From: Pseudorhodoplanes sinuspersici
GTDB lineage: Bacteria > Pseudomonadota > Alphaproteobacteria > Rhizobiales > Xanthobacteraceae
NCBI RefSeq assembly: GCF_002119765.1
Contig: NZ_CP021112.1
Coordinates: 186,001-250,000 of the forward strand
Direction: 5' to 3'
Length of the DNA: 64,000 nucleotides
Part shown: positions 1 to 64,000 of the stretch, in pieces
Position numbering within the stretch: position 1 is the first letter of the stretch
Layout: each line of letters opens with the position of its first letter
Notes under the pieces: model-generated
Database searches by the model: none
The model's input: only the letters and a program-made list of their open reading frames with translations
Told to the model about the DNA's origin: nothing
Translations under genes and position numbers: made by a program

Positions 1-629
1 CGCTCTACGTCCTCGGCCTCATGGGCATGCCGCGCCGCATGGAGCATTACAACATAGCTCAGTGGCAGCCCTACCTGATCGTCGCCGCGCTCGGCGCGGC
101 GCTGATCCTGCTCGGCATCATCTTTCTGATCGTCCAGCTCGTTGTCAGCGTCCGGCATCGACAAGGGACGGTCGATCTCAGCGGCGATCCATGGAACGGA
201 CGCACGCTGGAATGGCTGACGTCATCGCCGCCGGCACCCTACAATTTTGCTGTCGTGCCCGACGTGCGCGATATCGATGCCTTCCATGACATGAAAAAGC
301 GCGGTGTCGCCTATCGCAGGCCCGACCGTTACCAAGACATCTATATGCCGAGGAGTACTGGCGCCGGCGTTTTCCTCGGCGTTCTTGCCTTCCTGCTCGG
401 TTTCGCCATGGTCTGGCACATCTGGTGGATGGCCATCGCATGCACGATCGGCATGTGGGCTGTGATCATCGCCCGAACTTACAATGACGACACCGAATAT
501 CGCCTGTCGGCCGCCGACGTCGAGAAGATCGAAGACCGGCGTTATCAGGCTCTGGCAAGCGCCGCACGGAGCCGGAATGTGATCGCTCCCGGTCTTTCAG
601 ATCAACCGGTTACGGAAAGTCCGACATGA
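1..629 (+). CDS. cyoB: Cytochrome o ubiquinol oxidase subunit I, C-terminal part (5' cut by window edge)
   Basis: About the last 208 residues of the haem-copper oxidase subunit I are visible; the reading frame is open to the left edge, so the haem and CuB ligand region lies outside the window. What remains shows the late hydrophobic helices (one near residues 22-46 of the visible part, two more near 115-160) and a segment around PWNGRTLEWLTSSPPAPYNF, which is characteristic of CyoB/QoxB C-termini. The enzyme oxidises ubiquinol, reduces oxygen to water and pumps protons at the inner membrane. It overlaps cyoC by four bases (ATGA). Family assignment is firm from the C-terminal signature and the following cyoC and cyoD. 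Confidence 0.93.
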   Translation, partial: LYVLGLMGMPRRMEHYNIAQWQPYLIVAALGAALILLGIIFLIVQLVVSVRHRQGTVDLSGDPWNGRTLEWLTSSPPAPYNFAVVPDVRDIDAFHDMKKRGVAYRRPDRYQDIYMPRSTGAGVFLGVLAFLLGFAMVWHIWWMAIACTIGMWAVIIARTYNDDTEYRLSAADVEKIEDRRYQALASAARSRNVIAPGLSDQPVTESPT

Positions 630-1246
630 GCGCCGAAGCAATCGTTGCGACCGCGGACCCGGCAGCCTCTGAACCGGGGACCTCCGATGTGTATGAGCAT
701 CGGGCGTTCGGATTCTGGCTTTATCTGATGAGCGACGCGATTATCTTTTCGCTGCTGTTCGCGACCTACGTGGTGATGGCCTCCACCGGCACGGATGGCG
801 GCCCCACGGGACGGACCTTGTTCAGCCTGCCGCACGCCTTCGGCGAAACCCTGCTGTTGCTGTTGAGCAGCCTCACTTTCGGCCTTGCCTCCCTGGCGAT
901 GAAATCCGACAAGCGGGCGGCAATGCTGTCGTGGCTACTTGTTACGTTCGTGCTGGGGCTGGGGTTCGTGCTTATGGAGATCCGCGAATTTTACGGCATG
1001 GTGCAGGTCGGTGCAGGCCCGGACCGCAGTGGATTTCTCTCAGCTTTTTTCACGCTGGTCGGCACTCATGGGCTGCACGTGACCTTTGGTCTAATCTGGA
1101 TCCTCATCATGGCGAGCCAGGTCATTATCAAGGGGCTGACCGCACCCGTCGTCTCACGCTTTTTTCGGCTGGGCCTTTTCTGGCACTTCCTGGATATCGT
1201 CTGGATCGGCATCTTCTCCGTCGTGTATCTTCCGGGAGTCCTGTGA
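626..1246 (+). CDS. cyoC: Cytochrome o ubiquinol oxidase subunit III
   Basis: 206 residues with five hydrophobic segments, the usual size for CyoC. It belongs to the subunit III family that stabilises the bo3 quinol oxidase. Recognisable stretches are DAIIFSLLFATYVVMA near residue 38, HGLHVTFGLIWI near 151 and FWHFLDIVWIGIFSVVYL near the C-terminus. The start ATG overlaps the cyoB stop, and cyoD starts immediately after its stop, so the three are translationally coupled in one operon. No promoter is visible inside the operon. Confidence 0.95.
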   Translation: MSAEAIVATADPAASEPGTSDVYEHRAFGFWLYLMSDAIIFSLLFATYVVMASTGTDGGPTGRTLFSLPHAFGETLLLLLSSLTFGLASLAMKSDKRAAMLSWLLVTFVLGLGFVLMEIREFYGMVQVGAGPDRSGFLSAFFTLVGTHGLHVTFGLIWILIMASQVIIKGLTAPVVSRFFRLGLFWHFLDIVWIGIFSVVYLPGVL

Positions 1247-1561
1247 ATGAACCAATCCGCCGGCAACACGCACGGGTTAAGGACCTATCTTATCGGCTTT
1301 GTGCTCGCCCTGAGCCTGACTGCAATTCCATTTGCGCTCGTTGCGACGAATGCGCTGCCGAAGTCGTCCACACTGATCATCATTGGCATTGCCGCCATCA
1401 TCCAAATCCTAGTTCACTTGCGCTACTTCCTGCACCTGGATTTTAATTCGACGCCGCGCGAGAACCTCCTGGCGATCATGTTCGCCACCATTCTCATCGT
1501 CATCATGGTCGGCGGCAGCTTCTGGATCATGTTCGATCTGCATCGCCGAATGTTGACATGA
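1247..1561 (+). CDS. cyoD: Cytochrome o ubiquinol oxidase subunit IV
   Basis: 104 residues with three transmembrane helices (about 13-33, 42-60 and 75-97), matching the small CyoD family. The motif HLRYFLHLDF near residue 57 is typical. CyoD assists assembly of the CuB centre in the bo3 oxidase. It starts directly after the cyoC stop and ends 37 bases before the convergent GMC oxidoreductase gene. No cyoE (haem O synthase) follows, and no clear T-tailed hairpin lies in the short convergent gap. Confidence 0.93.
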   Translation: MNQSAGNTHGLRTYLIGFVLALSLTAIPFALVATNALPKSSTLIIIGIAAIIQILVHLRYFLHLDFNSTPRENLLAIMFATILIVIMVGGSFWIMFDLHRRMLT

Positions 1562-1598
1562 TCAGGCAACAATACATCAAACTCCTACCACCGCCCGC

Positions 1599-3152
1599 TC
1601 ACGACAGTCTCTGCAAGAGGTGATCGCCCACGCGGATTGCATTGGCAATTGCCGTGAGGGACGGATTCACCGCTCCGATGCTGACGAAGAAGCTTGTATC
1701 CACGACATACAGATTGTCGATCTCATGCGCCTTGCAGTTCACATCCAATACTGAAGTTTTGGGGTCCGTTCCGAACCGGCATGTCCCGGCCTGATGCGCG
1801 CAGCCGGCGATCGGAATCTCCGTCTTCATGTAGATGTTGCGCGGGATAAGATGGTCGGGATGCATGCCCAGATGATTCAGCATCGACTTGAGCTTGTCGT
1901 ACAACTTTTGCTTTGGCACCTGGTTGTTGGGAGTGTAACTCAGCGTCAGGTTGCCGGACTTGTCGACAGTGACACGATTTTCCGGATCGGGTAGATCTTC
2001 CGTTGTGAGCCAGAAATCCACAGTGTGATCGGCAAGCTTGTCGAGCACGCCCATCGGAAGCAGCGCGGTTTCGATCGGCTTCTCGCCCCGATACATCGGG
2101 CCCAGAGACTTGCCGATCATCTGGATGTTACCCATCGGGTAATCGAACCCATCCATTCCAAAATAGAAATCGTTCAGCGCGAGCGTCTTCTGGAATATGG
2201 TCGGATTGGGCTCGCGTGAGATCGCGAGCACGGCCTGGCTGTTGTGGAAGATATAGTTGCGTCCTACCTGATCCGAGCCATTGGCAAGCCCGTTCGGGTG
2301 CTTGTCATTGGCCGACATCAGCAACAGTTTGGCGGTGTTTGCCGCTCCGCACGAGACGACGACGATATCGCCACGGAAAACCTCCTCCTCTCCGCCAACT
2401 TCGGCGACAACCTCTGTGACAGCCTTACCGGCGGTATCCGTCCTCAACTTGAGCGCGGTTGCGTTGCGGAGCAACGTCACGTTGGGGAATTCGAGGGCGG
2501 GCCGCACGGCCACAACCTCTGCGTCTGATTTGGCATGCACCAGACATGGAAAGCCGTCACAGGTCTGACAGCGGATACACGTGCTGTATGCCATGTTCCG
2601 CTCGTCCATCATCACCGCACAGGGAGCGGGGAAAGGATGATAACCGGCCGCTGTCAGGTCATCGAAAAGTTGCTGAATGCGTGGTTCGTTAGAGACGGGC
2701 GGACAGGGATAGGGTCCACTGGCGGGAGGTTCGGTCGGATCCCGGCCCCTCAGGCCGTGGACATGATACATCCGCTCGGCCTTCGCATAATATGGCTCCA
2801 GCTCTTCGTATTGGATCGGCCAGGCGGGGGAGATGCCGTCGTAATGACGCAACTCGCCGAAATCCTGCTGCCGAAGACGATACAGCGCCGCGCCGAACAT
2901 CTTGCTCGCGCCGCCAACGTAATAATGCACCTGTGGCTGGAACGGCCGGCCATCGCGGTCGTACCAGGTGTCGGGCGTAATATAGCGGTTCTGCTCGAAG
3001 ACTGCTGACACATCCCAGTTTTTCGCCTCGCGCTTGAGCCAGTCGCCGCGCTCGAGGATCAGGATGCTCTTCCCCGAAGGTGCGAGGTGTCTGGCGAGCG
3101 TGCCGCCGCCTGCACCGCTGCCGACGATGATGACGTCAAAGCGTTTATCCAT
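1599..3152 (-). CDS. GMC family FAD-dependent oxidoreductase
   Basis: 517 residues. The N-terminal FAD-binding Rossmann motif is VIIVGSGAGGGTLARHLAPS at residues 8-27, followed by the ILERGDW strand. A cysteine-rich stretch STCIRCQTCDGFPC near residue 190 and a C-terminal HQAGTCRFG ... NPSLTAIANA region match the glucose-methanol-choline oxidoreductase subgroup that oxidises sugars or polyols. There is no signal peptide and no gluconate dehydrogenase-type cytochrome partner here, so a cytosolic or unassigned acceptor is likely. It lies 11 bases downstream of the SDR gene on the same strand and is probably co-transcribed. The substrate is unknown; a sugar or polyol alcohol is the best guess from its GH15 and SDR neighbours. 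Confidence 0.85.
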   Translation of the reverse strand: MDKRFDVIIVGSGAGGGTLARHLAPSGKSILILERGDWLKREAKNWDVSAVFEQNRYITPDTWYDRDGRPFQPQVHYYVGGASKMFGAALYRLRQQDFGELRHYDGISPAWPIQYEELEPYYAKAERMYHVHGLRGRDPTEPPASGPYPCPPVSNEPRIQQLFDDLTAAGYHPFPAPCAVMMDERNMAYSTCIRCQTCDGFPCLVHAKSDAEVVAVRPALEFPNVTLLRNATALKLRTDTAGKAVTEVVAEVGGEEEVFRGDIVVVSCGAANTAKLLLMSANDKHPNGLANGSDQVGRNYIFHNSQAVLAISREPNPTIFQKTLALNDFYFGMDGFDYPMGNIQMIGKSLGPMYRGEKPIETALLPMGVLDKLADHTVDFWLTTEDLPDPENRVTVDKSGNLTLSYTPNNQVPKQKLYDKLKSMLNHLGMHPDHLIPRNIYMKTEIPIAGCAHQAGTCRFGTDPKTSVLDVNCKAHEIDNLYVVDTSFFVSIGAVNPSLTAIANAIRVGDHLLQRLS

Positions 3153-3163
3153 ACCGATCCCCG

Positions 3164-3931
3164 CTAGAGACCGACGCTGCTGTGCATGATGCCGCCATCC
3201 GCGAAAATTGTGGTTGCGGTGAGATAGCTCGCGCCATCCCCGGCCAGGAAGCCGACAACACTGGCAATCTCTTCGGGGCGCGCCATACGTCCCAGCGGAA
3301 TCGCGGCATCCAATTGCGCAAGCTTGGCTGGATCGTTCATCGTGCTGAGATTGATCGGCGTCGCAACAGCGCCCGGACCGACCCCCACGACAAGGATGTT
3401 GTGGCTGGCAAGCTCAAGACCGGCAGTGCGTGTGAGCATGCGCATGCCGCCTTTGGCAAGGCAATAAGCGGTGTTGCCCGGCATTGGCCAATCCTCGTGA
3501 ACCGATGTGATGTTGATAATGCGACCGCCATCGCCTTGCTTGATCATCTGTTTGGCTGCGATTTGCGTACCGAAGAAGGCGCTCTTGAGATTGACGTCCA
3601 TCACCTTGCCGTACTGAGCCTCGGTCGTATCCAGGACAGAGGTACGCGTTTCGATGCCGGCATTGTTCACCATGATATCCAGGCGACTGAACCCGCTCAC
3701 GGCCGCATCCACGAGCTTCTGCAGATCAGCGATCTTGCTCACATCCGCCTCGACCCCGATAGACTTGCCGCCAAGCTCGGCGATCTGCCGCTCAAGCGCA
3801 TCGGTCGCGGCCGGGTCAACGACATAGTCTATGACAATTCTGACACCTTGCCGCGCCAGTTCGAGGGCAATGGCCTTACCAATCCCGCTATTGCCACCCG
3901 TAACAATCGCCACCTTGTCTTTCAGCGCCAT
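3164..3931 (-). CDS. Short-chain dehydrogenase/reductase, glucose 1-dehydrogenase-like
   Basis: 255 residues, a classical SDR. The cofactor motif TGGNSGIG is at residues 11-18, NNAG near 88, the catalytic serine in ITSVHE near 141 and the Y-x3-K pair in AYCLAKG near 155. The C-terminal segment around PLGRMARPEEIASVVGFLAG is standard for 3-oxoacyl-ACP reductase/glucose 1-dehydrogenase-type SDRs. It sits between the GMC oxidoreductase and the GH15 hydrolase on the same strand, which suggests sugar or polyol oxidation, but SDR substrate cannot be read from sequence alone. Confidence 0.85.
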   Translation of the reverse strand: MALKDKVAIVTGGNSGIGKAIALELARQGVRIVIDYVVDPAATDALERQIAELGGKSIGVEADVSKIADLQKLVDAAVSGFSRLDIMVNNAGIETRTSVLDTTEAQYGKVMDVNLKSAFFGTQIAAKQMIKQGDGGRIINITSVHEDWPMPGNTAYCLAKGGMRMLTRTAGLELASHNILVVGVGPGAVATPINLSTMNDPAKLAQLDAAIPLGRMARPEEIASVVGFLAGDGASYLTATTIFADGGIMHSSVGL

Positions 3932-4026
3932 GATCGCTCCTCGATGATCGAGCTGAGGTACCGTTTCCCGACATGTGGCCGGCCAAAAAGACGCGGCTGA
4001 ACCTGTATGCCGGTGTCAGCGAAGCT

Positions 4027-5856
4027 TCACGCATCAGTTGGCCCTCCTCGCGCACGCTGTTGTGCGGGGCCAATATTATGCAGATTCAACGCAGTCCCGA
4101 TCAGGGCAAGATGCGAGAATGCCTGCGGAAAATTTCCGACCTGCCGCTTTGCTTGGGGGTTATATTCTTCCGCGAGCAGTCCAACGTCGTTGCTCAGCGA
4201 TAGCAGACGCTCAAACAAGGCGCGCGCTTCCGTGTCACGTTTCTGAAGCGCGTAGTTGTCGGCAAGCCAGAAACTGCACGGGAGAAAAGCCCCTTCGCCT
4301 GGCGGCAGTCCGTCCACATTTGTCCCTGTCCGGTAGCGTAGAACAAAGCCATCGACGAGCAATTCACGTTCGATGGCTTCGACCGTTCCGCATACGCGCG
4401 GATCGGTCGCCGGCAGGAAGCCCATAACCGGGATCAACAACAGATTGGCGTCGAGATCGGTACTGCCGAAACTCTGCGTGAAAGTATTGCGGTTTGAATC
4501 AAAGCCCTGCGCGCATATCTTGGCATGCATTTCGTCTCGAACCTGCCGCCAACGGTCCAGCGGACCATCCAATTTAAATCGCTCTGCATCACGCAATGTA
4601 CGGTCAAGCGCGACCCATGCCATCACCTTTGAAAGGGTGAAATGCCGCGGTCCGCCTCGAACTTCCCACATGCCCTCATCAGGTTGAATCCAAATTTTCT
4701 CCACATGCTCAATCAGCGTTTGCTGCAAGGCCCAGCCGGAGGGTGCGGGTGCAAGTCCATTTTTGCGCGCCTGGAACAGGGCATCGATAAGTTCGCCAAA
4801 GATATCAAGCTGAAACTGATCGGATGCCGCGTTGCCGACACGCACTGGGGACGAGCCTTCATAGCCGGGCAACCACGAGACTTCCCATTCGTCCAGCTGG
4901 CGCTCACCTCCAAGACCGTACATGATCTGGGTCTGATCAGGACTGCCGGCCGCACTTCGCAAAAGCCAGTCGCGCCAGGCACGCGCCTCCTCGACGTAAC
5001 CTGCGGACATCATCGCCATCAACGTCATGGTGGCGTCCCTGACCCAGCAGTAGCGGTAATCCCAATTGCGCGGTCCACCCAGTTGCTCAGGCAGCGATGT
5101 GGTGGGCGCCGCGACGAAGCCGCCGGTTTCTGAGAAGCTCAGGGCTTTCAATGTCAGCAGCGACCGTTGCACGGCACCATTCCATTCGCCTTTGTAGGTG
5201 CTTTTTGCAGACCAGTTGCGCCAGAAGCTTTCGGTTCTTTCAAGCATCGGCCGCCAATCCAGGGGCGCCGGGGCAGGCAAATGCGAAGGGCCGTAACTCA
5301 TCACGAAAGCGATAGATTGTCCGGCCGCCACATCGAATTGAGCTGTTGTTGCGAGATTTTCACTCAGAAGATCGACCGGTGCACGCAGCACCACCTTGTT
5401 CGGTCCGGCGACGGCACTAAGCCCTGAATTATCCTCAAGTTTTGTGACCCATGGCACTGATCTGCCGTAGTCGAAGCGCAACGTCATCATCAGTTGCATC
5501 GCGACCTTGCCGGATCGTCCTTCGACGATGCGGATCACCGATGGACTGACCTGCCCTAGGGGCATGAAATCGATCACCGCGACGCGGCCGTCTTTGGTTT
5601 CGAAAATTGTCTCCAGCACCATGGTGCTGTCGCGATAGCCACGTGTGATGCGCGGGGCGGGGTCCGCGGGACAAATCTGCCAACGTCCATGTTCGGACGT
5701 ACCAAGAAGGGCTGCAAAACATGCGCTGCTATCGAAGCGCGGCCAGCATAGCCAGTCGATCGAACCGTTGCGGCCAACCAGGGCTGCGGTTCTGCAATCG
5801 CCGATCAACGCATAATCTTCAATAGCAAGCGGGCCGTCGGCTCTCCTTGCAGTCAT
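4027..5856 (-). CDS. Glycoside hydrolase family 15 protein (glucoamylase/trehalase-like)
   Basis: About 609 residues from the ATG at 5856; a GTG two codons upstream (5862) is an alternative start. The N-terminal beta domain begins with IEDYALIGDCRTAALVGRNG, followed by SIDWLCWPRFDS. The (alpha/alpha)6 catalytic domain has DYRYCWVRDATMTLMAM in the middle and EEYNPQAKRQVGNFPQAFSH near the end, where the second catalytic glutamate of GH15 sits. Proteins of this architecture hydrolyse terminal alpha-glucosidic bonds, and several bacterial ones are trehalases. No signal peptide is visible, so it probably acts on intracellular trehalose or maltooligosaccharides. It is the first gene of the minus-strand GH15-SDR-GMC group. 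Confidence 0.88.
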   Translation of the reverse strand: MTARRADGPLAIEDYALIGDCRTAALVGRNGSIDWLCWPRFDSSACFAALLGTSEHGRWQICPADPAPRITRGYRDSTMVLETIFETKDGRVAVIDFMPLGQVSPSVIRIVEGRSGKVAMQLMMTLRFDYGRSVPWVTKLEDNSGLSAVAGPNKVVLRAPVDLLSENLATTAQFDVAAGQSIAFVMSYGPSHLPAPAPLDWRPMLERTESFWRNWSAKSTYKGEWNGAVQRSLLTLKALSFSETGGFVAAPTTSLPEQLGGPRNWDYRYCWVRDATMTLMAMMSAGYVEEARAWRDWLLRSAAGSPDQTQIMYGLGGERQLDEWEVSWLPGYEGSSPVRVGNAASDQFQLDIFGELIDALFQARKNGLAPAPSGWALQQTLIEHVEKIWIQPDEGMWEVRGGPRHFTLSKVMAWVALDRTLRDAERFKLDGPLDRWRQVRDEMHAKICAQGFDSNRNTFTQSFGSTDLDANLLLIPVMGFLPATDPRVCGTVEAIERELLVDGFVLRYRTGTNVDGLPPGEGAFLPCSFWLADNYALQKRDTEARALFERLLSLSNDVGLLAEEYNPQAKRQVGNFPQAFSHLALIGTALNLHNIGPAQQRARGGPTDA

Positions 5857-6195
5857 TGTCACGTTCCAGACTTAGGGGTGGGTCACGTTACCAATGCTGG
5901 CACGCACCACAACAAGGGCTCAGCACGGTTTCGGCCGGCCCCCATCTCCTGCCACAACGGCGATGGAATCGGCCAGGTGACATCCCGCACATCGCCCGCG
6001 GATTGCCTCCATTGAGCATCCTGCGACGACTTCGCCAGACAGTGGGTTAAAGCGCGGGTAGACCGAGTTGCGCTCTGGGAATCGGGTTAACGACGGGTAA
6101 ATACAGCGTGAACCGAGCAGGCATTGCCGTATACATTTGATTTGCTGGTGGCGCATGAACATAACAGGGTCCACGCCTCCCCGTGTTAAGGTCTG
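5857..6195 (-). other. Intergenic region upstream of the GH15 gene
   Basis: 339 bases between the start of the GH15 gene and the end of the LivF-type ATPase gene, both on the minus strand. It must hold the GH15-SDR-GMC promoter and the 3' end of the ABC operon. No coding sequence, convincing terminator with a T-run or strong palindrome was seen. Confidence 0.5.
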
Positions 6196-6933
6196 CTAAT
6201 GAATGCCGACCCCGACGAGACGATCCACCAGCGCCCGATCGGCATGCAGCGTTTCCGGCAGCCCGGACCAGCTGAGTCGTCCACGCTCCATCACCAGCAC
6301 GTTATTAGCGAAGTCCAACGCGCGTTCGATCTGCTGCTCGACCAGAACGATGGTCACTTCATTGGTGGACGCCAGTTTCGCCAGCAACGCCATCAACTCA
6401 TCACAGATGACGGGCGCAAGACCTTCCAGAGGCTCGTCCAGCAACAGGATCGAGGGCTTGCCCAACAGCGTCCGGGCCATCGTCAGCATCTGCTGCTCGC
6501 CGCCGGATAATTGCTTGCCATAGTTGCCGCGGCGTTCACGTAATCGCGGAAACATCGCATAGGCCTCCTCGAGCGCGGAAACCGGCCTCCCCTTCAGACC
6601 GGCGCGCAGATTCTCCTCCACCGTCAGCGAAGCGAAGATGTCGCGTGTCTGCGGCACGTAGCCGATCCCAAGATCGGCGCGCTTGGAGGTGCGTTTGGTC
6701 GTCACATCCTCCTCACCCATCCTGATCTCTCCGCCATGACGCGCCGTCAGGCCCATCAGCGTCGCCAGCAGCGTGGTCTTGCCCATGCCGTTGCGGCCGA
6801 GCACGGCGAGACGATCACCCGCTTTCACCGAGAACGAAACGCCCTCGATAATCCGCGTTGGCCCATAACCCGCGCTGAGATTTTCGACGTCAAGCGGTGC
6901 GGCGGGCATCGGCATAGCTCCCCAAATACGCAC
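6196..6933 (-). CDS. Branched-chain-type ABC transporter ATP-binding protein (LivF-like)
   Basis: 245 residues. It has a Walker A motif GRNGMGKTTLL near residue 47, the signature LSGGEQQMLTMART near 142 and Walker B ILLLDEPLEGLAP near 161. Length and the LEGLAP ending fit the LivF class of ATPases that energise LivHM-type permeases. A start at residue 7 or 9 is also possible because the first residues overlap the upstream ATPase gene by 44 bases. It is the last gene of the minus-strand operon, and the cognate substrate is probably an aromatic or amide compound given the neighbours. Confidence 0.9.
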   Translation of the reverse strand: MRIWGAMPMPAAPLDVENLSAGYGPTRIIEGVSFSVKAGDRLAVLGRNGMGKTTLLATLMGLTARHGGEIRMGEEDVTTKRTSKRADLGIGYVPQTRDIFASLTVEENLRAGLKGRPVSALEEAYAMFPRLRERRGNYGKQLSGGEQQMLTMARTLLGKPSILLLDEPLEGLAPVICDELMALLAKLASTNEVTIVLVEQQIERALDFANNVLVMERGRLSWSGLPETLHADRALVDRLVGVGIH

Positions 6934-7654
6934 GGCGCACGTCTTGATTGGCAGTGACCTCGTCAGGCGATCCTTCGAAAATCAGCCGACCCGCCGCCAG
7001 AACCAGTACGCGCCTGGCAAACTTGAACACGAGATCCATATCGTGCTCGATCATCAGCACGGCGATATCGGCAGGCAAACGATTGATTGCCGCAAGGATT
7101 CTGGGCGCCTCGTCATGCGGCACGCCTGCGGCCGGCTCGTCGAGCAGCAACACCTTCGGATGCAGCGCGAGGCCAATGGCCAGCTCGATCAGACGCTGTT
7201 GGCCGTAAGCAAGCTCGACGACCTTGCGATAAGCGTGCGCGTCGAGACCAAGATTGCCGAGGATTTCGCTCCACTCGGCGCGGACTTCCGGCAACTCCGT
7301 CGCGCTGGAGAAAAGCCTGCGTGAGATCCGCTTGCGCTGCATGATGGCGAGCGCAACGTTATCGGCGACCGTGAGATTGGCGAACAGCCGGGTAGTCTGG
7401 AATGTGCGTACCAGTCCGCGGCGCACCCGCTCGGGAATGCTGAGACCTGTTATCTCGTCACCTTCCATAAAGAATTGCCCCTCACTCGGCGCGATATCGC
7501 CGGTGATCAGATTGACCAACGTGGTCTTGCCCGCCCCATTCGGGCCGATCAGCGCGACACGATCGCCGGCAGCCAGTTTGAAATTGACGTCCCGGGTCAC
7601 GTGCAACCCGCCGAACGCGCGCGAAACGTTGCGGGCTTCGAGAAGATCGCTCAT
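6890..7654 (-). CDS. Branched-chain-type ABC transporter ATP-binding protein (LivG-like)
   Basis: 254 residues from the ATG at 7654, which overlaps the stop of the LivM-like permease gene (ATGA); the frame stays open further upstream but that stretch is antisense-like read-through. Walker A is GPNGAGKTTLVNLITG, the signature region is ELAYGQQRLIELAIGLA and Walker B is LLLDEPAAGVPHDEAPRI, all in LivG spacing. The longer loop after Walker A and the C-terminal YLGSY are typical of LivG rather than LivF. It forms the ATPase pair with the next gene. Confidence 0.9.
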   Translation of the reverse strand: MSDLLEARNVSRAFGGLHVTRDVNFKLAAGDRVALIGPNGAGKTTLVNLITGDIAPSEGQFFMEGDEITGLSIPERVRRGLVRTFQTTRLFANLTVADNVALAIMQRKRISRRLFSSATELPEVRAEWSEILGNLGLDAHAYRKVVELAYGQQRLIELAIGLALHPKVLLLDEPAAGVPHDEAPRILAAINRLPADIAVLMIEHDMDLVFKFARRVLVLAAGRLIFEGSPDEVTANQDVRRAYLGSYADARRTA

Positions 7655-8652
7655 GCGGCGCTCCCCGGCTGCCTCAAGCGGGAGATCTGCGACAATAAAG
7701 GTTCGATCAGACCGCGCGGCGCGAAAACCACGATCAGGATGAGCAGCAGGCCAACCATCGTCATCCAGTGGAACGGATTGGCTGCAGCCACGATATGCTC
7801 GAAGATCAGGAAGACGATAGCCCCGGCGAGCGCGCCCCACAGATGCCCGGCGCCGCCGAGCACCAGCATGACCAGCACTTCCGCCGAGCGCTCAAAGCTG
7901 ACGCTGTCGAGCCCGACCACGCCGGTGCTCATCGCTGTCAGTGCGCCGCCGACGCCAGCAACCGCGCCGGCAATTCCATACATCAGGACAAGGCGCGGAT
8001 AAATCGAGACTCCGATCATCTTGGCGCGCAAATCGTCATCCTTGATGGCACGGCACATCAGCCCGAACGGTGAATTCACCAGACGCTGCAGGAGGACAAA
8101 CACAATAATGAGTAGGCTCATCGAGAGCAGGAATGCGGTGCGGCTGTACAGGTCGAAGCTGAAAATGCCGAACACCTTGCCGGGCGTAATACCCGAAAGG
8201 CCGTCGCTGCCGCCGGTAAGCCACGACAGCTTGTTGGCGAGACCGGCGACCAATTGCCCGATGGCGATCGACAGGACCAGTTGCGGCAAGGCACGAAACC
8301 GCGTGATCAGCGCGCCGGAGATAAGGCCCATCAGCGCGCCCGTGACAATGCCGACGCCCAGCAATGCGATCGGATCGGTCAGCCCCCGAATGCAGGCGAT
8401 GCCGACCGCATAGGCGGCAACGCCGAACAGAGCGGCGTGACCCAGCGTCGCGATGCCGCAATAACCGGTGACGAGGCAGAGTGACAGGACGAGAAATGCA
8501 ATGCCGATCAAGCGCGTGAGAAACGCCAGATCTTCCGGGAACAGAAAGTAGCCGATCGCGCCGAGGCCGGCGATGGCCAACGCACTGAATGCCTCCTGCG
8601 CGAAGGGCAAGCTGCGCCGGGCCGGAACTTGGTTCATGACGACATCGCTCAT
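7651..8652 (-). CDS. Branched-chain-type ABC transporter permease (LivM-like)
   Basis: 333 residues with about ten hydrophobic segments. Family landmarks are the LCLVTGYCGIATLGHAALFGVAAYAVG stretch near residue 60 (LivM proteins carry G-x-x-S/T-L-G-H-A-A here) and GGAGHLWGALAGA near residue 275. Four-base stop/start overlaps with both the upstream LivH-like and downstream LivG-like genes show tight translational coupling. It forms the membrane channel with the LivH-like protein. Confidence 0.9.
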   Translation of the reverse strand: MSDVVMNQVPARRSLPFAQEAFSALAIAGLGAIGYFLFPEDLAFLTRLIGIAFLVLSLCLVTGYCGIATLGHAALFGVAAYAVGIACIRGLTDPIALLGVGIVTGALMGLISGALITRFRALPQLVLSIAIGQLVAGLANKLSWLTGGSDGLSGITPGKVFGIFSFDLYSRTAFLLSMSLLIIVFVLLQRLVNSPFGLMCRAIKDDDLRAKMIGVSIYPRLVLMYGIAGAVAGVGGALTAMSTGVVGLDSVSFERSAEVLVMLVLGGAGHLWGALAGAIVFLIFEHIVAAANPFHWMTMVGLLLILIVVFAPRGLIEPLLSQISRLRQPGSAA

Positions 8653-9518
8653 GCGTGGGACTTTCCAAATAGGCCGTGTGGAAACACGAACACGATGCCG
8701 ATGACCGCAAGGTAAAAGAAGAATTCGCCGAATTCAGGCGCGAGATATTTGCCGGTGGTATCGGCGAGACCGAGCAGCATGGACGCCGACAGCGCGCCGA
8801 CGATCGAGCCGGCTCCGCCGACCGAGACCACGACCAGGAATGTCACCATATAGCGTAACGCATAGAATGGCTCGATCGGCAGGATCTCGGCGCCAACCAC
8901 GCCGCCGAATGCGCCAAGCCCGATCGCCAGCGCGAAGGTCGCCGCATAGATGACCTCGGTGCGAATGCCCAAAGCGTCCGCCATGTTGCTGTGATCGACC
9001 GCCGCCCGCAATTTGATGCCGAATTCGGTTTTCTCGATCAGCAGCCACAGCGACAGCGCCGTGACGAGGCCGCAGGCGATCACAAACAGCCGGTGCGTCG
9101 GCAGCGAGCGAAAGCCGATGTCAAGCGGACCATTGAGCAGCGGCGGCAGCGGGATCGATTTCAGGGTCGGACCAAACACGAAGTTAACGACGCCGATGAT
9201 GAGGAAGGTGATGCCAATGGTCATCAGCACCTGCATCAACGGATCGGAATTGCGATAGATGCGGCGGTACAGCAATATTTCGAACGGGATCGAGACCAGA
9301 ATGGTACCGACCACCGCGATCAGGATCGCGACACTGTAATGCATCCCCAGATCGCGAAGCGCATAGGACGCCAGATAGCCGCCGATCATGGCAAAGGCGC
9401 CATGAGCGAGATTCACCACACGCATCAGACCCATCATGATCGACAGGCCAATGGAGATGATGAACAGCACCATGCCGTAGGCAAGGGCGTCGGTCAGGAT
9501 GCTGAAAACAAGACGCAT
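8649..9518 (-). CDS. Branched-chain-type ABC transporter permease (LivH-like)
   Basis: 289 residues from the ATG at 9518, chosen because it begins the hydrophobic first helix and leaves 8 bases after the amidohydrolase stop; an upstream in-frame ATG at 9554 would overlap that gene. The segment GLMRVVNLAHGAFAMIGGYLA near residue 35 is the LivH hallmark, and VVSVGGAGSIVGALSASMLL near 225 is the conserved cytoplasmic loop. It pairs with the LivM-like permease, and the whole set lies behind a dedicated binding protein gene. Confidence 0.9.
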   Translation of the reverse strand: MRLVFSILTDALAYGMVLFIISIGLSIMMGLMRVVNLAHGAFAMIGGYLASYALRDLGMHYSVAILIAVVGTILVSIPFEILLYRRIYRNSDPLMQVLMTIGITFLIIGVVNFVFGPTLKSIPLPPLLNGPLDIGFRSLPTHRLFVIACGLVTALSLWLLIEKTEFGIKLRAAVDHSNMADALGIRTEVIYAATFALAIGLGAFGGVVGAEILPIEPFYALRYMVTFLVVVSVGGAGSIVGALSASMLLGLADTTGKYLAPEFGEFFFYLAVIGIVFVFPHGLFGKSHA

Positions 9519-9526
9519 AAGTGATC

Positions 9527-11161
9527 CTATTGCGAACGCATGGCGGAACGCCAAGGCTTTCGTCGCGGCAATACGTCGTGAACGACCTCACCGCGCACCA
9601 TGGTCAGCAGCACCTGCGTCTGCTTCACCGCACGAGCATCGGCTGCGAAGGGATCGCGATCGAGCACGATCAGGTCGGCAGCCATGCCGGTCGCCAATGT
9701 GCCGCGCCAGCCTTCCTGCTTCATCGCGACGGCGCCGCCAGCGGTGTAGCTGTGAATGGCTTCGCGGACAGATACTGCTTCACCCTGCCCGATCGGCGCA
9801 CCGCTGTCCGAACCCCGGTTGACGGCATCGCCAATTCCATCCCATGGCGACCATGATCCAGTTGGCGCGTCCGAACTGGCGATATAAGCGACACCGGCAT
9901 CGATGACCGAGCGACCGGGATAGAAAATATCGGCGCGCGGTCCAAAGGCGCTCACAATCGAGCGCCGCATACGCGTAAGGAAGCTTGGCTGTGTTACCAC
10001 AAGCGCGCCGAGCGCCTTCATGCGTTCCAGGCCACCTTTGGGCGGCACGAAATAATGCTCGATGCGATGACGGGTCTCACTTCTCGGTTGTGCGGCCTGC
10101 GCCTTTTCATAGGCCTCAATGATGCAGTTAATGGCGCGATCGCCCGTGCAATGCACCGCGACCTGCCAGCCATCGGCATGGGCGTCGCAAATCACACGCT
10201 GCAGTTCAGCCTCGTCGCGCATGAACATGCCGCGGGACGGCATATCGGCGAAATCTTCGCTCACGGCCGAGGTGCGCGCACCGACGATGCCATCGGCGAA
10301 GTATTTTAGTGTCATCGACTGCCAATTGGCGTCGCGGTAAGGTTTCAAACCCTTGGCGGCCGCCTCCGACGGATCGAGCTGGTTCATGAAACCCAGCCGC
10401 ATCGGCAAGACATCGCCTCGAGCACGCATATAGTTCCAGATGGAAAACTCAGCGTCGAAACCGATTGTAAAGCCCACGGCAGCCTCCACTGCCGCGACGA
10501 GGCCCAATCTAGCACTGTCGGCAATGGTCGCGCGCAATGCGGCGATCAGCTCCGATCGGTCCAACGGCGGGGCCGCGCGAAACACCCATTCGGCTGCGCT
10601 TTCCACGGCGCTGCCGTCAAGCCGGCCGTCGGCGGCACGGCCAAACGTCCCGCCTTCGGGATCGGCGATCGTTTCCGTTATCCCCAGAGCGCGCAACGCG
10701 GCGCTATTGACGACAGCGACATGGCCGCAGAAGCGGCGGATCATGACAGGATGTTGCGGTACGGCCGCATCGATCTCGGCGCGGGTCGGCAAGCGAAGCT
10801 CGGCAAGACCGTTCTCATCGAGACCGGCCGCATAGACCCACTTGTCTGCAGCAATCTTTTCTGAGCGCGCAACGAGCAGCTCAAGTACATCAGGAATAGA
10901 GGTGACTTCGCGTGGCGTGACAGGCACCTGCAAGCGCGCATACGCAATCGCAAACAAATGGATATGCGCATCGGTCAGGCCCGGAATGACTGCGGCACCG
11001 TCAAGATCAATCGTCTCGTCGCTAACGGGCGCTTCCTGCTCCGCTCCGCTCCAGACGACTTTGCCATCACTGACAACGATACTGTCCGCGGGAGTTTCAT
11101 CCCACGCCGACCGGTAAATCCGGCCATTGGTCAGTTGAAGAGTACGCGCACGCTGAGCCAT
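9527..11161 (-). CDS. Amidohydrolase family 3 (YtcJ/N-substituted formamide deformylase-like)
   Basis: About 544 residues from the ATG at 11161; the frame is open to 11233 but the upstream residues do not look like a conserved N-terminus. The first beta-sandwich strand holds TNGRIYRS; the metal site begins with GLTDAHIHLF near residue 65. Later come AVHCTGDRAI near 325, RIEHY near 357 and SDAPTG near 420, all standard for YtcJ-like amidohydrolases. Family members hydrolyse N-formyl or other amide bonds of small molecules. It is embedded between the binding protein and permease genes of an ABC operon, so it probably acts on the imported compound or a derivative. The bond cleaved is unknown. 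Confidence 0.85.
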   Translation of the reverse strand: MAQRARTLQLTNGRIYRSAWDETPADSIVVSDGKVVWSGAEQEAPVSDETIDLDGAAVIPGLTDAHIHLFAIAYARLQVPVTPREVTSIPDVLELLVARSEKIAADKWVYAAGLDENGLAELRLPTRAEIDAAVPQHPVMIRRFCGHVAVVNSAALRALGITETIADPEGGTFGRAADGRLDGSAVESAAEWVFRAAPPLDRSELIAALRATIADSARLGLVAAVEAAVGFTIGFDAEFSIWNYMRARGDVLPMRLGFMNQLDPSEAAAKGLKPYRDANWQSMTLKYFADGIVGARTSAVSEDFADMPSRGMFMRDEAELQRVICDAHADGWQVAVHCTGDRAINCIIEAYEKAQAAQPRSETRHRIEHYFVPPKGGLERMKALGALVVTQPSFLTRMRRSIVSAFGPRADIFYPGRSVIDAGVAYIASSDAPTGSWSPWDGIGDAVNRGSDSGAPIGQGEAVSVREAIHSYTAGGAVAMKQEGWRGTLATGMAADLIVLDRDPFAADARAVKQTQVLLTMVRGEVVHDVLPRRKPWRSAMRSQ

Positions 11162-11245
11162 GTCGAAATAATGCGAGACTTTATCTCGGCAACCGGGGCG
11201 CGCGCGGCCGATACCGCACGCGCCCCGCAACAATGAGGACGTTCG

Positions 11246-12424
11246 TTATTGCTTGGTCAGCGCCCAGTCCGGCTGATCCGCGAACACCACTCCGGTTTCC
11301 TTGTTAATCAACTTACCGTCGACCTTCTCAACCGTGCGCAGGTAAACGTTCTGGCGAATGTGGCGGGTTGCCGGATCAATCGACACCGGTCCGCGCGGGC
11401 TCGTCCATTTCATACCTTTCACCGCATCGACCGCTTTCTGCGGGTCGCGCTGTCCATTGGTCGCTTCAATCATTTTGTAGATGACGCGCGCACCGTCGTA
11501 AGCTGCGATACCCGTCATGCCAACATCATCGGGACCTGCGCCAGCTTTGGCCATCGCCTCGAGGAAAGACTTATTTTCCGGGGACTGATGCGACACCGCG
11601 TAGTGATAGGTCGATAGCACACCGAGGCTGGAATCGCCGATGCTCGGCAGGTCGATCTCCGTGACAATATCACCGGTCGACATCAGCTTTACGCCATCCG
11701 CCTTCAGGCCGTTATCAATATAGGCCTTGAAGAAACCGAAGGTCGGGGGACCGGACGGCAGAAAGCAGAAGATGGTGTCAGCACCCGAAGCCTTGATGCG
11801 CTGCATGATGGGGCTGAAGTCGGTGGTGTTGAGCGGAATGCGAATGGCCTCGACGACGGCGCCGCCGTCTGCTTCGAAGGTTTTCTTGAATGCGGCTTCA
11901 GCATCAATGCCCGGACCGTAGTCGCTGACCGCAATCGCCGCCTTCTTCGCACCGTTCTTGATCGCTGTCTTCGCGGCCGGCACGGTGTTCTGCCACATCG
12001 TGAACGAGGTCCGGACGATATAAGGGCTCTTTTCGACGATCGACGATGTCGCAGCATTCATCACGACGAGCGGGGTCTTGGATTCCTCAAGCAGCGGTGC
12101 AATCGCCATAGCATTCGGCGTAAAATAGATACCGGCGAGATACTGAACCTTTTCCTTTATCAGCAGCTCCTGCGCCAACGCCTTGGACTTGGCAGGGTTT
12201 GGACCCTCCTCATCCTTGTAGATGAACTCGACGGTATGGTTGCCTACTTTGTTGCCATTCTGCGCAACCCAGGCGTCAATGCCCATCCTGAAGTTCTTGC
12301 CGAATAGCGCATATGGGCCCGAGAAAGTGCCGATGACCCCAACCTTGATGACGTCGGCGGATACCGTGCCGACCATGAGGCCGAAGATGGCGAGTGTCAG
12401 GATCGATCGAGTGCCTTTATTCAT
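11246..12424 (-). CDS. ABC transporter periplasmic substrate-binding protein (LivK-like)
   Basis: 392 residues from the ATG at 12424, preferred over one five codons upstream because GGGA lies about 10 bases before it. A signal peptide (MNKGTRSILTLAIFGLMVGT then VSA|D) precedes IKVGVIGTFSGPYALFGKNF, the canonical start of type I periplasmic binding proteins of the branched-chain amino acid/amide family. The LivK-like fold is supported by length and by YLAGIYFTPNAMAIAPLLEE near residue 95. It lies upstream of the amidohydrolase and permease genes on the same strand and should give the importer its specificity. Confidence 0.9.
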   Translation of the reverse strand: MNKGTRSILTLAIFGLMVGTVSADVIKVGVIGTFSGPYALFGKNFRMGIDAWVAQNGNKVGNHTVEFIYKDEEGPNPAKSKALAQELLIKEKVQYLAGIYFTPNAMAIAPLLEESKTPLVVMNAATSSIVEKSPYIVRTSFTMWQNTVPAAKTAIKNGAKKAAIAVSDYGPGIDAEAAFKKTFEADGGAVVEAIRIPLNTTDFSPIMQRIKASGADTIFCFLPSGPPTFGFFKAYIDNGLKADGVKLMSTGDIVTEIDLPSIGDSSLGVLSTYHYAVSHQSPENKSFLEAMAKAGAGPDDVGMTGIAAYDGARVIYKMIEATNGQRDPQKAVDAVKGMKWTSPRGPVSIDPATRHIRQNVYLRTVEKVDGKLINKETGVVFADQPDWALTKQ

Positions 12425-12526
12425 TGCAGTGGTTCCCATTACAAAACGTGGAAAGCGATTGGCAAATCTATATTCAATAAACGTGCCGACTTGGGAGCGC
12501 AGGCGTCACAATAGACCGATTGGTAT

Positions 12527-13963
12527 TCAGAACATTTCGAAATACTCCCGCTGTTCCCAGTCGGAAACCTCCGCCTGGAAACGATCGATCTCGGCATTCT
12601 TGATGTGGGTGTAATAGTCGACCATCGTTGCACCCATCCTCTCACGGAAGAACGGATCCTCCTTAAGCGCGAAGGTCGCTTCCCGCAGCGATTTGGGCAA
12701 GAGATCAGCATGGGTTTCGTACGGCGTGTCCGCTGACGGTCCAGGGTCGAGATTGCGATCGACACCGTCGAGACCGGACAAGATTTGCGACGACATATAG
12801 AGATAGGGATTGGCCGCGGGCTCGCCGACACGATTCTCGATGCGTGTTGCGCGGTCACCGGCACCGCCGAGCACGCGCAGCATCGCGCCCCGATTGTCGC
12901 GACCCCAGATCGCACGATCAGGTGCCAGCGAGTAGGAGCGATAGCGCTTGTAGCCGTTGATGGTCGGCGTCGTGAAGACAGTCGCCGCGCGCGCATGCAC
13001 CAAAAGCCCCGCGAGATAACCTTGACCAAACGGCGACAGCAGCTGCGTGTCGTCGCTGGGCATGAAGGCATTCACGCCGGTCGCCCGCGACACAATCGAC
13101 TGGTGCAGATGCCAACCCGATGACACCACATTCGGGATTTTCGGCCGGCACATGAAGGTGGCGTGATAGCCGTGGCGATGGGCGATCTGTTTCACGGCGC
13201 TGCGGAACAGTACCATGCTGTCGGCCGGCGTCAGGCCCACTGTCGGCGCGAAGGTGAATTCGCACTGGCTGGGACCATATTCGATTTCGACAGATCGTAA
13301 CGGCAGCCCAAGCGCAATGACGTCGCGCCGGATGATTTCGAGCACCGGCTCCATCTGGTCGTAGCGCTGTTCGGTAAGATAATTGTAGCCGTGCGACAAA
13401 AGACTGACGTCCGGCGGGTTACCGGGCTGGCCCGCATCCTCCGGATTCATGCGGCTGTTCTCAACGTTGAAAATATGAAATTCAACTTCGAGACCAGCAA
13501 CGAAATCGTAACCGCGCTCGCCAAGCTCGCCGAGCACCTTCTTGTAGAGATTGCGCGTTGCAAAGGATACGGGGCGACCGTCGGCGAAATGCACATCGCA
13601 CAGAACCCACCCGGTTTCAGGCGACCAGGGCAGAACGCGAAATGTGGTGGGATCGGGAATCATCAAGACGTCGGCGGCGCCCTGCATTTCCGGAATTCCA
13701 AAGCCGCCGCCGGCGGTGAATACCGGAAATACCGTCTTGTGCGACGTGTCCTTGGCGAACATCGTCGTGGTAATCGTGCAGCCACTTTCGAGACACCGCA
13801 GCGCCTCGCTGGCGACCAGCGTCTTGCCGCGCAGAATGCCGTGCTGATCCGGAAACGACAGCCGGATCACCTCAAGCTTTTGCTCTTCCACCACGCGGCG
13901 CAACCGGGTGGCTGCTTCCTTCTGCTCCGCGGACCACAGACCGTGACGCTCAACGAAACTCAA
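12527..13963 (-). CDS. Glutamine synthetase-like ligase (gamma-glutamyl-amide forming family)
   Basis: 478 residues. The start is TTG at 13961-13963, supported by GGGAG six bases upstream. The beta-grasp N-terminal domain contains RLSFPDQHGILRGKTL; the catalytic domain shows metal-ligand motifs LEVEFHIF near residue 162, EIEYGPSQCEFTF near 227, SGWHLHQSI near 282 and RIENRVGEPAANPYLY near 390. Divergent GS-like enzymes without the housekeeping adenylylation region often couple glutamate to amines, as in isopropylamine (IpuC) or aniline (TdnQ/AtdA1) catabolism. Placement between a Rieske oxygenase gene and an ABC importer supports a catabolic role here. The amine substrate is inference. Confidence 0.85.
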   Translation of the reverse strand: MSFVERHGLWSAEQKEAATRLRRVVEEQKLEVIRLSFPDQHGILRGKTLVASEALRCLESGCTITTTMFAKDTSHKTVFPVFTAGGGFGIPEMQGAADVLMIPDPTTFRVLPWSPETGWVLCDVHFADGRPVSFATRNLYKKVLGELGERGYDFVAGLEVEFHIFNVENSRMNPEDAGQPGNPPDVSLLSHGYNYLTEQRYDQMEPVLEIIRRDVIALGLPLRSVEIEYGPSQCEFTFAPTVGLTPADSMVLFRSAVKQIAHRHGYHATFMCRPKIPNVVSSGWHLHQSIVSRATGVNAFMPSDDTQLLSPFGQGYLAGLLVHARAATVFTTPTINGYKRYRSYSLAPDRAIWGRDNRGAMLRVLGGAGDRATRIENRVGEPAANPYLYMSSQILSGLDGVDRNLDPGPSADTPYETHADLLPKSLREATFALKEDPFFRERMGATMVDYYTHIKNAEIDRFQAEVSDWEQREYFEMF

Positions 13964-13993
13964 CGCATTCTCCCGCGGCTGTTCTGATCGAAA

Positions 13994-15361
13994 TCACTCT
14001 GCCGCAGTTAGGTGGACGACGTTGGACCCGGGCTCGGTCTGATCGGCAGGCACCGCTGCCATCCACGGCGCACCGCGACGACGGGCGACATCGACTTCCA
14101 TCCAATACGTTTCCCAGCCTTTGGTCGGTCCGATGCCGTCCATGGTGCCGGGGCCCTGAATGCTGCGCGCGGTGTCCGCATCAAGGGACATTAACGGCTT
14201 CTGGCCACCGCTGACCTTCTCGATTTCCCGACGCAACAGCTTGCGGTAGGCGATGATCGCCTTGTCGCTTGAGCCCAAATGCTCGCGGGTGCGATTTTGA
14301 ATCCTGCCCATCGATTCCACTGCCCATTGGTCGTGAACATTGATGTCGGCACCCATGCCGGTATAGGTCTCGCTCTGCTGCTCGTGTGGATTGAAACCGT
14401 AATCGTTGGTCTTGTTCCTTCGCGATGTATAGTGGGGCAGCTCATAAAGCTCGAGGCGCTGCTCACGCATCTTTTTCTTGTCGACCGGCTGAGTGTAGCT
14501 GGTGAAGATCGCGTACCAGTAGCAATTCTCGTCATCCACCGGCACGTGCCACTGGGTGATTGTCATTTCCGTGCTCATCGGAATCACGAAGCCATGCGGG
14601 AATAGCTGATTGGTTACCCGCACATGGGTGCGCTCCTCATCGATCTCGCGCAGCGCAATCAGACGCAGACCATATTCGGTCGCTTCCACATTGATGATGG
14701 GGCGATCATATTCACGCAGGATCTTGGTCATCGGCAGTTCAGTGCCGGCGGACGCGCCGCGGAACTGCTTTCCATAGGAAGCCTTAACGTCCTCGTCCTC
14801 AAAGAAGCGGTGCAGAAACGAGGCGTGAGCGGGATCGATGCCGACTTCCAGCGCCTGCAGCCAGTTGCATTCGAACAGGCCCTTGAACGCAAACGTGTAC
14901 TGACCCGGCGCTGCGAAGCAGTCGATTTCCGGAAATGCTGGTGGCTCGCCTTCACCGAGATAAGCCCACAGGATGCCGCCTTTCTCGACCACGGGAAACG
15001 CACGCTGTTTGATGCCGGCACAGAGCTTGGAGCTCTTCGGCTCGGCCGGTGTCTCCATGCACTTGCCCTCGACATCGAACAGCCAACCATGAAATGCGCA
15101 GCGCAGGCCCCCGCCTTCGAGGCGGCCGAACGCCAGATCGGCGCCGCGATGCGGGCAATCGCGGTCGAGCAAGCCGTAGCGACCCTCCTCGTCGCGAAAC
15201 AGGACAAAATCCTCACCGAGCAGACGGACCGGCTTGATCGGCCGCTCGCCGGCGAGTTCGTCCACCAGCGCCGCTGGCTGCCAATACATCCGCATCAGTT
15301 TGCCCGCGGGCGCCTTCGGCCCGACCCGCGTGATCAGGTCATTTTGCTCTTGGCTCATCAT
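13994..15361 (-). CDS. Rieske non-haem iron aromatic oxygenase, alpha subunit
   Basis: 455 residues from the ATG at 15361 (a second ATG follows directly); GAGGG lies about 10 bases upstream, and the longer open frame to 15514 lacks a conserved N-terminus. The Rieske cluster ligands are in CPHRGADLAFG and, 17 residues on, CAFHGW (residues about 70-95). The mononuclear iron site is in EVGIDPAHASFLHRFF (D-x2-H-x4-H) near residue 180. The size and layout match phthalate 4,5-dioxygenase-type one-component alpha subunits. It should insert oxygen into an aromatic or heteroaromatic ring using electrons from the divergently encoded reductase. No separate beta subunit or ferredoxin gene is present in the window. 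Confidence 0.9.
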   Translation of the reverse strand: MMSQEQNDLITRVGPKAPAGKLMRMYWQPAALVDELAGERPIKPVRLLGEDFVLFRDEEGRYGLLDRDCPHRGADLAFGRLEGGGLRCAFHGWLFDVEGKCMETPAEPKSSKLCAGIKQRAFPVVEKGGILWAYLGEGEPPAFPEIDCFAAPGQYTFAFKGLFECNWLQALEVGIDPAHASFLHRFFEDEDVKASYGKQFRGASAGTELPMTKILREYDRPIINVEATEYGLRLIALREIDEERTHVRVTNQLFPHGFVIPMSTEMTITQWHVPVDDENCYWYAIFTSYTQPVDKKKMREQRLELYELPHYTSRRNKTNDYGFNPHEQQSETYTGMGADINVHDQWAVESMGRIQNRTREHLGSSDKAIIAYRKLLRREIEKVSGGQKPLMSLDADTARSIQGPGTMDGIGPTKGWETYWMEVDVARRRGAPWMAAVPADQTEPGSNVVHLTAAE

Positions 15362-15423
15362 GGTGAGGGCCCTCGAAATGAATGGTGCGCCCAGCCTGCA
15401 GCCGGAAGCATGCAAGTCGGATT

Positions 15424-15438
15424 GTTCGTCTATTGAAC
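15424..15438. promoter_or_regulatory. Candidate operator GTTC-N7-GAAC upstream of the oxygenase gene
   Basis: A 15-base inverted repeat with 4-base arms, GTTCGTCTATTGAAC, lies 62 bases upstream of the oxygenase ATG in the divergent promoter. GTTC-type half-sites are known for some IclR-family regulators of aromatic catabolism such as PcaR, and an IclR gene lies in the divergent operon. The arms are short, so this is weak. Confidence 0.3.
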
Positions 15439-15561
15439 TTATGTGCGATTTTATAGCTGGATAGATTCTAAGCAAGCAGATTGTTTTGGCAGCCTCGGCG
15501 TGTTTTCTGAGCACCCCACACCACAGGCCTCATTTCCGCTCGGCATTTGCTTGCGCATAGT

Positions 15562-15573
15562 GAACAGTTGTTC
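15562..15573. promoter_or_regulatory. Candidate operator GAACA-GT-TGTTC upstream of the reductase gene
   Basis: A 12-base inverted repeat, GAACAGTTGTTC, lies 80 bases before the reductase GTG start. It carries the same GAAC/GTTC half-sites as the palindrome at 15424-15438 but in the opposite order. With that site it brackets the divergent promoter region and is a plausible target of the IclR regulator encoded downstream. Confidence 0.3.
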
Positions 15574-15652
15574 GATATACGCTGGATCGTAAGGAGCTTG
15601 CCGTGCCTCGAACCCTCTTCCTCTTCACTGTCTGTATGCCGGGACGTCTGCC

Positions 15653-16924
15653 GTGAGCGGGCTGCTGATTATTGGCGCGTCCTATGCCGGCGTTCAGTCG
15701 GCAATCAGCGCGCGCGAGGCCGGCTACCAGGCCCCAATCCGTATCGTCGCCGATGAGGCCGACCTGCCCTATCAACGGCCGCCACTGTCGAAGGGCTTTC
15801 TCGCCGGCAGCGTGGCCCATAGCAACCTGATCCTGCGCGGCGCGGATTTCTTCGCCGCACAGCAGATCGACATGAAACTTGCTGCGCGCGTCGTGCGGAT
15901 TGATCGCGATGCCCGCCGTGTCGAACTGCAGGATGGCGAACTCATCAACTATGACACATTGCTAATCGCCACCGGTTCACGGGCGCGCAAGCTCGTCATC
16001 CCAGGCCATGACCGCGACGGCATCTGCTATCTGCGCACTCTCGACGACGCGGTCACCCTGAAGAGGCGTCTCGAGGCTGCCAGTTCGGTCATCATCATTG
16101 GTGGCGGCTTCATTGGCCTCGAAGTCGCGGCCACGGCGGCGAAGGCGGACAAGGCTGTAACGCTGGTGGAGGCCGGCGCGCGGCTGCTGGAGCGTTCGGT
16201 GTCACCTCTTGTCTCGCAATTTCTGCTGGATCTCCATCGCAGCCGCGGCGTGGAGATCCGCTTCAACGAGACCGTCATCGGCATCGAAGACGCCGACGGT
16301 GCCGGCCATGCCGTCATTTGCAGCGATGGCCGGCGCGTGCACGGCGACCTCATTATCGTCGGCATCGGCGGCATCGCCAATGACGAACTGGCATCGGCGG
16401 CAGGCATCCCCTGCAGCAACGGCGTCGATGTTGACTCATACGGGCGCACCGGCGCGCCGAATATCTTTGCCGCCGGCGACTGCAGCAATCATTTTAACAG
16501 TTTTGCCGGACGCCGTGTACGGCTGGAGTCGGTGCAGAATGCCACCGACCAGGGTAAATCAGCCGGCGCAACCATCGCCGGCAAGCCCGAACCCTATGTT
16601 AGCGTGCCGCGCTTCTGGTCGGATCAATACGATGCCAAGCTGCAGACCGTCGGTCTTGCGGCGCCTGACGACACCGCTGTCGTGCGCGGCGATATCCATG
16701 CGGGACGGTTCTCGGTGTTCTATTACAGGGATCGGAAACTGATGGCGGTGGACAGCATCAACCGGCCGGGCGACCAGATGATCGCGCGCCGGCTGATTGC
16801 CGCCGCACGGTCGCCATCGCCGGAACAGGCGGCCGACATGTCATTCGACCTGAAGACAGTGGAGCAGTCCCGTGAAACGCGGGAGGGAATAGAGCATGCC
16901 GAAGCTGAAGCGCAGCGATCTTGA
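15653..16924 (+). CDS. FAD-dependent ferredoxin reductase (BenC/RedA-like, NAD(P)H)
   Basis: 423 residues starting at GTG 15653. The FAD-binding motif is LLIIGASYAGVQSAISAREA at residues 3-22, followed by the PYQRPPLSKGFL signature near 38. The NAD(P)-binding motif is IIIGGGFIGLEVAATAAK near 147, and the second FAD motif is IFAAGDCSNHFN near 275. This is the ferredoxin-NAD reductase family that supplies electrons to Rieske oxygenases and P450s. It is transcribed divergently from the oxygenase and overlaps the IclR gene by 29 bases. A ferredoxin gene is missing locally. Confidence 0.9.
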   Translation: MSGLLIIGASYAGVQSAISAREAGYQAPIRIVADEADLPYQRPPLSKGFLAGSVAHSNLILRGADFFAAQQIDMKLAARVVRIDRDARRVELQDGELINYDTLLIATGSRARKLVIPGHDRDGICYLRTLDDAVTLKRRLEAASSVIIIGGGFIGLEVAATAAKADKAVTLVEAGARLLERSVSPLVSQFLLDLHRSRGVEIRFNETVIGIEDADGAGHAVICSDGRRVHGDLIIVGIGGIANDELASAAGIPCSNGVDVDSYGRTGAPNIFAAGDCSNHFNSFAGRRVRLESVQNATDQGKSAGATIAGKPEPYVSVPRFWSDQYDAKLQTVGLAAPDDTAVVRGDIHAGRFSVFYYRDRKLMAVDSINRPGDQMIARRLIAAARSPSPEQAADMSFDLKTVEQSRETREGIEHAEAEAQRS

Positions 16925-17684
16925 GGCGCGTGGCAATACCGACTTCGTCGAAAGCCTTGATCGTGGCCTGCGGGTATTCGAGTTATTCGGCGCCAACCGG
17001 CGCCCAATGACATTGAGCGATCTGGCTAATGCCGCCGACTTGCCCCGCGCCACTGCGCGTCGGATCTTGTTCACCTTGGAGCGCGCCGGTTACGTTGCCT
17101 GCGATGGCAAACTGTTTACGCTGACACCGCGCGTGCTGGCGCTTGCTGCATCCTACCTTTCTTCCAATCAGGTTGTCGCGGTGCTGCAGCCGGTGCTCGA
17201 CCGGCTGTCAAGTGACGCCCAGGAGATCAGCTCGCTGGCGATCCTTGACGGCAGTGACGTCATTTTCATTGCCCGCGCCAGTCCAGCGCGGGTGTTTTCG
17301 GCCGGCATCGACCTCGGTTACCGGCTGCCGGCTTTCTGCACGTCGGTCGGCCGCGCCATGCTTGGCCAATTTTCCAATGACGACCTCGCGAAGGCGCTCG
17401 ACGGCATGGCATTGACGGCGCTGACTCCCTTTACAGTCACCGACAAGGACTTGCTGCTGGCGACCATCATGACCGACCGCGAAAAGGGCTATTCGCTGGT
17501 CGACCGCGAGGCCGAGCCGGGCTTTCGTTCGATCTCGGTGCCGGTTAGGCGCTATGACGGCACTATTGTCGCCGCGATCAACATGGGTGCACATGTCGAC
17601 CGTATTTCAACAGGAGAGATGATCGACCGCTTCCTGCCACTGCTGCACCAGGGCGCGGATTCGGTAAGATCCTTGCTGCTGTAA
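16896..17684 (+). CDS. IclR family transcriptional regulator
   Basis: 262 residues. The winged helix-turn-helix lies at about 16-80 (SLDRGLRVFELFGANRRPMT, then LSDLANAADLPRATARRILFTLE). The effector domain at 90-262 contains CTSVGRAMLGQFSNDDL and SLVDREAEPGFRSISVPVRR, typical of PcaR/PcaU/CatR-type regulators of aromatic acid catabolism. The ATG has GGAGGG about nine bases upstream and lies within the end of the reductase gene. It probably controls the divergent oxygenase/reductase promoter. Confidence 0.92.
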   Translation: MPKLKRSDLEARGNTDFVESLDRGLRVFELFGANRRPMTLSDLANAADLPRATARRILFTLERAGYVACDGKLFTLTPRVLALAASYLSSNQVVAVLQPVLDRLSSDAQEISSLAILDGSDVIFIARASPARVFSAGIDLGYRLPAFCTSVGRAMLGQFSNDDLAKALDGMALTALTPFTVTDKDLLLATIMTDREKGYSLVDREAEPGFRSISVPVRRYDGTIVAAINMGAHVDRISTGEMIDRFLPLLHQGADSVRSLLL

Positions 17685-17720
17685 GCGCAGCGAATTTGTT
17701 GCCACGATCGGACAATTCAG

Positions 17721-18068
17721 ATGCCGCATATCGTTGTTGAATATTCGAGCGAAGGGCACGCCCGGTTCGACGTCATGGAGCTGATGCAGGCCTTGCATGG
17801 CGCGGCAGCCGCCACAGGCGTGATCGAGGCGGCCGATATCAAGATCCGCGCGACGGCCTTTGCCGATTACCTGGTGGCGGGCCGGCGCGACGGGTTCTGC
17901 CACGTCTCGCTCTATTTGCTGGAAGGTCGCACCCCGCAGCAGAAAGCGCTGTTGAGCGAAACGCTGCGCGCAACATTGGCCGGATTACTGCCGCAAACGA
18001 AAAGCCTCAGCGTCGACATTCGCGACATGGACGCGTTCGCCTACAAGAAGCGGCTTAACGCCTACTAG
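17721..18068 (+). CDS. 5-carboxymethyl-2-hydroxymuconate delta-isomerase-like tautomerase
   Basis: 115 residues, the size of CHMI (HpaF) proteins. It starts MPHIVVEYS, so removal of Met would leave the N-terminal proline used as catalytic base in the tautomerase superfamily. The middle (FADYLVAGRRDGFCHVSLYL near residue 48) and DIRDMDAFAYKKRLNAY at the end match CHMI. In the homoprotocatechuate meta-cleavage route it isomerises 5-carboxymethyl-2-hydroxymuconate. No extradiol dioxygenase or HpaE/D homologue is nearby, so it may serve a related ring-cleavage product. It follows the IclR gene by 36 bases. Confidence 0.85.
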   Translation: MPHIVVEYSSEGHARFDVMELMQALHGAAAATGVIEAADIKIRATAFADYLVAGRRDGFCHVSLYLLEGRTPQQKALLSETLRATLAGLLPQTKSLSVDIRDMDAFAYKKRLNAY

Positions 18069-18238
18069 CGGACGGCGATAGCTCCTCGCCAAATCACGCC
18101 TCAAATGCGGAGCGAATGAGTGCAGCGCAGGCCAAGTGTTAGGTATATCGAGGAAATGGCGCGCCGCACCGGGTGATGATAAGAACTATTCCTACTCCAT
18201 AGCCCTCTCGAGCCCTCCTTTTCCCAAATAGCGAAGGC

Positions 18239-19096
18239 TTGCCCGGCGCAGCATCTAAGAAGATAATTCTGCCTTCATCGGTCTCACGCGATGTTCTTGC
18301 CGAGCGGCTACGCAAGCGTCTCCGCCATGTTACAGTGCCGCGCAACTTTTCGCGCATGCACCCGACTATAGAGACGCTGCTCCGGAAAGATGAAAAGCTA
18401 CGCCAGGAAGCTGCAAATTCGGCATTTCAATTTTCCTGGAAGCAGCCGAAGTTCGATACTCCTTTTGAGCGTCGTCTCTTACTCCTCAACGGCCTATTCC
18501 TCGGATTTGCAAAGGTGGGAGGAAATGGATGGGTACGGGGTCATGACGCGCGGGAGCTCGCCATATACATGGGCGATGCGAGCGTTAGCTTTGAGCTCGA
18601 CGCCCCCAGCCAGAGCCGGACCAGACGGCACCTCGCGCCCAATGAGGATCGTACGCTATGCCTATGTCTCTCCACCGCGCACAGCGCTCCGCCTGGCATC
18701 TCGTTCTCGTGGCGCGACGAGGAAGGACGCACACTCGAGCAGCAACTCACAGAAATCATAATAGGCATGGCAGTTGCGGGCGAGCATCTGCATCGCAAAT
18801 GGCTCGAACAACAAGCCGCCTGGCGACGAAAGCAAAAGGAAGAGGCGGAGCTCGAAGCGCAACGACGCAAAGCGGATGAAGACAGACGCGAGCGCGAACG
18901 TATCGCCGCCTTGGAAAAAGCCAAGCGCGACGCCCTACACCGCGACGCGAAAGCTTGGCGAGAAGCCGCCGATATACGGGCGTATGTGGAAGCCGTTCGC
19001 CGGGCTGCAGACGCGCCTGATTTGATTGAGAGCTGGGCGAATTGGGCCCTACTGGAGGCGGACAAACTCGACCCATCGCGTCCGGCTGCGCCCTAG
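18239..19096 (+). CDS. Hypothetical protein with charged coiled-coil tail
   Basis: 285 residues from a TTG start at 18239 with no clear ribosome binding site, so the N-terminus is uncertain; an internal ATG at 18356 precedes the conserved-looking core. Residues 45-170 are globular (TPFERRLLLLNGLFLGFAKV is the most distinctive stretch). Residues about 185-240 form a highly charged coiled coil rich in Lys, Arg and Glu, followed by a short helical C-terminus. I do not recognise a function; it resembles the C-terminal part of proteins that normally carry an N-terminal helix-turn-helix, so it may be truncated. It sits just left of the repeat-bordered segment. Confidence 0.55.
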   Translation: MPGAASKKIILPSSVSRDVLAERLRKRLRHVTVPRNFSRMHPTIETLLRKDEKLRQEAANSAFQFSWKQPKFDTPFERRLLLLNGLFLGFAKVGGNGWVRGHDARELAIYMGDASVSFELDAPSQSRTRRHLAPNEDRTLCLCLSTAHSAPPGISFSWRDEEGRTLEQQLTEIIIGMAVAGEHLHRKWLEQQAAWRRKQKEEAELEAQRRKADEDRRERERIAALEKAKRDALHRDAKAWREAADIRAYVEAVRRAADAPDLIESWANWALLEADKLDPSRPAAP

Positions 19097-19236
19097 CGGT
19101 ATGAAAGTTGGGCCAGTAGGCGAAAAAAAGACCGACTTAAGCCTGCGCTGAGAATGGTCGATAGAGAGTATCCTCTCGTCCTTGGATGTGAACGAGTCTC
19201 TCGCCGTCATCACAGCACTCAAACGCTAACCATGTG

Positions 19237-19325
19237 TGATTCGAACCCGTCTCTTGTAAGTAATCGCGAAAAAGACCGGAAAAGGATTTTCGGAGGCCAG
19301 AGACTAACCGCCGAATAGCGCCAGC
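19237..19325 (-). repeat. Dispersed repeat copy A with T-arm-like GATTCGAACC edge
   Basis: This stretch begins with the tRNA T-loop-like GATTCGAACC and matches 26771-26853 over most of its length. Shared blocks are GGAAAAGGATTTT, CCAGAGACT and AAGCGCC/TAGCGCC in the same order and spacing. It is in the same orientation as copy B, 7.5 kb away. No coding potential is visible. Assigned to the minus strand because the tRNA-like sense reads on that strand. Confidence 0.6.
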
Positions 19326-19336
19326 TTCCTATGCGT

Positions 19337-19368
19337 GGTGGACTTGCCAGGACTCGAACCTGTCTCCA
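19337..19368 (-). repeat. Degenerate tRNA 3'-end fragment
   Basis: Read on the minus strand this ends in a T-arm CAGG-TTCGAGT-CCTG followed by an acceptor-like strand and CCA. One T-stem pair is broken and no D-arm or 5' acceptor strand follows, so it is not a functional tRNA. It resembles the better preserved fragment at 26964-27009 and probably marks an old integration site or duplicated tRNA end. Confidence 0.55.
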
Positions 19369-19599
19369 TCTCATGATGGAACGCGTCGACTGGAAACACG
19401 CGAACCTAGAAAGCGACTAAGGCATTTATCAGGAGCTTATCGAGAGTCCTCGGGGGTCGCGGACACGCATCCCCGTTGCGTAGACGTCAAAGACCACGCC
19501 GTAAGATGACGTTGACGACGCGACAGCCAGTGAACTGCGCTGCTTGGCTGGTTTTCGACCGGCTGTCAAAATGGAGACCTTGCTATTTAAGCGCGACGG

Positions 19600-20541
19600 C
19601 TAGAAGCGCTTGGTCGACAGCACGTCGAAGGTCTTTGCAATCGTATCGACAGATTTGTCGTAGGTCGCGAGCGCCAGCGAAGCGATCAGCGCATCGACAA
19701 CTGCAAGCTGCGCGATCCGGCTGGTCATCGCCTCGGTGCGGAACTGCGTCTCCTTTGCCATCGTGTGGAGAACGATATCGGCATGGCTCAGCAGCGGCGC
19801 CTTGCCGTAATTGGTGATGCAGATCGTGGTCGCGCCGGCCTGTTTGGCGAGCCGCGTCGCCGTCACGGTTTCGATCGTGCTGCCGGAATGCGAGATGGTG
19901 ATGGTCGCAACATCGCGCCCGGTCAGCGATGCGCTGATCGCCTGGACATGCGAATCGATCACGACTTTCGTTTCGATACCGATTCGCATCAGTCGGTAAT
20001 TGGTATCCTCCGCGACCGGCGCCGCGCTGCCGACGCCGTAGACCTCGACCCGCCGTGCCTTGACGATGGCCTTCACCGCCCTCGCCATCTGCGCGGTATC
20101 GAGAACTTTGAGCGTATCCTGCAGCGCCTGGATATCGCTGGCGAAGATTTTCTCCAGAACCGCGCGAGTCTCGTCGCCGCGATTCAGGTCCTCATGGATG
20201 AACTGAACCGGCTGAACCAGGTCGCGCGCCAAGGCGATCTTGATCTGCTGAAATCCGCGCGCGCCAAGCTGCTGGCACAGCCCAACCACGCTGCCTTCGC
20301 TCGATCGCGTCTTCTCGGCGACCTCGGTCACCGACATGTGCACAACGTCGCCGGCATTCGCGAGAATGAAGTCAGCAATGCGCTGCGCTGTTGGCGACAA
20401 TCTCGCGCGCATCGCAGAAAGGCGTCCAACAACGCCAGTAAGCGCGTCCGCCTGCAATCCATTCGTTTCCGAGGCCCTGTTCGGATTCACCCCTTCCGGA
20501 CGAACATTTTTTCGCGGCCGGAACGCCGTCGCCTTTTTCAT
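19600..20541 (-). CDS. MurR/RpiR family transcriptional regulator
   Basis: 313 residues with an N-terminal RpiR-type helix-turn-helix at about 40-110 (RIADFILANAGDVVHMSVTE then VAEKTRSSEGSVVGLCQQLG) and a C-terminal SIS sugar-phosphate-binding domain at about 160-290 (VYGVGSAAPVAEDTNYRL; ITISHSGSTIETVTATRLAK; ICITNYGKAPL). Such proteins sense phosphosugars or similar phosphorylated ligands. It overlaps the HAD phosphatase gene by four bases and is divergent from the Ugp-like ABC operon, whose promoter holds two matching palindromes. A basic 35-residue N-terminal extension is unusual but may be read from an early start. Confidence 0.93.
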   Translation of the reverse strand: MKKATAFRPRKNVRPEGVNPNRASETNGLQADALTGVVGRLSAMRARLSPTAQRIADFILANAGDVVHMSVTEVAEKTRSSEGSVVGLCQQLGARGFQQIKIALARDLVQPVQFIHEDLNRGDETRAVLEKIFASDIQALQDTLKVLDTAQMARAVKAIVKARRVEVYGVGSAAPVAEDTNYRLMRIGIETKVVIDSHVQAISASLTGRDVATITISHSGSTIETVTATRLAKQAGATTICITNYGKAPLLSHADIVLHTMAKETQFRTEAMTSRIAQLAVVDALIASLALATYDKSVDTIAKTFDVLSTKRF

Positions 20542-21299
20542 ATTGCCGCCTGCATGGCTTGTTGAGGAGTGATCTCACGATAGCCGTCGATATCATCCAC
20601 TCCCAACATGGCGCCCGGATGAACACGCACGAACCGCAAGCCCATTCGCCGCGCACCGGCACCGTCGGTGTCCGGATTGTCGCCAATCACGACGCCCTGA
20701 TCGCTGGCGATCCCGAGCAGATCCAGCCCCTTCAGAAACAGCGTCGGCTCCGGCTTACCGATGACGCGATAAGACAGCGGACCGGTGCAGGCCAGCAAGG
20801 CCGACAGCAATGCTCCGGTTTCCGGAACGATCTCACCGGCAAGACCGGGATGCGTGTGATCCGGATTCGAGACAATGAGTCTTGCGCCGGCCCGTATCGC
20901 GTTGGCGGCCTTTGCAAGTCGCCCATAGGTGAAACGCTGATCACGCGCGAGAACGACGATATCCGGGCGGCCCTCGCTGAGCCGAAGGCCGATGCCGCGC
21001 GCATAACGATTCAACGCGACGCTGCCGATCAGCATCACCCGCGCTTCCGGTTCCTCCTTCATGATGCAATCCAGTGTCGTCGTCCCGGCCAATACAATGC
21101 GCTCTTCCGGCACCATCAGCTTCGCCGCGCGCAAGCGGCGCGACAATTGCGCAGGCGTATGCTCCGCATCGTTCGAGACGATGACAAAGCGCCGCTCCAA
21201 TCGTTCGATGAGTTGCACGGCGCCGGGCAGCGCCTTTGCGCCGCTCATCAGCGTGCCATCGAGATCGACCAGATAACCAATTTTTCTATGCGCGCTCAT
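20538..21299 (-). CDS. HAD-IIA family phosphatase (NagD/phosphoglycolate or glycerol-phosphate phosphatase-like)
   Basis: About 253 residues from the ATG at 21299; the frame is open to 21392 but the conserved domain begins here. HAD motif I is DLDGTLMSG near residue 11, motif II is IVSNDAEHTP near 40, the motif with lysine is GKPEPTLFLKGLDLL near 180 and motif III is VIGDNPDTDGAGARRMGL near 207. This subclass dephosphorylates small phosphates such as glycerol 3-phosphate, phosphoglycolate or nucleotides. Coupling to an RpiR regulator and proximity to a phosphodiesterase suggest glycerol phosphate or another phosphopolyol. Confidence 0.88.
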   Translation of the reverse strand: MSAHRKIGYLVDLDGTLMSGAKALPGAVQLIERLERRFVIVSNDAEHTPAQLSRRLRAAKLMVPEERIVLAGTTTLDCIMKEEPEARVMLIGSVALNRYARGIGLRLSEGRPDIVVLARDQRFTYGRLAKAANAIRAGARLIVSNPDHTHPGLAGEIVPETGALLSALLACTGPLSYRVIGKPEPTLFLKGLDLLGIASDQGVVIGDNPDTDGAGARRMGLRFVRVHPGAMLGVDDIDGYREITPQQAMQAAI

Positions 21300-21342
21300 G
21301 CCGGCGATTCCAAAGCGTCTCGCATCCTTCGTAATCGTATTC

Positions 21343-21355
21343 TGAGATATTCTCA
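21343..21355. promoter_or_regulatory. Candidate RpiR operator, copy 1 (TGAGA-TAT-TCTCA)
   Basis: A perfect 13-base palindrome, TGAGATATTCTCA, in the divergent promoter between the HAD/RpiR operon and the ABC operon. A near copy lies 32 bases away, centre to centre, at 21375-21387, about three helical turns, as expected for a dimeric or tetrameric regulator bound on one DNA face. Confidence 0.5.
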
Positions 21356-21374
21356 ACATCATAAACAAAAATAT

Positions 21375-21387
21375 TGAGATAGTTTCA
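21375..21387. promoter_or_regulatory. Candidate RpiR operator, copy 2 (TGAGA-TAG-TTTCA)
   Basis: TGAGATAGTTTCA matches copy 1 at 11 of 13 positions, with one arm position changed. It lies 60 bases before the ATPase start codon and 76 bases from the HAD start, so either operon could be controlled. Confidence 0.45.
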
Positions 21388-21446
21388 TCCAACTGTCACA
21401 GAGCGCTGTTTAGGTGTGCGGGCTTGCAAAGGGGAGATCGCGAGCG

Positions 21447-22598
21447 ATGGCTGCCCTCAGCATTCGCCAGGCCCATAAATCATTCGGTCCAACGGCCGCA
21501 GTCCACGACTTTTCGCTGGACGTCGGCGATGGCGAATTCGTCACGCTGCTCGGCCCATCCGGCTGCGGCAAGTCGACATTGCTGCGCCTGATCGCGGGCC
21601 TTGAGACGCTTTCGTCCGGCGAGATCCTGCTGCAGGAGCGTGCGATCCACGACCTCGCGCCGTCGCAGCGCAATATCGCGATGGTGTTTCAGTCCTACGC
21701 GCTTTACCCGCACAAGACCGTCGCCGAAAACATCGCGTTTCCGCTTCTGATGCAGGCGCCGCTGCCGCTCCGTATTCCCGGTTTGCGCCGTCTTGTCCCC
21801 GGCTGCGGCGCGCTCGGTCGCCACATGACGGAGAAGGTCGCCAGCGTCGCGCATATGCTGCAGATCGCTCATCTGCTCGCGCGCAAACCGGCGCAGTTGT
21901 CCGGCGGCCAGCGCCAGCGCGTTGCCCTCGCCCGCGCCATGGTGCGCGAGCCGCAATTGTTCCTGATGGACGAGCCGCTCTCCAATCTGGATGCGAAATT
22001 GCGGACATCGACGCGTGCCGAGATCGTCGACCTGCATCGGCGGCTGGGAGCGACATTTATCTATGTCACGCACGATCAGACCGAAGCGATGACGATGTCC
22101 GATCGCATCGTGCTGATGCATGAGGGCCAGATCCAGCAGATCGGAACGCCGCTCGAACTCTACGAGAACCCGAAGAACCTGTTCGTTGCGGAATTCATCG
22201 GCCAGCCAAAGATCAACCTGCTGCCGCTGCAATTTGCGGATGGCATGCAGATCCTTGCGGACCAGATCGTCCGCGGCCTTCCCTCCCAGATCGATGGCAT
22301 GCCGCTGCCTTCGCATAATATCCTTGTCGGGCTACGGCCCGAAGCCTTCACCTTGTGCGACCCGGGCGAGCCCGGAGCCCTGAACGGCAGTATCCATCTC
22401 GTCGAGGCACTCGGCAATGAAACGCATGTCCGGCTGATGCTGCGCACGACCGAGATCATTGTTCGCGTGCCCGCAGCCAGCGCTCGTGGCTTGAAAGCCG
22501 GCCAGCCGCTCGCCATTCGTCCGAACTGGAACAGCGCGCTGGCCTTCGAAGAGAGCGGTCAGCGCGTCAAGGCCGATGCATTGCGAGCCGCCGCATGA
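21447..22598 (+). CDS. ABC transporter ATP-binding protein (UgpC/MalK-like)
   Basis: 383 residues from the ATG at 21447, supported by GGGGAG about 10 bases upstream. Walker A is GPSGCGKSTLLRLIAG, the signature is LSGGQRQRVALARAMVREPQ and Walker B is LFLMDEPLSNLDAKLRTSTR. The C-terminal TOBE/regulatory domain (about 245-383) contains GLRPEAFTL, as in CUT1 sugar and glycerophosphate importers. An insertion between Walker A and the signature, around residues 105-125 (LRIPGLRRLVPGCG), is longer than in typical MalK. It starts a four-gene import operon. Confidence 0.92.
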   Translation: MAALSIRQAHKSFGPTAAVHDFSLDVGDGEFVTLLGPSGCGKSTLLRLIAGLETLSSGEILLQERAIHDLAPSQRNIAMVFQSYALYPHKTVAENIAFPLLMQAPLPLRIPGLRRLVPGCGALGRHMTEKVASVAHMLQIAHLLARKPAQLSGGQRQRVALARAMVREPQLFLMDEPLSNLDAKLRTSTRAEIVDLHRRLGATFIYVTHDQTEAMTMSDRIVLMHEGQIQQIGTPLELYENPKNLFVAEFIGQPKINLLPLQFADGMQILADQIVRGLPSQIDGMPLPSHNILVGLRPEAFTLCDPGEPGALNGSIHLVEALGNETHVRLMLRTTEIIVRVPAASARGLKAGQPLAIRPNWNSALAFEESGQRVKADALRAAA

Positions 22599-23524
22599 CG
22601 ACGACGAGCACCATAGCCCTCTCGACGTCGAACGCGCAGACGAAGCGCGAGACATCCGTCCCTCTCATCGCGAGCCCGTTCTATCTTGCCCCGGCCTTCA
22701 TCCTGCTGGCCGTCTTCTTCCTGCTGCCCGCGGCGGCTACCATCGTCATCAGCTTCACCGACTGGTCATTGAGCGGCAAGCCCGTGTCTTTCGTCGGCCT
22801 GCAGACCTATCGCGAATTGCTGACCAGCGACGATTTCCAGATATCGCTGCTGAACACCCTGAAGCTCAATCTCTTCGTCATTCCGACATCGTTCATTGTC
22901 GCGTTGCTGCTGGCGCTGGCGATCCACAATTCGGCGAAGGCCGCGCCGTTCTGGCAGACCGTCTACTTCCTGCCGGTCACGACCACCCTCGTGGCGATGG
23001 CCTTCGTCTGGCAATGGGTGCTGCATCCGGAAATCGGCGTCGTCGCCTGGGTTCTGACGCATCTCGGATTTTCGCCGATCAACTGGCTGAACGACCGCAG
23101 TCTCGTTCTTTATACCATCGGCTTCATCAGCCTGTGGCAATTGGTCGGCTATTACACGGTTCTGTTTCTCGCCGGACTCATGGCCATTCCCCGCTCGCTC
23201 TATGAGGCAGCGGAAGTCGACGGCGCGCGGCGCAGCTTCGACCGTTTCCTGCATGTAACGTGGCCAATGCTGGGGCCGACGGCTCTGTTCGTCTTCATCA
23301 TCACCGTCATCAAATCGTTCCAGATTTTCGACGTGGTCCGTGCTCTCACCCGCGGCGGCCCCAACAAGGCCAGCGAAATCATCCTGCACACACTGTATCA
23401 GGAAGGCTTTGTGTTCTTCCGCATGGGCCGCGCGGCTGCAATTGCGACCCTGTTCTTCCTGGTGATGCTCGCCCTCACCCTCTGGCAGATGCGGCTGCTC
23501 GATCGCCGCGTCCATTACGGGTGA
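22595..23524 (+). CDS. ABC transporter permease (UgpA/MalF-like)
   Basis: 309 residues with six predicted transmembrane helices. The EAA loop is EAAEVDGARRSFDRFLHVTW near residue 207, the contact site for the ATPase in CUT1 importers. The N-terminus FYLAPAFILLAVFFLLPAAATIVISFTDW is typical of UgpA. It overlaps the ATPase gene by four bases and is followed five bases later by the second permease. Confidence 0.93.
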   Translation: MTTTSTIALSTSNAQTKRETSVPLIASPFYLAPAFILLAVFFLLPAAATIVISFTDWSLSGKPVSFVGLQTYRELLTSDDFQISLLNTLKLNLFVIPTSFIVALLLALAIHNSAKAAPFWQTVYFLPVTTTLVAMAFVWQWVLHPEIGVVAWVLTHLGFSPINWLNDRSLVLYTIGFISLWQLVGYYTVLFLAGLMAIPRSLYEAAEVDGARRSFDRFLHVTWPMLGPTALFVFIITVIKSFQIFDVVRALTRGGPNKASEIILHTLYQEGFVFFRMGRAAAIATLFFLVMLALTLWQMRLLDRRVHYG

Positions 23525-23529
23525 CATCG

Positions 23530-24348
23530 ATGCGCCTGCACACGCTTCTTATCAATCTCGCCCTCGCAGCTGGCGCAATCGTAATGCTGCTGCCCTTTGC
23601 CTGGATGCTCAGCCTGTCGGTCAAGGACGAGTCCGATATCTTCACCTCCGATCTTCGGTTTTTTCCGACCGACTGGGACTTCGCCAATTATCTGGAAGCC
23701 ATCACCACCGGACATATCGGCACATTCCTGATCAATGGCGCCATTGTCACGCTGTTCATTCTGGTTCTGCAGATTCTGACGATCGTTCCGGCCGCCTATG
23801 TGCTGGCGCGCAAGCAATTCCGCCTGCGGCCGCTCTTGTTCTCGCTGGTGCTAGCGGTACTGCTGATCCCGCCGCAGGTCACCGCCATTCCGGTCTATCT
23901 GATGATCGCGAAGGCCGGCCTGATCGACAGCTACGCCGCGCTGATCGTGCCTTTCGCGACCAGCGCCTTCGGCATTTTTCTGCTGCATCAAGGCTTCCGG
24001 ACACTGCCGCAGGATCTGATCGACGCGGCACGCATGGACGGCGCCGGCGAGTTTTACGCGTTGTGGACGATCCTCGTTCCGCAACTCCTGCCGATGATCG
24101 CGGCCTTCGGCGTGTTCTCCGTCGTCGTACACTGGAACGATTTCTTCTGGCCGCTTCTCGTCATCACGCGCATCGAAAACGCCACGCCGCCGCTCGGCAT
24201 TTCGATCTTTGCCTCCGATGAGGGCGGCAACGATGTCGGCCCAATGATGGCGTCGGCCACGCTCATCGTCATGCCGCTGATGTTCGCATTCCTGATCGCG
24301 CGTCGCCGCTTCATCGAAGGCGTCACGCTGTCGGGCATCAAGGGTTGA
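23530..24348 (+). CDS. ABC transporter permease (UgpE/MalG-like)
   Basis: 272 residues from the ATG at 23530. Six hydrophobic segments and the EAA loop (IDAARMDGAGEFYALWTILVPQ near residue 162) identify the second CUT1 permease. The phrase LSVKDESDIFTSDLRFFPTDW near residue 28 is typical of UgpE-like proteins. The reading frame is open upstream inside ugpA-like sequence, but the start here follows that gene's stop and matches family length. Confidence 0.92.
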   Translation: MRLHTLLINLALAAGAIVMLLPFAWMLSLSVKDESDIFTSDLRFFPTDWDFANYLEAITTGHIGTFLINGAIVTLFILVLQILTIVPAAYVLARKQFRLRPLLFSLVLAVLLIPPQVTAIPVYLMIAKAGLIDSYAALIVPFATSAFGIFLLHQGFRTLPQDLIDAARMDGAGEFYALWTILVPQLLPMIAAFGVFSVVVHWNDFFWPLLVITRIENATPPLGISIFASDEGGNDVGPMMASATLIVMPLMFAFLIARRRFIEGVTLSGIKG

Positions 24349-24387
24349 AAGCCCAACGCCTGTCCCCCACCATTCCGGAGAACTGAT

Positions 24388-25644
24388 ATGAATATATTGT
24401 CGAAAAGTCTGATCGGCCTGGCCCTGTCGGGCTGCGTCGTCACGCCACTCGCCGCGCAGCCGGTCGAGATCACGCTGGCGCATCCCTATGGCAAGATCTT
24501 CCGCCCGATTCACGAACAGATCATAGCGGAATTCAACAAGGTCCATCCCGACGTCAAGGTCGTGATCGAGGCGCCACAGCCCGACTACGAGCAGCTCGTG
24601 CAGCGCACGTTGTCCGGCATCTCACAGAAGAATGCGCCGGTCATCTCGTTCCAGGGTGTCAATCAGGTCCGGCAATTCGTCGATGCGAAACAGGCTGTCG
24701 ATCTCAGCCCATTCGTGAAGGACGATCCGCGCTGGAAGGACAAGGGTTACTATCAGCAAATGATGGCGCTCGGCCGCTTCGGCGATCGGCAGATGGCCAT
24801 CCCGTTCGCGATCTCAACGCCGATCATGTATTTCAATGCCGACCTGTTCCGCAAAGCCGGACTTGATCCAAACAATCCGCCGAAGACCTGGCCCGAAGTC
24901 ATCGCCGCGGCGAAGAAGATTCAAAGTACGGTGCCGAATGCCACCGGCCTGTTCTACGACTACCAGATCACCGGCAATTGGGGCTTCCAGGTCCTCGTCT
25001 ATTCGGAGGGCGGCAGCATGATGTCGGCTGACGAAACCGATGTCGCCTTCGACAAGGAGCCGGGACTACGCGCGGCGAAGCTGCTGCGGTCCTTCGTCGA
25101 CGAAGGCGTGATGAAGGATTGGAATCGTGCGCAGGGCGAGCAAGCCTTCATCGCCGGCAATGTCGGCTTCTATTTCTCGTCGACGTCATGGCTGAAGGGC
25201 GTCGAGGACAAAGCCCGCTTCGATATGCGCACGGCTTTCTATCCGGAAAGCTCCACTGGTCAGCGGCGCCTGCCCTCGGGTGGCAATGCCGCCGTGATCA
25301 TCACCGACGATCCGAAGAAGGCGAAGGCAGCCTATGAATATGCCATGTTCGCGGCCGGCCCGATCGGCACCGAGATCATGGTGAAGGGTTCGGGCTATAT
25401 GCCGATGCACGAAGAAGGCACCGCCCGCCTGGCGAAGTTCTATGCCGAGAACCCGAACTTCAAGACCTCGGTCGAGCAGGTGCCTTTCATCTTCACCTGG
25501 TATGCATTCCCCGGCCAGAACACGCTGAAGATCATCGATGTCATCAAGGACAATCTCCAGTCGATCGTCTCCAAACAGGCAACGCCGGAAGCAGCATTGA
25601 AGAACGCCGCCGATCAGGTGAAGAAGCTCACCCACGGCAGCTGA
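24388..25644 (+). CDS. ABC transporter extracellular solute-binding protein (UgpB-like)
   Basis: 418 residues with a signal peptide (hydrophobic core LIGLALSGCVVTPLAA, cleavage near AAQ|P) followed by EITLAHPYGK. The family 1 solute-binding fold is supported by FNKVHPDVKVVIEAP near residue 50, FAISTPIMYFNADLFRKAGL near 140 and a late FLINPYIGS-like region replaced by AGPIGTEIMVKGSGYMPMH. The start is preceded by CGGAGAACTG, a good ribosome binding site. As last component of the ugp-like operon it should bind a glycerophosphodiester or sugar in the periplasm. Confidence 0.92.
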   Translation: MNILSKSLIGLALSGCVVTPLAAQPVEITLAHPYGKIFRPIHEQIIAEFNKVHPDVKVVIEAPQPDYEQLVQRTLSGISQKNAPVISFQGVNQVRQFVDAKQAVDLSPFVKDDPRWKDKGYYQQMMALGRFGDRQMAIPFAISTPIMYFNADLFRKAGLDPNNPPKTWPEVIAAAKKIQSTVPNATGLFYDYQITGNWGFQVLVYSEGGSMMSADETDVAFDKEPGLRAAKLLRSFVDEGVMKDWNRAQGEQAFIAGNVGFYFSSTSWLKGVEDKARFDMRTAFYPESSTGQRRLPSGGNAAVIITDDPKKAKAAYEYAMFAAGPIGTEIMVKGSGYMPMHEEGTARLAKFYAENPNFKTSVEQVPFIFTWYAFPGQNTLKIIDVIKDNLQSIVSKQATPEAALKNAADQVKKLTHGS

Positions 25645-25666
25645 TTTTTTCCGACCCGATGTGACA

Positions 25667-25696
25667 GCGGGCCGCGCATATAACGGCGCGGCTCGC
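25667..25696 (+). terminator. Intercistronic GC-rich hairpin
   Basis: An 11-base-pair stem (25667-25677 with 25686-25696, one G-U pair) closes an 8-base AT-rich loop, ATATAACG, in the gap between the binding protein and phosphodiesterase genes. Only ATTT follows it, so it is more likely an mRNA-stabilising or attenuating hairpin that favours the binding protein than a full terminator. Confidence 0.45.
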
Positions 25697-25720
25697 ATTT
25701 CATTGAGACAGAGTGCCATC

Positions 25721-26527
25721 ATGAAGTTCATTCACCTGACCGATCTGCATCTGGTGCCGCCCCGTCAAGCACTGTACGGCCTTGATCCGAACGAACGGCT
25801 GCAGGCCGCGATCGCCGACATCAACACTCATCAGCCGGATGCGGAGTTTGTCCTGATCACCGGCGACCTCACGCATGATGGCGAACCGGCGGCTTATGAG
25901 GCATTGAAAGCCGCGCTCGAACAACTGACGCCGCCGTGTCATCTGCTTCTTGGCAATCATGATATCCGCAGCGCTTTCCGGCAAACTTTTCCAGGCGCGC
26001 CGGTCGACAAAAACGGATTTGTTCAGAGCGTGGTTGCGACGTCGGCCGGGGCGCTGGTGCTGCTCGATACACTGGAAGCGGGGACGCATGAGGGTCATCT
26101 GTGCGCGGATCGCCTGACGTGGCTGGAGCGAACACTTGCGGCCTTAAGCGGCGAGCCGGTGCTACTCGCGTTGCACCATCCGCCCCTCGCCCTGGCGATC
26201 CCCACTATGGACACGCTGGCGCTGAGACAATGCAACGAATTGGCGACGCTGCTCAAACAGCACGGCAACATCCGCCACATGTTTTTCGGCCATGTGCATC
26301 GTCCGGTGCACGGGATGTGGCGCAGCATTCCGTTCTCGACATTACGCGGCCTCAACCACCAGGTGGCGATGCATTCCGATATCCAGACAGGCATTCCCGG
26401 CAGCCAAGAACCACCGGCCTATGCCGTGGTGTCAATCGGTCAGGACTCGATGGTGATCAATGTCCACGACTTTCTCGACGCGAGCCGCCGTTTCGATCTG
26501 TTCGACCGTAACGCCGAACGGGGTTAG
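25721..26527 (+). CDS. Metallophosphoesterase, GpdQ/CpdA-like phosphodiesterase
   Basis: 268 residues from the ATG at 25721. The metallophosphoesterase motifs are all present: TDLHL at 7-11 (D-x-H), GDLTHDG near 48, LLGNHDI near 80, LALHHPP near 154 and FFGHVHRP near 190. This is the class III cyclic nucleotide phosphodiesterase/GpdQ group; GpdQ hydrolyses glycerophosphodiesters to sn-glycerol 3-phosphate and an alcohol. Position at the end of the ugp-like operon supports glycerophosphodiesterase over cAMP turnover. It appears cytosolic (no signal peptide). Confidence 0.9.
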   Translation: MKFIHLTDLHLVPPRQALYGLDPNERLQAAIADINTHQPDAEFVLITGDLTHDGEPAAYEALKAALEQLTPPCHLLLGNHDIRSAFRQTFPGAPVDKNGFVQSVVATSAGALVLLDTLEAGTHEGHLCADRLTWLERTLAALSGEPVLLALHHPPLALAIPTMDTLALRQCNELATLLKQHGNIRHMFFGHVHRPVHGMWRSIPFSTLRGLNHQVAMHSDIQTGIPGSQEPPAYAVVSIGQDSMVINVHDFLDASRRFDLFDRNAERG

Positions 26528-26770
26528 GTCGCAGCGACCTGGCGTCGAACGGCATTCTTATTGTCGTGGCGGGCAGCAACCATCTGACGGCCGGAATTAC
26601 TTGTTGCACCGCCTTTGCTCCAATGCCGCACCGTGAATAATGAGCTCGCCCTTTCAGTGATGGTCAAGCTCGGGATATCCGGATTGAGCGCCGCGCCTGC
26701 GAACACGTGACTCAATACCAAGGATAGTCCGCGACGCGCGCGAATGGCCCGCGTGGCCAGTGCCGCCTAG

Positions 26771-26853
26771 GATTCGAACCTGTCTCCAATTGCATGATCG
26801 CAAAAAGCTAGGAAAAGGATTTTTCGAGACCAGAGACTGAGCACCATAAAGCG
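26771..26853 (-). repeat. Dispersed repeat copy B with T-arm-like GATTCGAACC edge
   Basis: Matches copy A at 19237-19325 in order and spacing: GATTCGAACC, then GGAAAAGGATTTTT, CCAGAGACT and AAGCGCC. Both copies have the same orientation and lie next to a second tRNA-like fragment, so each flank of the intervening 7.5 kb has the same two-part structure. Confidence 0.6.
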
Positions 26854-26963
26854 CCGACACCCGCGTAGCTCATGTTCACAGAGACTCTTCCCGCGCCAGA
26901 AATAGACCGCTCACGCGCGAAAATCGGCGAAAATTCGGAAACATATGCAGAGATCGGAATGCG

Positions 26964-27009
26964 TGGTGGCCCCGGCAGGATTCGAACCTGCAACCAGACC
27001 GTTATGAGC
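26964..27009 (-). repeat. tRNA-Met(CAT)-like 3' fragment, candidate attachment-site remnant
   Basis: On the minus strand this 46-base piece reads from an anticodon loop CTCATAA (anticodon CAT) through the 3' anticodon strand, variable loop, an intact T-arm GCAGG-TTCGAAT-CCTGC and an acceptor strand to the CCA end. Sequence 5' of the anticodon loop does not complete the anticodon stem, D-arm or acceptor stem. A break in the anticodon loop is where many tRNA-targeting integrases cross over. It is not a working tRNA. Confidence 0.65.
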
Positions 27010-27229
27010 GTCGGAGAAAACGCGCTGGCATTGGTTTTCTTGCATTTTCTTGCGGTTCGACCGCGTTCATAGACGTCTATCGTCGCCGTTTCTGAAGCGC
27101 AACTGGCGCGGCAAATCTGATCGGCCGTCTGAACGGCGGGATCATAGCTAAGCCCAACTTCGGTTATGAGGCGATTGTGTCTTTTGGGTGCCCTGCCCTC
27201 TCGCGTAAGCGCGGAACACAGCACGCCGT

Positions 27230-27403
27230 TTAATGTATCTGTCCAGACAGCAGCCGCCCGGCGCCTGGGACGAACGGCTCGAGCTTGAGTGCCTCCAGCA
27301 TCCGAAAGGTCGTGCAGGTCGCAGCCGAAACCACCGGCACGCCGATCTTGTCCTCAACGATCTGATGGGAGTTATTGACATTATAGTCAGTTTTTTGTCT
27401 CAT
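27230..27403 (-). pseudogene. C-terminal remnant of an Asp/Glu racemase-fold (maleate isomerase/arylmalonate decarboxylase-like) gene
   Basis: A short minus-strand frame of 57 residues ends with GVPVVSAATCTTFRMLEALK then EPFVPGAGRLLSG, which matches the C-terminus of maleate cis-trans isomerase and arylmalonate decarboxylase-family proteins, including the second catalytic cysteine context (SAATCTT). The N-terminal three quarters is absent; upstream sequence is the promoter region of the aryl-AMP ligase gene. It looks like a deletion remnant at the edge of the island-like segment. Confidence 0.55.
27377..27388. promoter_or_regulatory. Candidate TetR operator GACATTATAGTC, ligase promoter
   Basis: Near-palindrome TGAC-ATTATA-GTCA overlapping a TTGACA -35-like hexamer at 27375-27380, about 127 bases upstream of the ligase start. 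Its core fits GAC(A/G)TTAT(N)GTC, also found at 30915-30926 and 38515-38526 in front of other units of this locus. The shared motif suggests one regulator, most simply the TetR protein encoded at 35470. Confidence 0.45.
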
Positions 27404-27514
27404 TTGTCAAATTGGCAAAGCCTGGCGGCGACAAGCCAGGAGGCGGAAGTGCCGGCGGACCGAAACAGAGTCGTTCCAACGTCTGGCGTCTTCCTCGCTA
27501 TGGGAGGAACAGCA

Positions 27515-29209
27515 ATGACAAGGCGGTTTGTCATTCCCGGAATTGGCTATCGTTCGGACGAGGAAAAGCAACGCCACCTCGCGAGCGGCGCCTGGCTGCC
27601 GACGACCGCCGGTGAATCCCTGCGTGACGCGGCTTCGGCCGTACCTGAGAAGGCCGCGGTCATCGCCGAGGACGGCACCTACACTTTCAGGCAATTGGAC
27701 ACGCTGTCGGAGTCGCTGGCCGCGGGCCTGATCGAAGCCGGGCTGAGACCCGGCGCCCGCGCGATATTTCAGGTTGGCTCGGTCAAGGAGATTTTTGTCG
27801 CGCTGTTCGGCTGCTTCAAAGCAGGTATCGTGCCGCTTTGTACACTTCCGCAATATCGCGAGATCGAGATCAAGTCGCTCGGCGAGCGTTCGGGCGCCAC
27901 CGCCTATTTCGTTCAGGGTGACGTATCCACCAGCTTTGATCAGATCGGATTTGCCCGGTCGATGATGTCCGCGATGCCTGCGATCAAACATCTGATCGTG
28001 ACCCGCGGAGACGTCGGAGACGGCCTGTCACTGGAGATGCTTGCGAAAAAGCACGACGTGGAGACGGCACGCGACATCGTGCGTCCGCACGCTCCCTTTC
28101 CTGATGACGTCATCATGTTCCAGCTTTCCGGCGGCTCGACCGGCCTGCCGAAGATCATCCCACGGTTTCACTCGGAATATCTTGGCTCAGCACTCGCGCT
28201 CTCCAATGCCTATCAACTCGACGAGAACGACGTCGGCATGTGGGCGCTGCCGCTGATCCACAACGCCGGCATGCTGTTCACGGTGATCCCGACCACCGTG
28301 ACGCGCAGGACAAATGTGATCCGCAACAGTTTCGATGTTGAGAAATTCCTCGCCGCGATCGCTAAGCACAAGGTGACCTTCACGGGCAGCATCGGACCGG
28401 TCGCGCCGCGCATCATGGAATATCCGCGGATCGGCGATTTTGATTTGTCCTCGCTGCGGCAGTTCTTCACGCTCTCACGTGCCGATGCGCTCGAAGCGCA
28501 CACCGGTATCGTCTCGGGCAACATGTTCGGCATCACCGAAGGATTGCTGACTGCCTGCGCGCCGACCGCCCCTGAAGAAGCTCGGCACCGCGGCTGTGGC
28601 CGGCCGATCGCGCCCGGCGACGAGGTTAAGCTGCTTAAGCCCGGCTCGGAGGAAGAGGTCAAGCTCGGCGAAGTCGGTGAGCTTGCCTTCCGTGGCCCGA
28701 ACACATTGGTTGGCTATTACAACGATCCGAAAGCGAACGAAGCCTGTTTCACGTCCGACGGATTTTTCCGCACCGGCGATCTGCTGCGCGCCTTCGAGGT
28801 GGGCGGGCATATCCACTATGCATTCGAAGGGCGCATCAAAGACAACATCAACCGCGGTGGCGAAAAGATCGGCGCCGAGGAACTGGAAAATCTGATCGCG
28901 GCCCATCCCGATGTGCTGGACGCGCGGGTGGTCGCGATGCCGGACAAGATATATGGCGAGAAGGTGTGCGCCTATGTCGTGCCGCGACCGGGACGTTCCG
29001 CGCCAAGCGTCAAGACGCTGGGCGCATTCCTGCTCGAAGTGGGACTTGCGAAATACAAGCTGCCGGAGCGGGTCGAAAGCATCTCGGCCTTTCCGGTCAC
29101 GCGGGTCGGCAAGGTGGACAAGGCCGCGATGCGCGCGGATATCGCAAGAAAGCTTGCAGATGAGGAAGCTGCCCAGGCTTCCATTCTGCCGGAGGCAAAA
29201 GAAGCATGA
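27515..29209 (+). CDS. Aryl acid AMP ligase/CoA ligase, EntE/DhbE-like
   Basis: 564 residues from the ATG at 27515, with GGGAGGA just upstream; the frame is open farther left but only by chance. The adenylate-forming P-loop is FQLSGGSTGLPKIIPR near residue 204, the A5 region MFGITEGLL near 337 and the hinge/A8 motif GRIKDNINRGGEKIGAEEL near 437. The P-loop wording and SDEEKQRHLASGAW near the N-terminus are those of 2,3-dihydroxybenzoate/salicylate-AMP ligases. Because the next gene encodes an aryl-CoA hydroxylase, it probably activates salicylate, anthranilate or a similar acid as adenylate and CoA thioester. No carrier protein gene is nearby, arguing against siderophore synthesis. Confidence 0.88.
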   Translation: MTRRFVIPGIGYRSDEEKQRHLASGAWLPTTAGESLRDAASAVPEKAAVIAEDGTYTFRQLDTLSESLAAGLIEAGLRPGARAIFQVGSVKEIFVALFGCFKAGIVPLCTLPQYREIEIKSLGERSGATAYFVQGDVSTSFDQIGFARSMMSAMPAIKHLIVTRGDVGDGLSLEMLAKKHDVETARDIVRPHAPFPDDVIMFQLSGGSTGLPKIIPRFHSEYLGSALALSNAYQLDENDVGMWALPLIHNAGMLFTVIPTTVTRRTNVIRNSFDVEKFLAAIAKHKVTFTGSIGPVAPRIMEYPRIGDFDLSSLRQFFTLSRADALEAHTGIVSGNMFGITEGLLTACAPTAPEEARHRGCGRPIAPGDEVKLLKPGSEEEVKLGEVGELAFRGPNTLVGYYNDPKANEACFTSDGFFRTGDLLRAFEVGGHIHYAFEGRIKDNINRGGEKIGAEELENLIAAHPDVLDARVVAMPDKIYGEKVCAYVVPRPGRSAPSVKTLGAFLLEVGLAKYKLPERVESISAFPVTRVGKVDKAAMRADIARKLADEEAAQASILPEAKEA

Positions 29210-30363
29210 GCCTATCACTCAAGATCGCGATTGTTGGCGGCGGCCCTGGTGGACTGCTCTTCGCCAAGCTGGTGGCTCGGGAGAATCCCGGCTGCCGGAT
29301 CGACGTGTTCGAGCAGAATCCCGCCGATGCGACTTATGGCTTCGGGATTGTGCTGGCCGATGTCGCCCTCGATTTCCTGAAGGATGTCGACGACGACCTC
29401 CACACTGACCTTCTCGCTGCAGCTGAGCGGCAGGACACGATCACGCTGTATCATCACCGCCAAGCAGTGCCGATCCGGGGCAATGTTTTTCTCGGCATTC
29501 CGCGCGTGCGCCTCTTGAACATCATGCAGAGCCACGCGACCTCGCAGGGCGTCAACATCGAGTACGCAAAGCGCATCGCATCTCCCGACGCGCTCTCCGG
29601 TTACGACCTGATCGTAGGCGCCGATGGTGTCAACAGCGCCATTCGCGATGCGCTCCAGCACGAATTCCAGGCCGTGGTGGAACCGCGCGTCAACAAATGG
29701 GCCTGGTACGGCACGCGCCGCCGGTTTGATTCCGTGGAACTGATCTTCGAACAGACACGATACGGCATCTTCATCGCGCACAGCTATCGCTATGCCCCGG
29801 ACCACGGCACCTTTGTGATCGAGTGCGATCCCGACACATGGAAGCGCGCAGGCCTCGATGCGAAAAGCGACGACGAAAGCCGCCGCTTCTGCGGCGAGAT
29901 TTTTTCGCGCTATCTGGAGGGCGAAGAACTGATCTCGAACCGCTCGCTCTGGTTCAATCCGAGCTTCGTAACCTCGAAGCGCTGGCATTCCGGCAATGTG
30001 GTGCTGATCGGCGATGCGTTGAAGACGGTACATCCCTCCATCGGCTCTGGCACCCGCATGGCCTATGAGGATGCGGTTGCGCTGGCGAAAGCGGTCAATG
30101 AGGGAGGCGGCGACGTCGGCGGCAGCCTCGCCGAATTCGAACGCGCGCGCAGACCGACCGCCGACGGATTCCAGGATGCGGCGATGCGATCCATCCTATG
30201 GTACGAAACGGCAGAAACGCGCCAGCACATGACGCCGCTGGAATTTGCGTACAGCTACATGATGCGCACCGGCAAGGTGAACCGCGACCGGTTACGCAGG
30301 ATCGATCCAGATTTCCTCGCCGCCTACGAGGCAGAGATCGCGGGAAAGGAGCTGGCCGGTTAA
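29206..30363 (+). CDS. FAD-dependent aryl-CoA monooxygenase, salicylyl-CoA 5-hydroxylase-like
   Basis: 385 residues. The FAD motif is IAIVGGGPGGLLFAKLVARE at residues 7-26, a DG motif LIVGADGVNSAIR is near 138, and the second FAD motif is GDALKTVHPSIGSGTRMAYE near 266. The SIGSGT phrase is typical of salicylyl-CoA 5-hydroxylase (SdgC) and the monooxygenase half of 2-aminobenzoyl-CoA monooxygenase/reductase, rather than of free-acid hydroxylases. It overlaps the ligase by four bases, so activation and hydroxylation are coupled. For salicylyl-CoA the product would be gentisyl-CoA. The exact substrate is inferred. Confidence 0.85.
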   Translation: MSLSLKIAIVGGGPGGLLFAKLVARENPGCRIDVFEQNPADATYGFGIVLADVALDFLKDVDDDLHTDLLAAAERQDTITLYHHRQAVPIRGNVFLGIPRVRLLNIMQSHATSQGVNIEYAKRIASPDALSGYDLIVGADGVNSAIRDALQHEFQAVVEPRVNKWAWYGTRRRFDSVELIFEQTRYGIFIAHSYRYAPDHGTFVIECDPDTWKRAGLDAKSDDESRRFCGEIFSRYLEGEELISNRSLWFNPSFVTSKRWHSGNVVLIGDALKTVHPSIGSGTRMAYEDAVALAKAVNEGGGDVGGSLAEFERARRPTADGFQDAAMRSILWYETAETRQHMTPLEFAYSYMMRTGKVNRDRLRRIDPDFLAAYEAEIAGKELAG

Positions 30364-30384
30364 ACTCTGTACCCTCGACCGAGC

Positions 30385-30840
30385 CTATTGTGTCTGCTGC
30401 CGGTATTGCTCGAGCGGTCGACGCAGCGCGTCCGGTATCTCGATCGAACGGCGCTCAGCGCGAGAGACCATGATCGGCGTCACGCGAGCGACAAACAGAT
30501 CACGGGCGGGATCGATGATACTGCGGCCGGTGACAGCGACATCGAAGGTGCGGCTACGGATGTCGGTCACGAGACAGGTCATGTCGAAGACTTGCTCGAC
30601 TTCCAGCATGTTGAGGAATTCCAACGAGAGCGCCTTGATGGGGGAATCGAAACCGAGGCGCCTCATGCCCCCGAACATCGGTTCGCCGAGCAGTGAGGAA
30701 ACGAGCCACTGATAGGCGGACAACGCAAATTCCGAAAAATTCGGCGTATAGACGACGCCCGCCGGATCGCATTCGCCAAACCTCACTCGCCGCCTGACCA
30801 CAACCGGCAACGTTGAAATCACTTTTTCCGAGAAGTCCAA
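30385..30840 (-). CDS. Hotdog-fold acyl-CoA thioesterase (4-hydroxybenzoyl-CoA thioesterase-like)
   Basis: 151 residues starting at TTG 30838-30840, supported by GGAGG about seven bases upstream. The active-site loop RVRFGECDPAGVVYTPNFSE at residues 18-37 carries the catalytic aspartate in the 4HBT Pseudomonas-type context (D-P-A-G-x-V-Y). It would release free hydroxyaryl acid, such as gentisate, from its CoA ester. The gene is convergent with the hydroxylase gene (21 bases between stops) and divergent from the binding protein gene. This gives an activation, hydroxylation and release sequence. Confidence 0.87.
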   Translation of the reverse strand: MDFSEKVISTLPVVVRRRVRFGECDPAGVVYTPNFSEFALSAYQWLVSSLLGEPMFGGMRRLGFDSPIKALSLEFLNMLEVEQVFDMTCLVTDIRSRTFDVAVTGRSIIDPARDLFVARVTPIMVSRAERRSIEIPDALRRPLEQYRQQTQ

Positions 30841-30914
30841 AACACGCCTCCGCTCGCATCACCATCCGTCGGAATAGTCTGCGGCAACCTGGGCCATCGA
30901 CAATTCGATTTTTG

Positions 30915-30926
30915 GACGTTATTGTC
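30915..30926. promoter_or_regulatory. Candidate TetR operator GACGTTATTGTC, thioesterase/importer divergent promoter
   Basis: GACGTTATTGTC matches 38515-38526 at 11 of 12 positions. A second palindrome, GTTAT-N6-ATAAC, follows at 30928-30943 and contains ACGATAAC, an inverted half of the same motif. The pair lies between the thioesterase start and the LivK-like gene start, so both directions could be regulated together. Confidence 0.5.
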
Positions 30927-30974
30927 AGTTATTCAACGATAACGACAAAACATAAGAACGCAAGGGAGGACGCC

Positions 30975-32147
30975 ATGACATCCAGACTTTCGCTGGTTGC
31001 CGGACTGACACTCGCGGCTCTGCTGCCGCTTTCCGCACAGGCCCAAGAACCCGTGCGGCTCGGCTTCCTGTCCTCGATGAGCGGAACGTTCGGCGTGCTG
31101 GGCACCGAACAAAAGCGCGGTTTGGACATCGCGCTTGAGCATCTCGGTAACAAGCTCGGCGGGCGGCCGATCAAGCTGATCGAAGTGGACGACAAATCGA
31201 GCCCGGTGGAGGCGGCGGACGCTGCCAACAAGCTGGTCGAGCGCGAAAAGATCCAGGTCGTGACCGGCCTCGTGGTCTCCAATTCGATGCTGGCAGCAAT
31301 TGATCCACTGCTGAAGAACAACGTGTTCGTGATCGGCGCCAATGCGGGACCATCACAGCTCGCCGGTGAGAAGTGTAACCAGAACCTGTTTGTGGTCGCC
31401 TTCGCCAACGAACAATGGGGCACCGGCCTTGCCGACTACCTGAACCGGACCGGCGTGAAGCGCATGATGTTCCTCGGCATGGATTATCAGGCCGGCTGGG
31501 ACCACGCGAAATCCGTGGCGAAGAACTTCAAAGGCGAGAATCTCGGCGAGATCTATACGCCACTCACGCAGATGGATTTCTCCTCGGTGCTGACGCAGGT
31601 GCGCGCCGCCAAGCCGGACGCGATCTACGCCTTCTACGTCGGCGGCGCCGCTGTGCCATTCATGAAGCAATGGAAGCAGTCCGGCCTCAGCAAAACCGTC
31701 AAACTGTACTCGATGGGCGCAATCGCTGATTCCATGCTGCTGCCGGCCATGGGAGACGCGGCGCTCGGCCTGGAGACCGCCTATAGCTGGAATCCCGAAA
31801 TGAAGACGCCCGGCAACCAGCGCTTCGTGGAGGATTTCCGCAAGAAACACGGCCGCAATCCGACGCAGTTCGCCATGTTTCAGTACGACGCGATCATGCT
31901 GCTGGACGCCGCAGTGAAGGAGGCAGGCCCCGAAGACGCCGACAAATTCCGTGTGGCGCTGAAGAAAGCCAACTTCCAATCGCTCCGCGGCAACTTCAAG
32001 TTCAACAACAATAACTTCCCGATCCAGGACATCATCCTGCAGCGGGTCGAAAAGACTTCAGACGGCAAGTTCGACGTCAAGTTTCTCGAGGTGATCAAGA
32101 AAGACGTGCAGGACCCTCACCACAGCTCCTGCCCGCTCAAGAGCTGA
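30975..32147 (+). CDS. ABC transporter periplasmic substrate-binding protein (LivK-like)
   Basis: 390 residues from the ATG at 30975, preceded by AAGGGAGGA. Signal peptide LSLVAGLTLAALLPLSAQAQ then EPVRLGFLSSMSGTFGVLG, the start of type I branched-chain/aromatic binding proteins. Landmarks include KLIEVDDKSSPVEAADAANK near residue 60 and TGLVVSNSMLAAIDPLLKNN near 95. It leads a five-gene importer operon located inside the aryl-CoA locus, so an aromatic acid is the likely ligand. Confidence 0.9.
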   Translation: MTSRLSLVAGLTLAALLPLSAQAQEPVRLGFLSSMSGTFGVLGTEQKRGLDIALEHLGNKLGGRPIKLIEVDDKSSPVEAADAANKLVEREKIQVVTGLVVSNSMLAAIDPLLKNNVFVIGANAGPSQLAGEKCNQNLFVVAFANEQWGTGLADYLNRTGVKRMMFLGMDYQAGWDHAKSVAKNFKGENLGEIYTPLTQMDFSSVLTQVRAAKPDAIYAFYVGGAAVPFMKQWKQSGLSKTVKLYSMGAIADSMLLPAMGDAALGLETAYSWNPEMKTPGNQRFVEDFRKKHGRNPTQFAMFQYDAIMLLDAAVKEAGPEDADKFRVALKKANFQSLRGNFKFNNNNFPIQDIILQRVEKTSDGKFDVKFLEVIKKDVQDPHHSSCPLKS

Positions 32148-32177
32148 TCCCGCAGCCTCCGCCGGAACCTTGTCGTC

Positions 32178-33071
32178 ATGTCGATTGCCTTCCTCGCAGA
32201 GCAATCCTTCAACGCTCTGCAACTGGGACTGATGCTGTTCCTGATGGCGGTCGGCGTGACGCTGGCCTTCGGCACCATGCGCGTGATCAATCTGGCGCAT
32301 GGTTCCTTCTTCATGCTGGCCGCCTATTTCTACGCCTGGATCATCGCGCAGACCGAAAACGGCGTCGTAGCCTGGATCGGCGCGCTCGCGGGTCTCGCGG
32401 TTCTCGCCGTTGTCATTGAGCGGGTGATCATCCGGCCTCTCTATCTCCGCGATCACCTCGAAGAGGTGCTTGCGACTTTCGGACTCATTCTCATCTTCAA
32501 CGATCTCGTCATGATGATCTGGGGACGCGATCCGGTTTACGTGCCTCTGCCTGATGCCCTGTCCGGCCACATCATGCTGGGCGACATCGCCTATCCGGCC
32601 TACCGGCTCGTCATCACGGCGGTTGCCATCATCATCGGCCTCACAATCTGGTATCTGATCGCCCACACCCGCACCGGTGGATTGATCCGAGCCAGCGCCG
32701 ACAACCGCACTGTGGTTCAAGCGCTCGGCGCCAACGTCGACCGGCTGGGCGCAGGCGTGTTCGCGCTCGTCGCCATCCTGGCCGGCATTGCCGGTATCAT
32801 GACCGCACCGCTGATCGCCGTAACCTCCGGCATGGGAGACACAGTGCTGATCCAGTCACTGGTCGTCGTCATCATCGGCGGACTCGGATCAATCATTGGC
32901 GCGCTCGTGGGCGCTCTGCTCGTGGCCTTTGTCGAGGTCTTCGGTCGCACCTTTCTGCCGCTAGCTTTGGGCAGCACGACCGGCTTCGCGCTTGCCAACA
33001 TGGCAATCTATCTTCTGATGGCTGCGACGTTGATCTGGCGTCCGTTCGGAATTTTCGGGAGGCCGCGATGA
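32178..33071 (+). CDS. Branched-chain-type ABC transporter permease (LivH-like)
   Basis: 297 residues. The LivH hallmark TMRVINLAHGSFFMLAAYF is near residue 34, and VVIIGGLGSIIGALVGALLV is near 232. About eight hydrophobic helices. It begins 30 bases after the binding protein gene and overlaps the LivM-like gene by four bases. Confidence 0.92.
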   Translation: MSIAFLAEQSFNALQLGLMLFLMAVGVTLAFGTMRVINLAHGSFFMLAAYFYAWIIAQTENGVVAWIGALAGLAVLAVVIERVIIRPLYLRDHLEEVLATFGLILIFNDLVMMIWGRDPVYVPLPDALSGHIMLGDIAYPAYRLVITAVAIIIGLTIWYLIAHTRTGGLIRASADNRTVVQALGANVDRLGAGVFALVAILAGIAGIMTAPLIAVTSGMGDTVLIQSLVVVIIGGLGSIIGALVGALLVAFVEVFGRTFLPLALGSTTGFALANMAIYLLMAATLIWRPFGIFGRPR

Positions 33072-34006
33072 TAAAAGTGCCGCTTCCCATACGCATTGGC
33101 CTTGTCTGCATCGCGGCAGCTGCAATCGCGGCACTTGCCGCGTTTGGAGATCAAACGACACTGCGCTTTGCAAGCCGCATCGCGATCATGGGGCTTGCTG
33201 CCGTGGCCGTCGATATCGTGCTGGGCTATGCCGGTCTTGTGAGCCTCGGACATGCAGCCTTTTTTGGCCTCGGCGCCTATGTGACGGGCGCGCTCGCGTT
33301 GAGCGGCCATATGGAAGGTCTGATCGTATGGCCTGTCGCCGTCGGCGCTGCAATGCTTGCGGCGCTTGTTATCGGCGCGCTAGCGCTGCGTACCACCGGC
33401 GTCTATTTCATCATGATTACGCTCGCCTTCGCGCAGATGTTCTATTACGGCGCGAATGCGGTCCCCGGCCTCGGCGGTGCTGACGGCTTTCGCCTCCCGT
33501 CGCGCTCCACGATCGGCGGGATCCCGCTCGATAATCCGCGCACCTTCTTTCTTCTGTGCGCCTTTGTTCTTGTTGCAGTACTGCTGTTCGCGCGCCGCGC
33601 GTCATTCTCTGCATTCGGCTATACGCTGCAAGCGGCGCGTGACGATGCCATACGATCTGCTGCTTCCGGCATCGAAAATTATTGGCTACGCCTTGCAGCC
33701 TTCACCATATCTGGCGCAATCGCGGGCCTCGCCGGCGTGCTCTCCGCCAATCTGACGCTTTATATCGCGCCCTCCTCCGTCTTGAGCTGGCACCTGTCTG
33801 CCGAATTGCTGGTGATGGTCATTCTCGGCATGGCCGGGACGCTTTACGGCGCCGTGGTTGGCGCCGCCATCTTCCTCGCGCTGGTCGAGGTCATCTCGCA
33901 CTACACGGACTTCTGGGCGATGTATGTCGGCATCGCGGTGATTGCCCGCGTACTTCTGATCCGGGATGGCCTTCTCGTTACGCTGCGCCGGCTGGTGACA
34001 ACGTGA
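33068..34006 (+). CDS. Branched-chain-type ABC transporter permease (LivM-like)
   Basis: 312 residues. The conserved LGYAGLVSLGHAAFFGLGAY segment near residue 54 and AGTLYGAVVGAAIFLALVE near 257 identify LivM. Four-base overlaps on both sides show tight coupling. It forms the channel with the LivH-like protein. Confidence 0.92.
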   Translation: MIKVPLPIRIGLVCIAAAAIAALAAFGDQTTLRFASRIAIMGLAAVAVDIVLGYAGLVSLGHAAFFGLGAYVTGALALSGHMEGLIVWPVAVGAAMLAALVIGALALRTTGVYFIMITLAFAQMFYYGANAVPGLGGADGFRLPSRSTIGGIPLDNPRTFFLLCAFVLVAVLLFARRASFSAFGYTLQAARDDAIRSAASGIENYWLRLAAFTISGAIAGLAGVLSANLTLYIAPSSVLSWHLSAELLVMVILGMAGTLYGAVVGAAIFLALVEVISHYTDFWAMYVGIAVIARVLLIRDGLLVTLRRLVTT

Positions 34007-34758
34007 CCGCACCGCTCCTCACCACACGCGGCGTTTGCAAGCGCCTCGGCGGCCTGCTTGTAAGCGATGACATCTCGATCGACGTCATGCCGGGCGAATT
34101 ACACGCCATCATCGGGCCGAATGGGGCCGGCAAGACCACACTGCTGAATCAGATCGGGGGTCAGCTCATCGCGAATACCGGCACCATCACGTTCGACGGC
34201 ACCGACATCACGTCCCTGCCGGTGCAGGATCGAGCCCGGCTCGGCATCGGCCGCACGTTTCAGGTTCCAAAAATCTTTCCCAGCTTCGCCGCCGCGGACA
34301 ATCCCGCCATCGGTGTTCTCGGCCGCAGGCGCCACACCTTCGGCATGTGGACGCATGTGCACAAACTTGGCGATCTCGGGGCGCAAACGGACGCTGCGCT
34401 CGCCGCCGTCGGCATCGCCGAAAAACGCTACGCACAAACCGAACTTCTGTCCCATGGCGACCGGCGGCTGGTTGAGATCGCAACTGCTCTCGCAGGACAG
34501 CCGCGCCTGCTGCTGCTCGACGAACCGATGGCCGGACTTGGGCGCGACGAATCCCTGCGGATGTCCACATTGCTCAAGACGCTGAAGGGCGGAGCCGCGA
34601 TCGTCATGGTCGAGCATGATATGGATGCGGTATTCTCGCTCGCCGACACGGTCACCGTTCTTGCTCATGGCAAGGTCATCGCGTCCGGGCGACCAGCAGA
34701 TATCCGCAACGATCCGCAGGTGCGCCTCTCCTATCTGGGAGCCGATGACGATGCCTGA
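34003..34758 (+). CDS. Branched-chain-type ABC transporter ATP-binding protein (LivG-like)
   Basis: 251 residues from GTG 34003 overlapping the LivM-like stop (GTGA); the longer open frame upstream is read-through. Walker A is GPNGAGKTTLLNQIGG, the signature is degenerate (LLSHGDRRLVEIATALAGQP, with SHGD in place of SGGQ, as is common in LivG), and Walker B is LLLLDEPMAGLGRDESLR. It partners the LivF-like ATPase. Confidence 0.92.
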   Translation: MTAPLLTTRGVCKRLGGLLVSDDISIDVMPGELHAIIGPNGAGKTTLLNQIGGQLIANTGTITFDGTDITSLPVQDRARLGIGRTFQVPKIFPSFAAADNPAIGVLGRRRHTFGMWTHVHKLGDLGAQTDAALAAVGIAEKRYAQTELLSHGDRRLVEIATALAGQPRLLLLDEPMAGLGRDESLRMSTLLKTLKGGAAIVMVEHDMDAVFSLADTVTVLAHGKVIASGRPADIRNDPQVRLSYLGADDDA

Positions 34759-35455
34759 GCCGCTGCTTGATGTGAAATCGCTGGCCGGCGGCTACGGCGC
34801 GATCGACGTGCTGTTCGACGTCGACCTTCGCATAGAGCAAGGCCAGGTGGTCGCTCTGTGCGGGCGGAACGGCATGGGAAAGACGTCCACCATCCGCGCA
34901 ATCATGGGTGCATTGACGCATCGCGCCGGCACTATCCATTTCGCAGGGCAAACATTGGTCGGTATGCCCTCTCATCAAATTGCGCGGCTCGGCGTCGGCC
35001 TCGTTCCGGAGGGGCGCCAGTTGTTCCAGAGCCTGTCGGTTCGGGAGAATCTCGAGGTTCTTGCGCGCGGTTCGTCCGGCGGCTGGACCATGCAGCGCGC
35101 ACTCGACCTGTTCCCGCAACTCGGCAAGATGCTGGAGCGGCCGGCCTGGCAAACCTCGGGCGGCGAGCAGCAAATGATCGCGATTTCCCGCGCGCTCATG
35201 ACCAATCCTAAGCTGCTGATCCTGGACGAGGCGACCGAAGGCCTTGCGCCGCTGGTGCGCCATCAGATCTGGCAGACGCTCCATCGTTTGAAGACGGAAG
35301 GTCTAGCCCTGCTCGTTGTCGACAAGAACCTGCGCGCGCTCAGCCGAATCGCAGACTTCTGCTACGTACTGGAACGTGGCCGGACCTCATGGAGAGGCAC
35401 CGGAGAACAGCTTGCGGCCGAACGGGAAAACGTCGAACGTATGCTGACCGTTTGA
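34751..35455 (+). CDS. Branched-chain-type ABC transporter ATP-binding protein (LivF-like)
   Basis: 234 residues from the ATG at 34751, with GGGAG nine bases upstream; an ATG at 34745 is also possible. Walker A is GRNGMGKTSTIRAIMG, the signature TSGGEQQMIAISRALMTNPK and Walker B LLILDEATEGLAP, where the usual DEP is DEA. This DEA form is found in several aromatic-acid LivF proteins. It is the last importer gene, followed 14 bases later by the TetR gene. Confidence 0.92.
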   Translation: MPEPLLDVKSLAGGYGAIDVLFDVDLRIEQGQVVALCGRNGMGKTSTIRAIMGALTHRAGTIHFAGQTLVGMPSHQIARLGVGLVPEGRQLFQSLSVRENLEVLARGSSGGWTMQRALDLFPQLGKMLERPAWQTSGGEQQMIAISRALMTNPKLLILDEATEGLAPLVRHQIWQTLHRLKTEGLALLVVDKNLRALSRIADFCYVLERGRTSWRGTGEQLAAERENVERMLTV

Positions 35456-35469
35456 TCGGAAAAGTCGAT

Positions 35470-36228
35470 ATGCCCTCAGCGCCGCGCAAGAAGCCTTCAG
35501 TCAAGACCGTCGCGGTGAAAGCCACGCGCGGCGGAGCGCAGGAACCAGGCCGCAAATCGGGCGTGCGGAAGGATGTTCTTTCCTCCGAGGTTCTGGATCG
35601 GGCAGTCGGCTTGTTCGCCCAGCGCGGCTTTGCCGGCACGAGCCTCAAGGACGTGGCCGACGCCGTCGGCTTGAGCCGCTCAGCGATCTACTACTATTTT
35701 CCCAGCAAGGATGCGCTGCTTGAAGAACTGCTGACCGGCGTCACCGTCTCCGCCGCCCGAATTCTGGACAACGTCGAGAAGCGCAGCGATCTGACCCCGA
35801 TCGAGAAGATCGGCGTCGCCGCCCACGATCTCGTCATGTGGGTCACGGAACGTCGGCTGCACTTCATTGCCATTGACCGGAGCGAGAACGAGCTGCCACC
35901 GCCAATCCTGGCGCGTCATCGCGAGGCGAAGCGGCGCGTGCTCGGCGGCATGATGCGATTGATCGACGAGGCAGTGGCCGGAGGCGAAGCGCGCGCCGTC
36001 GATAGCCGAGTCACCGCTTTCGCCATTATCGGTATGTGTAACTGGACAGCCTGGTGGTTCGTGCCCGACGGTGAACTGACGGCCGCGACCGTTGCCGACC
36101 GGATTGCCGATCTGGCCATGCACAGTGTGCGGCGGGCCCGTCCAGCCGATGCGGCGTCGAACGATATCCGCAGTTTGACCGCCGAGATCCGGGGCATTCT
36201 GGGGCTGATCGACCGGGGAGCACCCTGA
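35470..36228 (+). CDS. TetR family transcriptional regulator
   Basis: 252 residues from the ATG at 35470 (GGAAAAG upstream). A basic, Lys/Arg/Pro-rich 35-residue extension precedes the helix-turn-helix at about 40-90 (AQRGFAGTSLKDVADAVGLS then RSAIYYYFPSKDALLEELL). The C-terminal domain resembles TetR_C proteins of the FadR/PaaR type that sense acyl- or aryl-CoA. It is co-transcribed with the importer and sits mid-locus, so it is the prime candidate regulator of the palindromes at 27377, 30915 and 38515. Confidence 0.92.
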   Translation: MPSAPRKKPSVKTVAVKATRGGAQEPGRKSGVRKDVLSSEVLDRAVGLFAQRGFAGTSLKDVADAVGLSRSAIYYYFPSKDALLEELLTGVTVSAARILDNVEKRSDLTPIEKIGVAAHDLVMWVTERRLHFIAIDRSENELPPPILARHREAKRRVLGGMMRLIDEAVAGGEARAVDSRVTAFAIIGMCNWTAWWFVPDGELTAATVADRIADLAMHSVRRARPADAASNDIRSLTAEIRGILGLIDRGAP

Positions 36229-36245
36229 CGCCATTTTTCGGCATC

Positions 36246-36265
36246 TATGTCAGTCAATTGACATA
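36246..36265. promoter_or_regulatory. Candidate operator TATGTCA-N6-TGACATA at the VOC promoter
   Basis: A 20-base inverted repeat with perfect 7-base arms. It overlaps a -35-like TTGACA at 36258-36263, which is spaced 17 bases from GATACT at 36281-36286, giving a credible promoter for the VOC gene at 36331. A regulator bound here would block polymerase. The TGTCA/TGACA arms are related to the TGAC/GTCA arms of the 27377 site but the core differs. Confidence 0.5.
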
Positions 36266-36330
36266 CGCGTCAAATTGATCGATACTCCACAATCTGAAGC
36301 CCCACAAGAGGCTAGATGGAGGATTTTGCG

Positions 36331-36954
36331 ATGACCGCTCTCGCCCCGTCTCTCTCTGGACGTTTGTCGCTGCACGGCGTCGACCACACCGCGCGCCCCA
36401 CCTGGAAACTGCGCGAAACGGTGGAATTTTATCGCGACATCCTCGGCCTTCCGCTGGTGCACGCCATCACCGCCAAGGGATGGGGTCGCGAGAAGGAACA
36501 GCACGCCGATTTCATTCATTTCTTCTTCGAGAGCGGCAACGAGAGCTGCATCGCTTTTTTCTACTATATCGGCACGCAGCAACCGCCCGAACTGGTGGTT
36601 CCAAAGGGTTACATGGCGATGGCCAACCACACGGCCTGGCGCGTCGAAACGGAAGATGAATTGCTGGCCTGGCAGAAGCGCCTTGAAAACAAGGGTGTTC
36701 GGGTTAGCCGGTTCGTCAAGCACGAGATCCTTGAATCGATCTATTTCCGCGATCCGAATTTCTATCCATTGGAAATCACCCGCTCGCTGCGCGACATGGA
36801 GCAGCTCGATGCGGTCGATGCGACGATGACCATCGATGCTGCACTCGCACTGGAAGACAGCGGCCGCTGGACCAACATCGAGCAGCTCTGGCGCGCCAAG
36901 GCTGACTTCGTGCAGAAGCGTCAGCAGGAAGCCGCTCCGGCAGCCGCGTCATGA
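36331..36954 (+). CDS. VOC (glyoxalase/extradiol dioxygenase fold) protein
   Basis: 207 residues from the ATG at 36331, chosen because GGAGGA lies seven bases upstream. A single VOC module spans about 10-150: LHGVDHTARPTWKLRETVEF at the start (metal-ligand histidine in GVDH), ADFIHFFFES near 54, ANHTAWRVETEDEL near 95 and YFRDPNFYPLEITRS near 133 with the terminal acidic ligand. The last 55 residues form an extra helical tail. Whether it is a dioxygenase, an isomerase or a lyase is not evident, but in this locus it is the only protein with a ring-cleavage-type fold. Confidence 0.8.
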   Translation: MTALAPSLSGRLSLHGVDHTARPTWKLRETVEFYRDILGLPLVHAITAKGWGREKEQHADFIHFFFESGNESCIAFFYYIGTQQPPELVVPKGYMAMANHTAWRVETEDELLAWQKRLENKGVRVSRFVKHEILESIYFRDPNFYPLEITRSLRDMEQLDAVDATMTIDAALALEDSGRWTNIEQLWRAKADFVQKRQQEAAPAAAS

Positions 36955-37220
36955 GCGGCTTCTACGTTCTGGATGTTCCGGAATTCGCTCCACTCGTGCA
37001 TGCGGCGGAGCAGCACGAGCGCTGCCGCGTGCATCCGGTCATTGCTGGCTATCGCTACATCGAGTTTGACGGCGAGATCGAGATCAAACGCGATACAACA
37101 GGCCTTGGCGAAGCCGTCTGGTTCGGCTGCCTCACGGCCGGCCTTGACGGCAAGATCACGTCATTCACATCCGACGCGATCAGGCTTGCGCCGACCAACG
37201 AGCCGGTGCTCGGCGTCTGA
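36951..37220 (+). CDS. Small conserved-context protein of unknown function
   Basis: 89 residues, start ATG overlapping the VOC stop (ATGA). The sequence is mostly beta-like (VIAGYRYIEFDGEIEIKRDT near residue 29, GEAVWFGCLTAGLDGKITSF near 51) and has no transmembrane segment or signal peptide. I do not recognise the family. Tight coupling to the VOC gene suggests a partner subunit or accessory in the same step. Confidence 0.7.
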   Translation: MSGFYVLDVPEFAPLVHAAEQHERCRVHPVIAGYRYIEFDGEIEIKRDTTGLGEAVWFGCLTAGLDGKITSFTSDAIRLAPTNEPVLGV

Positions 37221-37244
37221 GCGCCGGCAGTTGACGCTCGCATC

Positions 37245-38480
37245 TCAGCCGAATTTTTCCCTCACCCACTCTACAATGGTCTTCGCAGCGGCAGTGCGGC
37301 CGGGTTCTTCGCCTTTTTCCAGTGCGCGCCCGTGATGGTCGCCACGGAAGCGCTGGCGGACTTTGTCTGACGACGCGATAGTTTCGAAAATGGCGGCGCA
37401 ATCAGCGGGAAAGACTGTGTTGTCGCCCGTATAATCGATGAGCAGACAGGGCTGTTCGACGGCCTTTGCCGTCTCGAACAGATTGGCCCGCGACGAATGC
37501 CCGGACCAGGTCGACAACCAGGCTTCGGGCGTGCAGAAACGGGAAAATCCCACCGCGCCATAATTCGTTGCAAACGGATCCTTGCCCCAGACGGAGCCCA
37601 GCTTCCGATCGGACGGATCGATCGAACGGTCCCAGCAGCGCAGGTCCGCATCGGTGCGCCAGATGGTCATGACCGACGTGTGTGCGCCCTTGCGGCGATC
37701 GGAGACAGAACCGCTCTCCTTGGCACGTTTGCGCGCAGACAGACGCTCGCTGATCATATTGCGAGCGATAGCATCGAGCCGCGTGACCCGCTCGGATTGC
37801 GCTTGGCGGAAGCGTTGAATGAAGTCGGCAGTGTATTTCGAACCGTCCGGTCCCTCTTGGAACCCGTTCGCCGGATTGAGAAAATCGAGCGAAGGGTCCA
37901 CGGACAACGCATCATGCTCATCGGTGACTGACGGATCGATACACTTGAGCAGTATTTGGCCTTGGCCCGGATGTGGCGAGACGAACACGACGCCATCGGC
38001 AACAGGCATCGTGGCTTCGCCAAGGCCGGTCGGCCTTCCGCCCGGCGTCTTGTCGAAGCGGCTGGCTGAATCTTTCAACGATTGCTGATTGTAGAACGCA
38101 TACAGACTCGCCCCGCCCGAATTGCCGATGAGGATGATCCGCTTGAATCCAGCGTCTTTTAGAAAATTCAGGCCGGCTGCGACGTCGAGTAGCGCAATCT
38201 CGTGCTCGAGTCGCATGTCATTTCCAACAGACCGTGCCGTCTGCGTGAATACGGCGTAACCGGCCGACACAAGATCGGGCACCAGATAGTGCGTCGCCAG
38301 AAATTCGCGAGGATGCATGATGCACAGCACGGTGTCGGCAGATTGCTTCGCATATAAAAATCCATTGACGGCCGCCCCATCCTGCGTCTGCAACGGATGC
38401 ACCGTGACCATCACATCGGCTGGCAGGCCCGTCATGGTCCAACTTGCGTTGCGAAAGCCGGCCGTCGCTTCCCGAGCCAT
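37245..38480 (-). CDS. Alpha/beta hydrolase
   Basis: 411 residues. The nucleophile elbow is IILIGNSGGASLYAFY near residue 120 (G-N-S-G-G), a histidine candidate is GDHHGRALEKGEEPG near the C-terminus, and an acid candidate is LLIDYTGDNTVFPADC near 350. The oxyanion region is CIMHPREFLATHYLVPDLVS near 53. Large inserts after the elbow give unusual length for a simple esterase. It converges on the small unknown gene and has its own promoter with the locus palindrome at 38515-38526. Substrate unknown; a ring-cleavage product or an ester precursor of the aromatic acid are options. Confidence 0.82.
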   Translation of the reverse strand: MAREATAGFRNASWTMTGLPADVMVTVHPLQTQDGAAVNGFLYAKQSADTVLCIMHPREFLATHYLVPDLVSAGYAVFTQTARSVGNDMRLEHEIALLDVAAGLNFLKDAGFKRIILIGNSGGASLYAFYNQQSLKDSASRFDKTPGGRPTGLGEATMPVADGVVFVSPHPGQGQILLKCIDPSVTDEHDALSVDPSLDFLNPANGFQEGPDGSKYTADFIQRFRQAQSERVTRLDAIARNMISERLSARKRAKESGSVSDRRKGAHTSVMTIWRTDADLRCWDRSIDPSDRKLGSVWGKDPFATNYGAVGFSRFCTPEAWLSTWSGHSSRANLFETAKAVEQPCLLIDYTGDNTVFPADCAAIFETIASSDKVRQRFRGDHHGRALEKGEEPGRTAAAKTIVEWVREKFG

Positions 38481-38869
38481 CCCCCAAACCTTTCGTCTGA
38501 TATGTTTAATTATCGACGTTATCGTCTAATTCACAAGATGTCTACGGCCTAACGGCAAAAGCGAAGAGATGCGGTTCTGGACAGTTGTGGCGCTCGTCTT
38601 CATAGGGCGCCGCACTGGCTGTAGCCCTTGGCCACCGACACCGACCGCGGATCCCGACCACAATGTAGACTTTCACTAGCAGCCGGAACGGCCGGTTGAT
38701 CGCCGGCGGCGGTTCTCTCGCTCGGACAGGGGTGTGTTTCGCGAGCAGGAGATTTCGTTGTAGCCAGGCATGCGGCCGAGAGCTTTTCCAACAAGGTGAT
38801 CAGCGACCGGTTCGGCACCGTCTTTGCAATTGCGACACACTGACGTGGAACGCCGCGGAGCTGGTATCA
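38481..38869. other. Intergenic region upstream of the alpha/beta hydrolase gene
   Basis: 389 bases between the hydrolase start and the 3' end of the IclR gene. Apart from the operator candidate at 38515-38526 near the hydrolase, no gene, hairpin with T-run or repeat was seen. Confidence 0.5.
38515..38526. promoter_or_regulatory. Candidate TetR operator GACGTTATCGTC, hydrolase promoter
   Basis: GACGTTATCGTC is nearly self-complementary and sits inside a longer ATTA...TAAT inverted context, 35 bases upstream of the hydrolase start. It differs from 30915-30926 at one position and from 27377-27388 at two. Three such sites in front of separate units of one locus are unlikely to be chance. Confidence 0.5.
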
Positions 38870-39730
38870 TCACCCCTTTATCGTAGACTCTGAAAATCCC
38901 AGCCCACGGTTCAGTTTAGCTGCACTCGCCAGCAAGAGCCCGGAAAGCTTTGCGTGACCCTTCTGGCTAAAGCGCGCCTTGGGCACGGTGATGCTGAGGC
39001 ATCCGATCGCACGACGTTCCGAATTAAACAGCGGAGCGGCCAGTCCCACCGCACCTTCGATCTTCTGCCCATGCGTGAGCGCATAACCGCGTTCTCGGAT
39101 ATCGCGCAATTCCTTCATGAACATGGCTTTCGGCGGCAATTTGTCTCCAGATACTGGAGAGCGGTCATTGTCCTTCAGCGCCGCTTCGATTTCCGGCTCG
39201 GTCAGAAAGGCCAGCACCGCACGTCCGGTGGCACCCCAAAGAAGTGAATGCGGCTGATACATATCGATCTGATAGCGCAGTGGATGCGACGAATATTCCG
39301 CATACAATGCCATAACCTTGCGCGAAGCCGGGATGTAACGCAGCAACACGCATGTCTCGTCACTTTCCTCAACCAATGCGCGCATGATCGGCCGCGCTAG
39401 GTCGACGATCTGCACCTTCGCGGCCACCAGCGAACCGATGCGCATGAATTCCGGTCCAGGACCATACATCGCGCGTGATGGCGCGCGTTCGACAACGCCC
39501 TCCTTAATGAGAAGGCCAAGAAGGCGGTGCACGGTGCTTGCCGGCAGATTGAGTGACTGGCACAGCCACTTGATCGAAACATCACCGTCGGCCTCGGCGA
39601 GACACGCCAGCAATTTCACAACGCGCGTGACGGTTCCAGCCCCGGACATTTCCGATGCGCTTGTCGCCGGTGCACCGGCTGTCTTGAGATTGTCCTTCAT
39701 TGCGGTGTTCAGACCCCGAGCTGCGCTCAT
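38870..39730 (-). CDS. IclR family transcriptional regulator
   Basis: About 286 residues from the ATG at 39730; ATG 39700 and GTG 39754 are alternatives, none with a strong ribosome binding site. The helix-turn-helix is at about 40-90 (VTRVVKLLACLAEADGDVSI then WLCQSLNLPASTVHRLLGLL). The effector domain contains SLLWGATGRAVLAFLTEPEI, RERGYALTHGQKIEGAVGLA and RRAIGCLSITVPKARF. It is divergent from the first Bug gene, with a palindrome between them that recurs at two other promoters of the locus. Confidence 0.92.
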   Translation of the reverse strand: MSAARGLNTAMKDNLKTAGAPATSASEMSGAGTVTRVVKLLACLAEADGDVSIKWLCQSLNLPASTVHRLLGLLIKEGVVERAPSRAMYGPGPEFMRIGSLVAAKVQIVDLARPIMRALVEESDETCVLLRYIPASRKVMALYAEYSSHPLRYQIDMYQPHSLLWGATGRAVLAFLTEPEIEAALKDNDRSPVSGDKLPPKAMFMKELRDIRERGYALTHGQKIEGAVGLAAPLFNSERRAIGCLSITVPKARFSQKGHAKLSGLLLASAAKLNRGLGFSESTIKG

Positions 39731-39777
39731 TTCGCGATGCGCTATTACCAACACAAAACGACCGCACGTTCAATGAA

Positions 39778-39796
39778 TTTTCCGATAAACGGAAAA
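39778..39796. promoter_or_regulatory. Candidate IclR operator 1, TTTTCCG-ATAAA-CGGAAAA
   Basis: A 19-base inverted repeat with perfect 7-base arms in the IclR/Bug divergent promoter, followed by a half-site TTTAACGGAA at 39805-39814. It matches 43658-43672 and 47288-47306 with consensus TTCCG(A/G)T(A/T)AACGGAA. IclR proteins bind palindromes of this general size, often close to a second half-site. Confidence 0.6.
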
Positions 39797-39893
39797 ATTG
39801 ATCATTTAACGGAATTGCCGTAGTCAATGGGGTAAGGACTGAAGGCTGCGTCAAGTCAGCCGACGATAACAAGCTGGAGAGGAAAAATCCGAG

Positions 39894-40865
39894 ATGGGTG
39901 CCACGATGAACTTGCGTCTTGTGTTCGGCCTGATCGCGCTCGCTGCCATTGGCGTGCCGGCGGCCTCAGCTCAAACTTTCCCGTCGCAGCCTATCCGCGT
40001 CGTCGTGCCCTTCCCCGCGGGCGGTGGCACAGACATCCTGATGCGGATTATCCAGGATAAATACGCCGCGCGGCTTGGCCAGCCGGTCGTCATCGACAAT
40101 CGCCCGGGCGCCAGCGGCAATATCGGCAGCGGCGTGGTGGCGAAATCGACGCCGGATGGATACACGCTGCTCGTGCAGGGCACGATCGTCGGCATCTATC
40201 CGACCGTGTTCTCAAGCCTGCCCTATGATCCGTTCAAGGACTTTTCCTATATCGGCGGCGTCGCCGAGTCGCCCGCTGTCGTCGTCGTCAATCGCAATTC
40301 GCCGCTCAAGACGATCGGCGATCTCATTGAAGCCGGCAAGAAGAAGCCGCTGAATTTCGCCTCGGCCGGCGTCGGCGCGCCGCAACATCTTGCCACCGAG
40401 AAGCTGGCGCGGCTCAACAAGACGCAGCTGACCCATGTGCCTTATAAAGGCTCGGCCACGGCGACGGCCGATCTGCTCGCCGGCGTTCTGGATTTCGGAT
40501 CGCTCAGCCTCAGCTCTGTGCTGACGCTCATTCAGGAAGGCCAGCTGCGCGCGCTCGCCGTCATCAGCGACAAGCGCACCAAAATGCTGCCCGACGTGCC
40601 GACGGTTAAGGAAGCCGGCTTCGGCGATGTCTCCGGCACCATCCGCTTTTTCCTTGCCGCTCCCGCCGGCACGCCGCCCGCCACCGTGCAAAAGCTCAGC
40701 GGCGATCTGCAATCGGTCGTGAAGGACCAGGACATCCAGAACGAATTCCTGAAGCGCGGCTACGAAATCACCCTCGCCAACGCGAAGGAGGTCGAGACGA
40801 TGATTGGCGGGCAGCGCGACACCTGGCTGTCTGTCATCCGTGACCTGAACCTGAAATTCGACTGA
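39894..40865 (+). CDS. Bug/TctC-family periplasmic solute-binding protein
   Basis: 323 residues (an ATG at 39906 is an alternative; GAGAGG lies upstream of 39894). Signal peptide LRLVFGLIALAAIGVPAASA then QTFPSQPIRVVVPFPAGGGT, the Bug N-terminal signature with the F-P-A-G-G-x-x-D binding loop. Other Bug marks are GQPVVIDNRPGASGNIG near 61 and the domain-closing LTHVPYKGSATATADLLAGV near 180. Bug proteins bind carboxylates or aromatic acids. No TctA/TctB permease genes follow, so its membrane partner is elsewhere or it acts as a sensor. Confidence 0.93.
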   Translation: MGATMNLRLVFGLIALAAIGVPAASAQTFPSQPIRVVVPFPAGGGTDILMRIIQDKYAARLGQPVVIDNRPGASGNIGSGVVAKSTPDGYTLLVQGTIVGIYPTVFSSLPYDPFKDFSYIGGVAESPAVVVVNRNSPLKTIGDLIEAGKKKPLNFASAGVGAPQHLATEKLARLNKTQLTHVPYKGSATATADLLAGVLDFGSLSLSSVLTLIQEGQLRALAVISDKRTKMLPDVPTVKEAGFGDVSGTIRFFLAAPAGTPPATVQKLSGDLQSVVKDQDIQNEFLKRGYEITLANAKEVETMIGGQRDTWLSVIRDLNLKFD

Positions 40866-40895
40866 CATCGTTTCAGTGATTGCGAGCCAGCGCTG

Positions 40896-41816
40896 ATGGT
40901 GACGAAACCGGTCGGCTTCATCGGATGTGGTCATATGGGCAGCGCAATGGCGCAGCGGCTCATCGATGGCGGCTTCGATGTCCTGATCCACGATATCGAT
41001 CCGGCGAAGGTTGCGGTGCTGGCTGCACACGGCGCACGGCCAGCGCAGAGCGTGCGGGCGGTTGCGCGCGAAGCTTCTGTCATTCTCGCCTCTCTGCCGT
41101 CACAGGATGCCAGCTGCGCCGTCGCCACTGAGATTGCCGAAAGCGGCGCAGCCGAAGTCTATATCGAGACCTCGACCATCGGACAGCGAACTATCAAGAC
41201 GATCGAAGCCATGCTGGAGCCACGCGGCATTGCGATGCTCGACATGCCGGTCACCGGTGGCCCAAGCTGGGCGCGCGAAGGACGATTGACGGGAATTCTG
41301 TCCGGGGCGCCGGCAGCGCGCGATGCGGCGACTCCCATTCTGAATTGTATTGCCGGGCGTCTCATTGTTGTTGGCGACCACGCCGGTCAGGGTCAGATCG
41401 CGAAGGTGATCAACAACATGCTGTCGCTCAGCGGCATGATGATCGCATGCGAGGCGATCGTTGCCGGCGTAAAGGCCGGGATCGACGCCGAACAACTGCT
41501 AGAGACCATCAACGCCGGCACTGGCCGCAATTCCGCGACGGCGGACAAATTTCCGAAGGCGATCCTGCCCCGCACCTTCAACTTTGGCGGACCACTCGGG
41601 CTCGGCAACAAGGATCTCGCGTTGTTTCTGGAACTGACGGACACCGGCCATCGCTCCGACTCGATCGGCCACTCCATTGCCGCGCTTTGGCAGCGCATCA
41701 CCGACGACATCGGCGAGAGCGCCGACCTGAGCGAGATGGTCAAATTCTTCGAAAAGCGCGCCGGCGTCGAAGTCCGCGGCCGGACGGGCGCTGCAATCAC
41801 ATCTGATCAAACATGA
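40896..41816 (+). CDS. Beta-hydroxyacid dehydrogenase (3-hydroxyisobutyrate dehydrogenase family)
   Basis: 306 residues. NAD(P)-binding GFIGCGHMGSAMAQRLIDGG at 7-26, the substrate motif DMPVTGGPSWAREGRLTGIL near 116-135 and the catalytic lysine region GQGQIAKVINNMLSLSG near 165. Family members oxidise 3-hydroxyisobutyrate, tartronate semialdehyde-type or related hydroxyacids. It lies between two Bug genes and is probably co-transcribed with them from the IclR-controlled promoter. Confidence 0.92.
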   Translation: MVTKPVGFIGCGHMGSAMAQRLIDGGFDVLIHDIDPAKVAVLAAHGARPAQSVRAVAREASVILASLPSQDASCAVATEIAESGAAEVYIETSTIGQRTIKTIEAMLEPRGIAMLDMPVTGGPSWAREGRLTGILSGAPAARDAATPILNCIAGRLIVVGDHAGQGQIAKVINNMLSLSGMMIACEAIVAGVKAGIDAEQLLETINAGTGRNSATADKFPKAILPRTFNFGGPLGLGNKDLALFLELTDTGHRSDSIGHSIAALWQRITDDIGESADLSEMVKFFEKRAGVEVRGRTGAAITSDQT

Positions 41817-41838
41817 ACGTGAGAAAATGGAGCCTCCG

Positions 41839-42810
41839 ATGACACTGCGTCTCTTCGCTCTGGCCGCGAGCCTGCTCGCCGCACCATTGACCGCATCTGC
41901 GCAATCCGATTATCCGAACCGGCCGATCAACATCATCGTCAACATCACGCCGGGCAGTGGCACCGACCTCATCGCGCGAACGGTCGCCGACGCGATGAAG
42001 GACACGCTGAAGCAGACGATCGTGGTGGAGAACCGCCCCGGCGCTGGTGGCTCGATCGGCGCTGCCGTGGTCGCAAACTCTGCGCCAGACGGCTACCGCC
42101 TGCTCGTCACCTCGTCGGCGATAGCCGCCCTGCCCGCGATTCAACCGACGCTCAGCTACGATACCGAGAATGATCTGACGCCGATCATTCCGCTTGCCGC
42201 GCTGCCGGCGGTCGTCATGGTCTCGCCGAGCAAGGGCATTCGCACGCTCAACGAACTTATCGAAAAGGCGCGCAAGGCGCCCGGCGAAGTAATGTTCGGC
42301 TCGAGCGGCGTTGCCAGCGCCTCACATCTCGAAGTGGAGCGTCTGCGCGCTGCCGCCAAAATCAAGCTGACGCATGTGCCCTATCGCGGCGCGCCGGAAG
42401 CAATCGCCGATACCGCTGGCGGCCGCGTAGACTTTGTAATCGCGCCGCTCGTCTCCGGTCGCTCGTTCATGGATGCCAAGCAGCTGATCGCGATCGCATC
42501 CACCAGCAGCAAGCGTTCGTCGCTGATCCCCGACGTTCCGACCATTGCCGAGTCCGGCCTCAACATGCGCCTGGGCGCTTGGGTCGGTCTGCTTGGGCCC
42601 AAGGGTATGCCGCCGGAGCTGGTGCAGAAGATTCATGATGCGGCGGCTAAGGCATTAGAGTCGCCAGAAGTGAAGGATCGCTTCAACAAAATGGCGGCCG
42701 AGTTGATGCCGATGTCCTCGGCGGAGTTCAGGAAGCTGATCGTGGACGAAATCAAGAGCAATAAGGAATTGCTGGCCGAAGCGATACCGGCCGACAAGAA
42801 GCCGAATTGA
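41839..42810 (+). CDS. Bug/TctC-family periplasmic solute-binding protein
   Basis: 323 residues from the ATG at 41839; an ATG at 41827 overlaps the GGAG that serves as ribosome binding site here, so the later start is preferred. Signal peptide LRLFALAASLLAAPLTASA then QSDYPNRPINIIVNITPGSG; the usual P-A-G-G loop is replaced by T-P-G-S-G-T-D. ENRPGAGGSIGAAVVA near 62 and LTHVPYRGAPEAIADTAGG near 178 are family marks. It shares little detail with the Bug protein at 39894, so it likely binds a different ligand. Confidence 0.92.
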   Translation: MTLRLFALAASLLAAPLTASAQSDYPNRPINIIVNITPGSGTDLIARTVADAMKDTLKQTIVVENRPGAGGSIGAAVVANSAPDGYRLLVTSSAIAALPAIQPTLSYDTENDLTPIIPLAALPAVVMVSPSKGIRTLNELIEKARKAPGEVMFGSSGVASASHLEVERLRAAAKIKLTHVPYRGAPEAIADTAGGRVDFVIAPLVSGRSFMDAKQLIAIASTSSKRSSLIPDVPTIAESGLNMRLGAWVGLLGPKGMPPELVQKIHDAAAKALESPEVKDRFNKMAAELMPMSSAEFRKLIVDEIKSNKELLAEAIPADKKPN

Positions 42811-42839
42811 GGAGGCTCGCTGTCAATGCTAGGCGCGTT

Positions 42840-43631
42840 TCACGAGGACTTGCGTTTCGCGAAATAGGTTTCGGTATCGTATTGCGCACCGACATGCAGA
42901 CCTCCGTCCACGATCACGTGCGTGCCGGTACAGGCGCGCGCGGCATCGGAACAGAAGAACAGAATCGGGGCGGCTACTTCCTCCGGCGACAGCCAGCGGC
43001 CCATCGGAACACGGCGCGGCACGTCGGCGCGGCTTTTCGCGTCGATCTTCGCATCCATCTGCGGCGTCATGATCGGCCCCGGCAGCACCGCGTTGACACG
43101 GATATTGTCGCGCGCCAACTCGAATGCGGCGTGACGGGTGAGACCGAGCACACCGGATTTCGCGGCAGTGTAGCTTACGCCATTGTTGAACGACATCTGG
43201 AAAGCCGCCAGCGAACCAACCGTCACGATGCTGCCGCCGCCAACGCGCCGCATTGCCGGCGCGACCGCCTTGATGCCGTAGAACGGTCCGCTGAGATTAA
43301 GCCCCACGACGCGATTCCAGTCGTCGGCACTGGCGCTGTCGATGGTCGTCGGGGTCCCGCCGCCAGCAACGCTGATCAGCATATCGATGCGGCCGAACGC
43401 TTTCTCGACGGCCGCGACCGCCTGCTCGATCTGATCGAGGTTCGACACATCGACCTGATGAATCGAAAGCTCATCGCCCTTCCCGGCCTTGAGCTGCTCG
43501 AGCCGCGTCTGATCGCGATCGAAAGCAGCCACCTTCGCGCCGCTCTTGAGCAGCCGATCGACGGTGGCCGTTCCGATGCCGCCCGCGCCGCCGGTGACGA
43601 TCGCGACGCAACCCGAAAAATCGAAGTTCAT
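42840..43631 (-). CDS. Short-chain dehydrogenase/reductase
   Basis: 263 residues from the ATG at 43631, which has TGGAGAG just upstream. Cofactor motif VTGGAGGIGTATVDRLLKSG near residue 11-30; the usual NNAG is SVAGG near 85; catalytic Ser in TVGSLAAF and Y-x3-K in SYTAAKSGVL. The C-terminus FFCSDAARACTGTHVIVDGG is typical. It is convergent with the preceding Bug gene and divergent from the PrpD-like gene across an IclR-type palindrome. Confidence 0.9.
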   Translation of the reverse strand: MNFDFSGCVAIVTGGAGGIGTATVDRLLKSGAKVAAFDRDQTRLEQLKAGKGDELSIHQVDVSNLDQIEQAVAAVEKAFGRIDMLISVAGGGTPTTIDSASADDWNRVVGLNLSGPFYGIKAVAPAMRRVGGGSIVTVGSLAAFQMSFNNGVSYTAAKSGVLGLTRHAAFELARDNIRVNAVLPGPIMTPQMDAKIDAKSRADVPRRVPMGRWLSPEEVAAPILFFCSDAARACTGTHVIVDGGLHVGAQYDTETYFAKRKSS

Positions 43632-43657
43632 GAAGCTCTCCAGCTGTTTTTCATTTT

Positions 43658-43672
43658 TTCCGGTAAACGGAA
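43658..43672. promoter_or_regulatory. Candidate IclR operator 2, TTCCG-GTAAA-CGGAA
   Basis: A 15-base inverted repeat with perfect 5-base arms, 27 bases upstream of the SDR start and about 105 bases from the MmgE/PrpD start. The arms and spacer match the sites at 39778-39796 and 47288-47306. Confidence 0.58.
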
Positions 43673-43777
43673 TCTTATCCTGTTGAATGGAAAGTCCTGA
43701 CTTGTTACCACAGGGGCAACGAGCCGCAAACGCTTCCACGTGCTGAGCCTCGTTGATCATTTCGGAGCCGCGAACAG

Positions 43778-45142
43778 ATGCCGTCTGTGTTCACCGAACG
43801 TCTTTGCACCGCCATTCGCCGCTGCGATGGTGGCGATGTGGCGATGCGGGCGCTGATCGGCCGCGCCATCGCAGATACGCTCGGTGTCGCCGCCGCCGGT
43901 TTCGCAGAACCCGTGACGCGGCTGACGCTCGAAGCCTATCGCGGACAGGGCGCCGTCACCTGGTCCGGCGCCGTTTGTGAGAGCGAGGAAGCGGCGGTGA
44001 TGATCGATGCGATCGCCGCGCATGCGCTCGATTTCGACGATGTCTATCTCGAAAGCGCGATCCATCCGAGCACCGTCATTCTTCCCGCCATCCTGCGCAG
44101 CGGCCGGGGTCACGCGCCCGATGAAATCATCGCTGCCTTCAGCGCCGGATTGATCGCGGCGCAGGCGGTCGCGGCGCGGGTCGGGCTAGGCCATTATCAC
44201 AAGGGCTGGCACGGCACCGGCACCATCGGCGCGTTTGCAGCAGCGGCAGCAGCGGGGCGCCTGCGGCGCTTCGACGAGAAGCAGCTGGCGACGATGTTTT
44301 CAATCGTCGCTTCGCAATCAGCTGGACTGAAAGTCAATTTCGGCACGATGACGAAGCCCGCCCATGCCGGCTTCGCCGCGTCCGCCGGCGTACGCGCGGC
44401 GCTGTTGACGCGCGCAGGCTTCACCGCCGCCGCCGATATTTTCGGCCCCGGCGGCTATGCCGAACTCTACGGCACGCCCGATGGCCTTGAGGAGCCTTCC
44501 GACGAGGCCTATCGCCTGCGCGCCGACAAGGTTGCGCTCAAGCTCTATCCCTGCTGCTACGGCACGCATCGGCTGATCGGCATCGCCCTCGATGCCCGCG
44601 CCAAGCTTGGCAATGCTTTCTGCGACGAGCGCCTGCGCGTTCGCATCACCGTGCCGAAAGGCAGCATCGATGTGTTGCGCTACGATCGCCCGCGCACCGG
44701 CCTCGAAGCCAAATTCTCCGCGCCCTACAGCATCGCCGTATCGCTGCTCGACGGTCTGCCGACGCTCGATCACTTCACCGATGCGGCGGTGGCATCGCGC
44801 GGCGATGTCAAAGCCTGTATGGAGCGGATCGACGTCATCCAGAATGCGGCGCAGGACAGCGGCGGCGATATCGAATTTGGCCATGTCACGCTCGATGTGA
44901 TCGGCAGCGACGGCGCCACGCGCGACAGCTTCACCCGCCACGCCATTCCCGGCTCGCCGGACGATCCGCCGTCGCGCGCCGACGTGATCGCGAAATTCCA
45001 GAGCGTCACGGCGATCTTCGAACGCGCCTTCAGCAAACCGTTTCCGATCCTGCAACAGGCCGCTGATATCGCCGAGGTGCGCGCCTGGCTGCCCGACCAG
45101 GACACCCGCGCATCCCTGCAGCGCGCGGTCGCCTTCCGATAA
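43778..45142 (+). CDS. MmgE/PrpD family protein
   Basis: 454 residues, usual length for the 2-methylcitrate dehydratase/cis-aconitate decarboxylase fold. Recognisable are AIAAHALDFDDVYLESAIHP near residue 75, GYHKGWHGTGTIGAFAAAAA-type sequence at 143-165 (here HYHKGWHGTGTIG), MTKPAHAGFAASAG near 190 and KLYPCCYGTHRLI near 256. Members act on short tricarboxylates or dicarboxylates by dehydration, decarboxylation or isomerisation. No prpB/C genes are present, so a role with a different acid is likely. Confidence 0.9.
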   Translation: MPSVFTERLCTAIRRCDGGDVAMRALIGRAIADTLGVAAAGFAEPVTRLTLEAYRGQGAVTWSGAVCESEEAAVMIDAIAAHALDFDDVYLESAIHPSTVILPAILRSGRGHAPDEIIAAFSAGLIAAQAVAARVGLGHYHKGWHGTGTIGAFAAAAAAGRLRRFDEKQLATMFSIVASQSAGLKVNFGTMTKPAHAGFAASAGVRAALLTRAGFTAAADIFGPGGYAELYGTPDGLEEPSDEAYRLRADKVALKLYPCCYGTHRLIGIALDARAKLGNAFCDERLRVRITVPKGSIDVLRYDRPRTGLEAKFSAPYSIAVSLLDGLPTLDHFTDAAVASRGDVKACMERIDVIQNAAQDSGGDIEFGHVTLDVIGSDGATRDSFTRHAIPGSPDDPPSRADVIAKFQSVTAIFERAFSKPFPILQQAADIAEVRAWLPDQDTRASLQRAVAFR

Positions 45143-45187
45143 ATACGCGCCGAAGCCGCGCATCATCTTCCCAAGGAGAACAACAAT

Positions 45188-46180
45188 ATGTCGTACAATG
45201 TCGAAGACATCGCCAAGGTGATGCAGACCCCGCTGAAGCTCAACACCAAGGCCGGGGCGAAAATCTTCATCATTACCGATACCAAGATCGATCCGGTGCT
45301 GTGGCAGGGCCTGTCCAAGGCGGCCAAGGATCTCGGCATGGAAGCCAATGTCGGCATCATGGAGCCGCGCGCGACGCATTCGTCCAATCCAACGAGCCCG
45401 ATCCATCGCGCCGCGCTCGATCCCGATCTCGACCTCGTCGTCTATCTGACCTCGACCGCGATGGCGCATGCCACCATCACCGAAGATCTGATCGAAAACG
45501 GAAAGCAGCATCTGCTGATGGAAGAGCTGACGCCGGCGATGCTGTCGCCGGATGGCCCGGCCGGCGCGGATTATGGGGCGATCAACGAACTTGGTCTGCG
45601 CATTGCCAAGGTCTTCACCGAGGGCGACACCTGCCACGTCACCTGTCCGAACGGCACCAACCTCACCGCCAGCATCACGGGCCGGCCCGGCCGTTCGATC
45701 GCCGGCATCCCGGTTCAGCTGAAGCCCGATGGCGGCGCCGGCTGCGCCTTCCCCGATGGTGAAGCGCATGTCTGTCCGGTCGAAGGCACCGGGAATGGCG
45801 TCGTGGTGTTCGACCTCACCGCGCATTCGGTCGGTTCGATCAAGGAGCATATGAAGCTCACCGTTGTCGATGGCATGGTGACCAAGATCGAGGGCGGTCG
45901 TGAAGCGGCGATCTGGCGCGAGATTCTGGAAAAGCATGGCGACGCCGCCAGCTTCAATTGCCCGGCGGAAATTTCGATCGGCCTCAATCCGAAAGTGACG
46001 CCGACCGGCGTGATGCGCACCGACAAGAAGATGTATGCAACCTCGCATATCGGCATGGGTGATACGGTGGCGCTGGGCGGCACCTGCCACGCCAAGCTGC
46101 GTCTCGAAGGCGTCATCAGCAAGCCGGAAATTTCGGTCGATGGCCAGACGCTGACGCGCGGCGGCAAGATTCTTGTCTAA
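45188..46180 (+). CDS. M29 aminopeptidase-fold protein, NicX (2,5-dihydroxypyridine dioxygenase)-like
   Basis: 330 residues. The overall layout follows the small M29-like group that includes NicX: N-terminal alpha/beta domain, then a C-terminal metal region with SIKEHMKLTVVDGMVTKIEG near 222 and SHIGMGDTVALGGTCHAKLR near 285. The HIGMG histidine matches the NicX iron-ligand motif HIGWG. The later ligand pair, CHLD in NicX by memory, reads CHAK here, so the Asp ligand may be missing. It may still be a hydrolase or oxygenase of this fold. GGAGAA lies nine bases before the ATG. Confidence 0.75.
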   Translation: MSYNVEDIAKVMQTPLKLNTKAGAKIFIITDTKIDPVLWQGLSKAAKDLGMEANVGIMEPRATHSSNPTSPIHRAALDPDLDLVVYLTSTAMAHATITEDLIENGKQHLLMEELTPAMLSPDGPAGADYGAINELGLRIAKVFTEGDTCHVTCPNGTNLTASITGRPGRSIAGIPVQLKPDGGAGCAFPDGEAHVCPVEGTGNGVVVFDLTAHSVGSIKEHMKLTVVDGMVTKIEGGREAAIWREILEKHGDAASFNCPAEISIGLNPKVTPTGVMRTDKKMYATSHIGMGDTVALGGTCHAKLRLEGVISKPEISVDGQTLTRGGKILV

Positions 46181-46208
46181 TCTCTGGCTGACGCGAAAGA
46201 CCTTTCCC

Positions 46209-47120
46209 ATGCGCATGATTACGGCGGCAAAGACCATCGACGCCTTGTCGATCGCCGAGGCCGCCTCCGTCATCGCACAGGTCTATGCCGGCCTTGCCGC
46301 CGGCCATGTGGTGGCATCGTCGCCCTCGGCGATGCGCATAGCCGGGCCGCCGCATCGCATCCAGGTGAAAGGCGCAGTATTGCAGGATCTCGGCATTGCC
46401 GGCGCGCGCTTGAGCTCGCTGCGCGATCCGCGGCTGATCCTGTGGGATCTGGAAACCGGCTCGCCGATCCTGCTGCTGGAGGAAAGCTGGCTCTACACCT
46501 TCCGCACCGGCATCTCCGGTGCAGTCGTGGCGCGCTGGCTGTCGCCCAATCCCAATCCGCGCATTGCTTTGATCGGCGCCGGCAAGATCGCAACCCATAT
46601 GGCGCGCGGCTTTGCCGAACTCTGCAATCCCTCATCGATCCTCGTGGCGTCGCGAACAGCGCAATCGGCGGAGCGTCTGGTCTCTGCCGTCGGCAGCAAG
46701 GCTTGCGACATCGCCATTGCGCCCAGCATCGAAGACGCGGTGCGCGGCGCCGATATCATCGCCACCATCACCACGGCCAGCGCGCCGCTGGTCGATCCGT
46801 CCTGGATCAAGCCGGGTGCGCTTGTGCTGTCGATGGGCGGCGTGCAGGAATTTTCGCCGCAGACCTTTCAGGCAGCCACGCATCGCTTCGTCGATGATCT
46901 CGATTACGCGCTCTATCAGGGCGATCTCGCCAGCTTCGTCAAAGCCGGCGCGGTTGCCGAAAGCGACATCAGAGGCACCATCGTCTCAATCGGCGAGGTC
47001 GCGGCCGGCCGATGGCAGGGTCGAGCGGCCCCTTCCGAAACCGTTTACGCGGTGATCCAGGGTTTGACCGCGCTCGATCTCGGACTCGCCTATCGCATTT
47101 ATCGGAACAGCGCGGACTGA
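46209..47120 (+). CDS. Ornithine cyclodeaminase/mu-crystallin family protein
   Basis: 303 residues from the ATG at 46209; a TTG at 46173 would overlap the preceding gene. The NAD(P)-binding motif is IALIGAGKIATHMARGFAEL near residue 118, and RTGISGAVVARWLS near 98 is the family's substrate-side signature. Members are NAD(P)-dependent imine reductases or amino acid dehydrogenases and cyclodeaminases. It is 28 bases downstream of the M29-like gene and suggests a nitrogen-containing intermediate in this pathway. Confidence 0.9.
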   Translation: MRMITAAKTIDALSIAEAASVIAQVYAGLAAGHVVASSPSAMRIAGPPHRIQVKGAVLQDLGIAGARLSSLRDPRLILWDLETGSPILLLEESWLYTFRTGISGAVVARWLSPNPNPRIALIGAGKIATHMARGFAELCNPSSILVASRTAQSAERLVSAVGSKACDIAIAPSIEDAVRGADIIATITTASAPLVDPSWIKPGALVLSMGGVQEFSPQTFQAATHRFVDDLDYALYQGDLASFVKAGAVAESDIRGTIVSIGEVAAGRWQGRAAPSETVYAVIQGLTALDLGLAYRIYRNSAD

Positions 47121-47287
47121 TCGCGCCGCGCAGACCAGCTGGTTCGCTCACTCTTGCAAGTTGGGCTGCGCCTGCTGCGCTTGCTCGCATTACCGGGCGC
47201 ACAAGCTTGCACCCCTGCCCCGCTCACGCACCGTTCCGCTTGCGCAAGTTCGGCGCATCCCCTAGCCTCAATCACATAACGGAATAA

Positions 47288-47306
47288 CTTTCCGATTAAC
47301 GGAAAG
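47288..47306. promoter_or_regulatory. Candidate IclR operator 3, CTTTCCG-ATTAA-CGGAAAG
   Basis: A 19-base inverted repeat with perfect 7-base arms, 17 bases before the Bug gene start at 47324, with a half-site ATAACGGAA at 47276-47284 just upstream. Position over the ribosome binding/promoter region implies repression. Confidence 0.6.
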
Positions 47307-47323
47307 ATTAGGGAGGATGAAGA

Positions 47324-48289
47324 ATGCGCGCAGTCATTCGCTTGCTTGCGTTGATGCTCGTTGCCGCCGCAGCACTTCCCGCTGCGGCACAGGATTATCC
47401 CAATCGACCTATCCGCTGGATCATTCCTTATGCTGCAGGCGGCGGTTCCGACACGCTGGCGCGCATGATCGCGCCGGAAATGTCGAAGCGACTCGGCCAG
47501 CCGATCGTGATCGAAAACAAGCCGGGTGCTGCCTCGGCGGTGGCCGCAGCCGAAGTCGCGCGATCGGCGCCGGACGGCTACACCATCTTCTCCGCAGATA
47601 ACGGCACGATGGTTTACAATCCCGCGCTCTACAAAAAGCTGGCTTACGATCCGAAGGAGTTTCGCCCCGTATCGATGCTGGCGCGCTCGCCGACCATTCT
47701 TGTGGTCGGGCCATCGACGAAAGCCTCCAGCGTCAAGGAGCTGGTCGCATCGGTGAAGTCGCAGCCCGGCAAGATCAGCTACGCCTCCGCTGGCCCCGGC
47801 AGTCCACATGCGATGGCGATGGAGCTGGTGAAAGCGACCGTCGGGCTCGACATGATCCATGTGCCCTATCGCGGCGGCGCACTCAGCATTCAGGATGTTG
47901 CGGCCGGACAAGTGCCGATGTGCATGACCGATTTTTCCAGCGGCTCCGGCATGATTGCATCGGGCAAGGTGCGCGCGCTGGCGGTGGCCAATCCCAAACG
48001 CATGCCGCAACTGCCGGACATTCCGACCTTCGATGAGCTGGGCTTCAAGGGCATCTATGCCGAGGCTTTTGCTGGCGTCGTCGTGCCGGCCGGCACGCCC
48101 GACACTGTCGTCGCCAAGTTGCAGACGGCGGTTCAGGAAGCGGTGGCCGAACCGACGATCCAGAAGCGCCTGTTCGAGATCGGCCAGGAGCCGGTCGGCG
48201 GCACCGCCGAGCAATTCGCGGGTGTGCTGAATGCAGAAACGACGCGCTGGCACAAGCTGATCAAGGATCTCAACATCTCGCTGGATTGA
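47324..48289 (+). CDS. Bug/TctC-family periplasmic solute-binding protein
   Basis: 321 residues, GGGAGGA upstream. Signal peptide RAVIRLLALMLVAAAALPAA then AQDYPNRPIRWIIPYAAGGG with the AAGGGSDT binding loop. IENKPGAASAVAAAEVA near 60 and MIHVPYRGGALSIQDVAAGQ near 178 confirm the Bug family. It has its own IclR-type operator. Again no tripartite permease genes lie nearby. Confidence 0.93.
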   Translation: MRAVIRLLALMLVAAAALPAAAQDYPNRPIRWIIPYAAGGGSDTLARMIAPEMSKRLGQPIVIENKPGAASAVAAAEVARSAPDGYTIFSADNGTMVYNPALYKKLAYDPKEFRPVSMLARSPTILVVGPSTKASSVKELVASVKSQPGKISYASAGPGSPHAMAMELVKATVGLDMIHVPYRGGALSIQDVAAGQVPMCMTDFSSGSGMIASGKVRALAVANPKRMPQLPDIPTFDELGFKGIYAEAFAGVVVPAGTPDTVVAKLQTAVQEAVAEPTIQKRLFEIGQEPVGGTAEQFAGVLNAETTRWHKLIKDLNISLD

Positions 48290-48315
48290 GAACGCAGAAG
48301 CAAAGCGCCGCACAC

Positions 48316-49185
48316 ATGCCCGTCATCCGGACAGCCTCCGATCTTCTGACCTGGTATCGAATCGATGACTTCACCGATCCATGGGCCGATGCGCCCTGGA
48401 TCGTGTTGATGCATGGCGTCGCCGAAACAAGCGATGCCTGGTTTGCCTGGATTCCGCATCTGGCGCGGCGCTATCGCGTGCTGCGGTTCGACATTCGCGG
48501 TTTCGGTCAATCGTCGCCGATGCCGCGCGATTATGACTGGCCGTTCGAACGCATCGGCGATGATTTGCTGTCGCTGACGAGCCAGTTGCAGATCGAGCGT
48601 TTTCATCTCGTCTCCGCGAAAGTCGGCGGCACCATGGCGCTGCATTTTGCGAGCCGGCGGCCAAAGGCGTTGCGCAGCCTGTCGGTGCTGGGCACGCCGG
48701 TCGTCACCGCCAGCGCAACAGAAGCCGGCTATTCGCCGGATGAGATCGATCGGCATGGCGTCGGCCATTGGGCGCGGCGCACCATGGGCAATCGCCTTGG
48801 CACCGCGTTGCCGCCCGAAGCACATGAATGGTGGGCGAAGATGATGGAGACGACACCCGCCTCGACGCAAGCGGGCTTTCTGCGCGTCCTGCCACAGATC
48901 GATGTGCGGCCGCTGTTGCCGCAGATCGCCTGCCCGACGCTGGTGGTGATTACCGGCGATCCGAATAATCCGGCGCAGAACCTGACGGGCGTCGCATCAA
49001 CCATCGCCTGGCAATCGACGATCGCGAAATCGGAATTGCTGGTGATCCCCAATGACTCGTTTCATGTCGCAGCGACAGCGCCCGACCGCGCGGCGGAAGC
49101 CGTGCTGAATTTCATCGACCGGCACGAGCCTGCCATGTCGACTTCCAAAACCATCGCAAGTGCCGAAAGGACCTCCCATGTGTGA
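48316..49185 (+). CDS. Alpha/beta hydrolase, enol-lactonase/deformylase-like
   Basis: 289 residues from the ATG at 48316; a TTG at 48286 overlapping the Bug stop is an alternative. The oxyanion region is IVLMHGVAETSDAWFAWIPH near 33, then FDIRGFGQS near 65; the nucleophile elbow position reads LVSAKVGGTMALHF near 98, with Lys in place of the expected Gly-x-Ser pattern (S-A-K-V-G-G), so the nucleophile may be displaced. Late acid VITGDPNNPAQN and histidine PNDSFHVAATAPDRAAEAV are in place. In PcaD/NicD-type pathways such enzymes open lactones or deformylate intermediates. Confidence 0.8.
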   Translation: MPVIRTASDLLTWYRIDDFTDPWADAPWIVLMHGVAETSDAWFAWIPHLARRYRVLRFDIRGFGQSSPMPRDYDWPFERIGDDLLSLTSQLQIERFHLVSAKVGGTMALHFASRRPKALRSLSVLGTPVVTASATEAGYSPDEIDRHGVGHWARRTMGNRLGTALPPEAHEWWAKMMETTPASTQAGFLRVLPQIDVRPLLPQIACPTLVVITGDPNNPAQNLTGVASTIAWQSTIAKSELLVIPNDSFHVAATAPDRAAEAVLNFIDRHEPAMSTSKTIASAERTSHV

Positions 49186-49912
49186 TTGCCCCGAACATAT
49201 CCGCCCGGGCTGGAAGGGATGGATTCCGTTGCCGGCACGAAAGCCTGAGCAAGGGCGCGGCGCATGGACCGATCTGACGCATGTCATCACCGAGGATCTG
49301 TCACGCTCGCCGGCTTTTCCGAAGCCCGTGATCCGGCAGATCGTCAAGATGCCGAAGGACAATGCCAACGTCACCGAATTCCAGATGGTCTGCCATCACG
49401 GCACGCATGTCGATGCGCCGCGCCACTTTTTGAATGATGCGCCATCGTTTGATGAGATTCCGCTCGACCGGCTGTATGGTCCGGCGGTGATCTGGCGGAT
49501 CGAGAAAGGCCCGTTCGGCTTGATCACGCCGGAGGATTTCGAAGCGGCGAGTCCCAAGCTGCAGCCGGGCGACATGCTGCTGCTCGATACCGGCTGGGCG
49601 CAGCATATCAATACCGAGATATATGAAGACCATGCCTCGCTGACGCCGGAGGCGGCGGAATGGCTGGTTGCGCATCAGATCAAGCTGCTTGGCATCGATT
49701 GCAGCACGCCGGACCTGACGTCGCATAAGCGGCCGAAGGGCTTCACCTGGCCGGTGCATGAGATCCTGCTGTCACAAGGCGTTCTGATCGCGGAGCATCT
49801 GACCAATCTGCGCCCGCTCGCCAATCAGCGGGTCGAGGCGATGTTTCTCGGCATCCCAATCGCCGGCTCGGATGGCGCACAGGCCCGTGTCATCGCGCGC
49901 CCGTTAATATAG
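49178..49912 (+). CDS. Cyclase-family metal-dependent hydrolase (kynurenine formamidase-like)
   Basis: 244 residues from the ATG at 49178, with AAAGGA upstream and an 8-base overlap with the hydrolase gene. The metal-binding signature HHGTHVDAPRHF (H-x-G-T-H-x-D-x-P-x-H-F) is near residue 74. LLLDTGWAQH near 135 and LGIDCSTPDL near 174 complete the PF04199-type fold. Relatives hydrolyse N-formylkynurenine, isatin or other amides and lactams. Paired with the hydrolase it may release a carboxylate from an amide-type intermediate. Confidence 0.9.
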   Translation: MCDCPEHIRPGWKGWIPLPARKPEQGRGAWTDLTHVITEDLSRSPAFPKPVIRQIVKMPKDNANVTEFQMVCHHGTHVDAPRHFLNDAPSFDEIPLDRLYGPAVIWRIEKGPFGLITPEDFEAASPKLQPGDMLLLDTGWAQHINTEIYEDHASLTPEAAEWLVAHQIKLLGIDCSTPDLTSHKRPKGFTWPVHEILLSQGVLIAEHLTNLRPLANQRVEAMFLGIPIAGSDGAQARVIARPLI

Positions 49913-49965
49913 CCACATGCCTTTCTAATTTGAGAGCGCTTATTCGGCGCCGCGGTCAGTCCTCA

Positions 49966-50342
49966 TCAGATCGATTGTTCGGCCCAGCCGACGGTCAAGA
50001 GCTCAAATCTGATCAGTCGACGTAACCGTCCAGAGACGGTGAGATAGAGCGCGAGGATGGTGATCGGAGGATCGTTCTCATTCCGCCAGTTGGCGTGAGG
50101 TAACCAAGGGTTGATCAGCACCATCTGGTCGTCAGTAATCGGGCAGAGCAAGCCATTCACATCGTAAGCGCCGTCCTTTCCTTCCACTTTGATGCGGGCA
50201 TGGACATGCGGGTGGCGCGGACGTGGACCGGCTGGTTTGTGCGGAAAAGCGTCACGCGGCCGAACAAGCCCTGATGAACGCCAATAACGCCGACCATCTT
50301 TCCTCTGTGCTCGCTCTCATGGGCCAGCTTTGGCGGCATCAT
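49966..50342 (-). pseudogene. Frameshifted AraC-type regulator cupin-domain remnant
   Basis: Two overlapping minus-strand frames together give a cupin sensor domain: frame one runs to FGRVTLFRTNQPVHV, then frame two continues as PRHPHVHARIKVEGKDGAYD, NGLLCPITDDQMVLINPWLP and HANWRNENDPPITILALYL. The switch lies near 50210-50225 and needs a one-base indel. After ALYL the sequence loses similarity and stops at 49966, so the helix-turn-helix half is missing. The gene is dead by both frameshift and truncation. Confidence 0.65.
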
Positions 50343-50467
50343 CCACTACATCGGACAAAAAGGTAAGTTGTCGGACCAGCGGTAAGCGCCGACGGAGGCG
50401 CGCGGGTATGGTCCCGACCGACGAATGATGGCATCCAATAGAATTAACTCGATCAGGAGGTTACGGC

Positions 50468-51127
50468 ATGACTTCTCCCAGAATGGAACTGAGATTGGTC
50501 GAGGATGTGGTGGCGGCGAACGGACGCTTGTTGTTTCCGGACGATGGCGCGCACCGCATCTGCTACGTGGTCCATGGCGAGATCGCTGCCGACGGAGCCA
50601 AACTTCGGGACGATCAAGCCATCTGCCTTTCCGGCGCGGCGGAGTTGAAGGCGGCTGCAAGCGGCGCGACTGTCTGGCGCTACGAGTTCGCAGCGGCGAA
50701 TGTCCCGATCGCAACTCTTGCGTCGCATGCCGGTGTCACACGGGAGAAGCTGCGACAGACGATTGCGTGGCCCATCGCCGACCGAGTTTTGATCCGTGCT
50801 GACAGCGTGTCCTTCCCGCCAGGCGGCTGTGCCTATCTGCACAAGCACCAGGGACCCGGCATCCGCTGTCTCATCGAGGGCGGGATCAGAATAGATGCCT
50901 TGGGCCATTCGGCTAGCTATGGGCCGGGAGCAGCCTGGTTCGAGACTGGGCCCGATCCGGTATTCGCACAGGCGGCCGCCGAGCGTCCGAGCCGGTTCAT
51001 CAGAGTCATGGTGCTGCCGGCAGATATCCTCGGGCGCAGTTCGATTGCGTACGTGAATCCTGAGGACCGCGAGAAACCGAAGTCCCAGGTCTACAAGGGC
51101 TATGTCGACCAGGTCATCGACATTTGA
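50468..51127 (+). CDS. Cupin-type protein of unknown function
   Basis: 219 residues with a strong AGGAGG ribosome binding site eight bases before the ATG. Two cupin-like halves are visible: HRICYVVHGEIAADGAKLRD near residue 28 and, in the second half, PPGGCAYLHKHQGPGIRCLI near 117 followed by GIRIDALGHSASYGPGAAWF. The H-x-H plus later acidic residues could bind a metal. I do not recognise a specific enzyme. It is intact while both neighbours are decayed, so it is either selected or a recent arrival. Confidence 0.7.
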   Translation: MTSPRMELRLVEDVVAANGRLLFPDDGAHRICYVVHGEIAADGAKLRDDQAICLSGAAELKAAASGATVWRYEFAAANVPIATLASHAGVTREKLRQTIAWPIADRVLIRADSVSFPPGGCAYLHKHQGPGIRCLIEGGIRIDALGHSASYGPGAAWFETGPDPVFAQAAAERPSRFIRVMVLPADILGRSSIAYVNPEDREKPKSQVYKGYVDQVIDI

Positions 51128-51156
51128 CATTCCCTCTCGAGCTACGGAACCGAGGC

Positions 51157-51366
51157 ATGCCGGCCCCCTCGAACATGCGGGAAGGCGGGCGTCTTTTTGT
51201 CGATCAGTTGTTGCTCCACAGCGTTGACACGGTCTTCGCCGTTCCTGGTGAAAGTTACCTTCCCGCTCTGGACGGACTGTATGCCGTAAAGGAACGCATC
51301 AGACTCATCACTTGCCGCATGGAGGCCGGAGCTGCCAACATGGCGTAGGCCTATAGCACCTCTCTT
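51157..51366 (+). pseudogene. Truncated thiamine pyrophosphate enzyme (acetolactate synthase-like) N-terminus
   Basis: From the ATG at 51157 come MREGGRLFVDQLLLHSVDTV, then FAVPGESYLPALDGLYAV and LITCRMEAGAANMA, the standard start of TPP enzymes of the acetolactate synthase/benzoylformate decarboxylase group including the E-x-G-A-A-N-M-A motif. An amber codon at 51346-51348 sits where the family has Glu followed by Ala-Tyr, and Ala-Tyr does follow it; after that similarity ends. So a premature stop is followed by truncation. Confidence 0.65.
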
Positions 51367-51526
51367 AACGCGCCTTGTGGAATGCAGCGGGTGTCCTGAA
51401 TTGCGTGCAAAACTGGATTATGAAAAAATGAAATCCTAGGCGTGTAGGCAGAATGTCTATTGTTCCGTGGAGCTTTCCTCCGTGGGAAACAATATTTCAA
51501 AGAGATTCAATAGTTGCGCCGCCAGA

Positions 51527-52228
51527 TCACTTTTTTGATTTTGCACGAAATCCGGCCACAACGAAGCTGACGAGTTGCTCGGTAATGTCGTGCACGCTCG
51601 ATGTATCGCACAGTCCCCCGGAAATCCGGCGCAGCCGATGGTTTCGCGAGGTATCGAGAAGGATGTGGAGCATCGAACCGACCATAAAATCGAAGCCCCA
51701 GTACATGTCTGCGCGGTCGCATCCAGGAACGGCTTCCGCGAGCGCGTTCACGAATTGCGACGCAACCTCGTCGGTTTGCTCGGACACGACTTCCTCGACG
51801 AACGGCTGACGAAGTGCGAAAGCGAGGATCAGCATTCGCGCATAGTGGCGCTGCACCCCTGTGCCTTCCATGCACGCGGCGACTGTGGGCTCGATCATCG
51901 CCCGCACTACGTCTTCGAGCTTCAGCTTGCGCTTGCTTGAGTTCTTCGTCACCGCGTTCAGCGCCGAAATCCGCTGCTCATTCAGCGGCGCGATCACCGT
52001 GGCGATCGCGTGTTTGATCAATTGCTCCTTGGTACCAAAGTAATAACTGATCGCGGCGTGATTAACGCGGGCCTGTTCAGCGATGTCGCGAACCGTAACC
52101 TGATCGAAGCCTTTGTCGGCGAACAATTCGATGGCGCTGTACAAAATTCGCTGCGGCGTGCCGCCCTCCGTCAAATCGGCCCGCAACTCCTTCTTGAGCG
52201 CCACCTTGGTCCCCATGGTCTTTTCCAT
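51527..52228 (-). CDS. TetR family transcriptional regulator
   Basis: 233 residues from the ATG at 52228. Helix-turn-helix at about 18-66 (AIELFADKGFDQVTVRDIAE then QARVNHAAISYYFGTKEQLI). The C-terminal domain continues with EDVVRAMIEPTVAACMEGTG and matches the CecR/RutR-like TetR_C type. It is divergent from the deacetylase-GST-Bug operon, and a long palindrome lies between them. It probably represses that operon. Confidence 0.92.
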   Translation of the reverse strand: MEKTMGTKVALKKELRADLTEGGTPQRILYSAIELFADKGFDQVTVRDIAEQARVNHAAISYYFGTKEQLIKHAIATVIAPLNEQRISALNAVTKNSSKRKLKLEDVVRAMIEPTVAACMEGTGVQRHYARMLILAFALRQPFVEEVVSEQTDEVASQFVNALAEAVPGCDRADMYWGFDFMVGSMLHILLDTSRNHRLRRISGGLCDTSSVHDITEQLVSFVVAGFRAKSKK

Positions 52229-52251
52229 TGACAACAGCCTAGCCTCTCCTG

Positions 52252-52279
52252 TTTGATTTATCCAAATGGATAAAACAAA
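52252..52279. promoter_or_regulatory. Candidate TetR operator with 12-base arms
   Basis: The inner repeat TTTATCC-AAAT-GGATAAA at 52257-52274 is perfect; the symmetry extends outward to TTTG and CAAA, giving 12-base arms with one mismatch around a 4-base centre. It lies between the TetR start (52228) and the deacetylase start (52300), directly over both likely promoters. Confidence 0.6.
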
Positions 52280-52299
52280 TGGTTTAGGGAGCAAACACG

Positions 52300-53139
52300 A
52301 TGGAGCCACAAGGGCCGAATCTGCCATCCGAGTGGCCTAAAACCCGGCCAATCGGCGTTTCCGTCAGTATCATGCTGGAAGGGTGGACGGACGACGCTGC
52401 GCCCGGCATCGGTCCGATGGGCAATCCGCTGCGCGCTGGCGTCTTCGATACGCAGGCCAAATCCTGGGCCGAATACGGTGCACGTACCGGAGCATGGCGG
52501 CTCCTCGACGTGCTCGAAGATACTAAGACGCATGCCGTTTTCTATGTCAGCGGTGTGCTCGCCGAGCGGCATCCGGCACTGATGCAAGCGATAGCGAAGT
52601 CCGGCCATACCGTTGCGGCGCATTCCTGGTCTCAGCACATCATCCCCGCCTATCAGACCCGCGAAGAAGAACACGCCGACTTGAAACGTTGCATCCAAGC
52701 CTTGCAAACATCGACTGGAAGCCGCCCGGAGGGGTGGATCAGTCCACGCGCGACGCCAAGCCAGAATACACCCGAGTTGCTCGCGCTTGAAGGCTTCTCA
52801 TGGATTGCCGACGCCTTCGACCGCGACCTTCCGTACCGGATCGACACAAAGTCCGGCCCCATCACCGCCGTTCCATTTACGATGGAGGTGAACGATTTCC
52901 CGCTTTGCATCCGGTACGGACATTCGCCTGACGCCTTCGTGCGGACATTGCAGGCGCTGCTTGATGGGTGGTCCGAGATCCGCAGTCCGTTCGCCTGCAT
53001 TGATTTGACTGCACACGCACACGTCTTCGGCCGTCCCGCCGGAGCGATCGCTTTCAAACAGGCCATCAGGCTCGTGCAGCAGAGCGCGGTTAGCTGGATG
53101 ACGACGCACGCCGAACTCGGCCGCCTGTTCCAACGCTGA
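52300..53139 (+). CDS. Polysaccharide deacetylase-family (CE4 fold) hydrolase
   Basis: 279 residues. The NodB-like fold is shown by RTGAWRLLDVLEDTKTHAVF near residue 61, the metal motif HTVAAHSWSQHIIPA near 107 (H-S-x-x-x-H type) and GWISPRATPSQNTPELLALE near 145. There is no signal peptide, so it is more like the cytosolic small-molecule members (PuuE allantoinase or cyclic imide/amide hydrolases) than a cell-wall deacetylase. It starts the deacetylase-GST-Bug operon. Confidence 0.83.
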   Translation: MEPQGPNLPSEWPKTRPIGVSVSIMLEGWTDDAAPGIGPMGNPLRAGVFDTQAKSWAEYGARTGAWRLLDVLEDTKTHAVFYVSGVLAERHPALMQAIAKSGHTVAAHSWSQHIIPAYQTREEEHADLKRCIQALQTSTGSRPEGWISPRATPSQNTPELLALEGFSWIADAFDRDLPYRIDTKSGPITAVPFTMEVNDFPLCIRYGHSPDAFVRTLQALLDGWSEIRSPFACIDLTAHAHVFGRPAGAIAFKQAIRLVQQSAVSWMTTHAELGRLFQR

Positions 53140-53204
53140 ACCGCAAATCTGCCCGACGGCACCGGCCAGCGGCGACAATACTCTATCGTTGCACAACAGG
53201 AACT

Positions 53205-53978
53205 ATGAAGATGCTCACGCTCTACAACGCCGCCCATTCGACATGCAGCCAGAAAGTCCGCATCTGCCTTGCCGAGAAAGGCCTGAAGTTCGAGGATATC
53301 AAGCTTGATATCGGAAAGGCCAAGGAGCATCTGCGTCCTGAGTATCTTAAAATCAATCCGAACGGCGTCGTGCCAACCCTGATCGATGACAGCCAGATCA
53401 TCATCGATTCGAGTGTGATCTGCGAATATCTCGAAGAGAAATACCCCGATGTGCCGCTCTCCCCACCCGACCCCGTTGGGCGGGCCCGTATGCGCGCATG
53501 GATGCGATTTCTCGAGGAGGTGCCAACGGCGGCCGTGCGCGTTCCTTCCTTCAACATGGGGTTCCTGCCACGATACGAGGGAATGGACCGAAAGACATTT
53601 GAAGGCGCAGAATCCGATGTGCGGCCGATCCGCAAGCAATTCTATCGCCGCATGGGGCCGAACGGCTTCAAAAAGGAGGACGTCCAGGCCTCGCTCGAGC
53701 AAATGAGTAATACTTGCACGCGCATGAACGCCGCGCTCGAGAAAGGGCCTTGGTTGCTCGGCAGGCAATATACGTTGGCAGACGTTATTGTGGCGCCGCT
53801 CATCGATCGCATGGCCGACCTCGGAATGAGCTCGATCTGGGAAAAGACCTTTCCTCACGTTACCGCATGGTATGAGCGCACGAAAGCACGCCCCTCATTC
53901 CAGCAAACATTCTATCCAGGCGCACGCATGTCCGAATTCCTGAACCTTACGCCGGCAATCAAGGAGGATGCGCAATGA
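53205..53978 (+). CDS. Glutathione S-transferase family protein
   Basis: 257 residues. The thioredoxin-like N-terminal domain (1-80) has the catalytic-site region AAHSTCSQKVRICLAEKG and the glutathione-binding NPNGVVPTLIDD ... IIDSSVICEYLEE. The helical C-terminal domain ends with LLGRQYTLADVIVAPLIDRM. Bacterial GSTs of this type can act as dehalogenases, isomerases or ether-cleaving enzymes. AGGAA precedes the ATG; it overlaps the Bug gene by four bases. Confidence 0.9.
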   Translation: MKMLTLYNAAHSTCSQKVRICLAEKGLKFEDIKLDIGKAKEHLRPEYLKINPNGVVPTLIDDSQIIIDSSVICEYLEEKYPDVPLSPPDPVGRARMRAWMRFLEEVPTAAVRVPSFNMGFLPRYEGMDRKTFEGAESDVRPIRKQFYRRMGPNGFKKEDVQASLEQMSNTCTRMNAALEKGPWLLGRQYTLADVIVAPLIDRMADLGMSSIWEKTFPHVTAWYERTKARPSFQQTFYPGARMSEFLNLTPAIKEDAQ

Positions 53979-54943
53979 AGCGATTGACTGTTGCGATGGG
54001 CATGTTGCTCGCGGGATTCACCGCGGCATCGGCACAGCCGTTCCCAAACCGCCCGATCACAATCGTCGTTCCGTTCGCCGCAGGCGGCCCGATCGACACC
54101 ACGACCCGGATCGTCGCCGAGAAGATGAAGGACACTCTTGGGCAGCCGATCGTCATCGAGAATGTCGGAGGAGCCGCCGGAAGCCTGGCGGCCGGCCGGG
54201 TCGCAAAGGCTGCACCCGACGGATACACCCTGATCACGGGAATCTGGGGGACGCATGTCGCCAATGGCGCCATCTATCAGCTTTCTTACGACGTAAAAGA
54301 CGATTTCACACCAGTCGGCTTGATATCGTCGAACCCGCTCCTGATCGTATCGAGCAAGCAATTGCCGGCCAACTCGTTGCAGGACCTTGTCTCGTGGCTG
54401 AAGCAAAATCCGGACAAAGCGAGCCAAGGCACCTCCGGCGTCGGCAGCGTCGGCCATGTTGCGGGCGCCTTCTTTCACACCAAAACGGGCACCAAATTCC
54501 GATTCATCCCCTATCGAGGTCTGGCGCCGGCGATGCAGGATCTCGTCGCCGGCAACGTCGACTTGATGTTCGACACTCCTGCCACTTCTCTACCACACGT
54601 GAAGAGCGGAAACATTCGCGCCTATGCCGTAACGTCACCCCAACGCATCAAGGCCGCGCCAGATATTCCGACCGTGGATGAGGCAGGCCTTGCCGGCTTC
54701 TACATTTCGACTTGGACCGCACTCTTTGCTCCCAAAGGAACTGACAAAGATATTGTGTCCGTTTTGAACAAGGCCGTTATGATTGCATTAGCGGATCCGG
54801 CTGTCCAGAAGCGGCTTGCTGAAGTTGGCCAAGAGCCATATCCAGTTGAGCAGCAGACAACGGAGTATCTTGCACGGTTCCAAGCCGACGAGATCGAAAA
54901 ATGGTGGCCAATTATAAAAGGTGCCGGAATCAAAACTGACTAA
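53975..54943 (+). CDS. Bug/TctC-family periplasmic solute-binding protein
   Basis: 322 residues, ATGA overlap with the GST gene. Signal peptide LTVAMGMLLAGFTAASA then QPFPNRPITIVVPFAAGGPI. IENVGGAAGSLAAGRVAKAA near residue 66 and FIPYRGLAPAMQDLVAGNVD near 178 are Bug marks. Translational coupling of a periplasmic protein to a cytosolic GST is uncommon and implies import and processing of one compound. Confidence 0.92.
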   Translation: MKRLTVAMGMLLAGFTAASAQPFPNRPITIVVPFAAGGPIDTTTRIVAEKMKDTLGQPIVIENVGGAAGSLAAGRVAKAAPDGYTLITGIWGTHVANGAIYQLSYDVKDDFTPVGLISSNPLLIVSSKQLPANSLQDLVSWLKQNPDKASQGTSGVGSVGHVAGAFFHTKTGTKFRFIPYRGLAPAMQDLVAGNVDLMFDTPATSLPHVKSGNIRAYAVTSPQRIKAAPDIPTVDEAGLAGFYISTWTALFAPKGTDKDIVSVLNKAVMIALADPAVQKRLAEVGQEPYPVEQQTTEYLARFQADEIEKWWPIIKGAGIKTD

Positions 54944-55301
54944 CTCCGAACAAATCGATCTCTGATGCCCGCGGCATCCCCAGCACTTTGGATTGCTTGG
55001 AATCGGACTTCGTTTTGCGCGCTGCCTATCAAGCACCGCTTTTCAGAAGTGCGCGTAATACCTCTAGTCTAACAGATCCGCCTTGATCGCCCTTGCGCCA
55101 TTAATAGAATTAATCACGTCCAAACGACGCTCCCCGCCTCGATCTGTGCGACCGAGCCGCGGGGAACGTAGGCCAGCCGCAGCGGCCTGTCGCGCGGTTC
55201 GTCATTTATTATCTCTGCCTTCGGCCAACGTTATTTTTTAAGCTCGGACCCAGCACGGAAGATGTTGGCTCGCTGTGTCGGGTCCGCAGGAGTAAACCGC
55301 C
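54944..55301. other. Intergenic leader before the TRAP operon
   Basis: 358 bases without a recognisable gene. It holds the AT-rich palindrome at 55100-55114 and two GC-rich hairpins: CCCCGC/GCGGGG arms at 55132-55137 and 55159-55164, and AGGCC/GGCCT arms at 55170-55174 and 55184-55188. They may form a terminator for the Bug operon or a structured leader for the TRAP mRNA. Confidence 0.5.
55100..55114. promoter_or_regulatory. Candidate LysR-type box ATTAAT-AGA-ATTAAT
   Basis: A perfect 15-base palindrome containing a T-N11-A arrangement, about 188 bases before the dctP-like start. LysR-type regulators bind T-N11-A palindromes, and a tandem LysR gene follows the TRAP operon. The AT-rich core stands out in GC-rich surroundings. 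Confidence 0.4.
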
Positions 55302-56324
55302 GTGAACCGAAAAATTGCACTTCTGTCTGCATTAGCAATGTCGCTCGTGCTATCACCTGTCCAACTCCGTGCGCAGGGCGCTCCGGTCGTCCTGAAATTC
55401 GGCAGTTTTGTCTCTCCAAAGAGCATTACCAATTCGGTTTCGGTCCCGGCCTTCATCAAGGAAGTCGAAGCGGCATCCGAAGGCGCGCTCAAGATCGAAC
55501 ACTATCCCGGTGGCACGCTGGGCTCGAACCCAGCGACTCAGCTCAAGCTCGTCGAGGACGGCGTGCTCGATGTCGCCGAAGTAGTCGCCTCCTACACTCC
55601 CGGCCGCTTCAAGGAGCTCGACATGTTCGAGCTGCCGTTCCTGTTCAACACTACTGAAGAAGCGTCTCTGACCGCTTGGGCACTGTATCAGAAGAAACTA
55701 CTCAGCGGCTTCGACAACCTCGTGCTGCTCGGCATCGCCGAGGTCGGCCCATATACGCTGCATTCCCGCAAGGATGTTCCAACCCTTGCCAGCGCTTCGG
55801 GCCTGAAGATCCGAGCCGGCGGACCGATCTTCGGCGACACCATCAAGGCGATGGGTGCGGTGCCGATCGGCGGCATGCCGGCGCCGGCCATTGCCGAAAA
55901 CATTTCGCGCGGCGTTCTCGACGCGACCTTGATGGACGGCGGCAACCTGTTCAACTTCCGCATCACCGACGCCGCGGCATTCCATGTTACTAATGTCCAG
56001 CTCGGCAACATCGCGGTCATGTTCCCGATCAACAAGGCGAAATATGACTCGCTGCCGCCCAAGGCCAAGGCCGCGCTCGACAAGTTCGGTGGCGTCTGGT
56101 TCTCCAAGCTGCTGGCCAGCAATCTCGACAAGCAGGTGCGCGGGACCTTCGAAAGGCTTGCCAGCGAGCCCAAGCAGAAGCTGATCACCTGGAGCGACGC
56201 CGACATTGCCGCGCTCAAGGCAAAGACCGCATCGATCAAGGATCCGTGGGACAAGACGGTCAACGGCGTGAACCTCTATCAGGAACTGCTGCAGGCCTTG
56301 GCCAACGTCCGCAAGGGCTCGTGA
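55302..56324 (+). CDS. TRAP transporter solute-binding protein (DctP family)
   Basis: 340 residues starting GTG 55302 with CAGGAG about 12 bases upstream. Signal peptide KIALLSALAMSLVLSPVQLR then AQGAPVVLKFGSF. DctP marks are KIEHYPGGTLGSNPATQLKL near 67, ELPFLFNTTEEA near 112 and a long late helix. The conserved arginine that binds carboxylates is likely in LKIRAGGPIFGDTIKAMGAV near 170. It forms a tripartite importer with the next two genes; the ligand is probably an organic acid used by the downstream pathway. Confidence 0.93.
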   Translation: MNRKIALLSALAMSLVLSPVQLRAQGAPVVLKFGSFVSPKSITNSVSVPAFIKEVEAASEGALKIEHYPGGTLGSNPATQLKLVEDGVLDVAEVVASYTPGRFKELDMFELPFLFNTTEEASLTAWALYQKKLLSGFDNLVLLGIAEVGPYTLHSRKDVPTLASASGLKIRAGGPIFGDTIKAMGAVPIGGMPAPAIAENISRGVLDATLMDGGNLFNFRITDAAAFHVTNVQLGNIAVMFPINKAKYDSLPPKAKAALDKFGGVWFSKLLASNLDKQVRGTFERLASEPKQKLITWSDADIAALKAKTASIKDPWDKTVNGVNLYQELLQALANVRKGS

Positions 56325-56361
56325 CGCGTCGCCATCCTGACGACAACACGGGAGCCTCCGC

Positions 56362-56913
56362 GTGATCGCCGGGCTGACTGATCGGATGGCGCGCCTCGGT
56401 GCCATCATCGCGGCCACCGGGCTCCTGGCCCTGACCGTGCTCGCAATCGTGACGCTGCTGGACATCGCCGGTCGCGAGATGTTCAGCACGCCGATCAATG
56501 GCTTCAGCGATATCGCCGACCTGATCGTGGTTTTCGCTGCCGCCTCCTGTCTGCCGATCTCGCTGATCGAACGCCATCACGTCTCCGTGCGCTTTCTGGG
56601 CAGGATGAACTGGCGGCTGCGCGAGATACTGGATCTGCTCGGACACGTATTCACCCTCGGCGTGTTCATCCTGATGGCCTGGCAGGTCGCGGTCTATGCC
56701 GGCGAAGTCTATCAAAGCAGCCAAACGACCTGGCTGATCCGCATTCCGATCTGGCCATTGTGGTTCGCCACCAGCGCGATCATCGCGTTCTGCGTGCCGG
56801 CGCAGGCGATGATCGTCATCGCCCAGGCGCAGCGCGCCTTCTCGCCGGTAGCGCTTGCCGATCAATATGGCGAAGTCAGCGACGCAAAGCCCGGTACGGA
56901 ACCGCTGTCATGA
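56362..56913 (+). CDS. TRAP transporter small permease (DctQ family)
   Basis: 183 residues from GTG 56362, preceded by GGGAG. Four transmembrane helices as in DctQ; LLDIAGREMFSTPINGFSDI near residue 33 is the typical first-loop pattern (R-x-x-F-x-x-P-I). It overlaps the large permease by four bases. Confidence 0.92.
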   Translation: MIAGLTDRMARLGAIIAATGLLALTVLAIVTLLDIAGREMFSTPINGFSDIADLIVVFAAASCLPISLIERHHVSVRFLGRMNWRLREILDLLGHVFTLGVFILMAWQVAVYAGEVYQSSQTTWLIRIPIWPLWFATSAIIAFCVPAQAMIVIAQAQRAFSPVALADQYGEVSDAKPGTEPLS

Positions 56914-58214
56914 GTCCCATCGAAGTCGGTCTGATCGGCTTTGCTTGCCTGATCGCGGTGATCTTCCTGCAGGTTCCGATCGCTATCGCGATGGCGGTGA
57001 CCGGCGCCGCCGGCTACCTGATCCTCACCGGCAATCTCTCCGGCATGATCTCCCTGTTCGGAACGGAGACGGTCAACGTCCTGATGAACAAGGACTTTGC
57101 CGTCATCATGTTTTTCCTGCTGATGGGCGGCTTCGCCGGAGCGGCCAATCTCTCCGCCGACATTTACCGCTTTGCCAATGCGTGGATGGGACACATGCGC
57201 GGTGGCCTCGCGATGGCGACGATCATCGGCTGCGGCGGTTTCGGCGCGATCTGCGGCTCCTCGATCGCCACCACCGCGACGATGGCGCGGATCGCCATGC
57301 CGGAAATGGAGCGGCGCGGTTATAGCCTTGCGCTGTGCACCGGCTCGCTTGCCGCCGGCGGCACGCTCGGCTCGCTGGTGCCGCCATCGGTGATCATGGT
57401 GATCTATGCGGTGCAAGTCGAGCAGTTCATCATCGATTTATTCATCGGCGCGATCCTGCCAAGCATCCTGTCGGTGCTACTGTTTATCGCCGCAATTCGC
57501 ATTCAGCTCTATTTCCAGCCGCAGATGGCGCCGCTGTCGCCGCGGATGAATTTCGGCGAGCGGATAGCCATCACGCGAAAGACCTGGGGCGCGATCTTTG
57601 TCATCGTGGTGGTGATGGGCGGCATCTATACCGGAGTCTTCACCGTCAACGAAGGGGCCGCGATCGGGCTGGTGCTGGCGTTGGCCTTCGCTGTCGGGCG
57701 CCGGCTGCTGACGGGCGAGACATTCTGGAAAACCCTGCGCGAGCAGGCGGGCTCGATCGCGCTGCTCTATCTCATTCTGATCGGCGCCAACATCTTCGGC
57801 TATTTCATCACGCTGTCGCATATGCCCGAGGCGATGGTGGAATGGGTCAAAGCCTTGGGCATCCCGCCGATCGCGGTCATCTTCGTGCTGATCGTGATGT
57901 ATATCGTGCTCGGCTGCGTGTTCGACGCCTTATCCGGCATGGTGCTGACGCTGCCGTTCGTAGCGCCGCTGGTGGCGGGTCTCGGCTACGATCTGGTGTG
58001 GTGGGGTATCGTCAATGTCATGCTGATCGAAATCGGCATGATCACGCCGCCGGTCGGGATCAATGTGTTCGTCATGCACGGGTTGCGAAAGGATATTCCG
58101 CTCGCGACCATTTTCAGAGGCATCACGCCGTTTTTGCTCGCCAATCTGGTGGCGCTTGCCATCGTCGTTGCATTCCCGGAGATGGTGACCTGGCTGCCGA
58201 AAGCGCTCAAGTAG
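56910..58214 (+). CDS. TRAP transporter large permease (DctM family)
   Basis: 434 residues from the ATG at 56910 (ATGA overlap); the frame is open earlier but that part is read-through of dctQ. About 11-12 hydrophobic segments; family landmarks are GFGAICGSSIATTATMARIA near 110, MERRGYSLALCTGSLAAGGT near 132 and ITPPVGINVFVMHGL near 376. It provides sodium-coupled uptake with the DctP and DctQ proteins. Confidence 0.94.
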   Translation: MSPIEVGLIGFACLIAVIFLQVPIAIAMAVTGAAGYLILTGNLSGMISLFGTETVNVLMNKDFAVIMFFLLMGGFAGAANLSADIYRFANAWMGHMRGGLAMATIIGCGGFGAICGSSIATTATMARIAMPEMERRGYSLALCTGSLAAGGTLGSLVPPSVIMVIYAVQVEQFIIDLFIGAILPSILSVLLFIAAIRIQLYFQPQMAPLSPRMNFGERIAITRKTWGAIFVIVVVMGGIYTGVFTVNEGAAIGLVLALAFAVGRRLLTGETFWKTLREQAGSIALLYLILIGANIFGYFITLSHMPEAMVEWVKALGIPPIAVIFVLIVMYIVLGCVFDALSGMVLTLPFVAPLVAGLGYDLVWWGIVNVMLIEIGMITPPVGINVFVMHGLRKDIPLATIFRGITPFLLANLVALAIVVAFPEMVTWLPKALK

Positions 58215-58265
58215 CGTAGTCGTACGCCTTGAGGCATCCGAGTTGCGCACCGTATAACAGTACGT

Positions 58266-60107
58266 ATGGAAACCCGCCAGCTTGCCTACTTCCTCGCAGC
58301 CTGCCAGCAGCAAAATCACATGCTGGCTGCCGAGGAATTGGGGATCGCGCCTTCGACGCTGTCGCAGAACATCACAGATCTCGAGCAGGAACTCGGCCTC
58401 GAGCTATTCAGGCTGGGCCAGGCCGGCTTCTATCCGACGATGGAAGCCCGCGCGCTCTATCAGGACTTCGAGCACGCGCTACGTGCGATCGAGACTGCGA
58501 GCGCCTATGCGCGCCGCAACGGCGAGTTGCACGAGATCCGTGTCGTTTCGTCGCTTAAATTTGCCCTCGGCCGGCTGTCGAAATCTGCCGGGCTTGCGGC
58601 CCGCTCGCTTGTCCGCATCCATCCCGAAATTTTCTTCGACATCGAGTTCGCATTGCATGATTCTGGCGCCGGCGGCCATCCGTCCGTCGCTGACGCAAGT
58701 GCAGATATCGTCATCGAATACGGCAGAGCGAATGCACGCGAAAAGGGCGAGGTGATTGCCACCGACGCGTGGTTCGCGGTGACCGGGCTCCGGCTCCCGC
58801 AATATTGGCGGACCAATGATTTGCTCGATGTCCTCAAACGGGTTCCGCTGGCGCTACCGAGACTGCCGGAGGAGGCCATTACTGCTGCCACGGCCTTCTG
58901 TCGTGATCGCGGCCTGCCACTGCCCCTGCGTCTCGACGAAGATATCGGAGGATTGCCGCAACTTGCACGGAGCGGCGATCCGTTCTGCCTCTTGGTGCCG
59001 CAAAGCATATTGTCCTCCCGATTGAAGCAACTGAGACTGTCTCTCATACCGCTGCCGAAAGATCTAAGCACGCCGATCGTCGCCCGCATTAGCTGTTCGC
59101 ATCCCGCCGCGCGCGACTTTGTCATCCGCATGCGCAGTGTGCTGGCGCGCAAGGAGATCAACAATATTTACAGTCCCTCGGTCTCGCTGAAGCAGGCCCG
59201 CTATTTCCAGTCGCTCTATGAGCACGGCAACATGACCCTCGCGGCCCGCAGCCTGAATGTCGCGCAGCCGGCGTTGTCATTTCAGTTGAAGAATCTCGAG
59301 CGCTCGGTCGGCACTCGGTTGTTCGAGCGTCGCCGCGACGGGTTGTCCAGCAACTCTGTGGCCGACCGGTTCGCGGCGGTGCTGCAGAAAGCCGACCATC
59401 ACATCGACGCCGCCATTCGCAAGGCCAATGAGCTTACGGCGAGCCAGCGGCACCGCATCACGCTCGGAATCGTACCACTGGCCGAACGGAGAGGTGTACT
59501 TGTCGAGGCTTTGAAGGCCGCGATCGCTGAGTGGACGGCGCTGCATGACGGTGTTGATCTGCGGATCTGGGAGGCGCCCACCGAGACGCTGCACAAATGG
59601 GTGAATTCCGGCACAGTCAATCTTGCTCTCGTCGAAACGGTGATGCCACATTCGTCCCGGATCGATCTAAACAGCCGCGACCCGCTCGGCGTCGTCACCA
59701 CGGGTGATACTTTGCTGCTGCCGCCCGGCGTTGTCGCCTTTGCGCGGCTTGCCGAGTTGCCGATGCTGTTGCCGTCAAGAGAGTTCGGCATCCGCCGGTT
59801 ACTCGACGAGGCGGCGGGAAAGGCCGGAATCCGGCTGCGTGTGCAGGCGGAAGTGAACTCGCTGATGATGGCGATGGCAATGATCGGCGACGGCGACTGC
59901 GCCACCGTTATGCCCTACGCCACGGTGCGCAAGGCCGTCTCGGACGGGGAGGTGCAGTTTCACAAACTTGTCGATCCAGAGGTTTGGCGCAAGCTATGCG
60001 TGATATTCCCGGCCGAGCGGTCGCTGACCGAAATTGAACGCAGCTTCGTCCGGGTATTCCGGCGTCAGCTCGCGCTCCATGCAGGCGACCGCGCTGTGGT
60101 TCAATAA
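58266..60107 (+). CDS. Tandem double LysR-type transcriptional regulator (two full LTTRs fused)
   Basis: 613 residues, twice the length of a normal LysR protein. The first helix-turn-helix is at about 4-60 (TRQLAYFLAACQQQNHMLAA then EELGIAPSTLSQNITDLEQE), followed by an effector-like domain to about 295. A second complete helix-turn-helix begins near 306 (SLKQARYFQSLYEHGNMTLA then ARSLNVAQPALSFQLKNLER), followed by another effector domain to about 605. There is no stop or frameshift between them. It lies 51 bases after the TRAP operon and overlaps the UbiD gene tail to tail by seven bases. It probably controls the TRAP and UbiD-urocanase-DUF917 genes. Confidence 0.9.
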   Translation: METRQLAYFLAACQQQNHMLAAEELGIAPSTLSQNITDLEQELGLELFRLGQAGFYPTMEARALYQDFEHALRAIETASAYARRNGELHEIRVVSSLKFALGRLSKSAGLAARSLVRIHPEIFFDIEFALHDSGAGGHPSVADASADIVIEYGRANAREKGEVIATDAWFAVTGLRLPQYWRTNDLLDVLKRVPLALPRLPEEAITAATAFCRDRGLPLPLRLDEDIGGLPQLARSGDPFCLLVPQSILSSRLKQLRLSLIPLPKDLSTPIVARISCSHPAARDFVIRMRSVLARKEINNIYSPSVSLKQARYFQSLYEHGNMTLAARSLNVAQPALSFQLKNLERSVGTRLFERRRDGLSSNSVADRFAAVLQKADHHIDAAIRKANELTASQRHRITLGIVPLAERRGVLVEALKAAIAEWTALHDGVDLRIWEAPTETLHKWVNSGTVNLALVETVMPHSSRIDLNSRDPLGVVTTGDTLLLPPGVVAFARLAELPMLLPSREFGIRRLLDEAAGKAGIRLRVQAEVNSLMMAMAMIGDGDCATVMPYATVRKAVSDGEVQFHKLVDPEVWRKLCVIFPAERSLTEIERSFVRVFRRQLALHAGDRAVVQ

Positions 60108-61465
60108 TCCGCAATTGTCTTTCGCACGCGGTCCATCACGCCTTTCGGCAGCAATGCGAATTCCGATCGCGAGTTGGCAGCACCGTCGCCGGGTCGGGTG
60201 GCGGCGACCATGCCGATCTTGGTCACCAGCAAATCCTCGTGCACCGGGTCGCAGCGATCGGCTTTCACGCCGGGCAGGACGATCAGGTCTTCATGGCCAC
60301 GGAAGCGTGCGGCCAGCGACCATTCGACGGCGGTCGGATCTTCCGGATCGATGTCGTCATCGACCACAATCACGTTCTTGAACAGGTTGACCTGACCCAT
60401 CGCCAGCAGGATCGCGCGCTTGCCTTCGCCCGGCCGCGGCCGGTGCATGCTGATGATGGCGTGCAGGCGGCCCATGCCGCCATCGGTGACGAGCACGCGG
60501 CGGACGGAAGGGATGATGCGCTGCAGAGCATCGCAGGCGACGGCCTCGATCGCGACCGCCCCGAGCAGGCAATGCTCCGGCGTAAATGCCGGTAATATCG
60601 ACTGAAAAACCGGATTTCGGCGATGCGTGACGCAGCCGATCTCGCCGCCGGTGCCCGGACCGTAATCTACGTAGAAACCGTGAAACTCGGACACCAAGCC
60701 CTCCGGAACACGGTCCTCGGCGCGCAGCTCGCCTTCGAGGATGATCTCCGCATCGGCCGGCACCTCCAGATCGACGGTGCGGCATTTGACGAGCCGCAGC
60801 GGCTCACCGAGCAGACCACCGGCCACGTCATATTCGTCGTCACCCAGCCCCAGATACATCTGCGAACCGAGCAGCACCTGCGCGCAATTGCCGATCGCCA
60901 CCGCGATCGGCAAGGCCCGGCCCATCGCGGCGGCCTTGTCGGCCAGGATGTTGAGATGATGGTTCTTGGCAATCCCGGCCATGATCCGTCCGCCGCCGTC
61001 GAGCCGCAGGCGGGCGATCGAGACGTTGCGGCGCCCGGTCTCCGGATCCTTGGCGACGATCACGCCGGCTGTGATGTAAGGGCCGCTCTCGCGCTCGAAC
61101 CAGGTCGGCGCCGGCAGCAAGGACGGCAGATCGAGCGGGCCGTCATGCACCACCTCCTGCACGGGGGCCGGCCCCTCCTGCATCACCGGCGCGATCGGCC
61201 GCCGCAGTGCCTGCAGGATGAAGCGGTGCAGATCGGCACGCGGCGCGCCTAGCGCCGTTGCGAGCCGCTCACGCGAATTGAACACATTGCCCACGACCGG
61301 AATGCTGTGGCCCTCCACGGCCTCGAACAGTTGCGCGTCGCCCTTCATGCGCTCCATCAGCACGGCGGCGATTTCAAAGCGGGGATCGACGCTGCGGCGG
61401 ACGCGATGCAGTTGGCCGTCCGCCTCCAGCGTGGTGAGAAAATGACGAAGCGCCTGCGATGCCAT
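60101..61465 (-). CDS. UbiD-family prenylated-FMN-dependent decarboxylase
   Basis: 454 residues. UbiD marks are VVGNVFNSRERLATALG near residue 57, NVSIARLRLDGGGRIMAGIA near 146 (prenyl-FMN and metal region with the catalytic Arg), EGLVSEFHGFYVDYGPGTGG near 260 (catalytic Glu pair context) and VVDDDIDPEDPTAVEWSLAA near 375. Such enzymes reversibly decarboxylate aromatic, heteroaromatic or unsaturated acids. No UbiX flavin prenyltransferase gene is in the window. It follows the urocanase-like gene by 14 bases, so it is in that operon. Confidence 0.9.
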   Translation of the reverse strand: MASQALRHFLTTLEADGQLHRVRRSVDPRFEIAAVLMERMKGDAQLFEAVEGHSIPVVGNVFNSRERLATALGAPRADLHRFILQALRRPIAPVMQEGPAPVQEVVHDGPLDLPSLLPAPTWFERESGPYITAGVIVAKDPETGRRNVSIARLRLDGGGRIMAGIAKNHHLNILADKAAAMGRALPIAVAIGNCAQVLLGSQMYLGLGDDEYDVAGGLLGEPLRLVKCRTVDLEVPADAEIILEGELRAEDRVPEGLVSEFHGFYVDYGPGTGGEIGCVTHRRNPVFQSILPAFTPEHCLLGAVAIEAVACDALQRIIPSVRRVLVTDGGMGRLHAIISMHRPRPGEGKRAILLAMGQVNLFKNVIVVDDDIDPEDPTAVEWSLAARFRGHEDLIVLPGVKADRCDPVHEDLLVTKIGMVAATRPGDGAANSRSEFALLPKGVMDRVRKTIADY

Positions 61466-61479
61466 CGTTCGTGATCCGC

Positions 61480-63129
61480 TCAGGCGGGAGTCAGGCGGAA
61501 GTGCCGCACCTGCTTCGCCGCCGCTTCGTCATAGGCTTCGTCGTAGCCGGCGTCAGCGTAGCGCATGATCCCAAGCGACGTATCGTTGTCGAGCGAGAGC
61601 TTCAGGCGCTCCTCCGCCGCGCGGCTGCCATCGGCGATGAGGGTGACACCGGCGCTGGTCATATAACCTGAATATCCGCCGCCGCCGGAATGGATCGCTA
61701 CCAAGTCGGCCTTGGACGCGCAATGTGCCATGGCGTTGATCAGCGGCCAGTCGGCGATGGCGTCAGAGCCGTCCTTCATATTCTCCGTCATGATGTTGGG
61801 GTGAGCCATCGCGCCAGCATCGAGATGATCGCGCGTAAATGCCACCGGCCCGTCGAGCACGCCTTCGCGCACCATGGTGTTGACCGCCAGTGCAAGCGCG
61901 GTGCGATCGCCATGACCAAGCCAGGCAATGCGCGCCGGCAATCCCTCGAACGGGACATACTGACTGGCCAGTTTGATCCAGTTGGTGACGATCTTGTTGT
62001 CGGCAAATCGCTTCAGCGCGAACTCGTCGATCTTCTTGATATCGGAGGTGGAATTGGACAACGCGATCCAGCGGAACGGGCCGATGGCGCGCGCGAAAAG
62101 CGGCCGCAGAAACGCCTCGGTGAAAATCGGGATATCGAAAGCGTCGGCGACGCCACCATGCTTGGCCTGGGTGCGGATCAGGTTGCCATTGTCGAACACC
62201 ACCGATCCGGCCTTCTGAAAGCCGAGCATCGCCGTGACATGCTTGGCGATCGAGCGTGTCGATTCGCTCATCAGCCGCTTCGGATCGGTCTTGCGCAGCG
62301 ACCGCGCCTCATCCAGCGTCATCGTGTCCGGCACATAGCCATAGACCAGATCATGCGCCGAGGTCTGGTCGGTGACGATATCGGGCACGATGCCTCGGGC
62401 GAGAATATCAGGATAGATCGTCGCCGCATTTCCGAGCAGGCCGACCGAAATCGGCTTTTTCTCGGCGCGCGCCTTGTCGATCATCGCCAATGCCTCATCG
62501 AGCGAGTTCGCCCGCTCATCAAGGTAGCCAATCTCCAGCCGCCGGGCGATCCGCGCCTCGTCGACGTCGATGCACAGGATCGCCGCCTCGGCCATGCGGC
62601 CGGCCAGCGGCTGCGCGCCGCCCATGCCGCCAAGTCCGGCGGTGAGGATGAAGCGGCCTTTCAGGTCGCCATGGAAATGGCGTTCCGCAATCCGCATGAA
62701 GATTTCATAGGTGCCCTGAATGACGCCTTGCGAACCGATATATTGCCAGTCGCCCGCGGTCAGTCCGCCCCAGCAGATCAGCCCCTTCTTTTCCCAGTCG
62801 TAGAAATTCTCCGCCTTGGCCCATTGGCCGATCATGTTGCAATTGGCCATGATGACGATCGGCGCATCGGCATGGGTGCGGATCAGCCCGATCGGCTTGC
62901 CCGATTGCACGATCAGGGTGTCTTCCTCATCCATGGTCCGCAGCGTTTCAACGATCTTGTCATGCGAGGGCCAGTCGCGGGCGGCCCGACCGAGCGCCGC
63001 ATAGACGACGAGATTATCGGGGTCTTCGCCGACCGCGAGCACATTCTCGAGCAGGCGCAGCAGGCCTTCCTGACGCCAGCCTTTACAGCGCAGATTACTG
63101 CCGGTCGTGACTGCGAATTCGCGCTTCAT
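61480..63129 (-). CDS. Urocanase-family hydratase, divergent paralogue (likely S-methyl-thiourocanate or related hydratase)
   Basis: 549 residues covering the whole urocanase fold. Conserved blocks are LIVQSGKPIGLIRTH near residue 73, WQYIGSQGVIQGTYEIFMRI near 127, ILTAGLGGMGGAQPLAGRMA near 160, DHLDAGAMAHPN near 440 and MRYADAGYDEAYDE near 523. It departs from HutU at expected active-site points: HutU-type LHHGGGVGMGFSQHSG reads IHSGGGGYSGYMTSAG, the ARICW cysteine is Ala (ARIAW), and RHADAGY is RYADAGY. No other hut genes flank it; a DUF917 gene lies 11 bases upstream. A sulfur-substituted urocanate is the favoured substrate, by context. Confidence 0.82.
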   Translation of the reverse strand: MKREFAVTTGSNLRCKGWRQEGLLRLLENVLAVGEDPDNLVVYAALGRAARDWPSHDKIVETLRTMDEEDTLIVQSGKPIGLIRTHADAPIVIMANCNMIGQWAKAENFYDWEKKGLICWGGLTAGDWQYIGSQGVIQGTYEIFMRIAERHFHGDLKGRFILTAGLGGMGGAQPLAGRMAEAAILCIDVDEARIARRLEIGYLDERANSLDEALAMIDKARAEKKPISVGLLGNAATIYPDILARGIVPDIVTDQTSAHDLVYGYVPDTMTLDEARSLRKTDPKRLMSESTRSIAKHVTAMLGFQKAGSVVFDNGNLIRTQAKHGGVADAFDIPIFTEAFLRPLFARAIGPFRWIALSNSTSDIKKIDEFALKRFADNKIVTNWIKLASQYVPFEGLPARIAWLGHGDRTALALAVNTMVREGVLDGPVAFTRDHLDAGAMAHPNIMTENMKDGSDAIADWPLINAMAHCASKADLVAIHSGGGGYSGYMTSAGVTLIADGSRAAEERLKLSLDNDTSLGIMRYADAGYDEAYDEAAAKQVRHFRLTPA

Positions 63130-63140
63130 TGTCTGTTTCC

Positions 63141-64000
63141 TTACCGCTTGGCCGCCAGCGCATAATCGGCGATGGAAATGCCGAGCGCCTTTTCGCAGAT
63201 CGGATAGACACTCGGATCGGTCACGCTCGACGACAGCGGAATGTGCTCTCTGGCGACGCGCAGGATCACAAGCTCCTGGCCTTCGTGGATTTCGCCGACG
63301 CTCATCGGCACGCCATCCGGGCTGAATGTGGTGATGACGTCGGGATAGGTCGCAAGACGTTTGCCGCCGGCATCATCCACCGCCATATATTCGTTCATCA
63401 CATGCAAGGTGAAGGACGCAGCGCCCGTGCCGACCGTCAGCGTACCGACATCGAAGGCTTCGCGGGTATAGGTCACGGCCTTTTTCGTCACCTTGCCGCT
63501 GCCGATCACCGCGCCATTGGTCTGCCGGCAGACGGCATCGATGATCGCCGTGCCGCCCCTGGATTCGGCGCCGATGATCGCAGCGCCCAGATCGAGCGCC
63601 ATGGTGATTCCGCCAAGCGCGGCATGGTCGCGCACATAGGATGCCGGCACCGGATTGCGGCAGGAAGCGATGAAGCCGCCGGACATATCGGCAGCGGTGC
63701 GCAGGATCGGCGAGACCTTGCCGGTCGCACCGCGCACGATCAGTTCGATATAGGCGTTGTTGGCGCGGTTACCGCCGACCGCCGACTGGATCATCGGCTC
63801 CGGCGAATTGGCAAGGCCGATCGAACCCATATCGCCGGTCGGATGCGCGCGCAGATCGCCGACAGCATCCACAACCTTGCAGCCGAGCATGGCCGACGGC
63901 AGCCAGGCATTCAGCGTCGATGATTTACCGTTCTGTCCGATGATCAGGCCGGCGATCGGCGCGCCCAGTTCGTCTTCCACCAGCCGCACGGCATTGACGT
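63141..64000 (-). CDS. DUF917/S-methyl-thiohydantoin desulfurase-family protein (5' cut by window edge)
   Basis: About 286 residues are visible and the frame is open to the right edge, so the N-terminal part (the family is usually about 360 residues) is missing. Visible blocks are LGCKVVDAVGDLRAHPTGDM, AHPTGDMGSIGLANSPEPMI, then ADMSGGFIASCRNPVPASYV, and GTAIIDAVCRQTNGAVIGSG; the tail PDVITTFSPDGVPMSVGEIH matches the family's C-terminal beta region. Characterised members desulfurise S-methyl thiohydantoin made from S-methyl-thiourocanate. Immediate linkage to a urocanase paralogue supports that activity or a close variant. Confidence 0.8.
   Translation of the reverse strand, partial: VNAVRLVEDELGAPIAGLIIGQNGKSSTLNAWLPSAMLGCKVVDAVGDLRAHPTGDMGSIGLANSPEPMIQSAVGGNRANNAYIELIVRGATGKVSPILRTAADMSGGFIASCRNPVPASYVRDHAALGGITMALDLGAAIIGAESRGGTAIIDAVCRQTNGAVIGSGKVTKKAVTYTREAFDVGTLTVGTGAASFTLHVMNEYMAVDDAGGKRLATYPDVITTFSPDGVPMSVGEIHEGQELVILRVAREHIPLSSSVTDPSVYPICEKALGISIADYALAAKR

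Follow-up and report, generated by a model that had tools for sequence, protein, structure and literature searches.

A predicted thiourocanate degradation operon without a recognisable ergothionase gene in Pseudorhodoplanes sinuspersici

The stretch of 64,000 nt analysed here (the window, C1:186001-250000 of a 100% complete host genome that consists of a single contig of 5,971,615 bases) contains a gene whose product is, by family, a thiourocanate hydratase (ErtB), with the activity predicted accordingly. ErtB and its neighbours form a B-C-D-E core that, judged by the protein families, is the already known pathway for the degradation of ergothioneine (Ert), a widespread microbial and dietary antioxidant. 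Compared with the complete A-E pathway, the host has B, C, D and E, whereas an ergothionase was not recognised in its genome. The best explanation, and in our judgement a reasonably probable one, is that the route starts at imported thiourocanate: the host cell would take up thiourocanate that other organisms have formed from ergothioneine, ErtB would add water to it to yield thiohydantoin-propionate, ErtC would remove the sulfur to give hydantoin-5-propionate, ErtD would open the hydantoin ring to form N-carbamoyl-L-glutamate, and ErtE would convert the latter to glutamate. In the Ert pathway, it is the ErtC step that sets the sulfur free; the small products are named here from pathway knowledge. 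The four core reactions, assigned from the families, are very likely correct. The features of the locus are:

61480..63129, minus strand: ertB, predicted thiourocanate hydratase, 549 aa (NF058530, tree and motifs)
63141..64000, continuing to C1:250241, minus strand: ertC, predicted thiohydantoin desulfurase (DUF917/S-Me-THD), 366 aa (NF058529, PF06032, PF20906)
outside the window, upstream of ertC, same strand: ErtE, predicted N-carbamyl-L-glutamate amidohydrolase (NF058540, 583 bits, cut-off 520)
outside the window, upstream, same strand: ErtD, predicted hydantoin-5-propionate amidohydrolase (NF058538, 764 bits, cut-off 600)
60101..61465, minus strand: UbiD-family decarboxylase, 14 bp downstream of ertB (PF01977/PF20695/PF20696; TIGR00148, 298 bits)
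58266..60107, plus strand, convergent with ubiD: LysR-LysR fusion, 613 aa, candidate regulator (Pfam domains)

The preliminary description had proposed a urocanase paralogue with a DUF917 partner, and both proteins are real. The 549-aa frame contains all three Pfam urocanase domains, and the partner, the start of which lies outside the window (285 of the 366 residues are within it), was confirmed as a DUF917 protein. ErtB reaches 1035 bits with the thiourocanate hydratase model NF058530, above the curated cut-off of 930, and full-length ErtC passes NF058529 with 602 bits (cut-off 440). Thus, all four proteins, B, C, D and E, exceed their equivalog cut-offs, and their genes form one directon. 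The genes beyond position 64000 had been suggested as the place to look for a hydantoinase and an ergothionase-like lyase; ErtE and ErtD are indeed encoded there, whereas a lyase of this kind was detected neither at the locus nor elsewhere in the genome.

Ergothionase is described in PMC13405746 as a trimethylamine lyase without the MIO cofactor and as a relative of PF00221. The lyase at the ert locus L012, which was used as the reference, has ergothionase 6s7j as its best solved match (299 bits). Ammonia-lyases read GSxGASGD at the MIO site, and the lyases of the ert loci L012, L070, L021, L032 and L022 are one residue shorter there. Altogether, 39 of 44 lyases at ert loci have G-S/T-x-G-x-x-D, and the remaining five are cut, broken or unread at the motif. 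The PF00221 scores are 411 bits for L012, 466 bits for L070 and 264 to 295 bits for L021, L032 and L022, and motif-checked ammonia-lyases reach 498 to 628 bits. These scores do not separate ergothionases from ammonia-lyases, and therefore the MIO motif was read wherever it was decisive. In the complete host genome, the PF00221-based search detected no MIO-less lyase: at E 0.001 the single PF00221 protein is HutH of the hut operon, which has the MIO motif ASGD, and the L012 ergothionase, used as a query, also matched only the hutH gene.

The same pattern was observed throughout the family. Among 198 sampled family genomes, 13 encode ErtB (E 1e-220), and an intact MIO-less lyase is present in none of the 13. 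Two of them (G047 and G214) have no PF00221 protein at all, a third (G147) has only a fragment of 31 bits, and the remaining ones have one or two full-length PF00221 proteins, all with ASGD (the lyase of G034 was read as that of G002, the same genome according to the contig positions). Many of the comparison genomes are incomplete MAGs; of the family genomes, G199 (a single contig) and G096 (two contigs), like the host, are complete or close to it. In the order sample, 30 of 397 genomes encode ErtB, including the family members G000 and G056. A lyase of the MIO-less ergothionase type is present in 26 of the remaining 28: 25 genomes have one that scores 236 to 294 bits, in the range of L021, L022 and L032, with the motif read in three, all MIO-less; in G511, the genome of locus L009, it is a lyase of 420 bits with the motif GSIGAGD. 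The two exceptions, G428 and G569 (90% complete), have ASGD lyases only.

A wider view was obtained from the best 80 of 97 ErtB loci from named genomes (agreement of contig positions served to assign L009 to G511 and L024 to G211; the family genomes G034, G047, G147, G211 and G214 are also within this set). At 44 of these 80 loci, an ergothionase-like gene lies within the fetched stretch. For the other 36, the genomes comprise 17 in which the score indicates such a gene at another place (16 full-length ones with 277 to 302 bits and the motif unread, and G1141 in pieces), L009 with one by motif, one unsure case (L057) and 17 with none. The last 17 include L006; where full-length PF00221 proteins are present in them, these have ASGD; G009 (L018) has an additional 92-bit PF00221 fragment at a contig end, with the motif region missing. 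The unsure case is an Acinetobacter genome (G025) with two lyases that have a longer motif gap (GSVGY), and it was excluded from the recount. A further kind of MIO-less PF00221 lyase, with GSVGY or GSAGY, was seen at L139 and L140 (G025) and at L143 (G609).

The nearest relative of the host ErtB is that of L006 (82% identity), which is paired with the host at a support of 97 in a tree built from 88 rows of ErtB and 8 of HutU (a quick tree with SH-aLRT support only and 22 open forks; the duplicates L098-L101, of L083, L024, L007 and L008, had been removed before tree and counts). Beside ertB, on the opposite strand, a frame at L006:727-1566 contains two disjoint ergothionase-like pieces, which are 51% identical to L012 over 63 residues and 33% over 80 residues; it looks like a decayed ergothionase copy. 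Mapping the lack of ergothionase onto the tree gave eight changes, at least five of which are forced by well supported branches. This implies repeated loss or gain, the direction of which is not told by the count alone. In the host lineage, ergothionase has apparently been lost.

Because an entry enzyme is not recognisable, the host may live on the half-digested product of other organisms. Uptake of thiourocanate is inferred from the absence of ergothionase and from the transporter genes that neighbour the ert genes of relatives. LIV-type transporter genes precede ertD in the same orientation in L007, L019, L024 and L102; in L020 they are divergent. At the host ert locus, a LIV transporter was not found; instead, a polar-amino-acid ABC set and TRAP genes are nearby. 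The ABC set, with an SBP_bac_3 protein, follows a divergent GntR gene beyond the upstream end of the operon, and genes for DctP and DctM (Pfam), with a 183-aa ORF between them, occupy 55302-58214 and adjoin the LysR fusion. A DctM gene is also near the ert genes of L014. All three transporter types, found near various ert loci, are candidate thiourocanate importers only. Further along, 53975-54943 encodes a TctC-type binding protein, with no TctA or TctB recognised among the annotated neighbours, and 52300-53139 a polysaccharide-deacetylase-fold protein with a weak likeness to allantoinase PuuE (109 bits of 425).

The candidate regulator has an HTH_1 domain in both halves and a recognised LysR_substrate domain in the second half only. 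Relatives of at least 250 bits occur at 9 of the 88 ert loci, the host included, five without and four with ergothionase (5/25 of the ergothionase-less loci versus 4/62 of the others); the four are of the Pseudochrobactrum type. Long proteins resembling the fusion were seen at ert loci of Terasakiella, Pseudochrobactrum, Rhodopseudomonas and Afipia and at L014. Taken together, scavenging is favoured by the four equivalog models, by the separate position of HutU in the tree (see below), by HutH as the sole PF00221 protein of the host, by the contrast between none of 13 ErtB genomes within the family and 26 of 28 in the order outside it, by the relic in L006, by the LIV genes of relatives, and by a LysR fusion that the host shares with four ergothionase-bearing loci.

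Several points speak against plain scavenging. The host locus lacks a LIV transporter; ergothionase is missing as well from two of the 28 order genomes outside the family; and neither UbiD nor the four genes that separate ertD from the GntR gene would have a role in it. These four encode, upstream of ertD and on the same strand, a flavin monooxygenase resembling HsaA, a PF01613 flavin reductase, a VOC protein similar to extradiol dioxygenase, and a protein of the FAH fold. From FAH to UbiD, including the ert genes, there are nine genes on one strand (the start codons of ErtE, monooxygenase, VOC and FAH are uncertain). A UbiD relative lies among the ert genes or immediately after them at 7 of the 88 tree loci, the host included, and all seven lack ergothionase. 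In each of the seven, UbiD is on the ert strand, in the order D-E-C-B-UbiD (four loci) or D-E-UbiD-C-B (three loci), and the EG-x-VSE-F/Y-HG stretch is conserved. The host genome also contains a UbiX-like flavoprotein (PF02441, a 205-residue frame, with UbiX inferred from the length).

To compare 25 ergothionase-less loci with 62 others (L057 was left out), linkage was scored by tblastn. UbiD of at least 250 bits was present at 7 of the 25, an acyl-CoA dehydrogenase at six, a CoA-transferase III at six and a LIV-type binding protein at five, and each of them at 0 of the 62. At least one of the four modules was found at 14 of the 25 ergothionase-less loci and at none of the 62; the other 11 have none. 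Fisher tests on these counts treat related loci as independent, and contig ends truncate some of the loci; in a kinship-aware pair test with five pairs, no module was significant. A number of neighbour groups from an initial clustering proved to be antisense ORFs in high-GC DNA.

Genes for a CoA-transferase III and two acyl-CoA dehydrogenases lie near the ert genes in Terasakiella pusilla (L011:619-4169), in L029 from 15198, and in L014, L059 and L067, each without ergothionase. Such enzymes would fit an oxidation of reduced thiourocanate to thiourocanate. For the host this route was not adopted, as its genome (G000) has no relative of the dehydrogenase at E 1e-90. Eight of the 13 family genomes have relatives of this acyl-CoA dehydrogenase, with scores of 306 to 418 bits, and the ergothionase-bearing G006 has one of 608 bits away from its ert locus; therefore, the link between the dehydrogenase and the lack of ergothionase is not exclusive.

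A more general reading, which can be held only tentatively, is that ergothionase-less ert operons are a recurrent second class that uses partly processed thio-imidazoles released by others, via three entries. Thiourocanate would be imported directly by LIV-type transporters; the acrylate would be remade from reduced thiourocanate by CoA-transferase and acyl-CoA dehydrogenases; and a thio-imidazole carboxylic acid would enter through the linked UbiD.

The main rival to scavenging is a novel kind of entry step within the host itself. Thiourocanate would then be made in-house by an unseen reaction, either by a trimethylamine lyase with a different fold or by UbiD, flavin monooxygenase, VOC and FAH converting a carboxylated or aromatic-linked thio-imidazole. 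It would account for the conserved UbiD in its two arrangements at seven ergothionase-less loci and for the four genes that precede ertD on the same strand, and the CoA-transferase and acyl-CoA dehydrogenase genes at other ergothionase-less loci are in line with it. However, the ergothionase-less loci share no module, and 11 of the 25 have none of the four tested; the monooxygenase, for which a search of 288 other genomes of the class at E 1e-90 gave no relatives, looks locally added. We regard an in-house entry step as rather unlikely.

A very unlikely source of thiourocanate is 2-thiohistidine, converted by HutH or by a second lyase of the MIO type. The model for the latter is given by L103 (L103:2597-4201) and L050 (from 14594), where a MIO-type HAL-like gene is located about 3 kb from ertB, together with UbiD and without ergothionase. 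The host, however, has only the HutH of its hut operon, and the ErtB-bearing family genomes G047 and G214 do without any PF00221 protein. Scavenging of thiourocanate remains the reading that we favour.

Two further alternatives concern the substrate of ErtB. The S-methyl-ergothioneine branch, in which the pair would act on S-methyl-thiourocanate and its thiohydantoin, comprises related families, and the S-methyl models match both proteins, but the scores stay below the cut-offs for the hydratase (NF058531, 753 bits versus 880) as well as for the desulfurase (NF058532, 268 bits versus 450), whereas the thio models are passed. The solved structures point in the same direction. All PDB matches of ErtB are titled urocanate hydratase or urocanase, and the top match is 7ned (818 bits), which we take to be the thio enzyme. 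Other solved urocanases reach 567 to 613 bits in the PDB search, and 6uek 224 bits. Among them, 8q9u/8q9v (590 bits), presumably the S-methyl enzyme although the PDB name is only urocanate hydratase, lack the HSGGGGYSGYM stretch. The S-methyl hydratase model matched 96 of 299 genomes at E 1e-200, none above the cut-off, and hence the tree contains no S-methyl reference. Since both cut-offs were missed, the S-methyl branch was rejected as highly improbable; the data support the non-methylated thiourocanate branch as the predicted one. Of the original proposal, sulfur-imidazole catabolism was borne out by the four equivalog models and the split between ErtB and HutU, and the S-methyl variant was not.

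The chance that ErtB is an ordinary urocanase paralogue in histidine breakdown is practically negligible: it shares 52% identity with the HutU of the same genome and exceeds the cut-off of the hutU model TIGR01228 (696 bits versus 375), which is a broad model, but all three HutU motifs are altered in it, a feature of almost every ErtB row, it belongs to a separate clade, and a hut set with its own hutU is present elsewhere, so that this candidate was rejected. The three residue changes listed in the preliminary description, HHGGG to HSGGG, ARICW to ARIAW and RHADAGY to RYADAGY, are exact with respect to the HutU of the genome. In the alignment, HSGGG is found in 87 of 88 ErtB rows, PARIAW or PARIGW in 88 of 88 and RYADAGY in 85 of 88, versus HHGGG, PARICW and RHADAGY in 8 of 8 HutU rows each. 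By their distribution, the three changes mark the ErtB family. The suggested phylogeny placed ErtB outside the HutU clade, as the HutU rows form one side of a branch with a support of 100. The statement that hut genes are not nearby also holds: the annotated neighbouring genes include none, and a complete hut operon was looked for just outside the window and not found. Rather, hutF, hutI, hutH and hutU are located at about C1:1221800-1227700, approximately 1 Mb from the ert locus.

If the lower pathway has been retained and its first enzyme lost, thiourocanate and related thio-imidazoles are likely to be shared nutrients beyond the gut, too. If, in addition, the reading of a second operon class is true, soil alphaproteobacteria share the work of recycling the sulfur and nitrogen of ergothioneine. 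The genes for UbiD, CoA-transferase/dehydrogenase and transporters are testable candidates for other entry points. In the literature searched, in which the core papers are thinly covered, no description of a thiourocanate operon without ergothionase or of a link between UbiD and ergothioneine was found.

The closest known system is the Ert pathway with ergothionase, which we take to be of the Burkholderia sp. HME13 type. The host resembles it in having B, C, D and E above the cut-offs in one directon, and differs in that an ergothionase was not found, that UbiD is located behind ertB, and that ertD is preceded by genes for a flavin reductase, a monooxygenase, a VOC protein and a FAH protein. 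The S-methyl-ergothioneine branch (NF058531/NF058532) has a homologous hydratase and desulfurase, with the host proteins below both cut-offs. From the Hut operon, ErtB differs in the marker motifs, as a urocanase-fold relative of HutU encoded apart from the host hut genes. The best solved relative of the linked UbiD of the host is 6h6v (296 bits), which we take to be the UbiD decarboxylase PtHmfF with a furandicarboxylate role; an Arg of 6h6v, which presumably binds the second carboxylate, is aligned with an Ile in the host protein.

A parallel to scavenging comes from the gut. According to PMC13405746, thiourocanic acid obtained by cross-feeding supports Bacteroides xylanisolvens in its growth, gut anaerobes have a thiourocanate desulfhydrase that degrades this acid, and gut anaerobes gain growth and ATP from thiourocanate or release H2S (Zhou 2025, Feng 2025, as cited there). 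The likeness is that one organism makes thiourocanate and another uses it, and the difference is that the host, a member of the order Hyphomicrobiales, would use a hydratase route to glutamate, which is predicted from its genes.
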